Shown here one piece after another: positions 1 through 46,595 of a stretch of DNA of 46,595 nucleotides; the first letter of the stretch is position 1; each line of letters begins with the position of its first letter. The translations under genes and the position numbers were made by a program. The stretch is taken from NCBI GenBank assembly GCA_003132525.1, contig PKXZ01000016.1, positions 1 through 46,595 on the forward strand, given 5' to 3'. Origin of the DNA: Candidatus Dormiibacterota bacterium (lineage in GTDB: Bacteria; Chloroflexota; Dormibacteria; Aeolococcales; Aeolococcaceae). The notes under the pieces were generated by a model, which did no database searches, was not told the origin of the DNA, and saw only the letters and a program-made list of their open reading frames with translations.

Positions 1-148
1 TTCGAGACTTCTGGCCCGCGGACGGCGAATGGAAGCAGACTCGGAGACAGGACCGAGGATCAGGTTCGTTCTGTTTGCTCGAATCCCACCGCTTTGCGGG
101 TCAGCCTGCGCGCTGGTCTCGTATGCCCTTGGTAGGCTTCAACTCCGC

Positions 149-223
149 GCCGACGTAGCTCAGTGGTAGAGCAGCGGTTTCGTAAACCGCTGGCCGGGAG
201 TTCGAATCTCCCCGTCGGCTCCA
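149..223 (+). tRNA. tRNA-Thr (anticodon CGT), CCA encoded
   Basis: Acceptor GCCGACG (149-155) pairs with CGTCGGC (213-219). D-arm AGCTCAGTGGTAGAGC, anticodon stem-loop GCGGT-TTCGTAA-ACCGC, T-arm GGGAGTTCGAATCTCCC, then TCCA. Confidence 0.95.
200..221 (+). repeat. 22-bp direct repeat copy 1 (3' end of tRNA-Thr), candidate att core
   Basis: GTTCGAATCTCCCCGTCGGCTC, identical to 671-692. Confidence 0.9.
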
Positions 224-295
224 AGTTCGAATTCAAACCCGCTCGTCAGCGATGAACACCAGCGGTCGGCCCGGCTAGGCAACAACGGGAGATTG

Positions 296-724
296 ATGAT
301 GAACGGACGGAGCGACAAGAGCCCTCAGCGCGAGTTCCGCGGTACGGGGGTGTATTGGAGTCTTTTGCTGGGCGTAATTCTCGCAATTGCGATTCTCATC
401 GGCATCATTCAGAACGCGCAATCCGTGCAGCTCAAATACCTGGTCTGGAACCTCAGCACCCCCCTGATCGTGGTTCTGTTGGTCACGATCTTCGCGAGTG
501 TTCTTCTCACCGCACTAGTGGGCGTCGCGTGGCGGCACCGTCGGCGTCGGCAGCTGACGGACCGTGAAGAGTTGCGAGGGCTTCGCGGGCATATTCCGGA
601 TCGAGCGCCCGAGACCTCGGAAATGCCGACGGTCGAGAAGGCGCCCCCCCGCAGTGAATCGGGACCATATGTTCGAATCTCCCCGTCGGCTCAGTGCAAC
701 TGTGTTCCTCCGGCTGCTGCATGA
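296..724 (+). CDS. LapA (DUF1049)-like small membrane protein with C-terminus running through a tRNA fragment
   Basis: Two TM segments (YWSLLLGVILAIAILIGIIQNAQSVQLKYLVW...) typical of LapA-domain proteins. The C-terminal residues VRISPSA are encoded by the tRNA 3'-end repeat. Confidence 0.65.
   Translation: MMNGRSDKSPQREFRGTGVYWSLLLGVILAIAILIGIIQNAQSVQLKYLVWNLSTPLIVVLLVTIFASVLLTALVGVAWRHRRRRQLTDREELRGLRGHIPDRAPETSEMPTVEKAPPRSESGPYVRISPSAQCNCVPPAAA
671..692 (+). repeat. 22-bp direct repeat copy 2 (tRNA-Thr 3'-end duplicate), candidate att scar
   Basis: Exact copy of 200-221 located inside ORF 296-724. Confidence 0.9.
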
Positions 725-746
725 CAAAAACGCATTCGGCTGATCC

Positions 747-866
747 CTGATCTCCAAGCAGTTCGGCCACAGCCGCATGAACGTCACGGCGAAGTACTAC
801 ACGCGCTTCGCGGAGGAACTCGGGCGGGACGCTGCCGACACGCTCGAGGCACGCATCGCCGGCTAA
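747..866 (+). pseudogene. Tyrosine recombinase (phage-type integrase) C-terminal remnant
   Basis: Reading frame at 747 gives LISKQFGHSRMNVTAKYYTRFAEELGRDAADTLEARIAG*, with the GHS...Y arrangement of integrase C-termini. An in-frame TGA at 741-743 precedes it and there is no upstream catalytic domain. Confidence 0.7.
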
Positions 867-1033
867 GCCGGGCGCAAGAACCTCAAATAGAATGCCGAGA
901 ACACCAGGACAATGCCGACGTTTGCTATCAGCCGCTCCCCGAACTGGTGACTGAAGAACAGGACGTCCACGCACACCACGGCGGCTACGAGCACGACCAC
1001 GTAACAAGCGACCACGGGTGTCAGTCTTCCCAT
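863..1033 (-). CDS. Small (56 aa) hydrophobic protein
   Basis: Minus-strand ATG at 1033: MGRLTPVVACYVVVLVAAVVCVDVLFFSHQFGERLIANVGIVLVFSAFYLRFLRPA*. Two hydrophobic stretches; below the ORF-track length cutoff. Confidence 0.5.
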   Translation of the reverse strand: MGRLTPVVACYVVVLVAAVVCVDVLFFSHQFGERLIANVGIVLVFSAFYLRFLRPA

Positions 1034-1290
1034 CGTTCCTTTCTACTCTAGGCCTCGTACCTCCGAGGCGGTCCTGATTCTGACCACCTCACGGACGACT
1101 TACGGGGTGAGAAGCAGGGGACAGCACGGTACTGAGTGGTACGCCGTTGTATTCGAAACAGCGCGCCGGCCAATGCCGAGCAGCCCGCACCTTCGCTCCC
1201 GGCCGCCAGGTGGACTTGCGCCGCCGACGGTAGTCAGTGCTACTATCTACCAGTAGTCAGTAGCGCTGAGTAGCCGCTGTTGGAGGTTCC

Positions 1291-1620
1291 ATGGGCAAGC
1301 AGATGACCGAGATGCTCAAGGGCACGCTCGAGGGCATCGTCCTCGCGAGCCTGTCCGTGCGGTCCGCGTATGGCTACGAGATCACGGCACGGCTGCGGGA
1401 GCAGGGCTTCTCCGACATCGCCGAAGGCACCGTCTACGCCCTGCTCGTCAGGTTCGAGCAAAAGGGTTTTGTCGACGTGGAGAAGATCCCGTCCGAGAAG
1501 GGCCCTCCTCGCAAGGTGTATTCGCTCAATGCGCAGGGACAGGAATATCTCGAAGAGTTCTGGAGGACGTGGCGCTTTCTCGCGGAACAACTCGAACAGC
1601 TCCATGGAGGAGGCGGATGA
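1291..1620 (+). CDS. PadR family transcriptional regulator
   Basis: MLKGTLEGIVLASLS...AYGYEITARLREQGF...GTVYALLVRFEQKG, a PadR winged-helix signature. Confidence 0.9.
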   Translation: MGKQMTEMLKGTLEGIVLASLSVRSAYGYEITARLREQGFSDIAEGTVYALLVRFEQKGFVDVEKIPSEKGPPRKVYSLNAQGQEYLEEFWRTWRFLAEQLEQLHGGGG

Positions 1621-1991
1621 ACAAGCTCATCTCAAAGGTGGTCGGTGAGAAGCGGCAGTGGCGGGAGCACAAAGTGCGCACGCGACAGCTTCCCGAGAGC
1701 TATCGCACAGCGGTCGAGGCACTCGAGCGGTATCTGATGCATGTCGGACCCGGCGGGGACGGCGCCCACGCGGCTGCAATGTTCGAGGACCTCCTCGACC
1801 TGTTCGAGCAGAGCGCGGCGAACGGAACCCCGATCCGCGAGATCGTCGGTGAGGACCCCGTGGAGTTCCTCGAGGCGTTCGTTCAGAACTACCCGGACGG
1901 GCAGTGGAGGACCCGGGAGCGGAACCGGCTGATCAGCGCCATCGAGCGCGCCGCCGGAGAAAACACCGGCAGAGACCAGGGGGCCGTCTGA
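1617..1991 (+). CDS. DUF1048 domain-containing protein
   Basis: ATGA overlap with the PadR stop. Sequence MNKLISKVVGEKRQWREHKVRTRQLPESYR... resembles DUF1048 proteins, which commonly follow padR. Confidence 0.75.
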   Translation: MNKLISKVVGEKRQWREHKVRTRQLPESYRTAVEALERYLMHVGPGGDGAHAAAMFEDLLDLFEQSAANGTPIREIVGEDPVEFLEAFVQNYPDGQWRTRERNRLISAIERAAGENTGRDQGAV

Positions 1992-2800
1992 TGGCGACAC
2001 AGCCCGTTCAGGCGATCCACGTGCAGGGCCTGGAAAAATCGTACAAGAAGGTCCAGGCGTTGCGCGGCGTGGATTTCGACGTGGAGCGGGGCAGCATTTT
2101 CGCCCTGCTCGGATCCAACGGGGCGGGCAAGACCACAGTCGTGAGAATCCTGTCCACGCTGCTCAAGTCCGACGCCGGTAGGGCCAGCGTCAACGGGTTC
2201 GATGTCGCCACGCAGTCTGCAGACGTGCGGGGGTCCATCAGCCTCACGGGACAGTTCGCGGCGGTCGACGAAATCCTCAGCGGGCGGGAAAACCTCGTGC
2301 TGATCGCCCATTTGCGGCACCTCACGGACCCGGGCACGATCGCGGATGACCTGCTCGATCGTTTCTCGCTGACCGACGCGGCCGCGCGGAGGGTGTCGAC
2401 GTATTCGGGTGGCATGCGCCGCCGCCTCGACATCGCGATGAGCCTCGTCGGGAATCCGCAGGTCATCTTCCTTGATGAGCCGACGACCGGGCTGGATCCA
2501 GAGGCGCGCATCGAGGTGTGGCAGGCCGTGAAGAAACTTGCCGCGCACGGCACGACGGTGTTGCTGACCACGCACTATCTGGACGAGGCCGAACAACTCG
2601 CCGACCGGATCGCGATCCTCCGCGGTGGTCGGATCGTCGTGAACGGGACTCTGCTCGAGCTCAAGCAGATGCTTCCTCCCGCCAAGGTCGAATACGTCGA
2701 GAAGCAGCCGACTCTCGAGGACGTCTTCCTCGCCATCGTGGGTAATGACCACCAGGACGGCGACGGCGGCCATGACCACAACGCCGGCACGAACGAGTAA
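1991..2800 (+). CDS. ABC transporter ATP-binding protein (DrrA/daunorubicin-resistance type)
   Basis: Walker A GSNGAGKTT, signature YSGGMRRRLDIAMSL, Walker B VIFLDEPTTGLD. Confidence 0.93.
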   Translation: MATQPVQAIHVQGLEKSYKKVQALRGVDFDVERGSIFALLGSNGAGKTTVVRILSTLLKSDAGRASVNGFDVATQSADVRGSISLTGQFAAVDEILSGRENLVLIAHLRHLTDPGTIADDLLDRFSLTDAAARRVSTYSGGMRRRLDIAMSLVGNPQVIFLDEPTTGLDPEARIEVWQAVKKLAAHGTTVLLTTHYLDEAEQLADRIAILRGGRIVVNGTLLELKQMLPPAKVEYVEKQPTLEDVFLAIVGNDHQDGDGGHDHNAGTNE

Positions 2801-2809
2801 GGAACGAGG

Positions 2810-3571
2810 ATGACCAAGCATTTCTTCGCCGACACGGCCTATCTGACGGGACGATCCCTGCGCCACATCACACGCAGCGTTGACACCATCATCACGACGA
2901 CGATCATGCCGATCGCCTTCATGCTGCTCTTCGTCTACGTGTTCGGCGGCGCGATCAAGCCAGGGTCGCATTCGTATGTGAACTACCTGCTGCCCGGCAT
3001 TCTGCTCATCACGATCGCTTCGGGCATCTCCTACACCGCATTCCGACTCTTCCTGGATCTGCAGAGCGGCATCTTCGAGCGCTTCCAGTCCATGCCGATC
3101 GCACGGTCATCCGTGCTGTGGGCGCACGTGCTGACATCGCTGGTCGCCAACCTGATCTCGCTCGTGGTCGTCGTGCTCGTCGCCCTTCTCATTGGCTTCC
3201 GGTCGGGGGCGGGAGCGCTGTCGTGGCTCGCGGTCGCCGGCATCCTCATCGTGTTCACCTTGGCGTTGACGTGGATCGCCGTGATCCCCGGTCTCTCCGC
3301 GAAGTCCGTGGACGGCGCGAGCGCGTTCTCCTATCCGCTGATCTTCCTGCCGCTCGTCAGCTCCGCATTCGTGCCCACCGACACGATGCCTGGCCCAGTT
3401 CGCGCCTTCGCCGAGTACCAGCCGGTGACGTCCATCGTCAATACGATCCGAGACCTGTACACACAGCAGCCGGCCGGCACCGACATCTGGATCGCGCTTG
3501 CGTGGTGTGTCGGCATCCTCATCGTCGCGTACGGCTTCGCCATGGTCATCTACCGCCGCAAGATCTCCTAG
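2810..3571 (+). CDS. ABC transporter permease (ABC-2/DrrB type)
   Basis: Six-TM hydrophobic pattern downstream of the DrrA-like ATPase. Confidence 0.9.
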   Translation: MTKHFFADTAYLTGRSLRHITRSVDTIITTTIMPIAFMLLFVYVFGGAIKPGSHSYVNYLLPGILLITIASGISYTAFRLFLDLQSGIFERFQSMPIARSSVLWAHVLTSLVANLISLVVVVLVALLIGFRSGAGALSWLAVAGILIVFTLALTWIAVIPGLSAKSVDGASAFSYPLIFLPLVSSAFVPTDTMPGPVRAFAEYQPVTSIVNTIRDLYTQQPAGTDIWIALAWCVGILIVAYGFAMVIYRRKIS

Positions 3572-3936
3572 TAGAGCGTCCGCGCATCTTCTCCGGATTG
3601 TCCATCGGGAAAGAGATCTGCTCGCGCTTCCACTGCCAGGTCGGCCAGTTGACTGGCCGCGAGTACGTCCACACCGGAGTCCATGAGCCAGGCGATCAGT
3701 CCGTCGCGCGTGAAGACCGGCGGGCGATTGTCGTATGTGACCTGACCAACCACGTCACCATGGCTCAGCGTCACCAGTCCCCAGCTTGAAATGCCCCACC
3801 TTGGAGAGAGACGTCCGAATAAGAGTCGATACGCAATCTCCTCGGTTACCTGCCACGAGACCACATCGACGTCACCCTTGCGCTCCGGGAAGCCGCCCTC
3901 GAGGACGTCGTCGTTGTCGTCGTTCGTTGCATCCAC
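3568..3936 (-). CDS. Hypothetical protein
   Basis: Intact 122-aa ORF convergent with the ABC permease (4-bp CTAG shared by both stop codons). No family recognised. Confidence 0.55.
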   Translation of the reverse strand: MDATNDDNDDVLEGGFPERKGDVDVVSWQVTEEIAYRLLFGRLSPRWGISSWGLVTLSHGDVVGQVTYDNRPPVFTRDGLIAWLMDSGVDVLAASQLADLAVEARADLFPDGQSGEDARTLY

Positions 3937-4008
3937 ACCCGAAAGGCTAATCCGAACGCTCCATGTGGGTGAGCCCTGGCAGTGCGGCCCCGGCCGAGGC
4001 CACCGTCC

Positions 4009-5238
4009 TCACCGGCCAGGAATTCGCGATCGCGAACGCCAGGCGTCTGAACCGACAATCAGCAGCGCCGCGTAGGCTGCGACAGCCGCCGCGAAGAACG
4101 CCGGCGGAAAGCCGTTACGTTGTGCGAGCGCTCCGGCGATCGCGTTGCCGGCGGCGGTGCCCCCGCCGACCGCCGTCGACATCCATCCGAACGCCTCCGC
4201 TCCGCGGGAGCCACCATGGCGATCGATCAGCAACGACGTGGTCGCGAATGCGGGGTTCAACGCGAGGCCTCCGATCGCCAGAAGCAAACCGACAACAGCG
4301 AGCGGCAGCCCCGCGACAAGGGATGTCGTCGCCACCGCGAGCAGGCCAAGCAACAGGAGCAGGCGCGCGATCGGGTCTGCACGCCAGCGCACCCCTCCGT
4401 ACAGCAAGGCTCCGGTGATGCCGCCTACCGAGACCGCGGCGATGAGGATTCCTCCCAGGGCGGGCACCCCTCGAGTGATCGCGAGCGACGGTGCGGCGAC
4501 TTGAAAGACGCCGAGTGTGGATCCGAGCAGGAACGCAACCGCGAGAACGACTGGTACGGCGGTCGCTCGATGCCGGCGTGATGTGACCTGCACGTCGGCG
4601 CGTGCAATGGATTTCGTGGTGCCGAGCGCAGCGAACCCGATCGTCGCGACGCCACTGATCGTTGCGGCCGTGATCAGTGCAACGCCGGCGCCGAATGCGA
4701 CGAGAGCCGCGATCAACAGTGGCCCCGTGACAAGAGCGATCTCCTGTGTGAGGAACACCAGGCTGAAGGCCGCGGTGAGCTCATTCGCAGGCACGTGCCG
4801 GCCCCATTCCACGCGCATCGCCACCGACACCGGCGGCAGCATCAACCCCGCGAGAGCACTGCAGAGGATCATCCCCCAGGCTCCGCCACCGGCTCGCGCG
4901 ACGGCGACAACCCCGACCAACGCGGCGGCGTGCACCGGTCCGCAGATCAGCATCACCAGTCGCGTTCCATGCGAATCGATGAGCCGTCCCTGAATCGGCC
5001 GCGCAACAGCGGCTCCCACCCACAGGGCGGCGCTCACCGCGCCGGCGGCGATCAGTGACCCGGTCGCCTGACGCACCACCAGGACGAGGCCCAGTGGTGC
5101 CGCGCCCTGGGTGAGCTGCGCAAACAGGCCCAGTAGCGCCTGGCTACCCACGTGCGGTGTGCGGAGGAGCGTCGCGTAGACGCCTCGTTGCGGCGTTTGC
5201 AACTGGCGCGAGGACACGTCAGGACAGGTCCTGGGCAA
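4009..5238 (-). CDS. MFS transporter
   Basis: About 12 TM segments; GRLIDSHGTRLVMLICG loop typical of MFS. Confidence 0.85.
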   Translation of the reverse strand: MPRTCPDVSSRQLQTPQRGVYATLLRTPHVGSQALLGLFAQLTQGAAPLGLVLVVRQATGSLIAAGAVSAALWVGAAVARPIQGRLIDSHGTRLVMLICGPVHAAALVGVVAVARAGGGAWGMILCSALAGLMLPPVSVAMRVEWGRHVPANELTAAFSLVFLTQEIALVTGPLLIAALVAFGAGVALITAATISGVATIGFAALGTTKSIARADVQVTSRRHRATAVPVVLAVAFLLGSTLGVFQVAAPSLAITRGVPALGGILIAAVSVGGITGALLYGGVRWRADPIARLLLLLGLLAVATTSLVAGLPLAVVGLLLAIGGLALNPAFATTSLLIDRHGGSRGAEAFGWMSTAVGGGTAAGNAIAGALAQRNGFPPAFFAAAVAAYAALLIVGSDAWRSRSRIPGR

Positions 5239-5620
5239 TCTCCCAGATATGGCCGCTTGGGTCGGTGAAGGCGGCGGTGCGGATTCCCCACGGGCGGTTC
5301 ATCAGACCGTTCAGGAGCGTCACGCCGCGCTGTGTCAACTCTGCGCAGACGGCATCGGCATCGCCGACGCCGATCGTGAATTGTGAACGCGATTCCGCAG
5401 CACTGCTCCCAACGGCTGCAGGCGCGATGAGAGCACCGGCTGCCGCCACGTCCAGGAGATTGATCAGAACACCGCCGAAGCGGAAGACGGCTGAGTTCCC
5501 ATCCTCAAAGTGTACGGGCAGGCCGAAGGTGTCCTGGTAGAACTGTTTCGCCGCGCGGAGATCGTCGACGAACAGGGTGATTGCGCGGATTTCCTTCGCT
5601 TGCTCGGACCACCGACTCAT
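5219..5620 (-). CDS. VOC (glyoxalase/bleomycin-resistance) family protein
   Basis: MSRWSEQAKEIRAITLFVDDLRAAKQFYQDTFGLPVHFEDGN...FTDPSGHIWEIAQDL. Confidence 0.88.
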   Translation of the reverse strand: MSRWSEQAKEIRAITLFVDDLRAAKQFYQDTFGLPVHFEDGNSAVFRFGGVLINLLDVAAAGALIAPAAVGSSAAESRSQFTIGVGDADAVCAELTQRGVTLLNGLMNRPWGIRTAAFTDPSGHIWEIAQDLS

Positions 5621-5750
5621 CTGGTGACTCTCCAATATGCAGCTCGACACGGCGCCCGCCCGCAGGCCGACACTGTAATCACAAACCTCAAGCCCGAGGC
5701 GGGCCCAGCAAGGTCCGGAGGAGCGTTTCTGATCTGACGTCATACCCCGG

Positions 5751-5777
5751 TGTCACAAGCGGGGCTGCTGTGGTGTC
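5751..5777 (+). promoter_or_regulatory. Candidate ECF41-type promoter upstream of the epimerase/sigma pair
   Basis: TGTCACA (5751-5757), 16 nt, TGTC (5774-5777); resembles the recalled ECF41 consensus TGTCACA...CGTC. Located 31 nt upstream of ATG 5808. Confidence 0.5.
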
Positions 5778-5807
5778 TTGTGGGTAGGTGACACCCCCAA
5801 CAAGGAG

Positions 5808-6746
5808 ATGACGATGAGAGTGTTTGTAGCAGGAGCGACGGGAGCGATCGGCAAGCAGCTGGTGCCGCGTCTGGTTGCCGCCGGCCACGACGTTCACGGC
5901 ATGACGCGCAGTGCGTCAAAAGCGGTGATGCTCCGCGAGCTGGGCGCTGTGCCGGTGGTCGCGGATGCGCTGGATCCGGATCAGGTTGCCGATGCGGTGG
6001 GCAGGGCTCGGCCGGACGTCATCGTTCATCAGCTCACCGCGATCCCGGCAACCTTGGATCTGCGCCACTTCGATCGTGATTTCGAACTGACCAACCGCCT
6101 GCGGACCGAGGGAACCGATCACCTGCTGTCGGCCGGGCAGGCAGTGGGAGTGCGGCGGTTTATCGCGCAGAGCTACTTCGGCGCATATGCGCGCACCGGC
6201 TCGGCCGTCAAGACCGAGGAGGACCCGCTCGATCCGGTGCCCGCGCGGGAGATGCGCGGGGTCGTGGCTGCCGTCCGTCACCTCGAGGAGGCGGTCCTCG
6301 GTGCACGGTGGACGGAGGGGATTCTGCTCCGCTACGGCGCGTTCTACGGTCCGGGGACCTCGCTGACGGCGGGCGCGGAGCAGGTGGAGCTGGTTCGCAA
6401 GGGCAGGTTCCCGCTGGTCGGCAACGGTGGCGGCGTGTGGTCCTTCATCCATATCGCCGACGCGGCAGAGGCGACGCTGGCGGCGGTCGAGCACGGCAGT
6501 CGCGGCGTGTATAACGTTGCCGACGATGACCCCGCTCCGGTCGCCGTGTGGCTGCCGGCGCTCGCCCAGGAGATCGGCGCCAGGAAACCCATGCACGTGC
6601 CACGGTTCGTCGGGCGGCTGTTCGCCGGTGAGGTCGGCGTGGTGATGATGACCGAGCTTCGCGGCGCCTCGAATGCAAAGGCAAAGCGCGAGCTGGCGTG
6701 GCAGCCAGGCCATCCCAGCTGGCGGCAGGGGTTTGCGGCGGCGTGA
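5808..6746 (+). CDS. NAD-dependent epimerase/dehydratase family protein
   Basis: MTMRVFVAGATGAIGKQLVPRLVAAGHDVHGMTR (GxxGxxG Rossmann); AAGGAG RBS upstream. Confidence 0.9.
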   Translation: MTMRVFVAGATGAIGKQLVPRLVAAGHDVHGMTRSASKAVMLRELGAVPVVADALDPDQVADAVGRARPDVIVHQLTAIPATLDLRHFDRDFELTNRLRTEGTDHLLSAGQAVGVRRFIAQSYFGAYARTGSAVKTEEDPLDPVPAREMRGVVAAVRHLEEAVLGARWTEGILLRYGAFYGPGTSLTAGAEQVELVRKGRFPLVGNGGGVWSFIHIADAAEATLAAVEHGSRGVYNVADDDPAPVAVWLPALAQEIGARKPMHVPRFVGRLFAGEVGVVMMTELRGASNAKAKRELAWQPGHPSWRQGFAAA

Positions 6747-7660
6747 CCGATCGCGAGCAGCTGCTTGACGAGCTGAGACCGGTCGCGTTCGCGATCGCCT
6801 ACCGGATGCTCGGCAGCGTCTCCGAGGCCGAGGACATGGTGCAGGAGGCGTTGTTGCGCGTGCATCAAACCCTTGACGCGGGAGACGAGATTGCATCGCC
6901 GCGCGCATTCGTCGCCACAGTGACCACGCGGCTGGCGATCAACGAGTTGCGCTCCGCGCGCGCCCGTCGTGAAAGGTATGTCGGCGACTGGCTGCCAGAG
7001 CCGATCATCACCGACGCCAGCGATGATCCGGCCCGGCACGCCGAGACAAACGAGTCGCTGTCGCTGGCGATGCTCGTGCTCCTGGAGACGTTGTCGCCTG
7101 AGCAGCGAGCCGTGCTGCTGCTGCACGACGTGTTCGATTACGGGTATCCGGAGATTGCGACGATCGTCGGCAAGACCGAGACCAACGTGCGCCAGCTCGC
7201 CACCCGCGCGAGACGCCACGTCGAACAGCGCCGTCCTCGCTACCAAACCACTCGTGAGCAGCGCGACGAGCTGGCACGACGGTTCTTCGCGGCCGCCGAG
7301 CAAGGCGATCTCGCCGGGCTCGAGGCGTTGCTCGCTCACGATGTTCAGCTGACCGGCGACGGCGGCGGCAAGGCCCCCGCGCTCGCGCGGTCGCTGCGCG
7401 GGCGCGACCGCGTCGCGCGCACGCTGATCAACTGGGTCCGCTTGGCGGCGCGGCTTCCGGGCGTGTCGTTTCGCACCGTCGAAGTCAACGGCGGCCCGGG
7501 AGCCCTCCTTCTCGACGGCGAGCAGCAGCTGATCGGCGTATTGGGGCTCGATATCGCCGACGGTCAGATCACGAGCATCAGCTCGATCGTCAACCCCGAC
7601 AAGCTGAGGCACCTCGGGCCGGTCGCCGACATCGCATCGCTGCTGAGGTCAGCTCGATGA
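6743..7660 (+). CDS. RNA polymerase sigma factor, SigJ/ECF41-like with SnoaL-like C-terminal extension
   Basis: GTG start overlapping the epimerase stop (GTGA). Region 2 FAIAYRMLGSVSEAEDMVQEALLR; C-terminal extension of about 120 aa. Confidence 0.88.
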   Translation: MTDREQLLDELRPVAFAIAYRMLGSVSEAEDMVQEALLRVHQTLDAGDEIASPRAFVATVTTRLAINELRSARARRERYVGDWLPEPIITDASDDPARHAETNESLSLAMLVLLETLSPEQRAVLLLHDVFDYGYPEIATIVGKTETNVRQLATRARRHVEQRRPRYQTTREQRDELARRFFAAAEQGDLAGLEALLAHDVQLTGDGGGKAPALARSLRGRDRVARTLINWVRLAARLPGVSFRTVEVNGGPGALLLDGEQQLIGVLGLDIADGQITSISSIVNPDKLRHLGPVADIASLLRSAR

Positions 7661-7695
7661 CGGGGTGGACCTCACTGATAAGCGCACCTGGTCGG

Positions 7696-9045
7696 CTATG
7701 GCACGTATGCCTGCAGGTTTGGGCCCGCAACCAACAGTTCGCCATCCGCAAAAACAGGCTGGGCGAAGATCGGATCAGCGTATGAGAGTGTCTTGAGGAT
7801 CGTACCGTTGGCCTTGTTCATCAGATAGACGGCGCTCGTCCCACCGGTATCGTTGTAGGTCGGGACTGCGAGAACCCCACTGCCGTCGAGGCTGGGTGTA
7901 CCGACCACCGGGCCCGTGCTCAGCGGCTTCTCCCACACCACCGCACCGCTGGTCGTGAGCTCGTACATGCTCCCCGGAGGCGCGCCCGTCGTCGCGGCAT
8001 CGGCGCCGATGAAGAGGTGGGTGCCGTCGTAGTCGGCGGACCCGCCGCAGAACGCGAACCCTTTGGGAGCAAAGGGAATCCCCAGCTGTATCTGCCAGGC
8101 GGTGGAGGTTTGATTGGAGTTGAGCGACGCCTGTGTCAGCGCGTAGAACACACCATCCTTGTTGCAGGCGCCAACCATCGGCGTGGTTCCCATCATGAAC
8201 AGCGTTGGGCTGGCGTTGAAGTCGCTGTTCTTGCCATACAGCCCCGGTATCTGATATGCACCGAGACGGGCGAGCGTTCCACCCGCGAGCTTCACTATTG
8301 CTGTCGCGTCGGTTCCGGGCGTGCCGTTGTCGTCGCCAGTGGTGATGTACACCGAGCCATCGGGAGCGACCGCGGCCGCGGTGTAGACCGACGCGCCTTC
8401 AACTGTCGGGCTGCCGGACGTGTAGTACTTGCCCACTTGCTTGCCCGTATGTTGATTGAGCGACACGAGTCCGTCATTGCCCGCCTCGTCGCAGTCGGTC
8501 GCGATCCCATAGTAGATATCGCCATTGGCGACGGTGGGGCTTGCCCAGTTGTAGTAGGCAGGCTTCGTGCTCCCGACCAGCGTGCGCCAGACGGTGGCTC
8601 CCGTTGCAGCGTTCAGCGCGTACAGGTAGTGATCGGCGGCGCCGACATAGACCGTCAGCTTGCCGGTCACCGGGTCCTTGGCCACGGTGGCGCTCGAGAC
8701 GATGCCTGCCTTTGAGCAGTCCGAGATCTTCAACGACTTGGTCCACTTGATCGCGCCGGTGGTGGCGTTGATCGCGTAGAAGTCGCCGTTCTCCGACCCG
8801 ATGTAGACGACCCCAGCGTTGACAGCCGGCGAGGCATTGAGAGTCCCACTCGGTGTCCACGTCCATATCGAGTGCGCGCCGCTCGCGTTGGCGACGGTGA
8901 CCGTGGTTGCACTGGGAACGTACGACGCATGCGCCGGTCCCCCGAGATACGCAGGGTAATTGTTGAGGGCGGCTGCCATGACGCTCCCTGCGAAGGCGAC
9001 GCAACTCATGGCGGCAACTCCGGCCGCCGCAATGCGACGGATCAT
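7696..9045 (-). CDS. Secreted PQQ/quinoprotein-like beta-propeller protein
   Basis: Signal peptide MIRRIAAAGVAAMSCVAFAGSVMA. Repeats such as VVYIGSENGDFYAINATTGAIKWTKSL and VYVGAADHYLYALNAATGATVWRT. Confidence 0.85.
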   Translation of the reverse strand: MIRRIAAAGVAAMSCVAFAGSVMAAALNNYPAYLGGPAHASYVPSATTVTVANASGAHSIWTWTPSGTLNASPAVNAGVVYIGSENGDFYAINATTGAIKWTKSLKISDCSKAGIVSSATVAKDPVTGKLTVYVGAADHYLYALNAATGATVWRTLVGSTKPAYYNWASPTVANGDIYYGIATDCDEAGNDGLVSLNQHTGKQVGKYYTSGSPTVEGASVYTAAAVAPDGSVYITTGDDNGTPGTDATAIVKLAGGTLARLGAYQIPGLYGKNSDFNASPTLFMMGTTPMVGACNKDGVFYALTQASLNSNQTSTAWQIQLGIPFAPKGFAFCGGSADYDGTHLFIGADAATTGAPPGSMYELTTSGAVVWEKPLSTGPVVGTPSLDGSGVLAVPTYNDTGGTSAVYLMNKANGTILKTLSYADPIFAQPVFADGELLVAGPNLQAYVP

Positions 9046-9095
9046 GCGCGGCTGATGATGCCACTTGTGGTCGGAAGAGTTTGGTACGGTGCGTT

Positions 9096-9111
9096 GCAAA
9101 CAATTGTTTGC
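9096..9111. promoter_or_regulatory. Perfect 16-bp palindrome in divergent intergenic region (candidate operator)
   Basis: GCAAACAATTGTTTGC, flanked by TGGTA (9082-9086) and TACCA (9112-9116); between starts at 9045 (-) and about 9126 (+). Confidence 0.5.
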
Positions 9112-9125
9112 TACCATCCCGCCAC

Positions 9126-11117
9126 GTGATTGGCGATGCTCCCGACGGCGCCGCGCCCGCCGCACCGACGGCTGAATACGGCACGATTGCGACGCTGGTT
9201 CCCCGAGTCGCAGCCGCCAGTGTCCTGATCCTTGTCGTTGGCACCTTCGCGACCAACAATAACGAGACCGGCGACCTCAACCATCCGATGTACTTCGCGA
9301 TGCTCGCGGTGGGCGCGATCATCACTGCAGCCTTCGTGCGCAACCATCGCTCAACACAGTTTGATGTCGCGCTCGCAGTCCTCGCGGCGTGTGGCCTTGT
9401 GCTCGGGATTGAGGCAATAGAGCGCCCCCAGCTCATGGGCTACTGGGAGGGTTTCGGCAACGTCGTCGCCCTCGGAACGGTCCTCCTTGTGATCGTCTTC
9501 GGGACCATCCTGCGTCCTGCTCGCCTCCCAAGGGCTGTTCGCATCGCTCTTGCGGTGGTCGTGGTCGCCTGCTGTCTTTTCGACCTCCTTGGTGCGATAA
9601 GAACAGTCGATTACATGCCGCTCGTTGACAACAACCTGAATCAGGTCAACGACATGCTTGGACCCGCCGCCGGCAACGTGCCGGATGTCACATTCATTCC
9701 TGAATACACCGCGCTCTATGGCTGGCTGCTCGTTCCCTTCCAACACCTTCTCTCGCCTCTGGGACTTGTGGCTGCGATCGCCCTTATCCTCACGGTCCTC
9801 AGCATCGCAACGCTGGCGCTTGCAGTCTGGGTTGTCAGCCGCATGTTCAGGGCCTATCGATTCGTTCTTGCGATTGCGTTCGTGATCCCGATCACGCTGG
9901 TGACCTCGCATCTGGTGGGTGATTCGAGCTCGATTGTCAGCTTCGCTCAAGAGTTGCCAATCCGGCTCTTCGCGGGCTTTCTCATCGCCGCAGTCGGGCT
10001 GACGGATCTCGTCAATCTGTACCGCGGCACGCTGCGACCCTGGCACCTCGTGATCACGGGCATCGTCTCTGGAGTCGTCACGTGGAATTCGCAGGATTTC
10101 GGGCTCGCAGCGACTGCTGTCTACGGTCTCATGATCCTTTGCGGCGCAATGTCGTCCACTCGCGTGCGCGCTCTTGGCCTGTGGCTCGCAGGGTTGATCG
10201 TCGGTATCGCTTCCTACCCGCTGCTCCTGCTTGCCACGGGCTCGCGTCTCAACCTTGGTTACGTGGGTTTTTTTATCAAGTCAGCCGGATCATTGGGTCC
10301 GGCACCGATTCAGGTACCCGGCCCAGTCCTCATCGTCGCACCCGTCATCATCTGCTCGGCTGCCGCGGGATGGGCGCTGATGTGGTTTCGACACCGAAAG
10401 GGAGCGCTGCAAGACCCGATCCTGGATCGAGCCATGATCACGCTGACATTTGTCGGATCGTGGGCCATCATTGGCCTGCTGTATTACGTGAACCGCGCGT
10501 TCGCGGGGGGACAGCTGCAGACGCTGCTGCTCCTCTGTGGTGTGTGCATCGCGAGCTTGCTGGGGGTCGCGCTGCGCACCGATGAGTTCAAGGCTCTCTG
10601 GCAGCCGAGCGCCGGTTGGACAACGTGGACCTGGTGGTCAACCAAAGCGAGGCTGCTTCCGTTAGGGGTCTTCGTCTGCCTCTGCTTTGCGTCCACATGG
10701 CTCACCACGAATCCGATCCAGGCGGCACGCCTTCTGGGCAACCATCCGGCCATTGACAGCTATACCGGCTACGACATCCCTCAGATCACCGCTGCAGTTG
10801 ACGCTGCCAAGCGATTCACCGCTGAGCAGGGCGGGGAGCTGAACTATGTGGGTGAGAGCTTCAACTACATCTCTCTCGTGACCCATGTTCCGAGTGCCTC
10901 GCTGCTCTTCGGATTCCCATTTTCCATTCTGTACAGCGTCGCGCAGGAAAAGGTGATCCAGAAGCAATGCCAGTATCTCGTCGCCGACAAGCAGAAGCCG
11001 AAGTGGCTGGTACTGTCATTGAATGGAGTGACTGGGTTTGGCGACGATGTTTGCGGGCTCTATCAGACCGTGAACATCCCAGGACTCGAGCACGGCCAGC
11101 TTCAGGAGCTCAAGTAG
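9126..11117 (+). CDS. Polytopic membrane protein (glycosyltransferase-like/unknown)
   Basis: More than 10 hydrophobic segments and a soluble C-terminal tail. GTG 9126 proposed as start; the ORF opens at 9081. Confidence 0.65.
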   Translation: MIGDAPDGAAPAAPTAEYGTIATLVPRVAAASVLILVVGTFATNNNETGDLNHPMYFAMLAVGAIITAAFVRNHRSTQFDVALAVLAACGLVLGIEAIERPQLMGYWEGFGNVVALGTVLLVIVFGTILRPARLPRAVRIALAVVVVACCLFDLLGAIRTVDYMPLVDNNLNQVNDMLGPAAGNVPDVTFIPEYTALYGWLLVPFQHLLSPLGLVAAIALILTVLSIATLALAVWVVSRMFRAYRFVLAIAFVIPITLVTSHLVGDSSSIVSFAQELPIRLFAGFLIAAVGLTDLVNLYRGTLRPWHLVITGIVSGVVTWNSQDFGLAATAVYGLMILCGAMSSTRVRALGLWLAGLIVGIASYPLLLLATGSRLNLGYVGFFIKSAGSLGPAPIQVPGPVLIVAPVIICSAAAGWALMWFRHRKGALQDPILDRAMITLTFVGSWAIIGLLYYVNRAFAGGQLQTLLLLCGVCIASLLGVALRTDEFKALWQPSAGWTTWTWWSTKARLLPLGVFVCLCFASTWLTTNPIQAARLLGNHPAIDSYTGYDIPQITAAVDAAKRFTAEQGGELNYVGESFNYISLVTHVPSASLLFGFPFSILYSVAQEKVIQKQCQYLVADKQKPKWLVLSLNGVTGFGDDVCGLYQTVNIPGLEHGQLQELK

Positions 11118-11124
11118 ATCGCGG

Positions 11125-13428
11125 CTACGCGGCGGTGCCAATGGCAATGCCGTTGCCGAGCGTGGCGAGATACACGAAGCCGTCTGCCCCAGCCGCCAGC
11201 GATGTGGCGTTGCCGGCGACCTCGTCGAAGTACGGGTCATTGAACCCCGTCGGGGTTGGACACGACACCGCACATTGCGTCACCTGCACCTCCCAGAAGC
11301 TCGGCGTCGCGCCTCCGCTGGCCATGTACACATAGTCACCATTGACGTTCGTGTATGTCGCAAGCGGGCCACCCGGGCTGCTCGTCACCCATGTGGGCGG
11401 TGGACATGTGGGAGTACACGCGGCGGTGTCGATGTAACCAAGTCCATTGGTGTTGGAGATCCATACCACGCTTGGTGTGCTCGGATCCGCTGCAACCCAT
11501 CCACGCCCCGGCGAGACGGTGGTGTCCGCATACAACTCGGTCCACGGCGCGAATACGCCAGCGATGAACAGCGACTCCCAAACCGCGTGTGTTCCCTCGT
11601 CGTACATGAACACCGCACTGCCGTCGCTCGCCCATGCCAGGCTGACCCCATGCACGTCATTGGGCGAGACGGTCGGTCCCGACGAGCCGCTTGGCGGTGG
11701 GATAAGCGCCCAGGTGCCCGTGGTTCCCGTCGCGGTGAACGCATAGACGCCCTTCTTCTGAAACGCCGCGAGCAGCACGTAATCATTCGGGCCGGTGACT
11801 TGCGCCGCGAGCGCGATCGGCCGCATCGCGACGCCCGCTGGTAGCGAGAGCGATGTCCATGGACCTCCGGTCGCCCATGTAGCGTCATACCAGATCGAGC
11901 CGAGCGAGTTTGTGGCGCGATTGCCGCCGGAGATGATCAGCGCGGACGGCGACACGCTCGCGTCCCATGTCAACGCAAGACCGGTACTGCTGCCGGTGGT
12001 GAATCGCGGGGGTGCGACCGCACCGTCGACGTCGGTCATGTCATCCGTCGAGCCGATGACATTCCAGTCGGCGTCGCTGGCGGCAACGTTGGCGGGGTCT
12101 GCGGGGTCCACCGAAACACCGAGGTCGAACGTCGAGTCCAGTCCGGCGACCGCTGGGAGCCACGCAGGCGTCGCACCGGGAGCGTAGTCCCAGATCCCGG
12201 ATCGCCCCGAGACGAGCATCGCATCGGGAGCACCGCCGTTGCGTGACCCCAGCAGGATGCTCGAGCCCGCGAAGACGTCGGTGGTGTTCCCAGCGCAGAG
12301 AGTGCTCGTGGATGACGCGCAGCCGCCGATCATCGCCTCGGGACCGAGAAGGTCACCGGCGGTGCCTGCGCTGGATCCCTCCCACCACGGGGTGGAGGTG
12401 CCGTAGATGTTCGCCCCGACGCTGTCCGGCGGCACCAACCCTGTGATGACCACGTGCGTTCCGTTGACCATCAATTGCTCGACATCCTTGATGCCGTGCC
12501 CCGCGTACGTGGCCGCATACAGCACGTCAACAGGTGTCTCGCCGGCAACCGTCTCGTAGCCGGTCAGCGTGTACCAGTGTTGCGTTGAGTCCAGCACCAA
12601 CCATGCCGTTCCGTTCCAGTAGCCGATTCCGTTCGCTCCGGCCGCGTACACACGTGAACCGAGACTGAGCAGCTCCTGGACACCCGATGAGACCCCTTTC
12701 TTGGCGCTGATGACCTTGGTTCGCACCTTCGACCCGAGGCCGGTCACCTCGTCAACGCCCTCGCTCGCCCCGGCCCTGCTGATGACCGAGATGAAGGCGT
12801 CGCCCTTGCCATCGAGCGCCACCGAGTTGAGAAATGACGAGCACAGCGCCACGCACGACCACCCGGCCGCGGGGCTGACAGACTTGAGCGCCCAACGCTG
12901 CAGGCCGCGGCCGAAGGACGCCGCGTAGAGATAGGTGCCGTCGCTCGCAAGCAGCGCGCCGGTGGCGCGCGGATTCCCGTTCTGCCCCGGGAGATTCGTC
13001 CCGTCGAAGACTGGCGGTGCTGCACCTTTCCCCGACGGTGACTCCGTCCAGGTCACACCGTCATCGAGCGATACGGCGACGCCACCGTTGCTGCCGTCGC
13101 CGACCGCCGCGTACCAGGTGGTCCCGACGCTGAGGAGCGCCGCGACGTGATACCCGGACGCAGGGAGCCCAGCGTCCTGGGGCGTCCACGTCTGCCCATC
13201 ATTGACGGATCGGAAGAAGCCCTGGGTGTCGCCGCCGGCGACGACCGTCCCGGTGCTGGTGGATTGTGCGAGCACGCTGATGAAGCCTCCACCGCTCAGC
13301 CCCGAGTTCTGAAAGGTCGGACCCGTGCCGTCAGCGTGCGCCGGGTGACCCATGGGAACAAGCGCAAGGCACATGACCATCGCAACGCCCAGCGCGGGCC
13401 ATCGATGTGCCTGCCTCGAAACCCCCAC
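11125..13428 (-). CDS. Secreted BNR/sialidase-type beta-propeller protein
   Basis: Signal peptide ALGVAMVMCLALVPMGHPAHA. Asp-box-like motifs SVNDGQTWTP and SLDDGVTWTE. Confidence 0.75.
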   Translation of the reverse strand: MGVSRQAHRWPALGVAMVMCLALVPMGHPAHADGTGPTFQNSGLSGGGFISVLAQSTSTGTVVAGGDTQGFFRSVNDGQTWTPQDAGLPASGYHVAALLSVGTTWYAAVGDGSNGGVAVSLDDGVTWTESPSGKGAAPPVFDGTNLPGQNGNPRATGALLASDGTYLYAASFGRGLQRWALKSVSPAAGWSCVALCSSFLNSVALDGKGDAFISVISRAGASEGVDEVTGLGSKVRTKVISAKKGVSSGVQELLSLGSRVYAAGANGIGYWNGTAWLVLDSTQHWYTLTGYETVAGETPVDVLYAATYAGHGIKDVEQLMVNGTHVVITGLVPPDSVGANIYGTSTPWWEGSSAGTAGDLLGPEAMIGGCASSTSTLCAGNTTDVFAGSSILLGSRNGGAPDAMLVSGRSGIWDYAPGATPAWLPAVAGLDSTFDLGVSVDPADPANVAASDADWNVIGSTDDMTDVDGAVAPPRFTTGSSTGLALTWDASVSPSALIISGGNRATNSLGSIWYDATWATGGPWTSLSLPAGVAMRPIALAAQVTGPNDYVLLAAFQKKGVYAFTATGTTGTWALIPPPSGSSGPTVSPNDVHGVSLAWASDGSAVFMYDEGTHAVWESLFIAGVFAPWTELYADTTVSPGRGWVAADPSTPSVVWISNTNGLGYIDTAACTPTCPPPTWVTSSPGGPLATYTNVNGDYVYMASGGATPSFWEVQVTQCAVSCPTPTGFNDPYFDEVAGNATSLAAGADGFVYLATLGNGIAIGTAA

Positions 13429-13476
13429 CTCGGAACCTCCCTGCCTGAGACACGATGTCGCGGATCGACCGCACCG

Positions 13477-14295
13477 TCAAACGGACGCAGTGTAGCGCTG
13501 CCCCAAGCGTTCCGTGAGGAACGCCTCCCAGGTCTTGCGGTTCGCCGTCCCAACAGGCTCGAGTGGGCCGGCGACCACATTGCCACCGGCACGGATGACG
13601 CGCGCGGTCTTGCCACCGACCCAGATCGGAAAGAGCAGCCGGCGCCGATGGGCGGCGCGCAGGTAGGTCCTGATCAGGTCGACCATCCGATACATGCGGG
13701 GTCCACCCAGATCCGCCACGTATCCAGCCGGCTCGCCAAGCGCGAGTTCCACGAGCCTCGCCGCGACCTCGTCAACATCGACGGGCTGAAAGCGAAACCC
13801 CGCGGGGACCGGCACAAGCGGGAGCTTGGTCAGTCCACGGGCCACGATCAGGAACAGGTCGTAGAACTGCGTCGCGCGCAGCGTTGTCCACGGCAACCCG
13901 GACTCGGCGATCACCCGCTCCGCGTCCTGCTTGTTTCGGAAGTACGCGAACGGGAGCCGACCGAACCCGACCACAGGGATGCGGTCGGTGCCGACCACCG
14001 AGATGAAAACGATATGTGACGCGCCGGCGCGCGACGCCGCTCGCGCCAGAGTCTCGGTCATCTTGACGTCGTCCTTGAAGGAGCCCGCGCAATGGATGAT
14101 CGTGTCGATACCCGACGCCGCGCCGTCGACCCCCTCGCCGGTGAGCAGATCACCCCTCACGTAGATCACGCCATCCTCGGATGCGTGGCCGCGCCGGCTG
14201 AGCACGCGGACCTCGCGCCCAGCGCCGTGCAGATCCGCAACGACGCGACGGCCGAGCGTCCCGCTCCCACCGGTGACCAGGATTGGTGCCGTCAT
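13477..14295 (-). CDS. NAD(P)-binding SDR/NmrA-type oxidoreductase
   Basis: MTAPILVTGGSGTLGRRVVADLHGAGREVRVLSR. Confidence 0.88.
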   Translation of the reverse strand: MTAPILVTGGSGTLGRRVVADLHGAGREVRVLSRRGHASEDGVIYVRGDLLTGEGVDGAASGIDTIIHCAGSFKDDVKMTETLARAASRAGASHIVFISVVGTDRIPVVGFGRLPFAYFRNKQDAERVIAESGLPWTTLRATQFYDLFLIVARGLTKLPLVPVPAGFRFQPVDVDEVAARLVELALGEPAGYVADLGGPRMYRMVDLIRTYLRAAHRRRLLFPIWVGGKTARVIRAGGNVVAGPLEPVGTANRKTWEAFLTERLGQRYTASV

Positions 14296-14350
14296 GACGA
14301 GCCTCCTCACATCGCAATTCGGGCGCAACCGGCACCGGATGAGATCCTGC

Positions 14351-14377
14351 GGTCACATCTGGTGGGTTTCGCGGGTC
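14351..14377 (+). promoter_or_regulatory. Candidate ECF41-type promoter for the downstream sigma factor gene
   Basis: GGTCACA (14351-14357), 16 nt, GGTC (14374-14377); 36 nt before ATG 14414. Confidence 0.35.
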
Positions 14378-14385
14378 ACTGCTAT

Positions 14386-14412
14386 GACACGCCGTGATGA
14401 GGGAATGTGACC
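14386..14412 (-). promoter_or_regulatory. Candidate ECF41-type promoter for the divergent SDR gene
   Basis: On the minus strand GGTCACA (14412-14406), 16 nt, TGTC (14389-14386). Confidence 0.4.
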
Positions 14413-14413
14413 G

Positions 14414-15298
14414 ATGAACGAGAACGAGTGGCTGGCGGAACGATTCGAGGCCGAGCGGAGCCACCTGCGCGCCGTAGCTTTCCGGATGCTCGGATCGCTG
14501 AGCGAGGCGGACGATGCCGTCCAGGAGTCCTGGCTTCGGCTGAGCCGCTCCGGCGCCGGCGGCGTCGACAACCTGGGCGGTTGGCTGACCACGATCGTGG
14601 CTCGGGTCTGCTTGAACATGCTCCGGACCCGGAACTCGCGCCGGGAGGAGTCGCTCGACGCCCGGGCGCCGGGGTTCGCCTTCGTCGACGCGGCCGGGAC
14701 CGATCCCGAGCACGAGGCGGTGATCGCCGACTCGGTCGGGTTGGCGCTGCTCGTCGTGCTCGAGACGCTCTCTCCGGCGGAACGACTCGCCTTCGTCCTC
14801 CACGACACATTCGCCGTCCCCTTCGACGAGATCGCGCCCATCGTCGGGCGGACCTCCGCCGCGGCACGCCAGCTGGCGAGCCGCGCACGCCGGCGTGTCC
14901 GCGGGTCGGCGGTGGTGCCGGCTGTGGACCTCGCCCGCCAACGCAAGGTCGTCGACGCGTTCATCGCGGCCTCGCGAAGCGGTGATATGAAGGCCCTGCT
15001 TGCGGTCCTCGACCCGGACGTCGTGCTCCGGGTCGACGCCGCCGCCGTGCCTCAGGGTTCGTCGAGGGAGCTGCGCGGTGCGGCCACGGTCGCCCAGGGC
15101 GCGCTCGCATTCTCGGCGCGCTCACGGTTCGCCCAACCGGCGCTCGTGAACGGGGCGGTTGGCGTGGTCATGGCTCCGCGAGGGCGTCTTTTCGGCGTCG
15201 GGGTGCTGACCATCCGGGCGGATCGAATCCTGGTAATGGACCTGGTTGCGGACCCCGATCGCCTGGCACGCATCGAACTGGCCGTTCTCGCGGATTGA
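14414..15298 (+). CDS. RNA polymerase sigma factor, SigJ/ECF41-like with SnoaL-like C-terminal extension
   Basis: LRAVAFRMLGSLSEADDAVQESWLRLSR; region 4 LSPAERLAFVLHDTFAVPFDEIAPIVGRTSAAARQLASRARRRV; C-terminal extension. Confidence 0.9.
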   Translation: MNENEWLAERFEAERSHLRAVAFRMLGSLSEADDAVQESWLRLSRSGAGGVDNLGGWLTTIVARVCLNMLRTRNSRREESLDARAPGFAFVDAAGTDPEHEAVIADSVGLALLVVLETLSPAERLAFVLHDTFAVPFDEIAPIVGRTSAAARQLASRARRRVRGSAVVPAVDLARQRKVVDAFIAASRSGDMKALLAVLDPDVVLRVDAAAVPQGSSRELRGAATVAQGALAFSARSRFAQPALVNGAVGVVMAPRGRLFGVGVLTIRADRILVMDLVADPDRLARIELAVLAD

Positions 15299-15345
15299 GG
15301 TCATCGGGGCTCGCTGTCATACAGTGCCGCTCACGGAGGTAGGAC

Positions 15346-15822
15346 TTGACGGGTTCACGGGCGTGGCGCCTCGCGTGGTGCGCCGCGGGTCTGCTGCTGG
15401 TGGGGTGCGCAAGCGCTGCCGCTCAGACGTCGACAGCCTCCTCGACCTACCTCCAGCAGTACGCAAGCGCTGGAGGGGCGCTCGACACTGCCACGACCAC
15501 ATGGGACACGCTTGGCAAGGGCCTGGTCACCACGGGGACGAACACCGTTGCCAACGAAGCACCTATTGACGCGGCGTATGCGCGGGCTCTCGACACATTC
15601 AGCAACGCGCTCCTGGCCATCCAGTTCCCCGCGTCGACCAGGAACGACGTCCACAACCTGGTGAACGCCGCCGGCGCCGTGCGTAACGACCTTGCCGGGG
15701 TCGCCAGCGGCGCCGTGTCGACAACCCAGTTCGTCAACGACGAGGCCAACCTGCAGAACGCGATCAACATCGTCCAGCACGAGCTGGGGCTGGAGTCGAG
15801 CACGCCGATCGCGGGGGCCTGA
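15346..15822 (+). CDS. Putative lipoprotein of unknown function
   Basis: TTG start with GGAGGT RBS; signal peptide with lipobox LLVGC. Confidence 0.6.
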   Translation: MTGSRAWRLAWCAAGLLLVGCASAAAQTSTASSTYLQQYASAGGALDTATTTWDTLGKGLVTTGTNTVANEAPIDAAYARALDTFSNALLAIQFPASTRNDVHNLVNAAGAVRNDLAGVASGAVSTTQFVNDEANLQNAINIVQHELGLESSTPIAGA

Positions 15823-15920
15823 CGCAGGGAAACGTCAGCCGGCCCGTCGTGATGGCGATGACTGCGTGGAATGCCGGTTCGTGCCGGTGAGCTTGTTCGC
15901 GATCGATCGGTCCGAGGCCG

Positions 15921-16682
15921 CTAGAGCAGCTGGTGGAGGGCGAACGCAACGCCGAAGACCACGACGACGGTGCGCAGCACCACCGGGTGCAGGCGCCTCG
16001 CCAGGCTCACACCGATGAAGCCTCCGACCGCGCTTGTCGGCACCATGACCAGCACGGCGATCCACGAGACCGGCCCGAAGAATGCGAAATACACCGCCGC
16101 GACGACATTGATGATCAGTGACAGCATGCCCTTGAGCGCGTTGATGCGCTGCAGGTCATCGCGGATAAAAAGGCCGAGCACCGCAAGCAACATCACTCCC
16201 AGACCCGCACCGAAGAACGCTCCGTAGACTCCGCCGAGGAACTGCGCGACGACGAGGACTGGCGAACGATGCTGCTGCTCGGCAGGGCGGCTCTGGCTGA
16301 TACGCGCGGTGAACACCGGCTGGAGCAACAGCAGCGCGCAGGCGAGCAGGATCAACCATGGCACGACTGCAGCGAACACGTGGTTCGACGTTCGCGTCAG
16401 CAGGATCGCACCGACCACCGCCCCCACGATGCTGATTGGTGCCAGGAAGCGAATGCGGTCTCGCTGCACGCGGAGCTCGGTCCGATACGCGACGCTGCCT
16501 CCCGCATAGCCGGGAAACATTCCGATCGTGTTGGTGACGTTCGCTGTCAGGGCCGGAAAGCCGAGCAGGAGCAGCGCCGGAAATGACACGAGCGTGCCTC
16601 CCCCGGCGACTGCGTTCACCGCACCGGCGATCAGCGCCGCGACGGCAACCAGGAGCAGATGGACTGCATCGAGGTGCATCAC
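15921..16682 (-). CDS. TSUP family (TauE/SafE) membrane transporter
   Basis: LIAGAVNAVAGGGTLVSFPALLLLGFPALTANVTNTIGMFPGY, TSUP signature. Confidence 0.92.
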   Translation of the reverse strand: MMHLDAVHLLLVAVAALIAGAVNAVAGGGTLVSFPALLLLGFPALTANVTNTIGMFPGYAGGSVAYRTELRVQRDRIRFLAPISIVGAVVGAILLTRTSNHVFAAVVPWLILLACALLLLQPVFTARISQSRPAEQQHRSPVLVVAQFLGGVYGAFFGAGLGVMLLAVLGLFIRDDLQRINALKGMLSLIINVVAAVYFAFFGPVSWIAVLVMVPTSAVGGFIGVSLARRLHPVVLRTVVVVFGVAFALHQLL

Positions 16683-16759
16683 GGATTGCCGGCCCGGCGA
16701 TGACGCTGCGGGCCGGCACTTCGCGTTGAAGACAAGTCGGAACTACGCGCTCGCGGCGC

Positions 16760-16975
16760 TCATCGGTTGCGCGTGCCGCGCTCGAGTTGCTCCCGACGCA
16801 TGCGCTCGAGCTCGAGAAGCCGGAATCCACGCCGCGGTGGCGGCAACTCGTTGACCTGGACACCGGTCGGCGCCTTATCCGGAGCCGTCGGCGGCGCATC
16901 GAAGCGCCGGATCGCGGAGCCTCGTACCGAGAGCCCCATGGCCACGGAGAGACGGTCACGAGCGGTGAGCATCAT
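16760..16975 (-). CDS. Hypothetical small protein
   Basis: 71-aa ORF MMLTARDRLSVAMGLSVRGSAIRRFD...; no clear family. Confidence 0.3.
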   Translation of the reverse strand: MMLTARDRLSVAMGLSVRGSAIRRFDAPPTAPDKAPTGVQVNELPPPRRGFRLLELERMRREQLERGTRNR

Positions 16976-17105
16976 CGAGGTTTCCTCAAGCCGGAATACG
17001 AGAGAACGACCCGACGTCCGAGGGCCCTCAACGATAGCACCGCTTTCGAGTGGCGGCCGGCCCCGAGTTGACAGCCTGGCCAAGGGCGGGAGCAAAATAC
17101 CAGCC

Positions 17106-17318
17106 GTGCAAGACACCCGCCGTGATGCGTCGAATGAGGGCCATGCCTTTCGGTGTGCTCACTGCGGTGCGACCCGGCTCATCCCGCTGACCGTCCAACA
17201 CCCGCGAGGCGAGTACCGTCGGATGCAGCGAATGAGCCGTCCGGTTCGCGCCGAGCTGAAGTGCATCGCTTGTGGCCACCGCCACGTCGCTCCTCCGAGC
17301 GTCCTTCTCGCGAGCTGA
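17106..17318 (+). CDS. Small zinc-ribbon-like protein
   Basis: GTG-start ORF with two CxxC knuckles: FRCAHCGATRLIPL...ELKCIACGHRHVAP. Confidence 0.5.
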   Translation: MQDTRRDASNEGHAFRCAHCGATRLIPLTVQHPRGEYRRMQRMSRPVRAELKCIACGHRHVAPPSVLLAS

Positions 17319-17367
17319 CCGGGGGTCGGAGGGGATCCCGTCGGAGGCTTCAACCGGGGTCCCGCTA

Positions 17368-17754
17368 TCAGCGGGCGACGAGCTGCACCAGGCCGATGAC
17401 GTTTCCGGCTGGGTCGCGGACGGTCGCCAGGAGACGGTCGGGACCGTCGGGGGTCGGATGCTCGAGCACCTCGCCGCCGTATGCCCGAACCGTCTTCATG
17501 GCCTCGTTCATGCTGTCGACGTTCAGCCACGGCAGCAGGCCGGCATCACGCGCGGGCGGCCGGTCGGTCACCCACTGGCCGATAAGGCCGGGCGCATCGA
17601 ATCCGGGATGCGGGTGCTCGATATGCCAGCCGAAGACGCGCGCATAGAACTCCGCTGATCGCTGCACGTTTGTCGCCGGGATCTGGAGGTACGAGAGCTG
17701 CCCCTGGGCCGGTCGCAGCGACTGGTCGAAGGTTTCAGGTTCGTCGGCTGGCAT
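17368..17754 (-). CDS. VOC family protein
   Basis: LSYLQIPATNVQRSAEFYARVFGWHIEHPHPGFDAPG...ATVRDPAGNVIGLVQL. Confidence 0.87.
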   Translation of the reverse strand: MPADEPETFDQSLRPAQGQLSYLQIPATNVQRSAEFYARVFGWHIEHPHPGFDAPGLIGQWVTDRPPARDAGLLPWLNVDSMNEAMKTVRAYGGEVLEHPTPDGPDRLLATVRDPAGNVIGLVQLVAR

Positions 17755-17820
17755 CACCCAGAGCATGCCACCACCGCGTGACACAGCCCGCCGTGTCGGC
17801 CAACCGCGCTCTCTTCTGAA

Positions 17821-17852
17821 CAAGCTTGTGACCGCAAGCCTGTGACGGCTTG
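17821..17852. repeat. 14-bp imperfect tandem repeat forming a hairpin (CAAGCC-TGTGAC-GGCTTG)
   Basis: CAAGCTTGTGACCG/CAAGCCTGTGACGG; second unit plus the following bases is a 6-bp inverted repeat. Between DUF429 3' end and the VOC gene. Confidence 0.5.
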
Positions 17853-17855
17853 TCC

Positions 17856-18617
17856 TCAGGGAGCGAGATGGTCCAGCGCGTCGGGCAGGGGCAGCGCGAT
17901 CCATCCCTCGCTGCGCGCATTGGCCGACGTCTCGTCGTAGTCCTCGTTGCACAAGCCGCGCGCTTTCGCGTGTGCGACAAGCGCTGCGATGAGCGCATCC
18001 AGCTCGTGGTCGTTCTCTCGGATCCGTCCCCAGTCCTCGTCGCGCGTCGCGACGAGCCACGGTGCCCGTGCTCGCAGCTGGTCGACCAGGGCGTGTCGTG
18101 TCTCGCGACGGTCAGGCAGCGCGCCCTTGTACCGCCGATATGGCAGCCCCCAGACGAACAGCGCCGCGGCGGGATACACCTCGATCACCTTGCCGGCACC
18201 GCTTCGGTCCACCGGTCCGAGCACTCGCGCCATGCGCATGGCCGGGATCGCGATGAGATTCGTCGACACGCTCATCGGGTGGCATCTTGCCTCGGGCTCA
18301 CCGGGCCGGCGCGCCTGACTCGTGACCCATCGATCGGTCTCGCGAAGGCGCAGCGAGGCCATCCCCGCCGCGTCGACCTCGGCCGTCCACTTCTCACCCC
18401 GGTGGTGGCTGCTGACCGACTCCACGAACGCGCTCGGCCAGCCCAGCGGGATGTCGACCCCGACCCGGTCGCCGCTCTCGACGCACCGGCGTATCTCCCC
18501 ATCGCCGGCACCACGCGGCCCAAGCGGCTCGATCCGTGCCTGGTTGCCGCCCCAGCGGATCGAGCAAATGGCCGTTCGAGCGTCCTGGCTGGCCACGTCG
18601 ATTCCCACGCTCAGCAC
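17856..18617 (-). CDS. DUF429 domain-containing protein
   Basis: MLSVGIDVASQDARTAICSI...RVGVDIPLGWPSAFVE...VIEVYPAAALFVWGL. Confidence 0.85.
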   Translation of the reverse strand: MLSVGIDVASQDARTAICSIRWGGNQARIEPLGPRGAGDGEIRRCVESGDRVGVDIPLGWPSAFVESVSSHHRGEKWTAEVDAAGMASLRLRETDRWVTSQARRPGEPEARCHPMSVSTNLIAIPAMRMARVLGPVDRSGAGKVIEVYPAAALFVWGLPYRRYKGALPDRRETRHALVDQLRARAPWLVATRDEDWGRIRENDHELDALIAALVAHAKARGLCNEDYDETSANARSEGWIALPLPDALDHLAP

Positions 18618-18651
18618 GTCGTGGGCACCGTACTCCGGTCAGAATGGGTCG

Positions 18652-19464
18652 GTGGCATCCGAGAAGTTCACCGTGCAGCGGGGCACCGCCACCCTCGCGG
18701 GCGAGCGCTGGGCCGGTGACGGGCAACCCGTCGTGCTCCTGCACGCGGGTGTCGCCGACCGCCGGTCCTGGCATGCGGTGGCCGAGGCGCTCCAGCCCGC
18801 GAAAGGCGTCGTCGCATACGACATGCGCGGCTACGGCGAGACGTCGGGCGCCACCTACGGCTTCACGCACCTCGATGACCTCAACGCCGTGCTCGACCAG
18901 GTGGCAACCGGACCGGTGTGGCTTGTGGGGAGCTCGATGGGCGGGGAGATCGCGATCGATGCCGCGCTGGCGTCGCCGGAACGCGTCGCCGGCCTGGTGC
19001 TGCTCGCCCCGTCGGTAAGCGGTGCACCCGAACCGAGCGTCTTCGACGCCGACACCGACCGGCTGGTGCGCATGTGGGAGGCGGCGCAGACGTCAGGGGA
19101 GGTCGACGAGCTCAACCGCGTGGAGATGTGGCTCTGGCTGGACGGACCCTCATCGGCCGAGGGACGCGTGGCCGGCCCGGCTCGAGATCTCGCGCTGGCC
19201 ATGAACGCCATCGCGCTGAAGAACGAGCTCCCTGAGGAATCGGGCAAGAGCGGCCTTACAGCATGGTCACGGCTTGAGGAGATCACCGTGCCCGTCACTG
19301 TCGCCTGCGGCAACCTCGATATGCCATTCATCGTGGCGCGATCCAAGGAGCTCGCCGACTGGCTGCCGCAGTCGCGGTTTGAAATGCTCGAGGGAATGGC
19401 GCACCTCCCCTATCTCGAGCAGCCGGCGGTGGTCGCGGAGTTGATCAACTCGTCGATCCGGTGA
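18652..19464 (+). CDS. Alpha/beta hydrolase
   Basis: GQPVVLLHAGVADRRSWHAV; nucleophile elbow VGSSMGG; GMAHLPYLEQP. GTG start. Confidence 0.9.
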   Translation: MASEKFTVQRGTATLAGERWAGDGQPVVLLHAGVADRRSWHAVAEALQPAKGVVAYDMRGYGETSGATYGFTHLDDLNAVLDQVATGPVWLVGSSMGGEIAIDAALASPERVAGLVLLAPSVSGAPEPSVFDADTDRLVRMWEAAQTSGEVDELNRVEMWLWLDGPSSAEGRVAGPARDLALAMNAIALKNELPEESGKSGLTAWSRLEEITVPVTVACGNLDMPFIVARSKELADWLPQSRFEMLEGMAHLPYLEQPAVVAELINSSIR

Positions 19465-21447
19465 TCACGATCCCGGCGTGATCGTCACGTACGTCGCGAT
19501 CGCAATCCCGGTCGTGGTGGTGGCGAGGATGTCGTAGCGCGTCGCGCCCGGAGGCACGGTGGCGTCCGCGACAAAATGTCCGATCGGATCGAGCCTGCGG
19601 CTGACAAGGATCGTCGGAGTCCCGCCTGGGGGCGTCATCCCGATGGTCACCGACGCGATGTGGATCTCGCTCGTCTCGTTCGAGTTCGTGAAGAACGTGA
19701 CGTGAAACTCGTCCGCACCCGCCTTGTCAGGGTCGAGATAGACCTGAGCAAGCCAGCCGGCTTGCAGCTGGATCGAGTAGAGCGTCGGCAGGCCGGCGAA
19801 TCGTGCCGCCGTCACATACGGCGCCGGGGTGATCGTGGTCAGCTGCAGGTGCACCTCTGTGGAGCTGTCTGCGTTTTCGATGATCGCGGCGACCTCCCAG
19901 ATGCCGGCGACCGCGAGGTTGCCTCCACGAGCGGCAAACGTGCCGCTGGGCTGGCGCTTGAGCGTGAGCGTCGATTCGCCGAGCTGGGGTCTGAGCGGTT
20001 GCGTGAATTCGAGCTGGATGGAGCTGGCGTGCACGATCGCGCCGCTGTCGTAGTTGGTGACGCGGAGCGTGAATTCGTTGAAGCCCGCAGAGCCGGGCGA
20101 CACGGTGAGACGCACTTTGACCGTGGTGGCGAAGTCGCTGCCGGTCACCACGAGCTGGCTGGCTCGCACCGCGGCCGTGGACTGCGTCGACGCTAAGGGC
20201 GGCGCAACATTCACAAGAGTCGCTGCGACCAGCACCACGGCGATTCCGATGACGACTTCGGTGGACCCGGCTCTGCGCAGGCCGCGTAAGACCGTCGACG
20301 CGTGCGGCACATTGCCGTAGCGATTGACGGCCCCAAGCCCGGCAAGCACGACGAACAGCGCCACTTTGACGAGCACGAGAATCCCGAAGGCACTTCCGAA
20401 GAGCTGTCCAATCGAGCCGATCTCGATGACCGCGCGAAAGGTGCCGGTCAACGCGACGATCACGATCGCAATCCCGGCCGTTGTCGAGAAGCGGCGGACT
20501 GCGGCGCCCTTGACCTCGGACGGCGCACCGCGCACGGCGAGGATGAGCACAAGGAGTCCGCCGAGCCACACGCCGCCGGCGACGATGTGTGCCCACTGGA
20601 TCAGGAGGTTGACGGCCACCGGCGCCTGGGCGCCCGCATGGCTCGACGCAACGTCCACCCACATGGACGCTGCTGCACCGATCCCCGCCACCAGTACGCC
20701 GAGGCGCGACAGGCCACCGGCAAGGAACCAGGCGACCGCGATCGCGATGCCTGTCGCAACGATCGCGATGATGCGCTCGATCGCGGTCATCCCAAGTGAG
20801 GTCGCGAACAGTGCGCTGAACGTGATGCCCGCCGCCTCGCGCTGCGCCTCGATGATGCCGGCGACACCAAGGGCGGCGATCACCCATGCCGCCACGAGCA
20901 TGCGCTTCGTGAAACCGGGCACCGCACGCAACGCGATCAAGCACGTTGACGCGACCCCGACGATCGCCATCAAACCGATGAAGAACAGCCATCGCGCAAC
21001 GACCGCGAGGATCGATGGCGGCGGTGACACCACGGACTTTGCGGCGTGAGCGTTGGCGCTCGTGGCCGATTCACCGACGCCAAAGGCGTACGCGCCGGTT
21101 GCCAGGTGGCCGTCAATCTCGGACACCGTCTTCCACGTCACCGTGTACACACCGTTGCCGATGGGCTTGAGCGGCACCTCGAGCTCGAGGGGCAGACCGG
21201 GGACGGCCACCGTTGGGCCGGCGTCGACGCTGACCCCGGAGCTGTTGACGACCGTGATGCTGGACAGACGGGGGTCCGGTGGCTCTCCGAACGTGATCTC
21301 CACGACCTTCGGCGCCGTCTGCACCTCCGCACCCTCGGGTGGAACGGCGCTCTGCGGGAGCGCGTGTGCGGCCACCGTCAACGGCAGTCCGATCGCTGCC
21401 CCGACAGCCAGCGTGAGCGCGACGGCGAATGCCGGCCTGGCGCGCAT
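19465..21447 (-). CDS. CopC-CopD fusion (copper resistance/import type) with YtkA-like C-terminal domain
   Basis: CopC start AHALPQSAVPPEGAEVQTAPKVVEITFGEPPDPRLSSITV, then a CopD-like membrane domain, then a soluble domain. Confidence 0.85.
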   Translation of the reverse strand: MRARPAFAVALTLAVGAAIGLPLTVAAHALPQSAVPPEGAEVQTAPKVVEITFGEPPDPRLSSITVVNSSGVSVDAGPTVAVPGLPLELEVPLKPIGNGVYTVTWKTVSEIDGHLATGAYAFGVGESATSANAHAAKSVVSPPPSILAVVARWLFFIGLMAIVGVASTCLIALRAVPGFTKRMLVAAWVIAALGVAGIIEAQREAAGITFSALFATSLGMTAIERIIAIVATGIAIAVAWFLAGGLSRLGVLVAGIGAAASMWVDVASSHAGAQAPVAVNLLIQWAHIVAGGVWLGGLLVLILAVRGAPSEVKGAAVRRFSTTAGIAIVIVALTGTFRAVIEIGSIGQLFGSAFGILVLVKVALFVVLAGLGAVNRYGNVPHASTVLRGLRRAGSTEVVIGIAVVLVAATLVNVAPPLASTQSTAAVRASQLVVTGSDFATTVKVRLTVSPGSAGFNEFTLRVTNYDSGAIVHASSIQLEFTQPLRPQLGESTLTLKRQPSGTFAARGGNLAVAGIWEVAAIIENADSSTEVHLQLTTITPAPYVTAARFAGLPTLYSIQLQAGWLAQVYLDPDKAGADEFHVTFFTNSNETSEIHIASVTIGMTPPGGTPTILVSRRLDPIGHFVADATVPPGATRYDILATTTTGIAIATYVTITPGS

Positions 21448-21450
21448 GCG

Positions 21451-22179
21451 CTACGTGCTCCGGCGGCGCAACCCGATCGCCAGATTGACCGCGCTCAGCA
21501 ACACCGCAACCACGATCGCGACGATCGCGAGAACGATTGCAAGCGACTCGCGGGACTTGGCGTTGCTTGCGGCTGTGGCGGCGGATTGCGCGCTCGCGAG
21601 CGCAGTTTCCGCGCGCTGATTCACGGCATCGACCTTGGTCGCGATGGCAGCGACCGCGGGCACCGCAACGGGAAACTCGACAGCGCTGGAATCAGCGACC
21701 GAATCGAACGTCGCCGGCCCTGACGTCACCGTCTTATCGATCGGTGTCCCGTTGATGCTGCCGAAGATGTGGAAGGTATACGCGCCTACCACAGTTGGGA
21801 TCAACGCGTAGTCGTACTCGTCGAGCCGGCCGTTGCCGGTGTCGGAATCGTACGCGGGTGCCGGGCAGAACGGGCTGCTCGTCGTGGTCCCGACAGTTAC
21901 CGTGACCTGGAAGTCGGGATGTGTGCAATCCTGGTTGAGGGTGCTCACCGGCGTGCCTTTCGGATTGTTCGCCGAGGCGATGTCGATGAACACCTGGATC
22001 GCGTTCTCTTCGCCGACGAACGTGTCGGTGCCGGATGCCGGCTCGCTCTGCCATCCGATGGCAACCCGATATTCACCGGCCGTGAAAACGTAGTGCGCTG
22101 ATGCGACGGCGACGGACGTCGCCAGTGCCATGAGCATGCCCGCGACGACGGCGCATGCACGAAGGCTGAGCTTCCACAC
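21451..22179 (-). CDS. Secreted, C-terminally membrane-anchored protein of unknown function in the copper block
   Basis: GTG start VWKLSLRACAVVAGMLMALATSVAVASAHYVFTAGEYRVAIGW; C-terminal TM helix SLAIVLAIVAIVVAVLLSAVNLAIGLRRR. Confidence 0.65.
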   Translation of the reverse strand: MWKLSLRACAVVAGMLMALATSVAVASAHYVFTAGEYRVAIGWQSEPASGTDTFVGEENAIQVFIDIASANNPKGTPVSTLNQDCTHPDFQVTVTVGTTTSSPFCPAPAYDSDTGNGRLDEYDYALIPTVVGAYTFHIFGSINGTPIDKTVTSGPATFDSVADSSAVEFPVAVPAVAAIATKVDAVNQRAETALASAQSAATAASNAKSRESLAIVLAIVAIVVAVLLSAVNLAIGLRRRST

Positions 22180-22235
22180 GTGATATCTCCTCGTTGATGA
22201 GCGATCGAAGGTGAGCCGAAGCTCACGGACGCCGA

Positions 22236-22997
22236 TCAGACAGCGAGAAGCGGCGGCGGTGGCCTTCGCCAGAGGTGCCGTCCAATCCGCTCGAGGGGCG
22301 AGACTGAGCGGGCTACCGGCAAACGGAGGACAGCGGCGGCGGTGCGGCAGCGCCCGACGATGGCTCGCAGCAGTGCCTCGACGCGTTCGACTACCACCTC
22401 GCGCCGGTGCAGCAGCACCTGGCAGATGCGGACGATACCGGCGAGCAGCAGCGATACATAGAGGTGCACGAGCGGCGCCGCCCAGTGGACCCCGGTGATC
22501 GCACCGAGCCCCGGCGCGCGCTGGGACGTCGCAAGCGCTTCGACGTTCTCCTGGACAACGTACAGGGTGATCTGCGCCGCCGCCAATGGCAGCCAGATCG
22601 CGAGCAGCCGCGTTCCCGGATTCGACCGTATGGGTCGCGCGGCGGGGGCATGCGCCGAGCGCCCGCGCCAGATGCGACGCACACCTGCGCCGGCCCGGTC
22701 GAGGCGGTCGTTCAGCGCCTGCCATGCCCGCGCCAGGCGGAAGGCGAAGACGGCACTCAGCACCAGGAGCACTGCGGCGACGGGGAGCATGTACACGTGC
22801 GCCGGATTGGTCATCGACGCAACGACACCGGCGGATCCCCACACCCTGAGGTACTCGAGCGTATGGCCGATAAAGAGCCCAACGAGCGCCAGAAGCACGC
22901 TGCCTGGCGCGGCAAACCGCATACGCCGGTTGGGGATCACGCGGGGAGCATACGCTCGCCAACCACGCAGGTCCCAGGCGCGGGTCGGGCGAGGCAT
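22236..22997 (-). CDS. Membrane protein of unknown function
   Basis: Four or so hydrophobic segments (VLLALVGLFIGHTLEYL, VYMLPVAAVLLVLSAVFAF). The start is uncertain; the ORF opens at 23084. Confidence 0.6.
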   Translation of the reverse strand: MPRPTRAWDLRGWRAYAPRVIPNRRMRFAAPGSVLLALVGLFIGHTLEYLRVWGSAGVVASMTNPAHVYMLPVAAVLLVLSAVFAFRLARAWQALNDRLDRAGAGVRRIWRGRSAHAPAARPIRSNPGTRLLAIWLPLAAAQITLYVVQENVEALATSQRAPGLGAITGVHWAAPLVHLYVSLLLAGIVRICQVLLHRREVVVERVEALLRAIVGRCRTAAAVLRLPVARSVSPLERIGRHLWRRPPPPLLAV

Positions 22998-23074
22998 AAT
23001 TGGCGCCGCGCTGGCCGCGACCCTCGCTGGCGGGAGGATCAGACCGTCAAACCGGGCGCGAACGAGGTCTGTGG

Positions 23075-23731
23075 ATGAAACCATCGGGGAGCCTCGGAGG
23101 GATCACTCGGTCCAAGCGCGGGCAGGCGCTGATCGTGGTGCTGGCACTCGCGGGCGGCCTCGGCATCGGCGCTCTGATGTCGGTCGCGATGCATCAGCGG
23201 GCATCGACAACCGCAGCCCAGGTAAGCCTCACGCCTTCGTCGAACGTGATCGGCGCCCCGCTGACGCGCCAGACGACTCCCCCTCTGACCGGGCTCGTCG
23301 ACCAGAACGGCCAGACAGTTTCGCTTGCGGATGAGAAGGGCCATGTGGTCCTCCTGGCGTTCATGGACCCGCTCTGCGTCAACCTCTGCCCGATCCTCGG
23401 TCGTGACATCGTCGCCGTCGAGCAGGCGCTCCCCAAGACGATCAAGCCGGTCCTGCTGATCGTGAGCGTGATGCCCGACCGCACCGCCGCCGATGTGAAG
23501 GACTTCATCAAGACGAACCTCACGACCCAGTGGGATCCCGGCTGGCACTGGCTGCTCGGCCCCGACGCGTCCCTCAAGATCACGTGGCTGCAATGGGGGG
23601 AGCCGCTCGAGCCGCCAAAGACGAACTACCTCGATGTCATTGACCCGCAGGGATACGTGCGCGTCGTGTACCCCGCGCCGCTCTTCGTCAGTGACGTCGT
23701 CCACGCCATCACCGTGGTGTCGACCGAGTAG
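23075..23731 (+). CDS. SCO1/SenC-like copper chaperone/thioredoxin-fold protein
   Basis: TM anchor, FMDPLCVNLCPILGRDIVAVEQAL (CxxxCP motif) and WHWLLGPDASL. Confidence 0.85.
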   Translation: MKPSGSLGGITRSKRGQALIVVLALAGGLGIGALMSVAMHQRASTTAAQVSLTPSSNVIGAPLTRQTTPPLTGLVDQNGQTVSLADEKGHVVLLAFMDPLCVNLCPILGRDIVAVEQALPKTIKPVLLIVSVMPDRTAADVKDFIKTNLTTQWDPGWHWLLGPDASLKITWLQWGEPLEPPKTNYLDVIDPQGYVRVVYPAPLFVSDVVHAITVVSTE

Positions 23732-23767
23732 CACCGCGGTGCCCGAGACCGCAATCGCGAGGCGTGG

Positions 23768-23797
23768 TTGAGAAGAAGCCAGCTTTTGCGCTAAGGT
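23768..23797 (+). promoter_or_regulatory. Candidate sigma-70-like promoter for the Mo regulator/modABC operon
   Basis: TTGAGA (23768-23773), 18 bp, TAAGGT (23792-23797); the predicted transcription start is at about the ATG (23806). Confidence 0.35.
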
Positions 23798-23805
23798 CGC
23801 GGCTC

Positions 23806-24222
23806 ATGCCGACGTACAAGATGGGTCAGGCCGCGGAGCTGCTCGGCGTCAGCGTGGACACGGTTCGACGCTGGGCCGACGCCGGCCGCATCGAGACGCT
23901 TCGCACCGAGGGCAGACACCGCCTGCTTGACGGTGCCGCGCTCGCACGATTCGCTGTCGAGCTGGCGAGCAATCAGCCGGCCCTGCCGGTGACTGAGTCC
24001 GCACGCAATCACTTCCGAGGACTGGTCACGGATGTCACGACCGACGGGGTGATGGCCCACGTCAAGCTCCAGGCCGGACCATTCCGGATCAGCTCGCTGA
24101 TCAGTAGCGAGGCGGTCGCTGAGCTCGGGCTGGAGCCGGGCATGCTCGCGGTCGCCTCCGTCAAGGCCACAAACGTGGTCATCGAGATGCCTCCATCCTC
24201 AGACACACAGGCGAGGAAGTGA
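23806..24222 (+). CDS. HTH (MerR/excisionase-type) plus TOBE molybdate-binding domain regulator
   Basis: MPTYKMGQAAELLGVSVDTVRRWADAGRIETLRTEGRHRLLD, then a Mop/TOBE-like FRGLVTDVTTDGVMAHVKLQAGPFRISSLISSEAVAELGLEPGMLAVASVKATNVVIE. Confidence 0.88.
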   Translation: MPTYKMGQAAELLGVSVDTVRRWADAGRIETLRTEGRHRLLDGAALARFAVELASNQPALPVTESARNHFRGLVTDVTTDGVMAHVKLQAGPFRISSLISSEAVAELGLEPGMLAVASVKATNVVIEMPPSSDTQARK

Positions 24223-25010
24223 TGCAGCTCCGTTTCCGCCCCGTGATGATCACTGCCACCGCGGCTCTGGCACTTGCCGCATGTGGCAGCTCGAGCACGC
24301 CGGCCGCGTCATCGTCACCCGATCCGTTCAGCGGGAACCTGACCGTGTTTGCCGCGTCGTCGCTGACCAACGCGTTCAACACGGCGGAGAAGGGCCTGGA
24401 GGTGGACAACCCAGGCTTCACGGGGACGTACTCGTTCGCCGGCTCGCAGGACCTCGTGACCGAGATCATCAGCGGTGCCCCGGCCGACGTCATCGCGACA
24501 GCCAACACCGACACCATGGCGCAGCTCACCGCCAAGGGGCTGGTCGAGACGCCTCAGGCCTTCTGCCAGAACAAGCTCGAGATCGCCGTCGCGCCGGGCA
24601 ACCCCTTGAACATTAAAACGCTCGCCGACCTCAACAACCCTGGGGTCAAGCTGGTGATCGGGGATCCGAGCGTGCCGGTCGGTGAGTACGTCACGGACAT
24701 CGAAGCATCGGACACGCTGACATTCCATCCTGTATCGCTGCAGCTCAGCGATGCGGCCGTGCTCGAGCAACTCGAGTCGGGCGATGCGAATGCGGCGCTC
24801 GTGTTCGTCACCGACGTGATCGGCGCGCCCGGCAAGGTGACCGGCGTGCCCATCCCGGACGCGCAGAACAAGATCGGGACCTACGAGATCGCCGCCATCA
24901 AGGCGAGCAGCAACCTGGGCGCCGCAGAGGCGTTCGTGACCTCTGCTGTCTCCGGCGATATCCAGTCCATCCTGCTATCGGCTGGATTCCTGCCGCCACC
25001 GAAGTCGTGA
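24222..25010 (+). CDS. modA: Molybdate ABC transporter substrate-binding protein
   Basis: Lipobox LAACGSSS; LTVFAASSLTNAFNTA...YSFAGSQDLVTEIISGAPADVIATA. Confidence 0.93.
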   Translation: MQLRFRPVMITATAALALAACGSSSTPAASSSPDPFSGNLTVFAASSLTNAFNTAEKGLEVDNPGFTGTYSFAGSQDLVTEIISGAPADVIATANTDTMAQLTAKGLVETPQAFCQNKLEIAVAPGNPLNIKTLADLNNPGVKLVIGDPSVPVGEYVTDIEASDTLTFHPVSLQLSDAAVLEQLESGDANAALVFVTDVIGAPGKVTGVPIPDAQNKIGTYEIAAIKASSNLGAAEAFVTSAVSGDIQSILLSAGFLPPPKS

Positions 25011-25807
25011 CCAGGGGCGTCACGCGACGCCCGCTGATCGGTCTCGTCATCCCGGCGGCGGTGGCCGTTCTGTTCATCGCACTACCGCTGGTGGGACTCC
25101 TCGCCCACGTCGACTGGAGCAACCTCCCGTCGGAGCTCGTGTCGACGGACGTGCTCACCGCTCTCCGGCTCTCGCTCGAGTGCTCGGCCATCGCCGTGGT
25201 GATCGCGCTCGTCATTGGGGTACCCCTCGCCTATCTACTCGCGCGCACTTCGTTGCCAGGACGCCGGGTCTTTCGCGGACTGGTAACCCTCCCCCTGGTG
25301 CTGCCGCCCGTGGTCGGTGGCATCGCGCTGCAGACGGCGTTCGGCACCACCACCCCGATCGGCACCGTGCTCCAGCACCTCGGGATCGTTCTTCCGTTCA
25401 GCACCGCCGGCGCCGCGATTGCCGAGGCCTTCGTCGGATTCCCCTTCCTGGTGATCACCGTCGAGGCGGGCCTGCGCCAGCGCGACGATCACCTCGAGGA
25501 GGTGGCCGCGACCCTCGGGGCTCGACCGTGGCGAAGGTTCTGGCAGGTGACGATGCCACTGGCGGCGCCGTCCATCGCCGCCGGAGCCGCGCTCTGCTGG
25601 GCTCGAGCACTTGGCGAATTCGGCGCCACGATCACGTTTGCCGGGAGCTTCCCCGGTACCACCGAGACGCTGCCGATCGCCGCGTACAGCTCATTCGAGG
25701 GCTCGGGTCAGGTCGGTGAGGCGATCACGCTGTCACTGCTCCTCCTTGCGATCTCGATCCTGGTGCTCGTCGTGCTGCGCGACCGCTGGCTCGGAGCACT
25801 CCGTTGA
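25007..25807 (+). CDS. modB: Molybdate ABC transporter permease
   Basis: Permease with EEVAATLGARPWRRFWQVTMPLAAPSIAAGAALCWARALGEFGATITFAG. Confidence 0.94.
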   Translation: MTRGVTRRPLIGLVIPAAVAVLFIALPLVGLLAHVDWSNLPSELVSTDVLTALRLSLECSAIAVVIALVIGVPLAYLLARTSLPGRRVFRGLVTLPLVLPPVVGGIALQTAFGTTTPIGTVLQHLGIVLPFSTAGAAIAEAFVGFPFLVITVEAGLRQRDDHLEEVAATLGARPWRRFWQVTMPLAAPSIAAGAALCWARALGEFGATITFAGSFPGTTETLPIAAYSSFEGSGQVGEAITLSLLLLAISILVLVVLRDRWLGALR

Positions 25808-26856
25808 CCCTGCATGCGCGCGTGCAAACGCAGCTCGGCAGCCTGCACCTCGACTGCGACGTCAGTGTGGATTCCAACGTCACCGTCGCCGTCCTCGGAC
25901 CGAACGGCGCCGGCAAGACAACGTTGCTGCGCGTCATCGCCGGCCTGGCACCGGTGGCCACGGGACGGGTGGAGGTCGACGGCGTCGTGTTCGAGGACAC
26001 CGAGAGCAGAGCGTGGCTGGCGCCCGAAGCCCGACGGGTCGGCTTCGTGTTCCAGGATCACGGTTTGTTCCCGCACCTCAGCGTCCTCGACAACGTCGCA
26101 TTCGGCCTGCGCGCACGCGGCATGAACCGCGACACTGCAGCGACGAAGGCTCACGAGTGGCTGGAGCGAGTCGACCTCGGGAGATACGCCAATTCACGCC
26201 CGAGTGCTCTCAGCGGCGGCCAATCGCAACGCGCCGCGCTCGCGCGCGTCCTGGTCACCGACCCACAGGCACTCCTCCTTGACGAACCGCTTGCCGCCGT
26301 CGATGCGTCCGGCCGGCTCGAGTTGCGTCGCGCGCTGCGCGAGCACCTGGCTACCTTCAGCGGGGTCCGGCTACTGGTCACCCACGATCCCCTCGAGGCG
26401 GCCTCACTGGCCGAGCGGGTGATCGTCCTCGAGGAAGGGCATGTGACCCAGGAGGGGCTCTTCAGCGAGGTGTCCGCGCGGCCTCGATCGGCATGGATCG
26501 CGCGCATGGCCGGGCTGAACCTGCTCCGCGGTGCGGTGTCCGGTGATCAGATTCGGCTCGAGGATGGGTCGTCGCTCACCGTGGCAACCGACGTGGCTGG
26601 ACCCGCGCTGGCGACCATCCAGCCGCGAGCGGTCGCGCTCTACCGCCAGGCTCCAGAAGGCAGTCCCCGCAATGTGGTGCGTTGCAAGGTCGCTGGTGTC
26701 GATCCCGAGGGTGACCGCTGGCGCATCCGGCTCGACGGGCCGTTTCCCCTCGTAGCAGAGGTGACACCGGCCGCGGCGGCGGAGCTGCGGCTTGCCGACG
26801 GCGGAGAGGTGTTGGCGGTCGTCAAGGCGACGGAGATCGACGTCTATTCCATGTGA
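25804..26856 (+). CDS. modC: Molybdate ABC transporter ATP-binding protein with C-terminal TOBE domain
   Basis: GPNGAGKTT, LSGGQSQRAALARVL, LLLDEPLAAVD; C-terminal Mop-like domain. Confidence 0.93.
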   Translation: MTLHARVQTQLGSLHLDCDVSVDSNVTVAVLGPNGAGKTTLLRVIAGLAPVATGRVEVDGVVFEDTESRAWLAPEARRVGFVFQDHGLFPHLSVLDNVAFGLRARGMNRDTAATKAHEWLERVDLGRYANSRPSALSGGQSQRAALARVLVTDPQALLLDEPLAAVDASGRLELRRALREHLATFSGVRLLVTHDPLEAASLAERVIVLEEGHVTQEGLFSEVSARPRSAWIARMAGLNLLRGAVSGDQIRLEDGSSLTVATDVAGPALATIQPRAVALYRQAPEGSPRNVVRCKVAGVDPEGDRWRIRLDGPFPLVAEVTPAAAAELRLADGGEVLAVVKATEIDVYSM

Positions 26857-26871
26857 CGCTGCCATGTGGCG

Positions 26872-26891
26872 GCGCGACGTGACGGTCGCGC
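26872..26891. terminator. Candidate hairpin terminator/attenuator between modC and coxD
   Basis: Perfect 7-bp stem GCGCGAC-GTGACG-GTCGCGC; no U-tract. Confidence 0.3.
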
Positions 26892-26930
26892 GGCTTGACC
26901 GCAGTGCGGCGAACTCGTCAGGCTGACCAT

Positions 26931-27824
26931 ATGAACGCCCCGACCGATGCCGCGCAGCCCGCTTCGGTCGACGCGGTCGTCGAACTCCTCGCCGCCCAGG
27001 ACTACCTGTGCGACCGGCGCTTGGCAACGGCGATTCTCGTCTCGATGCGCATCAGCAAGCCACTCTTCCTCGAAGGCGAAGCCGGGGTTGGCAAGACTGA
27101 GGCTGCGCGAGCGCTCGCCGCCGGTCTGGGCGCACGACTCATCCGGTTGCAGTGCTACGAGGGCATCGACCTGGCCCACGCCGCTTATGAGTGGAATTAC
27201 GCGCGCCAGCTGCTGCATATCCGCCTCGTCGGCGAGAGCGAAGACCGCGCCCGCGCCGAGCAGGACATCTTCGGCCCCGACTTCCTGCTGCGGCGCCCGC
27301 TGCTCGATGCCATCGACAACCACGACCCAGTCGCGCCGGTGCTGCTCATCGATGAGATCGACAGGTCCGACGAGGAGTTCGAGGCATTCCTGCTCGAGAT
27401 CCTCGCCGACTACGCGATCAGCATCCCCGAATTGGGCACGATCCGCGCGACCCGTCCGCCCCTGGTGATCCTCACGGGTAACCGCACGCGCGAGGTGCAC
27501 GACGCGCTCAAGCGCCGCTGTCTCTACCACTGGATCGACTATCCGGACCTCGAGCGAGAGGTCGCGATCGTCCGCGTTCGCGCACCCGAAGTCTCCGAGC
27601 GTCTCGGCCGCCAGGTCGCGGAGGTGACCCAGCGACTCCGAGGTCTCGACCTCTACAAAGTGCCAGGGGTGGCAGAAACAGTCGACTGGGCGCGGGCACT
27701 CGCAGCCCTCGGCCACAGCGAGGCGACGCCCGCGGCGCTGCGCGAGACCATGGGTGCGGCGATCAAGCACCAGGAAGATCTCCAGCGAAGCGAGGAGGCG
27801 ATCACGGAGCACGCCGGACGATGA
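26931..27824 (+). CDS. coxD: MoxR-family AAA+ ATPase, CoxD-like (CODH maturation)
   Basis: PLFLEGEAGVGKTEAARALA Walker A; PVLLIDEIDRSDEEFEAFLLEIL Walker B; overlaps the coxE-like gene. Confidence 0.9.
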   Translation: MNAPTDAAQPASVDAVVELLAAQDYLCDRRLATAILVSMRISKPLFLEGEAGVGKTEAARALAAGLGARLIRLQCYEGIDLAHAAYEWNYARQLLHIRLVGESEDRARAEQDIFGPDFLLRRPLLDAIDNHDPVAPVLLIDEIDRSDEEFEAFLLEILADYAISIPELGTIRATRPPLVILTGNRTREVHDALKRRCLYHWIDYPDLEREVAIVRVRAPEVSERLGRQVAEVTQRLRGLDLYKVPGVAETVDWARALAALGHSEATPAALRETMGAAIKHQEDLQRSEEAITEHAGR

Positions 27825-29032
27825 TCGGCAACACACCGGATCCTGTCGAGAGCGTGACGCTCTTCGCGCGCCTCCTGCGCGATGCCGGGTTCACCACCGG
27901 GCCCGAGCGCGTGCGCGACGCGTGCGAAGCGCTACTGGCAATCGACCTGGCGCACACGGACGAGGTCCGCTACGCGCTTCGAGCTGTGTTCGTGACCCGG
28001 CGCGAGGAGGGCCCGGTGTTCGACGCGGCCTTCGATCTGTTTTTCTCGACACCGGGTGGCGAAGGCAGGGCCGGTTCCATCCCCGGGCGCAGCCGTCCCC
28101 TGGCACTCGACCCCAAACAGGCGCTGGCATGGATGAACGCCCTCGGACTGCCGTCAACCGGCCCTGCCCGGGAGGTCGAGGGGCCGTCCGCGTCGAGCGC
28201 CGGTTACAGCGCCGAGGAGTTGCTGCGTCAGCGCGACTTTCGCGAGATGACGTGGGAGGAGCTCGCGGCGGTCCGCCGGCTGCTCGGTCAGTCCCCGTGG
28301 AGGGTCGCCGAGCGCAGGACCCGGCGCTTGCGTGCCGATCGTCGAGGCACGATTCAGCTGCGCCGCACCATGCGGGCCGCCGCGCGCCAGGGAGGGGATG
28401 CCCACCGGCTCGCACGCGCGAGCGTGCGCACCAAGCGCCGTCCAATCGTCATCCTCTGCGATGTCAGCGGTTCGATGGATCGCTACTCACGTCAACTGTT
28501 GGTCTTCGCGCACGTGATCGGCAGGCGCGAGCGTGTCGAGACCTTCGCGTTTTCGACGAACTTGACGAGAATCACACACCTGCTGCGTCACGGCGACGTT
28601 GATTCGGCGCTCGACCACGTGGCAAGCCAGGTGCATGACATCGGCGGGGGAACCCGCATCGCCGATGCGCTGCATGTCTTCCAACGTGACCACGCACGCC
28701 GGGTGCTCGGTCATGGCGCCGTCGTGCTGATCATCAGCGATGGATGGGACCGTGGCGATCCCGATGAGCTCGGCCGGGAGATGGCCCGCCTGCGCAGGAG
28801 CTGCCATCGCTTGATCTGGCTCAACCCGCTGCTCGGCAGCAGCGCGTATCAGCCGGAGACGCGCGGCATGGCTGCTGCCCTCCCCTATTGCGACGATTTC
28901 CTGAGCGCCCACAGCGTCGACGCTCTCGACGCACTCGGAAGGCTGCTCGCTCAGCTCCCTCGACGGGTCAGCCGTTCGCCTCACGGCGCCGCCGCCGGGA
29001 TCGCCGCACCCGGCGCAACAGCAGCAGGCTGA
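27821..29032 (+). CDS. coxE: VWA-domain protein, CoxE-like
   Basis: MIDAS-like IVILCDVSGSMDRYSRQLLVFAH; ATGA overlap with the coxD-like gene. Confidence 0.9.
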   Translation: MIGNTPDPVESVTLFARLLRDAGFTTGPERVRDACEALLAIDLAHTDEVRYALRAVFVTRREEGPVFDAAFDLFFSTPGGEGRAGSIPGRSRPLALDPKQALAWMNALGLPSTGPAREVEGPSASSAGYSAEELLRQRDFREMTWEELAAVRRLLGQSPWRVAERRTRRLRADRRGTIQLRRTMRAAARQGGDAHRLARASVRTKRRPIVILCDVSGSMDRYSRQLLVFAHVIGRRERVETFAFSTNLTRITHLLRHGDVDSALDHVASQVHDIGGGTRIADALHVFQRDHARRVLGHGAVVLIISDGWDRGDPDELGREMARLRRSCHRLIWLNPLLGSSAYQPETRGMAAALPYCDDFLSAHSVDALDALGRLLAQLPRRVSRSPHGAAAGIAAPGATAAG

Positions 29033-29690
29033 TCAGTCCCGCGAAAGCCGCGGCAATCATCTGAGGCCGCACGTTGATCCGGCCCAGGCGCTCCCTGGCC
29101 ACGGCGCGTCCGAGCGCGAGGGCGTCGAGCGACGCCGGCTCCGATGACGCCGGCGCCGGTGATGGTGCAGGTGTACCCGGAGCCGCGGTCGATGACGAGT
29201 TGTTCGGCGCGGACGCGTCGGTCGCCGGCGCAGGACTCGACGGCGGACCCTCGAGCTTCGACTGAATGCACTCCGCCGCCTGTCCCACCAGGTGGCGCGA
29301 GACGTCCTCCATGATGCCCCGGCCGAATTGGGCGATCCGTCCCACCACGGTGAAGTCGGTGGTGAGCGTGACCTTCGAGCTGTCGCCGTCGGCAGCCACT
29401 GCCATGATCGTCGTGGCCTGCGCAGTCCCGGAGCCCGTCGTCTCGCGTCCCTCGGCCTCGAGCGTCGCGGTGCGCGTGTCGGTATCGCGCGAGGTGATCC
29501 GAGCGGTGCCGTTGTAGCTCACCGTGACCGGTCCGACCTTGATCCGAACCTTGCCCTTGAACGTATTCGGATCCACCACTTCGGACAGCTCCGCGCCGGG
29601 GACGCAACTGACGACGTTGTTGACGTCGAGCAGGAACTCGTAGACCCGGTCAGGTGGCGCCTTGACGGCAAAGGAGTTCTCGATTTGCAT
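28968..29690 (-). CDS. coxG: CoxG-like SRPBCC protein with C-terminal TM anchor
   Basis: MQIENSFAVKAPPDRVYEFLLDVNNVVSCVPGAELSEVVDPNTFKGKVRIKVGPVTVSYNG; Pro/Ala/Ser-rich linker; C-terminal TM plus RRSRRRRRE. Confidence 0.9.
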   Translation of the reverse strand: MQIENSFAVKAPPDRVYEFLLDVNNVVSCVPGAELSEVVDPNTFKGKVRIKVGPVTVSYNGTARITSRDTDTRTATLEAEGRETTGSGTAQATTIMAVAADGDSSKVTLTTDFTVVGRIAQFGRGIMEDVSRHLVGQAAECIQSKLEGPPSSPAPATDASAPNNSSSTAAPGTPAPSPAPASSEPASLDALALGRAVARERLGRINVRPQMIAAAFAGLISLLLLRRVRRSRRRRREANG

Positions 29691-29710
29691 TCCCGGAATT
29701 GTGCGCCGCA

Positions 29711-29731
29711 GGACAATACGGCGGCTTGTCC
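29711..29731. promoter_or_regulatory. Inverted repeat GGACAA-N9-TTGTCC between divergent coxG and xdhC
   Basis: Perfect 6-bp arms; TTGTCC may also serve as -35 with GATACT (29750-29755) 18 bp downstream. Confidence 0.4.
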
Positions 29732-29761
29732 CGTCCGGCCGTGGAAGGGGATACTCATGTG

Positions 29762-30838
29762 ATGCGGGATCTGCTGCCGACGCTGCATGAATGGAGTGAG
29801 GGTGACCCCCTGGTTGCAGTCGCGACCGTTGTTGGCACGTCGGGTTCGACGCCGCGGCCCATGGGCGCTCGGCTCCTGGTCAGCAGGGACGGTCGCATGG
29901 CCGGTTCGGTGAGCGGTGGTTGCCTCGAGTCCGCCGTGGTTCTTGAGGCCCAGGCGACCATCGCCGGCGACGCCCCACCTCGCCTGCTCCACTACGGCAT
30001 CAGCGATGAGATGGGCTGGGCAGTCGGCCTGTCGTGTGGTGGCGAGGTCGACATCTTCGTCGAGACCCTGGACAGCGACGGATCGGATCCGGTCATCGAG
30101 GAGGTGCGACGTGCCATCGAGACCTCACGACCGGTGGCGCTCCTCACCGCCCTGGATGGCGATCAGGCCGGCCATCGCGCCGCGGCCACCGCCGACGGCG
30201 GCCTGGTCGGCAGCCTGGGCGGGTCGTCGACCGTGGCCGAAGTGGTTGTAGCGGCTCGCAGCAGGATCGCGTCCGGCCTCCCAGGTGTCGAGGAGATATC
30301 CGGGATGCGCATCTTCATCGATCCGATCGTCCCCTCACCGCAGCTGGTGGTCATTGGAGCGGTGCACATCGCGATCGCGCTCACCACCATGGCTCGGGCC
30401 GCGGGATTCACGGTGTCGGTGGTCGACCCGCGCACTGCCTTCAACAACGTCGAACGTATCCCGGACGCCGAACGACTGGTGACCGCGTGGCCGGACGAGG
30501 CCCTGCCCCACTTCGACCTGGGACCACGTGACGCGGCGGTGTGTCTCGCCCACGATCCAAAGTTCGAGGACCCGGCTTTGACCGCCCTGCTTCGCACCGA
30601 GACCGGCTACATCGGCGCGATCGGGAGTCGCGGCACCCATGCCAAACGCGTCGTGCGACTCCGCGAGGCAGGGTTCAGCGATACGGACATCGCGCGCATC
30701 CACAGCCCAGTCGGGCTCAACCTCGGTGCGGCCACGCCCGAGGAGATCGCCATCGCCATCCTTGCCGAGATCGTGGCCGTGCGGCGCGGCCGCGACGCAG
30801 GATCGCTATCCGCTGTTCCAGCAGCGCCCGTCGGGTGA
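29762..30838 (+). CDS. XdhC/CoxI family protein
   Basis: ATVVGTSGSTPRPMGARLLVSRDGRMAGSVSGGCLESAVV; C-terminal HSPVGLNLGAATPEEIAIAILAEIVAVRRGR. Confidence 0.92.
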   Translation: MRDLLPTLHEWSEGDPLVAVATVVGTSGSTPRPMGARLLVSRDGRMAGSVSGGCLESAVVLEAQATIAGDAPPRLLHYGISDEMGWAVGLSCGGEVDIFVETLDSDGSDPVIEEVRRAIETSRPVALLTALDGDQAGHRAAATADGGLVGSLGGSSTVAEVVVAARSRIASGLPGVEEISGMRIFIDPIVPSPQLVVIGAVHIAIALTTMARAAGFTVSVVDPRTAFNNVERIPDAERLVTAWPDEALPHFDLGPRDAAVCLAHDPKFEDPALTALLRTETGYIGAIGSRGTHAKRVVRLREAGFSDTDIARIHSPVGLNLGAATPEEIAIAILAEIVAVRRGRDAGSLSAVPAAPVG

Positions 30839-31890
30839 GGCTGGAGGTCCTCCTCGGCTCGGCGGTCGACGGACCCTCATCGCAGTGGGTCGGCGCCGTC
30901 CTCTGCCGCGACGTCCTCGACCGGAACAAGCACCCCGTTCTGCTCAAGGGAACCGTGCTCTCGGCTACACACGAGCAGCAGTTGCGCAAAGCCCATCCCG
31001 ACGAGCTGCACGTCCTCTGGCTCGACGAAGGCGACGTCGGCGAGGATGCGGCCGCGATTCGGATCGCAGCCGCGGTCGCCGGTCCCGGGACATTCGCCCG
31101 GCCGCCGGTGGAGTCACAGGCGCGCCTGGTCGCCGCGTGGCGAGGAATGGTCGCCGTCGACGTCAGGGCGCTCGGGGCGGTGAACGCGGTAGATGGGGTG
31201 ACCGTGTTCACGGTGCCCGACGCGCTCCATGTCGATGCAGGAAGGACGCTCGCCGGCGTCAAGATCACCCCGCTCGCAATCTCCGAGTGGTCACTCGAAC
31301 AGGCGGAGCGCGCCGCGCTGTCCGCCGAGGGCGGCGGCGGAGTCCTCAGCGTCCGGCCTTTCCTGCCGCTGCGCGTGGCTGCAATCGTGCGCCAGCACCT
31401 CACCGACGAGGCTCGAGCCCGTTTCGAGCACTCGCTCGGGATGCGCAGCGCCTGGTTCGGCGGCACCATCGAGCCGGTCCGCTACATCGACGACAGCGCT
31501 GATGCGGTCCGCGAGGCGCTTGTCGATGCCGCCGGGTCGGCAGACATCGTGCTGGCAGTCGGTGTTGCGTCCGTCGATCCACTCGACGTCACCTGGCAGA
31601 GCCTCCTGGCGGCGGGCGCGACCTCGATCCGGCGTGGCCTGCCGATGCATCCGGGCAGCAGCTACTGGATCGCCGAGTTGCTCGACCGCCCGGTCATCGG
31701 CGTAGCTTCATGCGGCATGTTCTCGCGCCGGAGCGCGCTCGATCTGCTGATCGCGCGGCTCCACGCGGGCCTGCCGCTGGACTCGGCATACCTGTCGTCG
31801 CTGGGCCACGGTGGCCTGCTCGGCAAGGAGGCCGCCTGGCGGATCCCTCCTTACGAGGCCGCCCTCGGCCACGACACCGACGAGGACTGA
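30835..31890 (+). CDS. Molybdopterin-binding (MoCF/MoeA-like C-terminal domain) protein, degenerate motifs
   Basis: GTG start overlapping the xdhC stop. IVLAVGVASVDPLDVTWQSLLAAGATSIRRGLPMHPGSSYWIAELLDRPVIGVASCGMFSRRSALDLL. Confidence 0.75.
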   Translation: MRLEVLLGSAVDGPSSQWVGAVLCRDVLDRNKHPVLLKGTVLSATHEQQLRKAHPDELHVLWLDEGDVGEDAAAIRIAAAVAGPGTFARPPVESQARLVAAWRGMVAVDVRALGAVNAVDGVTVFTVPDALHVDAGRTLAGVKITPLAISEWSLEQAERAALSAEGGGGVLSVRPFLPLRVAAIVRQHLTDEARARFEHSLGMRSAWFGGTIEPVRYIDDSADAVREALVDAAGSADIVLAVGVASVDPLDVTWQSLLAAGATSIRRGLPMHPGSSYWIAELLDRPVIGVASCGMFSRRSALDLLIARLHAGLPLDSAYLSSLGHGGLLGKEAAWRIPPYEAALGHDTDED

Positions 31891-33137
31891 ACCTCCCCCG
31901 ACCGCGCCCGGAAGTCGTACGCAACGCGGCCGTCCCTGACCACAAGGCGGATGTGACCGGGGTCCGCGAGGGTGTCGATGTCCGCCAGCGGGTCGCCGCG
32001 AACCGCGACCACGTCGGCGAGCTTGCCGGCAGCGAGGGTTCCGAGGTCGGAGCGGCGAAGCAGCTCGGCCGGCACACGCGTCGAGGCCTCGATTGCCTGC
32101 ATCGGGGTCATCCCGCAGCGAACCATCTCGCCAAGCTCCCGGAGGTTCTTTCCATGCGGCCCCACCGCCGCGTCGGTGCCCATCGCGATCTTCACGCCGG
32201 ATGCAATCGCGGCTGAGACGGCCGCTCGATGCAGCGAACGGATCCGTTCGGCCTTCGCGATCATCTCCGGCGGGAGGCCGCCGCTGGTCCTGGCTCCTTC
32301 GATCACATCGCCCGGCGCAACCAGCGTGGGTACCAGGTACGCGCCCTTCTCCTTCATGAGCGCGATGGCCTCCTCGTCGAGGAGGCATCCGTGCTCGATG
32401 CTCGTGACCCCGGCGAGGAGTGCGTTGCGAATCCCCGCCGGTGACATGGCGTGAGCCATGACACGCTTGCCGACAACGGCGGCTTCCTCCACGGCGGTTC
32501 GGATCTCATCGATCGAGAACTGCGCGTGGTCGGGGAGATCGCCGGCGCTGAGCACGCCGCCGCTCGTGCAGAGCTTGATCCAGTCCGCGCCGGCCTGAAG
32601 CACCTGGCGAACCTTGCGGCGCATGTCGTCGACCCCGTCGACGACGCCGTGGGGCACGTCGACATTCATGGTCATCCCGAGGCGCGCGCCGCACGGCATC
32701 AGGTCGTCACCGTGGCCGCCGGTCTGGCTCAGCAGGCTGATCGCCAGCTCCATTCGCGGCGCCGGGAAATACCCGGCCTCGGCGGCGAGGCGGACGCCCA
32801 CCGGGGTATGGCCGGCGTCGCGGACTGTCGTGACCCCCGCCGCGAGGGTGCGCGCGCTGTTGGGGATCGAATTGAGCAGCGCCAGCGACGCCGGGGTCAT
32901 CAGGATGCGCACGAGGTTGGTGCCCGACGACGCCAAGTGGACGTGCATGTCCATGAACCCCGGAAGCAGCGTGAGATCGTCGTCCTCGAGCACCTCTGCG
33001 TCCGCGGGAATCGTCAACGACGAACGCTCGCCCGCGGCCATGATCTCACCGTCCTCGATGACCACGGCGGCGCGCTCCAGCGGGTCGCGCCCGGTACCGT
33101 CGATGAGTCGCTCGGCGACGATGACGAGTGCTGGCAC
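31851..33137 (-). CDS. Amidohydrolase family protein (imidazolonepropionase/prolidase-like)
   Basis: LLPGFMDMHVHLASSG; VVGKRVMAHAMSPAGIRNALLAGVTSIEHGCLLDEEAIALM; GTDAAVGPHG. Confidence 0.9.
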   Translation of the reverse strand: MPALVIVAERLIDGTGRDPLERAAVVIEDGEIMAAGERSSLTIPADAEVLEDDDLTLLPGFMDMHVHLASSGTNLVRILMTPASLALLNSIPNSARTLAAGVTTVRDAGHTPVGVRLAAEAGYFPAPRMELAISLLSQTGGHGDDLMPCGARLGMTMNVDVPHGVVDGVDDMRRKVRQVLQAGADWIKLCTSGGVLSAGDLPDHAQFSIDEIRTAVEEAAVVGKRVMAHAMSPAGIRNALLAGVTSIEHGCLLDEEAIALMKEKGAYLVPTLVAPGDVIEGARTSGGLPPEMIAKAERIRSLHRAAVSAAIASGVKIAMGTDAAVGPHGKNLRELGEMVRCGMTPMQAIEASTRVPAELLRRSDLGTLAAGKLADVVAVRGDPLADIDTLADPGHIRLVVRDGRVAYDFRARSGEVQSSSVSWPRAAS

Positions 33138-33185
33138 CTCACACCTCCGGTATCGCGAACTGGACCGCCCGAGGCTAGCAGAGCG

Positions 33186-33788
33186 TCAGGCTGGGTCCGC
33201 GGTGAGGCGTTCGAAGTCCTCGCGGGTGTCGATGTCGATCGGGTGGCCTCCCGGTCTGTCGGCCGCGACTGCCGCCACCAGTTCCGGGTGAGCGCGAACC
33301 AGAGCCCGGCAGCCGACGTCTCCCGTAAGCGCGTCGATGTCGCCCCAGAGCTCGCGGGCGAGAACCACCGGTGGGTGGAGCAAACCGTCGAAACTCAGGG
33401 CGGCCGCCGGAAGCCCGGAGGCGACCTGGGTCTCGAGGAGCCGGTTGATCATCTCGGCACTGAGATCGGGCTGGTCGCCGAGGATGACCACGGCCCGAGA
33501 CACGTCGGCGGCGAGGCTGACGATCCCGGCCTTCAGCGATGTGCTCATCCCCTCGGCATGGTCGGGATTGACGACGACACGAGCACGGCCGAGACGCACC
33601 GCCCGCCTGATCTCATCGGCGTGTGCTCCAAGGACCACCACCACCTCATCGAGCCGCGAGTCGCATGCGGCGGCGAGCGCTGTCTCGAGGAGGGGCCGGC
33701 CCCGCACCGGAAGCAGCTGCTTCGGCTCGCCCATCCGTCGTGACGCCCCAGCGGCGAGGATGACCCCCGCCGACCTCGACGCGACCAC
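33186..33788 (-). CDS. MocA-like molybdenum cofactor nucleotidyltransferase
   Basis: GVILAAGASRRMGEPKQLLPVRGRPLLE; VVILGDQPDLSAEMINRLLE. Confidence 0.9.
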   Translation of the reverse strand: MVASRSAGVILAAGASRRMGEPKQLLPVRGRPLLETALAAACDSRLDEVVVVLGAHADEIRRAVRLGRARVVVNPDHAEGMSTSLKAGIVSLAADVSRAVVILGDQPDLSAEMINRLLETQVASGLPAAALSFDGLLHPPVVLARELWGDIDALTGDVGCRALVRAHPELVAAVAADRPGGHPIDIDTREDFERLTADPA

Positions 33789-34759
33789 TCAGCCCGCGGT
33801 GGCTCGGAGGAACCGCGCCGGTTCTGTGGCGAATTGCTCGCGGCATCCCGAGCAGCAGAAGAAGTAGGTCTCGCCGTCATGGGTGGCGGTATGCGACGCG
33901 TCCTTGGTGTCGACAGTCATCGCACACACCGGATCGACGGCGAATGCCGCAAGCGAGGCCGGCGCCGGCACGGGGTTCGCAGTCCTGCGTTCGTGCCGCA
34001 GGGCCACCAGCTCCGCGAGCGCATGGAGCGCGATCTCCTCCTGCGCCCCCGCGCGCCGTGCTCCGGCCGGAGCACGCACCCGAGCACGCTGCTCGTCTGG
34101 CATCCCTCGGTCTCGGAGGGTGTCCAGGACGGCGGCGGAGCGGCGCTCGCTTGCAACGAGCGCAACGTCGGCATCCGCAAGGGTCAGTGCCGCCTCCAGG
34201 CCATCGTCGTCGTAATGCCCCATGGTCGCGACCACAACCCAGCAGTCCTTCTCCCCGGCAAACGCTCCGAGGTCCAGGCTGTTGAGCACACGATCCGCAC
34301 CCGGAAAGTCATCGATGGATGCACCGGGATGGACGCCGCAGGTGCGGAAACCAACGACCCGGCCGAGCTGGATGAGTGTCCGCGCAGCCGGGCTCTCGCC
34401 GATCACCACGAGCAGGGGCTTGGGGAGATGCGGGTCGATGAAGATGTCGAGCGTCCCGCCGCTCGGGCACGTCGTGGCCACAGTGAGCTCACCTCCGTTG
34501 CGGGTCTCGCCCGTGTCGGTGTCCGGACGGATGCGCACCAGCCTGGGCAAGCCATCACTCATCGCGACGAGCGCTTCGCGGCGGACGAGCGCGTCCGAGC
34601 AGCTGCCGCCGATCCATCCGTGCAGCTCGCCGTCGGCGGTGATCACGGCCTTGTCGCCGGGATGCGCCGACGTCGGCGACTCCGTGCGAACCACGGTTGC
34701 GAGTGCGCACGGACGCCCCGACGCGGCGTTCTCGGCGAGCAGGTTCACCAGTCGGTCGT

Positions 34760-37146
<2,387 letters not shown>

Positions 37147-37147
<1 letters not shown>

Positions 37148-37632
37148 CACGCTACTCCTGCGGTATTCTCGGCGGCGTTTGCGGCCGCGGCGTGCTGGAT
37201 CGCCTTGACGATGTTCATGTAGCCGGTACATCTGCAAATGTTGCCGCTGATACCCCAGCGAATCTCGTCCTCGGTGGGATGCGGGTTGGCTTCGATGAGC
37301 GCTTTTCCGACCAGCATCATGCCGGGGGTGCAGAAGCCGCACTGCAGCCCGTGTTCCGCGTGGAACCCCACCTGGATCGCGTCGAGCTTGCCGCCCGCGG
37401 CCAGACCTTCGACTGTGGTGACCTTCTTGCCGTCGAGCATCGGCGCGAGCAACGTGCAGGACTTGACCGGCCGGCCGTCGAGCAACACCGTGCAGGCGCC
37501 GCAGTTGCTGGTGTCGCACCCGATGTGCGTCCCGGTCATCCCCAACTTCGTGCGGATGAGATCGACGACGAGCGTACGCGGCTCGACGTCGACGCTTTTC
37601 TCAGTTCCATTGATCTCGAACGTCACCTTCAT
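37147..37632 (-). CDS. coxS: Aerobic carbon monoxide dehydrogenase small subunit (2Fe-2S)
   Basis: GCDTSNCGACTVLLDGRPVKSCT; LQCGFCTPGMM; GNICRCTGYMNIVKAI. Confidence 0.96.
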
Positions 37633-38507
37633 GCCGCTGCTCCCTGGGCGCGATTGATCGCGGTGTGCAGGCCACGCTGCACGAAGACCCGTGCAACGTC
37701 GCGCTTGTACTCCGCACTCCCCCGGATGTCTGCCTTCGGCTCGGCTGCCTCACCCGCCAGCCGGGCCGCCTCCGCGATCACCGCATCCGTCGGCTCCTGT
37801 CCGGCGAGCGCGGCCTCAGCGGCCGTCGCTTTGATGCTGTGCGCACCGACGGCGCACAGGCCGATGCCCGCAGTTGCGATGCGGCCGTCATCACCGAGCA
37901 CAACGTGGACAGCGGCCGCCACGCTGGCAAAATCGCCGACCTTGCGTTCCAGCTTGAGATAGGTCCCTCCGGAGCGACCCGAGCCGACCGGGATCCGTAT
38001 CTCAGTCATTACCTCGTCGGCGTGCAGACCGGTGGTGAAGGGGCCTTCGAAAAAGCCGGCGGCCGGCAGCACGCGCTCGCCGCCCGCGGACTTGACGACG
38101 AACTCTGCACCAACCGCGAGCATCACCGCGCCCCAGTCACCGGCGGGATCCGCATGACAAACGGAACCGCCGACGGTTCCCATGTTACGGATGAGCGGAT
38201 CGGAGATGAGCGGCGCCGCGTCGAGAAGAACGTCGAGCGTCCCGCGCAGTTCAGTAGCACTCTCGACATCACGATGGCGAGTACGTGCGCCAATCCGCAC
38301 ATGCCCGTTTTCTCTACGAATTCCCTCGAGTCCCTCGACCCTTCCTATATCAACGACAATGACCGGAGCCGCAAATCGTAGTTTCAGTAAAGGTATCAGG
38401 CTCTGCCCTCCGGCGAGCACCTTCGCATCGTCACCGTGCTGACCCAAGAGGCTGAGCACCTCGTCAAGCGCCCCCGGCGCGATGTAGTCGAACGCGGCAG
38501 GGAACAT
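37629..38507 (-). CDS. coxM: Aerobic carbon monoxide dehydrogenase medium subunit (FAD-binding)
   Basis: MFPAAFDYIAPGALDEVLSLLGQHGDDAKVLAGGQSLIPLLKLR; NMGTVGGSVCHADPAGDW. Confidence 0.95.
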   Translation of the reverse strand: MFPAAFDYIAPGALDEVLSLLGQHGDDAKVLAGGQSLIPLLKLRFAAPVIVVDIGRVEGLEGIRRENGHVRIGARTRHRDVESATELRGTLDVLLDAAPLISDPLIRNMGTVGGSVCHADPAGDWGAVMLAVGAEFVVKSAGGERVLPAAGFFEGPFTTGLHADEVMTEIRIPVGSGRSGGTYLKLERKVGDFASVAAAVHVVLGDDGRIATAGIGLCAVGAHSIKATAAEAALAGQEPTDAVIAEAARLAGEAAEPKADIRGSAEYKRDVARVFVQRGLHTAINRAQGAAA

Positions 38508-38568
38508 CCGAGACCTCCGGGATTTGACTCGATGACTCTCGAGGCAGTGTCCGGCAGTGGACAGAGGT

Positions 38569-38639
38569 CAAGGGTACGCCACCAAGAGAGGCGGCGAAAA
38601 CTGCCGCGCCGCCAACAGGTGACATTGGAAATACCCTTG
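38569..38639. promoter_or_regulatory. Divergent coxM/moeA intergenic region with nested inverted repeats
   Basis: CAAGGGTA (38569-38576) / TACCCTTG (38632-38639), and GCGGC (38591-38595) / GCCGC (38603-38607). Confidence 0.35.
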
Positions 38640-38703
38640 TCCTGGCGGTGACTATGATGGTTGTCGGCATCCCGACCCCGGGTGGAGGATCAGAACTCTG
38701 ACG

Positions 38704-39936
38704 ATGTTGACGCACGCCGCCGCCACCGAACTCGAATCAGTCGCCGGCGCGCAGCGGCGTCTGCTCGAGCAGGTTGGCGTACTCCCACCCGAGACGATCG
38801 GCCTCGACGCCGCACTCGGCCGGATCCTCGCCGAGGCGATCTCCTCGCAGACCGATCTCCCCGGCTTCGACAACTCCGCCATGGATGGGTATGCCGTGCG
38901 TGCAGCCGATATCACGCATGCTTCAGCCGGCGACCCGGTGCGCCTCCCGGTCGCCGGTGAATCGCGAGCCGGAGCGCTTCCCGGTGCACACGTCGCGGGG
39001 ACCGCGATGCGGATCATGACCGGCGCACCCATGCCTGGCGGCGCGGACACCGTGGTGCGCCAGGAGGACACCTCGCGAGACGGCGCCACCGTGCTCATCG
39101 AGGTGGCGACACCACTCGGTACCAGCGTGCGCCCGCGCGCCGCGGATATACGCGCCGGAGACACGGTGCTCGAGCCCGGCCAGCAGATGAGCAGCATCGA
39201 TATCGGCGTGGCGGCGGCGCTCGGCCACGACCGTCTCCTGGTAGGAGGACGGCCGCGCGTCGCCCTGCTCGCCACCGGGGATGAGCTGGTGCCGGCGGGA
39301 ACGCCTCCGGGTCCCGCGCAGCTCGTGGATTCCAACTCTCCAATGCTCACCGCCGCTGTTCTCGAGGCGGGTGGCGCTCCCACATTTCTTGGCATCGCTC
39401 AAGATTCGAAGGAGTCAGTGCGCGCACTCCTGGAGGCGGCGTCCTCGTCCGACCTCGTGGTGAGCAGCGCCGGCGTCAGCGTCGGTGACCACGACTGGGT
39501 CCGCGAGGTGGCCGCAGAGTTAGGGACCATGTCGACGTGGCGGGTGGCCATGCGTCCCGGCAAGCCCGTGCTGATCGGAACGCTGCGAGATGCAATCTTC
39601 ATCGGCCTGCCCGGCAACCCGGTCAGCAGCTCGGTGACGTTCGAGCTCTTCGCGCGACCGGTGATTCGCAAGATGCAGGGTGCGCACGAGCTGCACCGGC
39701 GGCGGCTGCTCGTACGGACCGGTGAGCAGCTTTCAAAACCCGCAGGGCTCGAGACCTACAGCCGCGCCGTCCTTCGAGCCTCGGAAGACGGTGGCCTGCC
39801 ACGCGCGCACAGTGCCGGCGACCAGGGTTCGTCGATGATGCATTCGCTCACTCGCGCCGACTGCCTGCTCGTGTTTCCTGCAGATCTCGAGGTCATCGCG
39901 GCCGGAACGATCGTCGAGGCGATTCCCCTGCGATGA
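38704..39936 (+). CDS. moeA: Molybdopterin molybdenumtransferase
   Basis: PGFDNSAMDGYAVRAADI; RPRVALLATGDELVPAGTPPGPAQLVDSNSPML; GLPGNPVSSSVTFELF. Confidence 0.95.
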   Translation: MLTHAAATELESVAGAQRRLLEQVGVLPPETIGLDAALGRILAEAISSQTDLPGFDNSAMDGYAVRAADITHASAGDPVRLPVAGESRAGALPGAHVAGTAMRIMTGAPMPGGADTVVRQEDTSRDGATVLIEVATPLGTSVRPRAADIRAGDTVLEPGQQMSSIDIGVAAALGHDRLLVGGRPRVALLATGDELVPAGTPPGPAQLVDSNSPMLTAAVLEAGGAPTFLGIAQDSKESVRALLEAASSSDLVVSSAGVSVGDHDWVREVAAELGTMSTWRVAMRPGKPVLIGTLRDAIFIGLPGNPVSSSVTFELFARPVIRKMQGAHELHRRRLLVRTGEQLSKPAGLETYSRAVLRASEDGGLPRAHSAGDQGSSMMHSLTRADCLLVFPADLEVIAAGTIVEAIPLR

Positions 39937-40964
39937 CGGCCGTTTCCGCGCTGCCGGCGGTGCTGGCCGGTCCCGACCGGCTGGATCGCTCCCTGCGTGA
40001 CGTGCGCATCTCGGTCACCGATCGCTGCAACTTCCGCTGCCCGTACTGCATGCCGAAGGCGCGCTTTGGACCTGGACACCGGTTCCTGCCTCGCGCCGAA
40101 GCGCTCGATGCGCGCGAGATCATCCGGCTCGCAGGAGTGTTCGCATCACTCGGAGCGACCAAGATCCGCTTGACGGGCGGCGAACCGCTCCTCCGCACGG
40201 ACCTCGTCGCAATCGTTGAGGGCATTGCAAGACTCGGCGTGCCGGACATCGCGCTGACCACCAACGGCGCTCTGCTCCGCCGCTGGGCGGGCCGTCTGCG
40301 CGACGCTGGTCTCCACCGTGTCACGGTCAGCCTCGACTCCCTCGACCCGGCGGTCTTCAGCGCTATGAGTGACTCGCGGATTGGGCTCAGCGAGGTGCTC
40401 GACGGGATCGCCGCCGCGCGTGATGCGGGCCTCGAGCCCATCAAGTTGAACTGCGTGGTGCAGCGCGGCGTCAATGAGGACGGGCTCCTCGACCTCGTCG
40501 GCTTCGCGCGTCGCGAGGGACTTCGGCTGCGCTGCATCGAGTACATGGACGTCGGCGCGACCAATGGCTGGCGCCTGGCCGACGTGGTGAGCGGTGAGGA
40601 GATCCTCGAGCGCGTCGGCCGCGTATACCCGCTTCTCGAGGAGTCGTCCGCTCCGACAGCCGTTGCCCGTACATATCGATTTGCCGACGGCGCGGGTGAC
40701 CTCGGCGTGATCACATCCGTGAGCCACCCCTTCTGCGGCGACTGCACGCGGGCGCGCCTCAGCGTCGACGGCAAGCTCTACACCTGCCTCTTCGCGACCT
40801 CGGGCATCGACCTCCGCGAGCCGCTGCGGTCCGGTGCGGATGACGACACGCTGCGTCGCATCGTCGCTGATCGCTGGAAGCGTCGCGACGATCGCTACTC
40901 CGAGTTGCGCGGGCTCGGGATCGCCCAGGGTGATCGCATCGAGATGTCGTACATCGGCGGGTGA
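39933..40964 (+). CDS. moaA: GTP 3',8-cyclase (radical SAM)
   Basis: DVRISVTDRCNFRCPYCMPK; IRLTGGEPLLRTDL; FCGDCTRARLSVDGKLYTCLFA. Confidence 0.96.
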   Translation: MTAVSALPAVLAGPDRLDRSLRDVRISVTDRCNFRCPYCMPKARFGPGHRFLPRAEALDAREIIRLAGVFASLGATKIRLTGGEPLLRTDLVAIVEGIARLGVPDIALTTNGALLRRWAGRLRDAGLHRVTVSLDSLDPAVFSAMSDSRIGLSEVLDGIAAARDAGLEPIKLNCVVQRGVNEDGLLDLVGFARREGLRLRCIEYMDVGATNGWRLADVVSGEEILERVGRVYPLLEESSAPTAVARTYRFADGAGDLGVITSVSHPFCGDCTRARLSVDGKLYTCLFATSGIDLREPLRSGADDDTLRRIVADRWKRRDDRYSELRGLGIAQGDRIEMSYIGG

Positions 40965-40967
40965 CCG

Positions 40968-41660
40968 ATGGATGACGTCACCGTCCTCGTCTTCGGACCG
41001 CTGCGCGAGCGCGTCGGCATCGCCGAGATCCACGTCGCCGGTGGCACTGTGCAAGAGGTGTGGGACGAGCTCGTCCGACGGCATCCGGCTGCGGCGCTTG
41101 ACGCCGGATCAGTCCGTGCGGCGCGCAACCTCGGCTATTGCGAGTGGAACACCGTGGTCCACGGCGGAGACACGGTCGCGTTCATCCCTCCGGTCTCGGG
41201 CGGGAGCGACGATGACTCGCTGGTGCGGGTGTGGATCACCAACGCTCCGATCGACATCGGGGCGGTGATCGCCGGCGCCGGTACCTCGCGCGACGGCGCG
41301 GTCGCAACCTTCGTTGGCAGGGTGCGTGACCACAACGACGGGGTTGCGGTGCACCGCATGGACTACGAGGCCTACGCGGAGATGGCCGAGGCCGAGATGC
41401 GGCGCATCGGCGAGGAGCTGTTTGCACGCGGCGGGATCGGCACGATCACCATCGTGCACCGTGTGGGTGCGCTGCTCGTCGGCGACGCGAGCGTGGTCGT
41501 GGTGGTTGCGGCCCCGCATCGAGACACCGCATTCCCCGCCTGCCAGGAGGCATTGGAGATGATCAAGCGGACCGTGCCGGTGTGGAAGCGTGAGCACCGA
41601 GCCGATGGTGCGATATGGGTCGACGCCCGTCACGGAGCGGCACGCGAGGCAACCTCATGA
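40968..41660 (+). CDS. MoaD-MoaE fusion molybdopterin synthase (MoaX-like)
   Basis: N-terminal MoaD fold ending FIPPVSGG, then MoaE: VATFVGRVRDHNDGVAVHRMDYEAYAEMAEAEM...HRVGALLVGDASVVVVVAAPHRDTAFPACQEALEMIKRTVPVWKRE. Confidence 0.93.
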   Translation: MDDVTVLVFGPLRERVGIAEIHVAGGTVQEVWDELVRRHPAAALDAGSVRAARNLGYCEWNTVVHGGDTVAFIPPVSGGSDDDSLVRVWITNAPIDIGAVIAGAGTSRDGAVATFVGRVRDHNDGVAVHRMDYEAYAEMAEAEMRRIGEELFARGGIGTITIVHRVGALLVGDASVVVVVAAPHRDTAFPACQEALEMIKRTVPVWKREHRADGAIWVDARHGAAREATS

Positions 41661-42151
41661 AAGAGAACCGACTCACGCATGTCGATGCAGTCGGCCGCGC
41701 GCATATGGTCGACATCAGCGACAAACCGGTGACCCAGCGCAGCGCCACCGCGCGAGGCCGCGTCAGCTGCAGCACTGAGGCCGTGGAGCGGATCGCCGCC
41801 GACAGCGTTGCCAAGGGCAGCGTCCTCGACACCGCGCGACTGGCCGGCATGATGGGCGCCAAGCGCACGTCGGACCTCATCCCTCTCTGCCATCCCCTCG
41901 CGCTCCGTCATATCGATGTCGACCTGCGCCTCGACACCTCCGAGACGCCCGGAGTTGTGATTGAGGCAACGGCGCGCGTAGAAGGCCCCACTGGCGTCGA
42001 GATGGAGGCGCTGACCGCCGTCGCGATCGCGGGTCTCACCGTCATCGACATGATCAAGGCGGTGGATCACTGGGCCACGCTCACCGACGTGACCCTGGTG
42101 CACAAGGAGGGCGGCCGGAGCGGGTCGCTCGACCGGCCGGAGACGCCCTAG
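41657..42151 (+). CDS. moaC: Cyclic pyranopterin monophosphate synthase
   Basis: LTHVDAVGRAHMVDISDKPVTQRSATARG; TSDLIPLCHPLALRHIDVDL; MEALTAVAIAGLTVIDMIKAVD. Confidence 0.96.
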   Translation: MKENRLTHVDAVGRAHMVDISDKPVTQRSATARGRVSCSTEAVERIAADSVAKGSVLDTARLAGMMGAKRTSDLIPLCHPLALRHIDVDLRLDTSETPGVVIEATARVEGPTGVEMEALTAVAIAGLTVIDMIKAVDHWATLTDVTLVHKEGGRSGSLDRPETP

Positions 42152-42660
42152 GACGCGGGACTCGACGGCTCTGGGTGCGTCGTGTCGCCTGCGAGCAGCG
42201 CGAGTGCGTGCGGCAGTGCAGGCCACACCGCGTCGAGACACTCGGCCACGGCGTTGGGACTCCCGGGCAGCGACAGCACGAGACAGTTGGTCATGACGCC
42301 GACGACCTGCCGTGAAAGCATCGCGTGAGGCGTTGACTTGAGCCCATCGTGACGCATCACCTCGGCCATCCCCGGGACCTCGTAGTCGAACATCGGCAGC
42401 AGCGCCTGCGGTGTCACATCGCGAGGGCCGATGCCGGTGCCGCCGGTGAGGATGAGCACGTCGGCGTGCTCCGCGCATCGCCGCACCGCCGCGCGAATCG
42501 ACTCGAGGTCGTCGGGCACGCTCTCACGCGCGACAACATCGGAGGGAAGCAGCGCGAATCGCGCCACGATCACGTCGCCGCTGCGGTCATCGGCGTCGAT
42601 CCCGCGGCGGCTGTCGCTCACAGTGATCTCGGCCGCGCGCCATCGATGCTCGTCATTCAC
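42148..42660 (-). CDS. MogA/MoaB family molybdopterin adenylyltransferase
   Basis: HADVLILTGGTGIGPRDVTPQALLPMFDYEVPGMAEVMR; LVLSLPGSPNAVAECLDAVWPALPHALALL. Confidence 0.93.
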   Translation of the reverse strand: MNDEHRWRAAEITVSDSRRGIDADDRSGDVIVARFALLPSDVVARESVPDDLESIRAAVRRCAEHADVLILTGGTGIGPRDVTPQALLPMFDYEVPGMAEVMRHDGLKSTPHAMLSRQVVGVMTNCLVLSLPGSPNAVAECLDAVWPALPHALALLAGDTTHPEPSSPAS

Positions 42661-43487
42661 TGGCGAATGATCCGCTCGTGGCCGGCGTAGACATTCATCT
42701 GCTCACCGCGGAGGAAGCCTATCAAGGTCATCCCCGAATCCGACGCGAGCTCGACGGCGAGGCTGGACGGCGCGGAAATGGCTGCCAGCAAAGGAATCCC
42801 GGCCATCAGCGCCTTCTGCGTCAACTCGAAGCTGGCGCGGCCGGACGCGAGGATCATGTGCGATCGTAGCGGCAATCGCCCCTGTGTCGCCGCCCATCCG
42901 ACCACCTTGTCGAAGGCGTTGTGCCGGCCGACGTCCTCGCGGAGACAGAGCAGCGATCCTGTGCTGTCGAAGAGCGCCGCAGCATGCAGTCCACCGGTGC
43001 GGGAGAACTGTCGCTGCGCCGAACGCTGGACGGCGGGAAGGCTGAAGAGAAGTGCCGGCGAAACACGAAGCGGATCGTCGACGACGTTGTAGGCCGACGT
43101 GGTACGGACCGCTTCGATGCTCGCCTTGCCGCACATGCCGCATGACGAGGTCATGTAGAAGCCACGCGGCGTCACCTCGCGAGCTGGCGCGGCTGCGGCG
43201 AGCGTGACCTCGACGATGTTGAGCTCCCCGGTCGCGGCCGCGGCGTCGGGGCACATCCGCATCGACGCGATCTCATTCGCCTCGCGAACGATGCCCTCGG
43301 TGATCAGGAACCCGGCGACGAGGTCGAAGTCGTCCCCGGGGGTGCGCATGGTGACCGAGAGCGAGACGTCCCCGATCCGGATCTCGAGTGGCTCCTCGGT
43401 GCTGACGTCGTCACTCCGCCATGTCACGGCGCCACCGGCCGCAACCTGCATCACACGTCTGTGGCGCACGGTCATACGGACCACCAT
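42657..43487 (-). CDS. fdhD: FdhD-type sulfurtransferase
   Basis: TSSCGMCGKASIEAVRT; TGGLHAAALFDSTGSLLCLREDVGRHNAFDKVVGWA. Confidence 0.95.
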   Translation of the reverse strand: MVVRMTVRHRRVMQVAAGGAVTWRSDDVSTEEPLEIRIGDVSLSVTMRTPGDDFDLVAGFLITEGIVREANEIASMRMCPDAAAATGELNIVEVTLAAAAPAREVTPRGFYMTSSCGMCGKASIEAVRTTSAYNVVDDPLRVSPALLFSLPAVQRSAQRQFSRTGGLHAAALFDSTGSLLCLREDVGRHNAFDKVVGWAATQGRLPLRSHMILASGRASFELTQKALMAGIPLLAAISAPSSLAVELASDSGMTLIGFLRGEQMNVYAGHERIIRQ

Positions 43488-43534
43488 AGCGGCGTCCCCA
43501 CGCTCGATGGTGCCCGGACGACATCATTGGTTCC

Positions 43535-43825
43535 ATGACCGACGCCCCCGACACCGGCGACGTGCTCGGCGAGCTCGCCTCGAAACTGAGCGCTGGCCGC
43601 AGCGACATGGATCCGCTGGAGCCGCTCGACCTCGCCGGCCGAGCGCGCCTGCTCCGGATCGCTCGTGACGTCGCGCATGCCACCCAGCGTCAGAACGCAC
43701 CGCTCGCCGCCTACCTGATCGGTCGCTTCGTCCAGGACGCCATCCGATCGGGCGTTTCGCAGGCTGACGCCATCGACCAGGCGGCGTCGGTGGTGCGGTC
43801 GCTCATCGGAGAGTCTCCGGACTGA
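43535..43825 (+). CDS. Small helical protein, DUF6457-like (MobA-associated)
   Basis: 96-aa ORF beside mobA: LLRIARDVAHATQRQNAPLAAYLIGRF. Confidence 0.65.
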   Translation: MTDAPDTGDVLGELASKLSAGRSDMDPLEPLDLAGRARLLRIARDVAHATQRQNAPLAAYLIGRFVQDAIRSGVSQADAIDQAASVVRSLIGESPD

Positions 43826-44456
43826 CTGCAGCCACGTCCTCGGGCGTGTTGAGGTTGCGGGCGAACCTCTCAGAGATGCCCGCCGCGCGCCACTCGCTCT
43901 CGGGGACACGACGGGCTTTCACACGCGCGATCAGACCGCGGAGCGAACGGTCCGGTCCGGCGAGCGCTGCCTCCGCCTCTTCAAGAATGGACGTCGCGTA
44001 GACAGCATGAAGGGGCTCGACACCGCCGGCCGTCTCGCACACCGCCACATCGGCGTCGCCGATGACGCCGGCCAGCAGCTGGAGGAGGCGCGGATCGATC
44101 CAGGGAAGATCCACCGCCACGACCGTGAGGAGCAAGTGCGGTGATGCCCGCAACGCCGCGACGACCCCGCCGAGCGGACCCGCGTCCCGCACTGCATCGG
44201 TGACCGATTGGCGGCCGTCAAGGGTCGTGGCCGTATCACCGGGAGCGATGAGCACCGGGTCGCAGACTTCGTCGAGGTGCGCAACCGCCCGCGCAAGCAG
44301 GGTCGTTCCGCCGAGCGTGATGGTCGCTTTGTCGACACCCATGCGCGTGCTCCGACCACCGCAGAGGACCACTCCGGCAAGTCCTGCGCCGCGACGCGCA
44401 CGGTCGTGCCGAATCGCGTCTTCGTCAGCTGCGAATGGGGGCTCCACTGGACGCAA
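43803..44456 (-). CDS. mobA: Molybdenum cofactor guanylyltransferase
   Basis: GVVLCGGRSTRMGVDKATITLGGTTLLARAV; VAVDLPWIDPRLL. Confidence 0.92.
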   Translation of the reverse strand: MRPVEPPFAADEDAIRHDRARRGAGLAGVVLCGGRSTRMGVDKATITLGGTTLLARAVAHLDEVCDPVLIAPGDTATTLDGRQSVTDAVRDAGPLGGVVAALRASPHLLLTVVAVDLPWIDPRLLQLLAGVIGDADVAVCETAGGVEPLHAVYATSILEEAEAALAGPDRSLRGLIARVKARRVPESEWRAAGISERFARNLNTPEDVAAVSPETLR

Positions 44457-44525
44457 GCTTACGAGAAGCCAGCGCCGAACCCCGCGTGACTGCGAACGCT
44501 GCGTTGCCGCAGCGACGCCGTCGCG

Positions 44526-44750
44526 CTAAGCGTTCAGACCGTTGCTGACGTTCGAGAAGACGTTGTTCGCCTGGTGTCCGACGACACCGACCACGATGAT
44601 GACGAAGATCGCGACCAGGACGATGATGAGCCCGTACTCGACGAGCCCCTGGCCACGTTCGTCATCGCGCCGCCGGGTGGTGGGAGCGGTCCACGACCTC
44701 ACCAGGGCTACCAACGCGGGGAAGAATGCCGGGATCATGTCGACGAGCAT
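44526..44750 (-). CDS. Flp/Fap-type (type IVb) pilin-like protein
   Basis: DDERGQGLVEYGLIIVLVAIFVIIVVGVVG: G/Q prepilin-like site with Glu at +5. GTG 44702 is an alternative start. Confidence 0.82.
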   Translation of the reverse strand: MLVDMIPAFFPALVALVRSWTAPTTRRRDDERGQGLVEYGLIIVLVAIFVIIVVGVVGHQANNVFSNVSNGLNA

Positions 44751-44848
44751 CAGTCACATGCGGCGGCCAGACGTTGTGGTTGGGTGACGAGCTTGTTTCG
44801 GTGATCACCAACAGAAATGGCGCCTGTTACCCGGCCGTTACCCGCGGC

Positions 44849-46429
44849 TCAGCGGGCGAGTTCAGCGCTCTTGATTGCCGCGCCGTATCCCTCGGGCAGC
44901 GGCCGCGGAGGCTGCGGCCCCACGTACAGCGCAGACGGCCGGATCAGCCGGTTGTTGGCCGCCTGCTCCGCGATCGCGGCGGTCCAGCCGACCGTGCGGC
45001 TCGATGCAAATGTGGGCGTGAACATATCGGGCGGAATGCCGACGCTGTTCATCACCACGCCGGCGTAGAACTCCACGTTGGTGTACAGGCGGCGGCCCGG
45101 CTTGAGCTCATTGAGGACGCGCAACGCGGTCTGCTCCACCTGGACGGCGAACTCCGCCTGATCACCACCGAGCTCGATGGCAACCTCACGGAGCAGGGTC
45201 GAGCGTGGATCGTCGGTCTTGTAGACGCGGTGGCCGAAGCCCATCAGGCGCTCGCCGGACGAGATCTCGTGCCGCAGGTATTCCTCGGCCTTGTCCGGGG
45301 TGCCGATCGCATCCAGCATCGCCAGCGCTCGCGACGGCGCACCACCGTGGAGCGGGCCGGCCAGGGCGCCGATGGCTCCGGTGAGTGCCGACCCGATGTC
45401 CGATCCCGTCGAGGTGATCACCCGTGCGGTGAACGTCGACGAGTTGAAGCCGTGGTCCATGGTGAGAATCAGGTACTGCTCGAGCGCGCGGATCGCGCGG
45501 TCGTGGGGCCGCTCCCCGGTGAGCATCTGGATGTACGCGCCCACGTAGCCGAGGTCCGCGTCCGGTTCGACCGGCTCGAGGCCGAGGTGATGCCGGTGCA
45601 GGCGCATGAGCACCACCGGGACGACCGCCGCCATCTTCAGGCACTCTCGGCGAACCTCATCGGCGGGGATGTCGAGCGTGGGTTTCTGTTCCAGCGCGGC
45701 GCCGGTGATCGACACCGCCGACCGCAGCGCCATGAGCGGCGTGTACCCGGGCAGCGCCGCGATCCGCGGGAGCATGTCCGCGACCGACTCCGGGAGCGAG
45801 CGAGCCTCGACAGCACGCTTGGTGAACTTCTTCAGCTGTGCATCGTCGGGGAGCTCGCCCTCGACGAGGAGGTGCCACACCTGCTCGAAGGAGCAGCGGC
45901 GGGCGAGCTCGACGGCGTTGTAGCCGCGGTAGTGAAAGAAGCCCTCCTCGCCGCGCACGTCGCCGACAGAGGTTTCCGCCACGGCCACGCCCTCAAGGCC
46001 GCGTGGCGCAAGCGCGGGAGGAGCCGACCCGGCCGGCTGGACGTCCTCGATGTGCGCGACCCGGACCACATGGCGGATCGAGAGGATGCCAGCCACACGG
46101 TCGCCGTCCATCACGGGGAGGTGGCGGAAGCGCCGCTCCCGGAAGACCTCGAGGCCCTTCTCCACCGTGTCGGTGACTGACACCGTGACCGGTTCCTTGG
46201 TCATGACCTCATCCACCTTGGCAGTGCCGGGGTCGATGCCGTGGCCCACCGAGCGGAGGAGATCGCGTTCGCTGATCATCCCTTTCAACCGGCCGTGCGA
46301 ATCGAGCACGGCTGCCGCACCGACGTTTGCGCCATCCAGGATCACCGAGGCTTCGGCGAGGGTGATGCTGGTGGGCACGACCACCGCCGGCTTGTGCATG
46401 ACGTCAGCGACGGTCAGTGATGCGGTCAC
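44849..46429 (-). CDS. Citrate synthase with N-terminal tandem CBS domains
   Basis: CBS pair VADVMHKPAVVVPTSITLAEASVIL...VDEVMTKEPVTVSVTDTVEKGLEVFRERRFRHLPVMDGDRVAGILS; citrate synthase DHGFNSSTFTARVITSTGSD, GPLHGGAPSRAL, GFGHRVYKTDDPR, LFTPTF-like MFTPTFASSRTVGWTAAIAEQ. Confidence 0.93.
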   Translation of the reverse strand: MTASLTVADVMHKPAVVVPTSITLAEASVILDGANVGAAAVLDSHGRLKGMISERDLLRSVGHGIDPGTAKVDEVMTKEPVTVSVTDTVEKGLEVFRERRFRHLPVMDGDRVAGILSIRHVVRVAHIEDVQPAGSAPPALAPRGLEGVAVAETSVGDVRGEEGFFHYRGYNAVELARRCSFEQVWHLLVEGELPDDAQLKKFTKRAVEARSLPESVADMLPRIAALPGYTPLMALRSAVSITGAALEQKPTLDIPADEVRRECLKMAAVVPVVLMRLHRHHLGLEPVEPDADLGYVGAYIQMLTGERPHDRAIRALEQYLILTMDHGFNSSTFTARVITSTGSDIGSALTGAIGALAGPLHGGAPSRALAMLDAIGTPDKAEEYLRHEISSGERLMGFGHRVYKTDDPRSTLLREVAIELGGDQAEFAVQVEQTALRVLNELKPGRRLYTNVEFYAGVVMNSVGIPPDMFTPTFASSRTVGWTAAIAEQAANNRLIRPSALYVGPQPPRPLPEGYGAAIKSAELAR

Positions 46430-46526
46430 GGTGTCAGTCTAGCGCTGTCCACCGGGAGCCCCGATGCGGCAATGCTGCGGTCCGCGTGCGCGGGAGGCCG
46501 CCCGGGCGTCACGATCTGTCGACCAC

Positions 46527-46595
46527 ATGACTGGCGACATCGATACCCGCGCTCGGGACACCGGCGACATGGATCCGGAGGCATATCGGCAGGCG
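46527..46595 (+). CDS. N-terminus of a truncated CDS, possibly a PLP-dependent decarboxylase
   Basis: MTGDIDTRARDTGDMDPEAYRQA... runs off the window; MDPEAYRQA resembles aromatic amino acid decarboxylase N-termini. Weak. Confidence 0.35.
   Translation, partial: MTGDIDTRARDTGDMDPEAYRQA

Follow-up and report, generated by a model that had tools for sequence, protein, structure and literature searches.

The window analysed here, a stretch of 46,595 nucleotides that makes up one whole contig (G000:C63), carries a four-gene copper cassette at positions 19465-23731. The CopC-CopD fusion of 660 amino acids (19465..21447, minus strand) scores 65 bits against Pfam CopC and 63 bits against CopD and falls below the NCBIfam equivalog cut-offs for both. 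By inspection, it retains HALPQ past the signal peptide and the DGH motif, which together supply a CopC-type His/Asp/His set. The adjoining gene (21451..22182, minus strand; GTG start, ribosome-binding site aggag) encodes a secreted protein with a C-terminal transmembrane anchor, and the next (about 22236..22998, minus strand) a multi-pass membrane protein (GHTLEYLRVWG...). These three products had already been recognized in an earlier, sequence-only reading of this DNA, and all three are present as described. The fourth gene, encoding a SCO-like thioredoxin-fold protein (23075..23731, plus strand; Pfam and inspection), is divergent from the other three and is transcribed in the direction of the molybdenum regulator that follows it.

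Neither the secreted nor the membrane protein belongs to a Pfam or NCBIfam family above the cut-offs. A single-sequence model of the secreted protein, of low confidence (pLDDT 65), predicts a beta-rich domain, a coiled coil and a transmembrane helix, and a fold search with this model gave no significant match. The top matches, YEATS domains at E about 0.05 and, weakly, FetP, are no basis for assigning a function. In relatives a homologue of the secreted protein adjoins copCD, and the membrane protein is a constant member of the cassette, including at sites away from cox genes.

The product of 23075-23731 had been called SCO1-like on the strength of its CxxxCP motif, a description that stands as far as the motif (DPLCVNLCP) and the thioredoxin fold are concerned. 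The SCO1-SenC Pfam score is marginal, 24.1 bits against a cut-off of 22.8, and covers the N-terminal half only; the nearest solved structure is Blr1131 (E=0.003). The downstream histidine that provides the third copper ligand in SCO1/SenC proteins is replaced by lysine in six of the seven genus genomes (the window and five sisters), and only G005 has histidine at this position (EPPHTNYLEVIDPQG). Identity among these proteins within the genus is 79-92%. The other SCO proteins of relatives retain the histidine in nearly all cases, for example LHSTVLYLVDKSG. Retention of CxxxC together with the His-to-Lys replacement would fit thiol-disulfide reductase activity better than a copper-chaperone role, as would the resemblance of the G020 homologue to AhpC-TSA/Redoxin proteins; the histidine of G005 argues the other way, and a different residue could ligate copper in the lysine-bearing proteins. 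We rate the reductase reading at just under an even chance. Judged by its residues, the protein should not yet carry the label of copper chaperone, which is premature.

Directly downstream of the cassette on the plus strand, as previously noted, are a BldC/MerR-type HTH plus TOBE (Mop) molybdate-responsive regulator (23806..24222; Pfam/NCBIfam) and the molybdate ABC transporter genes modA, modB and modC (24219..26856; modA TIGR01256, 82 bits), with modB and modC assigned by ORF content and conserved order. These are followed by coxD (MoxR AAA+) and coxE (VWA_CoxE, 209 bits) at 26895..29032, assigned by Pfam, and by a CoxI-type XdhC protein without a YHS domain (29738..30838), all on the plus strand. 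On the minus strand lie a CoxF orthologue with a C-terminal YHS domain (33789..34796), coxL for the large subunit (34760..37147), coxS for the small Fe-S subunit (37147..37632; domain content) and coxM for the medium FAD subunit (37629..38507; domain content and conserved order). CoxL has the motif AYRCSFR, and with coxM and coxS beside it the enzyme is a form I aerobic CO dehydrogenase (CODH), as had been proposed. In the incomplete genome of the window, the search for MoCoBD_1 genes found the window coxL only. The cassette had been described as abutting the CODH island; it does abut modABC, but the structural genes are distant, with coxL about 11 kb off.

A promoter-like element, TTGAGA-N18-TAAGGT, lies on the plus strand between the SCO-like gene and the regulator (approximate limits 23764..23797) and ends some 8 nt upstream of the ATG of the regulator. 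A consensus reading of the alignment finds it in all seven genus genomes in the form TTGAG(A/G)-N18-TAA(A/G/T)GT, and it is still kept in G006, in which about 100 nt are inserted 3' of the SCO gene. This arrangement suggests that the regulator may have its own leaderless transcript, separate from that of the SCO gene.

The gene at 33789-34796 has both the XdhC_CoxI and the XdhC_C domains, lies in a form I cluster and belongs to the CoxF clade rather than to CoxI. In the tree, CoxF from Afipia carboxidovorans and from Aestuarium shares a clade with the XdhC-YHS proteins (100/100); the second XdhC protein of the window (29738-30838) groups with CoxI (100/100). The YHS domain, at residues 287-332, scores 39.5 bits in Pfam against a cut-off of 30.3 and contains one aspartate and three cysteines. 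An alignment of 43 CoxF-YHS sequences shows D288, C291, C314 and C318 of the YHS domain, as well as C66 and C110 of the XdhC part, to be invariant, with the invariance of D288 and C291 inflated by a scan pattern that preselected DPxCGM. The structure model has the XdhC fold with a pLDDT of 90.8. A fold search with it returned significant matches to XdhC proteins only, the YHS part having no solved relative; at the sequence level the domain weakly matches a phenol hydroxylase subunit. YHS domains may bind other metals as well.

The gene order copCD-secreted-membrane / SCO-regulator-modABC-coxD-coxE ... YHS-XdhC-coxL-coxS-coxM is the same in all seven genus genomes, the window included, one of which ends at a contig edge. 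Since the order is identical across these genomes, the position of the cassette next to the island is neither a chance placement nor an assembly artefact, and the adjacency is not peculiar to the window's genome. Beyond the genus it was not found. In the sampled class relatives outside the genus, no copC, copD or sco homologue occurs near form I coxL. Among 251 genomes sampled from the phylum, 56 of which have form I coxL, the two sampled genus members are the only ones with CopC at 20 kb or less from form I coxL, among the matches listed (down to about E 1e-16). None of 80 XdhC-YHS loci from many phyla has a CopCD or SCO homologue in the available sequence of up to 10 kb on each side, with the window proteins and more typical homologues as queries, and plasmid form I clusters gave 0/14 for copC, copD and sco homologues. 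A dedicated CODH copper block was considered and rejected, as synteny in the class, the phylum, the 80 loci and the 14 plasmid clusters confines it to the genus. The synteny between copC/D-sco and form I coxL that the sequence-only reading had proposed to survey holds throughout the genus and, in the genomes and loci sampled, not outside it.

Cassette and CODH also occur one without the other. The membrane-secreted-copCD genes are present in G013 and G014, from which coxL is absent, and G003 has a second cassette copy on contig C5 with no cox genes there. G020 has the SCO, membrane, secreted and copCD genes on C115, apart from its cox genes, which are on C66; a small lipoprotein gene of this genome gave nothing above the Pfam cut-offs. 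Conversely, form I coxL (AYRCSFR, 82-83% identical) is present in G056 and G060, two genomes with no match to CopC or SCO1. The contigs of the sister genus (G007) are too short for an adjacency call. One slight point favours the earlier proposal: within the phylum, CopC occurs more often in genomes with form I coxL (44/56) than in the rest (95/195; p=6.4e-5, ignoring kinship and lifestyle).

The YHS domain has a different distribution. Within the class, a YHS domain lies at most 2 kb downstream of 25 of the 29 form I coxL genes and of 0/52 other large subunits (p=4.5e-17, kinship ignored). Of the four form I genes without it, three are at contig ends, and in G044 the domain lies behind a frame break. 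The wider scan for XdhC-YHS proteins, taken as one genome per species, gave the 80 loci mentioned above, from Acidobacteriota, Armatimonadota, Chloroflexi/Thermomicrobiota, Actinomycetota, Gemmatimonadota, Eremiobacterota, Gammaproteobacteria, Thermoplasmata archaea and others. An AYxCSFR coxL is present at 59 of them, mostly as the gene just upstream, and at eight more coxL is fragmentary or has a variant motif; the remaining loci are mostly on short contigs or accompanied by other cox genes. CoxF carries YHS in Thermomicrobium, Natronorubrum, Paraburkholderia and Caballeronia. Thermomicrobium roseum has been shown to oxidise CO (PMC6776052), and in its structural cluster YHS-CoxF adjoins coxL, with no copper cassette nearby. 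The YHS of Deinococcus CoxF is degenerate, Nonomuraea CoxF has none, and the alphaproteobacterial plasmid CoxF proteins, including that of Afipia, lack it in all eight examples examined (Roseivivax and Pseudosulfitobacter counted from their annotated length of 259 aa). Because alphaproteobacterial CoxF proteins lack YHS, the domain is no general requirement of form I CODH.

Taken together, we consider it moderately probable that the cassette is independent of CODH and that the copper step is more likely carried out by the CoxF-YHS protein of 33789-34796. The cassette is ordinary in content, conserved in the genus and not tied to CODH. It would form its own envelope copper-handling unit of CopCD with secreted anchored and membrane partners, sometimes joined by a SCO-like protein, which would serve general copper homeostasis or uptake and would have come to neighbour the cox/mod island in a single genus. 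The CoxF orthologue would perform the copper step in the cytoplasm, where one aspartate and three cysteines of its C-terminal YHS domain would bind copper for delivery to the sulfurated molybdenum site of the folded apoenzyme, assisted by CoxD and CoxE. Cu(I) binding by this YHS domain and the onward transfer of the metal are our inference. A broader proposal, which we advance tentatively as falling a little short of an even bet, is that XdhC plus YHS is the usual CoxF architecture and YHS the general module of bacteria and archaea for delivering copper to the Mo-S-Cu site of form I CODH, lost in the alphaproteobacterial model line and hence overlooked. The literature search, with most subscription journals outside its coverage, found no paper joining YHS with CoxF or a YHS domain with carbon monoxide dehydrogenase.

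The original proposal was that the locus supplies both metals, with the CopCD/SCO cassette importing or preparing copper for the Mo-S-Cu site. The order kept in the seven genus members speaks for such a two-metal supply unit, as do the co-direction of the well-conserved SCO gene with the regulator, the enrichment of CopC in form I genomes and the capacity for copper import that CopC-CopD fusions such as Bacillus subtilis YcnJ can have. This is outweighed by the absence of the adjacency in other lineages, the occurrence of the cassette without CODH and of CODH without CopC or SCO, and the separate promoter-like element before the regulator. Moreover, the cassette proteins belong to the envelope, but CODH maturation takes place in the cytoplasm, on the folded apoenzyme (PMC4240915). 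We regard delivery through the cassette as quite improbable; the claim that one locus supplies both metals is weak in that form but may hold by way of the CoxF-YHS gene. Within the genus the cassette could still help CODH, as CopCD could import copper into the cytoplasm and form I genomes show the enrichment in CopC. A more serious contender, to which we give roughly one chance in three, ties the cassette mainly to cytochrome c oxidase (CuA/CuB) or to other cuproenzymes of the envelope, its place near cox being due to chance or to joint starvation regulation. The window's genome does have heme-copper oxidase genes, and in several relatives (G011, G027, G043, G050, G052 and G057) COX1 has other SCO genes close by on its contig, the COX1-near SCO proteins inspected retaining the histidine. 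The cassette-linked SCO protein, however, is without it, and COX1 is on other contigs in the window's genome.

The role given to the YHS domain of CoxF has its own alternative, namely that the domain binds zinc or is purely structural and that copper enters CoxF by way of its XdhC portion. Afipia requires its CoxF for copper (PMC4240915) though alphaproteobacterial CoxF has no YHS, and the site proposed in the Afipia protein, M107CPSHGTM, overlaps the conserved C110-x-S-x-G segment. On the other hand, the aspartate and three cysteines match those of a copper-responsive YHS domain (PMC4626032), and in the class the domain is linked exclusively to the copper-containing form I enzyme and not to other family members. 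The zinc or structural reading appears rather unlikely to us.

CODH is a main biological sink of atmospheric CO, and the copper route to its Mo-S-Cu site is known from one model bacterium. If YHS on CoxF is the common carrier, the copper step becomes testable by removing or altering some 45 residues in a CO oxidiser amenable to genetics, and heterologous CODH expression would benefit from including YHS-CoxF. Adjacency of copper genes alone invites a tempting inference, which is corrected here.

We have compared the proteins of the window with the known systems. Bacillus subtilis YcnJ is a fused CopC-CopD, and the window protein likewise has CopC and CopD in one chain with the CopC-type His/Asp/His in common, whereas the window fusion is linked to secreted and membrane proteins without a family. 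The SCO-like protein shares the thioredoxin fold and CxxxCP with the SCO1/SenC proteins BsSco (1xzo) and Blr1131 (4wbj) and differs by the lysine in place of the copper-ligand histidine in 6/7 genus genomes. CoxF of Afipia (Oligotropha) carboxidovorans shares with the window CoxF the XdhC clade (100/100) and a neighbourhood of form I coxL, coxD and coxE; the Afipia protein, of 280 aa, stops at the XdhC domain, and the window CoxF adds the C-terminal YHS. The Afipia insertion mutant coxF::km makes CODH without copper, and as it also lacks the CoxE protein, the effects of CoxF and CoxE are not separated (PMC4240915). The authors proposed M107CPSHGTM as the copper site, with YHS unmentioned (PMC4240915). 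In the adenylyl cyclase of Mycobacterium phlei, a YHS domain confers the copper response, with one aspartate and three cysteines as the proposed ligands (PMC4626032). Both YHS domains are small, C-terminal and equipped with this Asp and three Cys; that of the cyclase acts as a sensor, whereas that of the window is fused to a molybdoenzyme maturation factor.

The centre of our main reinterpretation of the copper question is the gene at 33789-34796, which encodes a CoxF orthologue with a YHS domain at its C-terminus. This gene adjoins the form I coxL in many phyla, and the arrangement is conserved. The cox island also contains an amidohydrolase gene (31851-33137), Xaa-Pro dipeptidase-like, with 85-94% identity within the genus.

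Between the divergently oriented membrane and SCO genes of the copper cassette, ATAATTGGCGCCGCGCT is kept at 22975-23020 and is a possible operator or promoter. Immediately 5' of the molybdate regulator lies a strongly conserved promoter-like element (23764-23806), which suggests that the regulator is expressed from a leaderless transcript.

Elsewhere in this genome, two COX1 genes (contigs C98 and C100) are apparently split by frame breaks in the assembly, which are perhaps assembly errors.

No small lipoprotein gene follows copCD in the window, unlike in the relatives' loci L096 (lipoprotein gene at 3081-3530), L100 (11381-11812) and L101 (5731-6165), where copCD is followed by such a gene.
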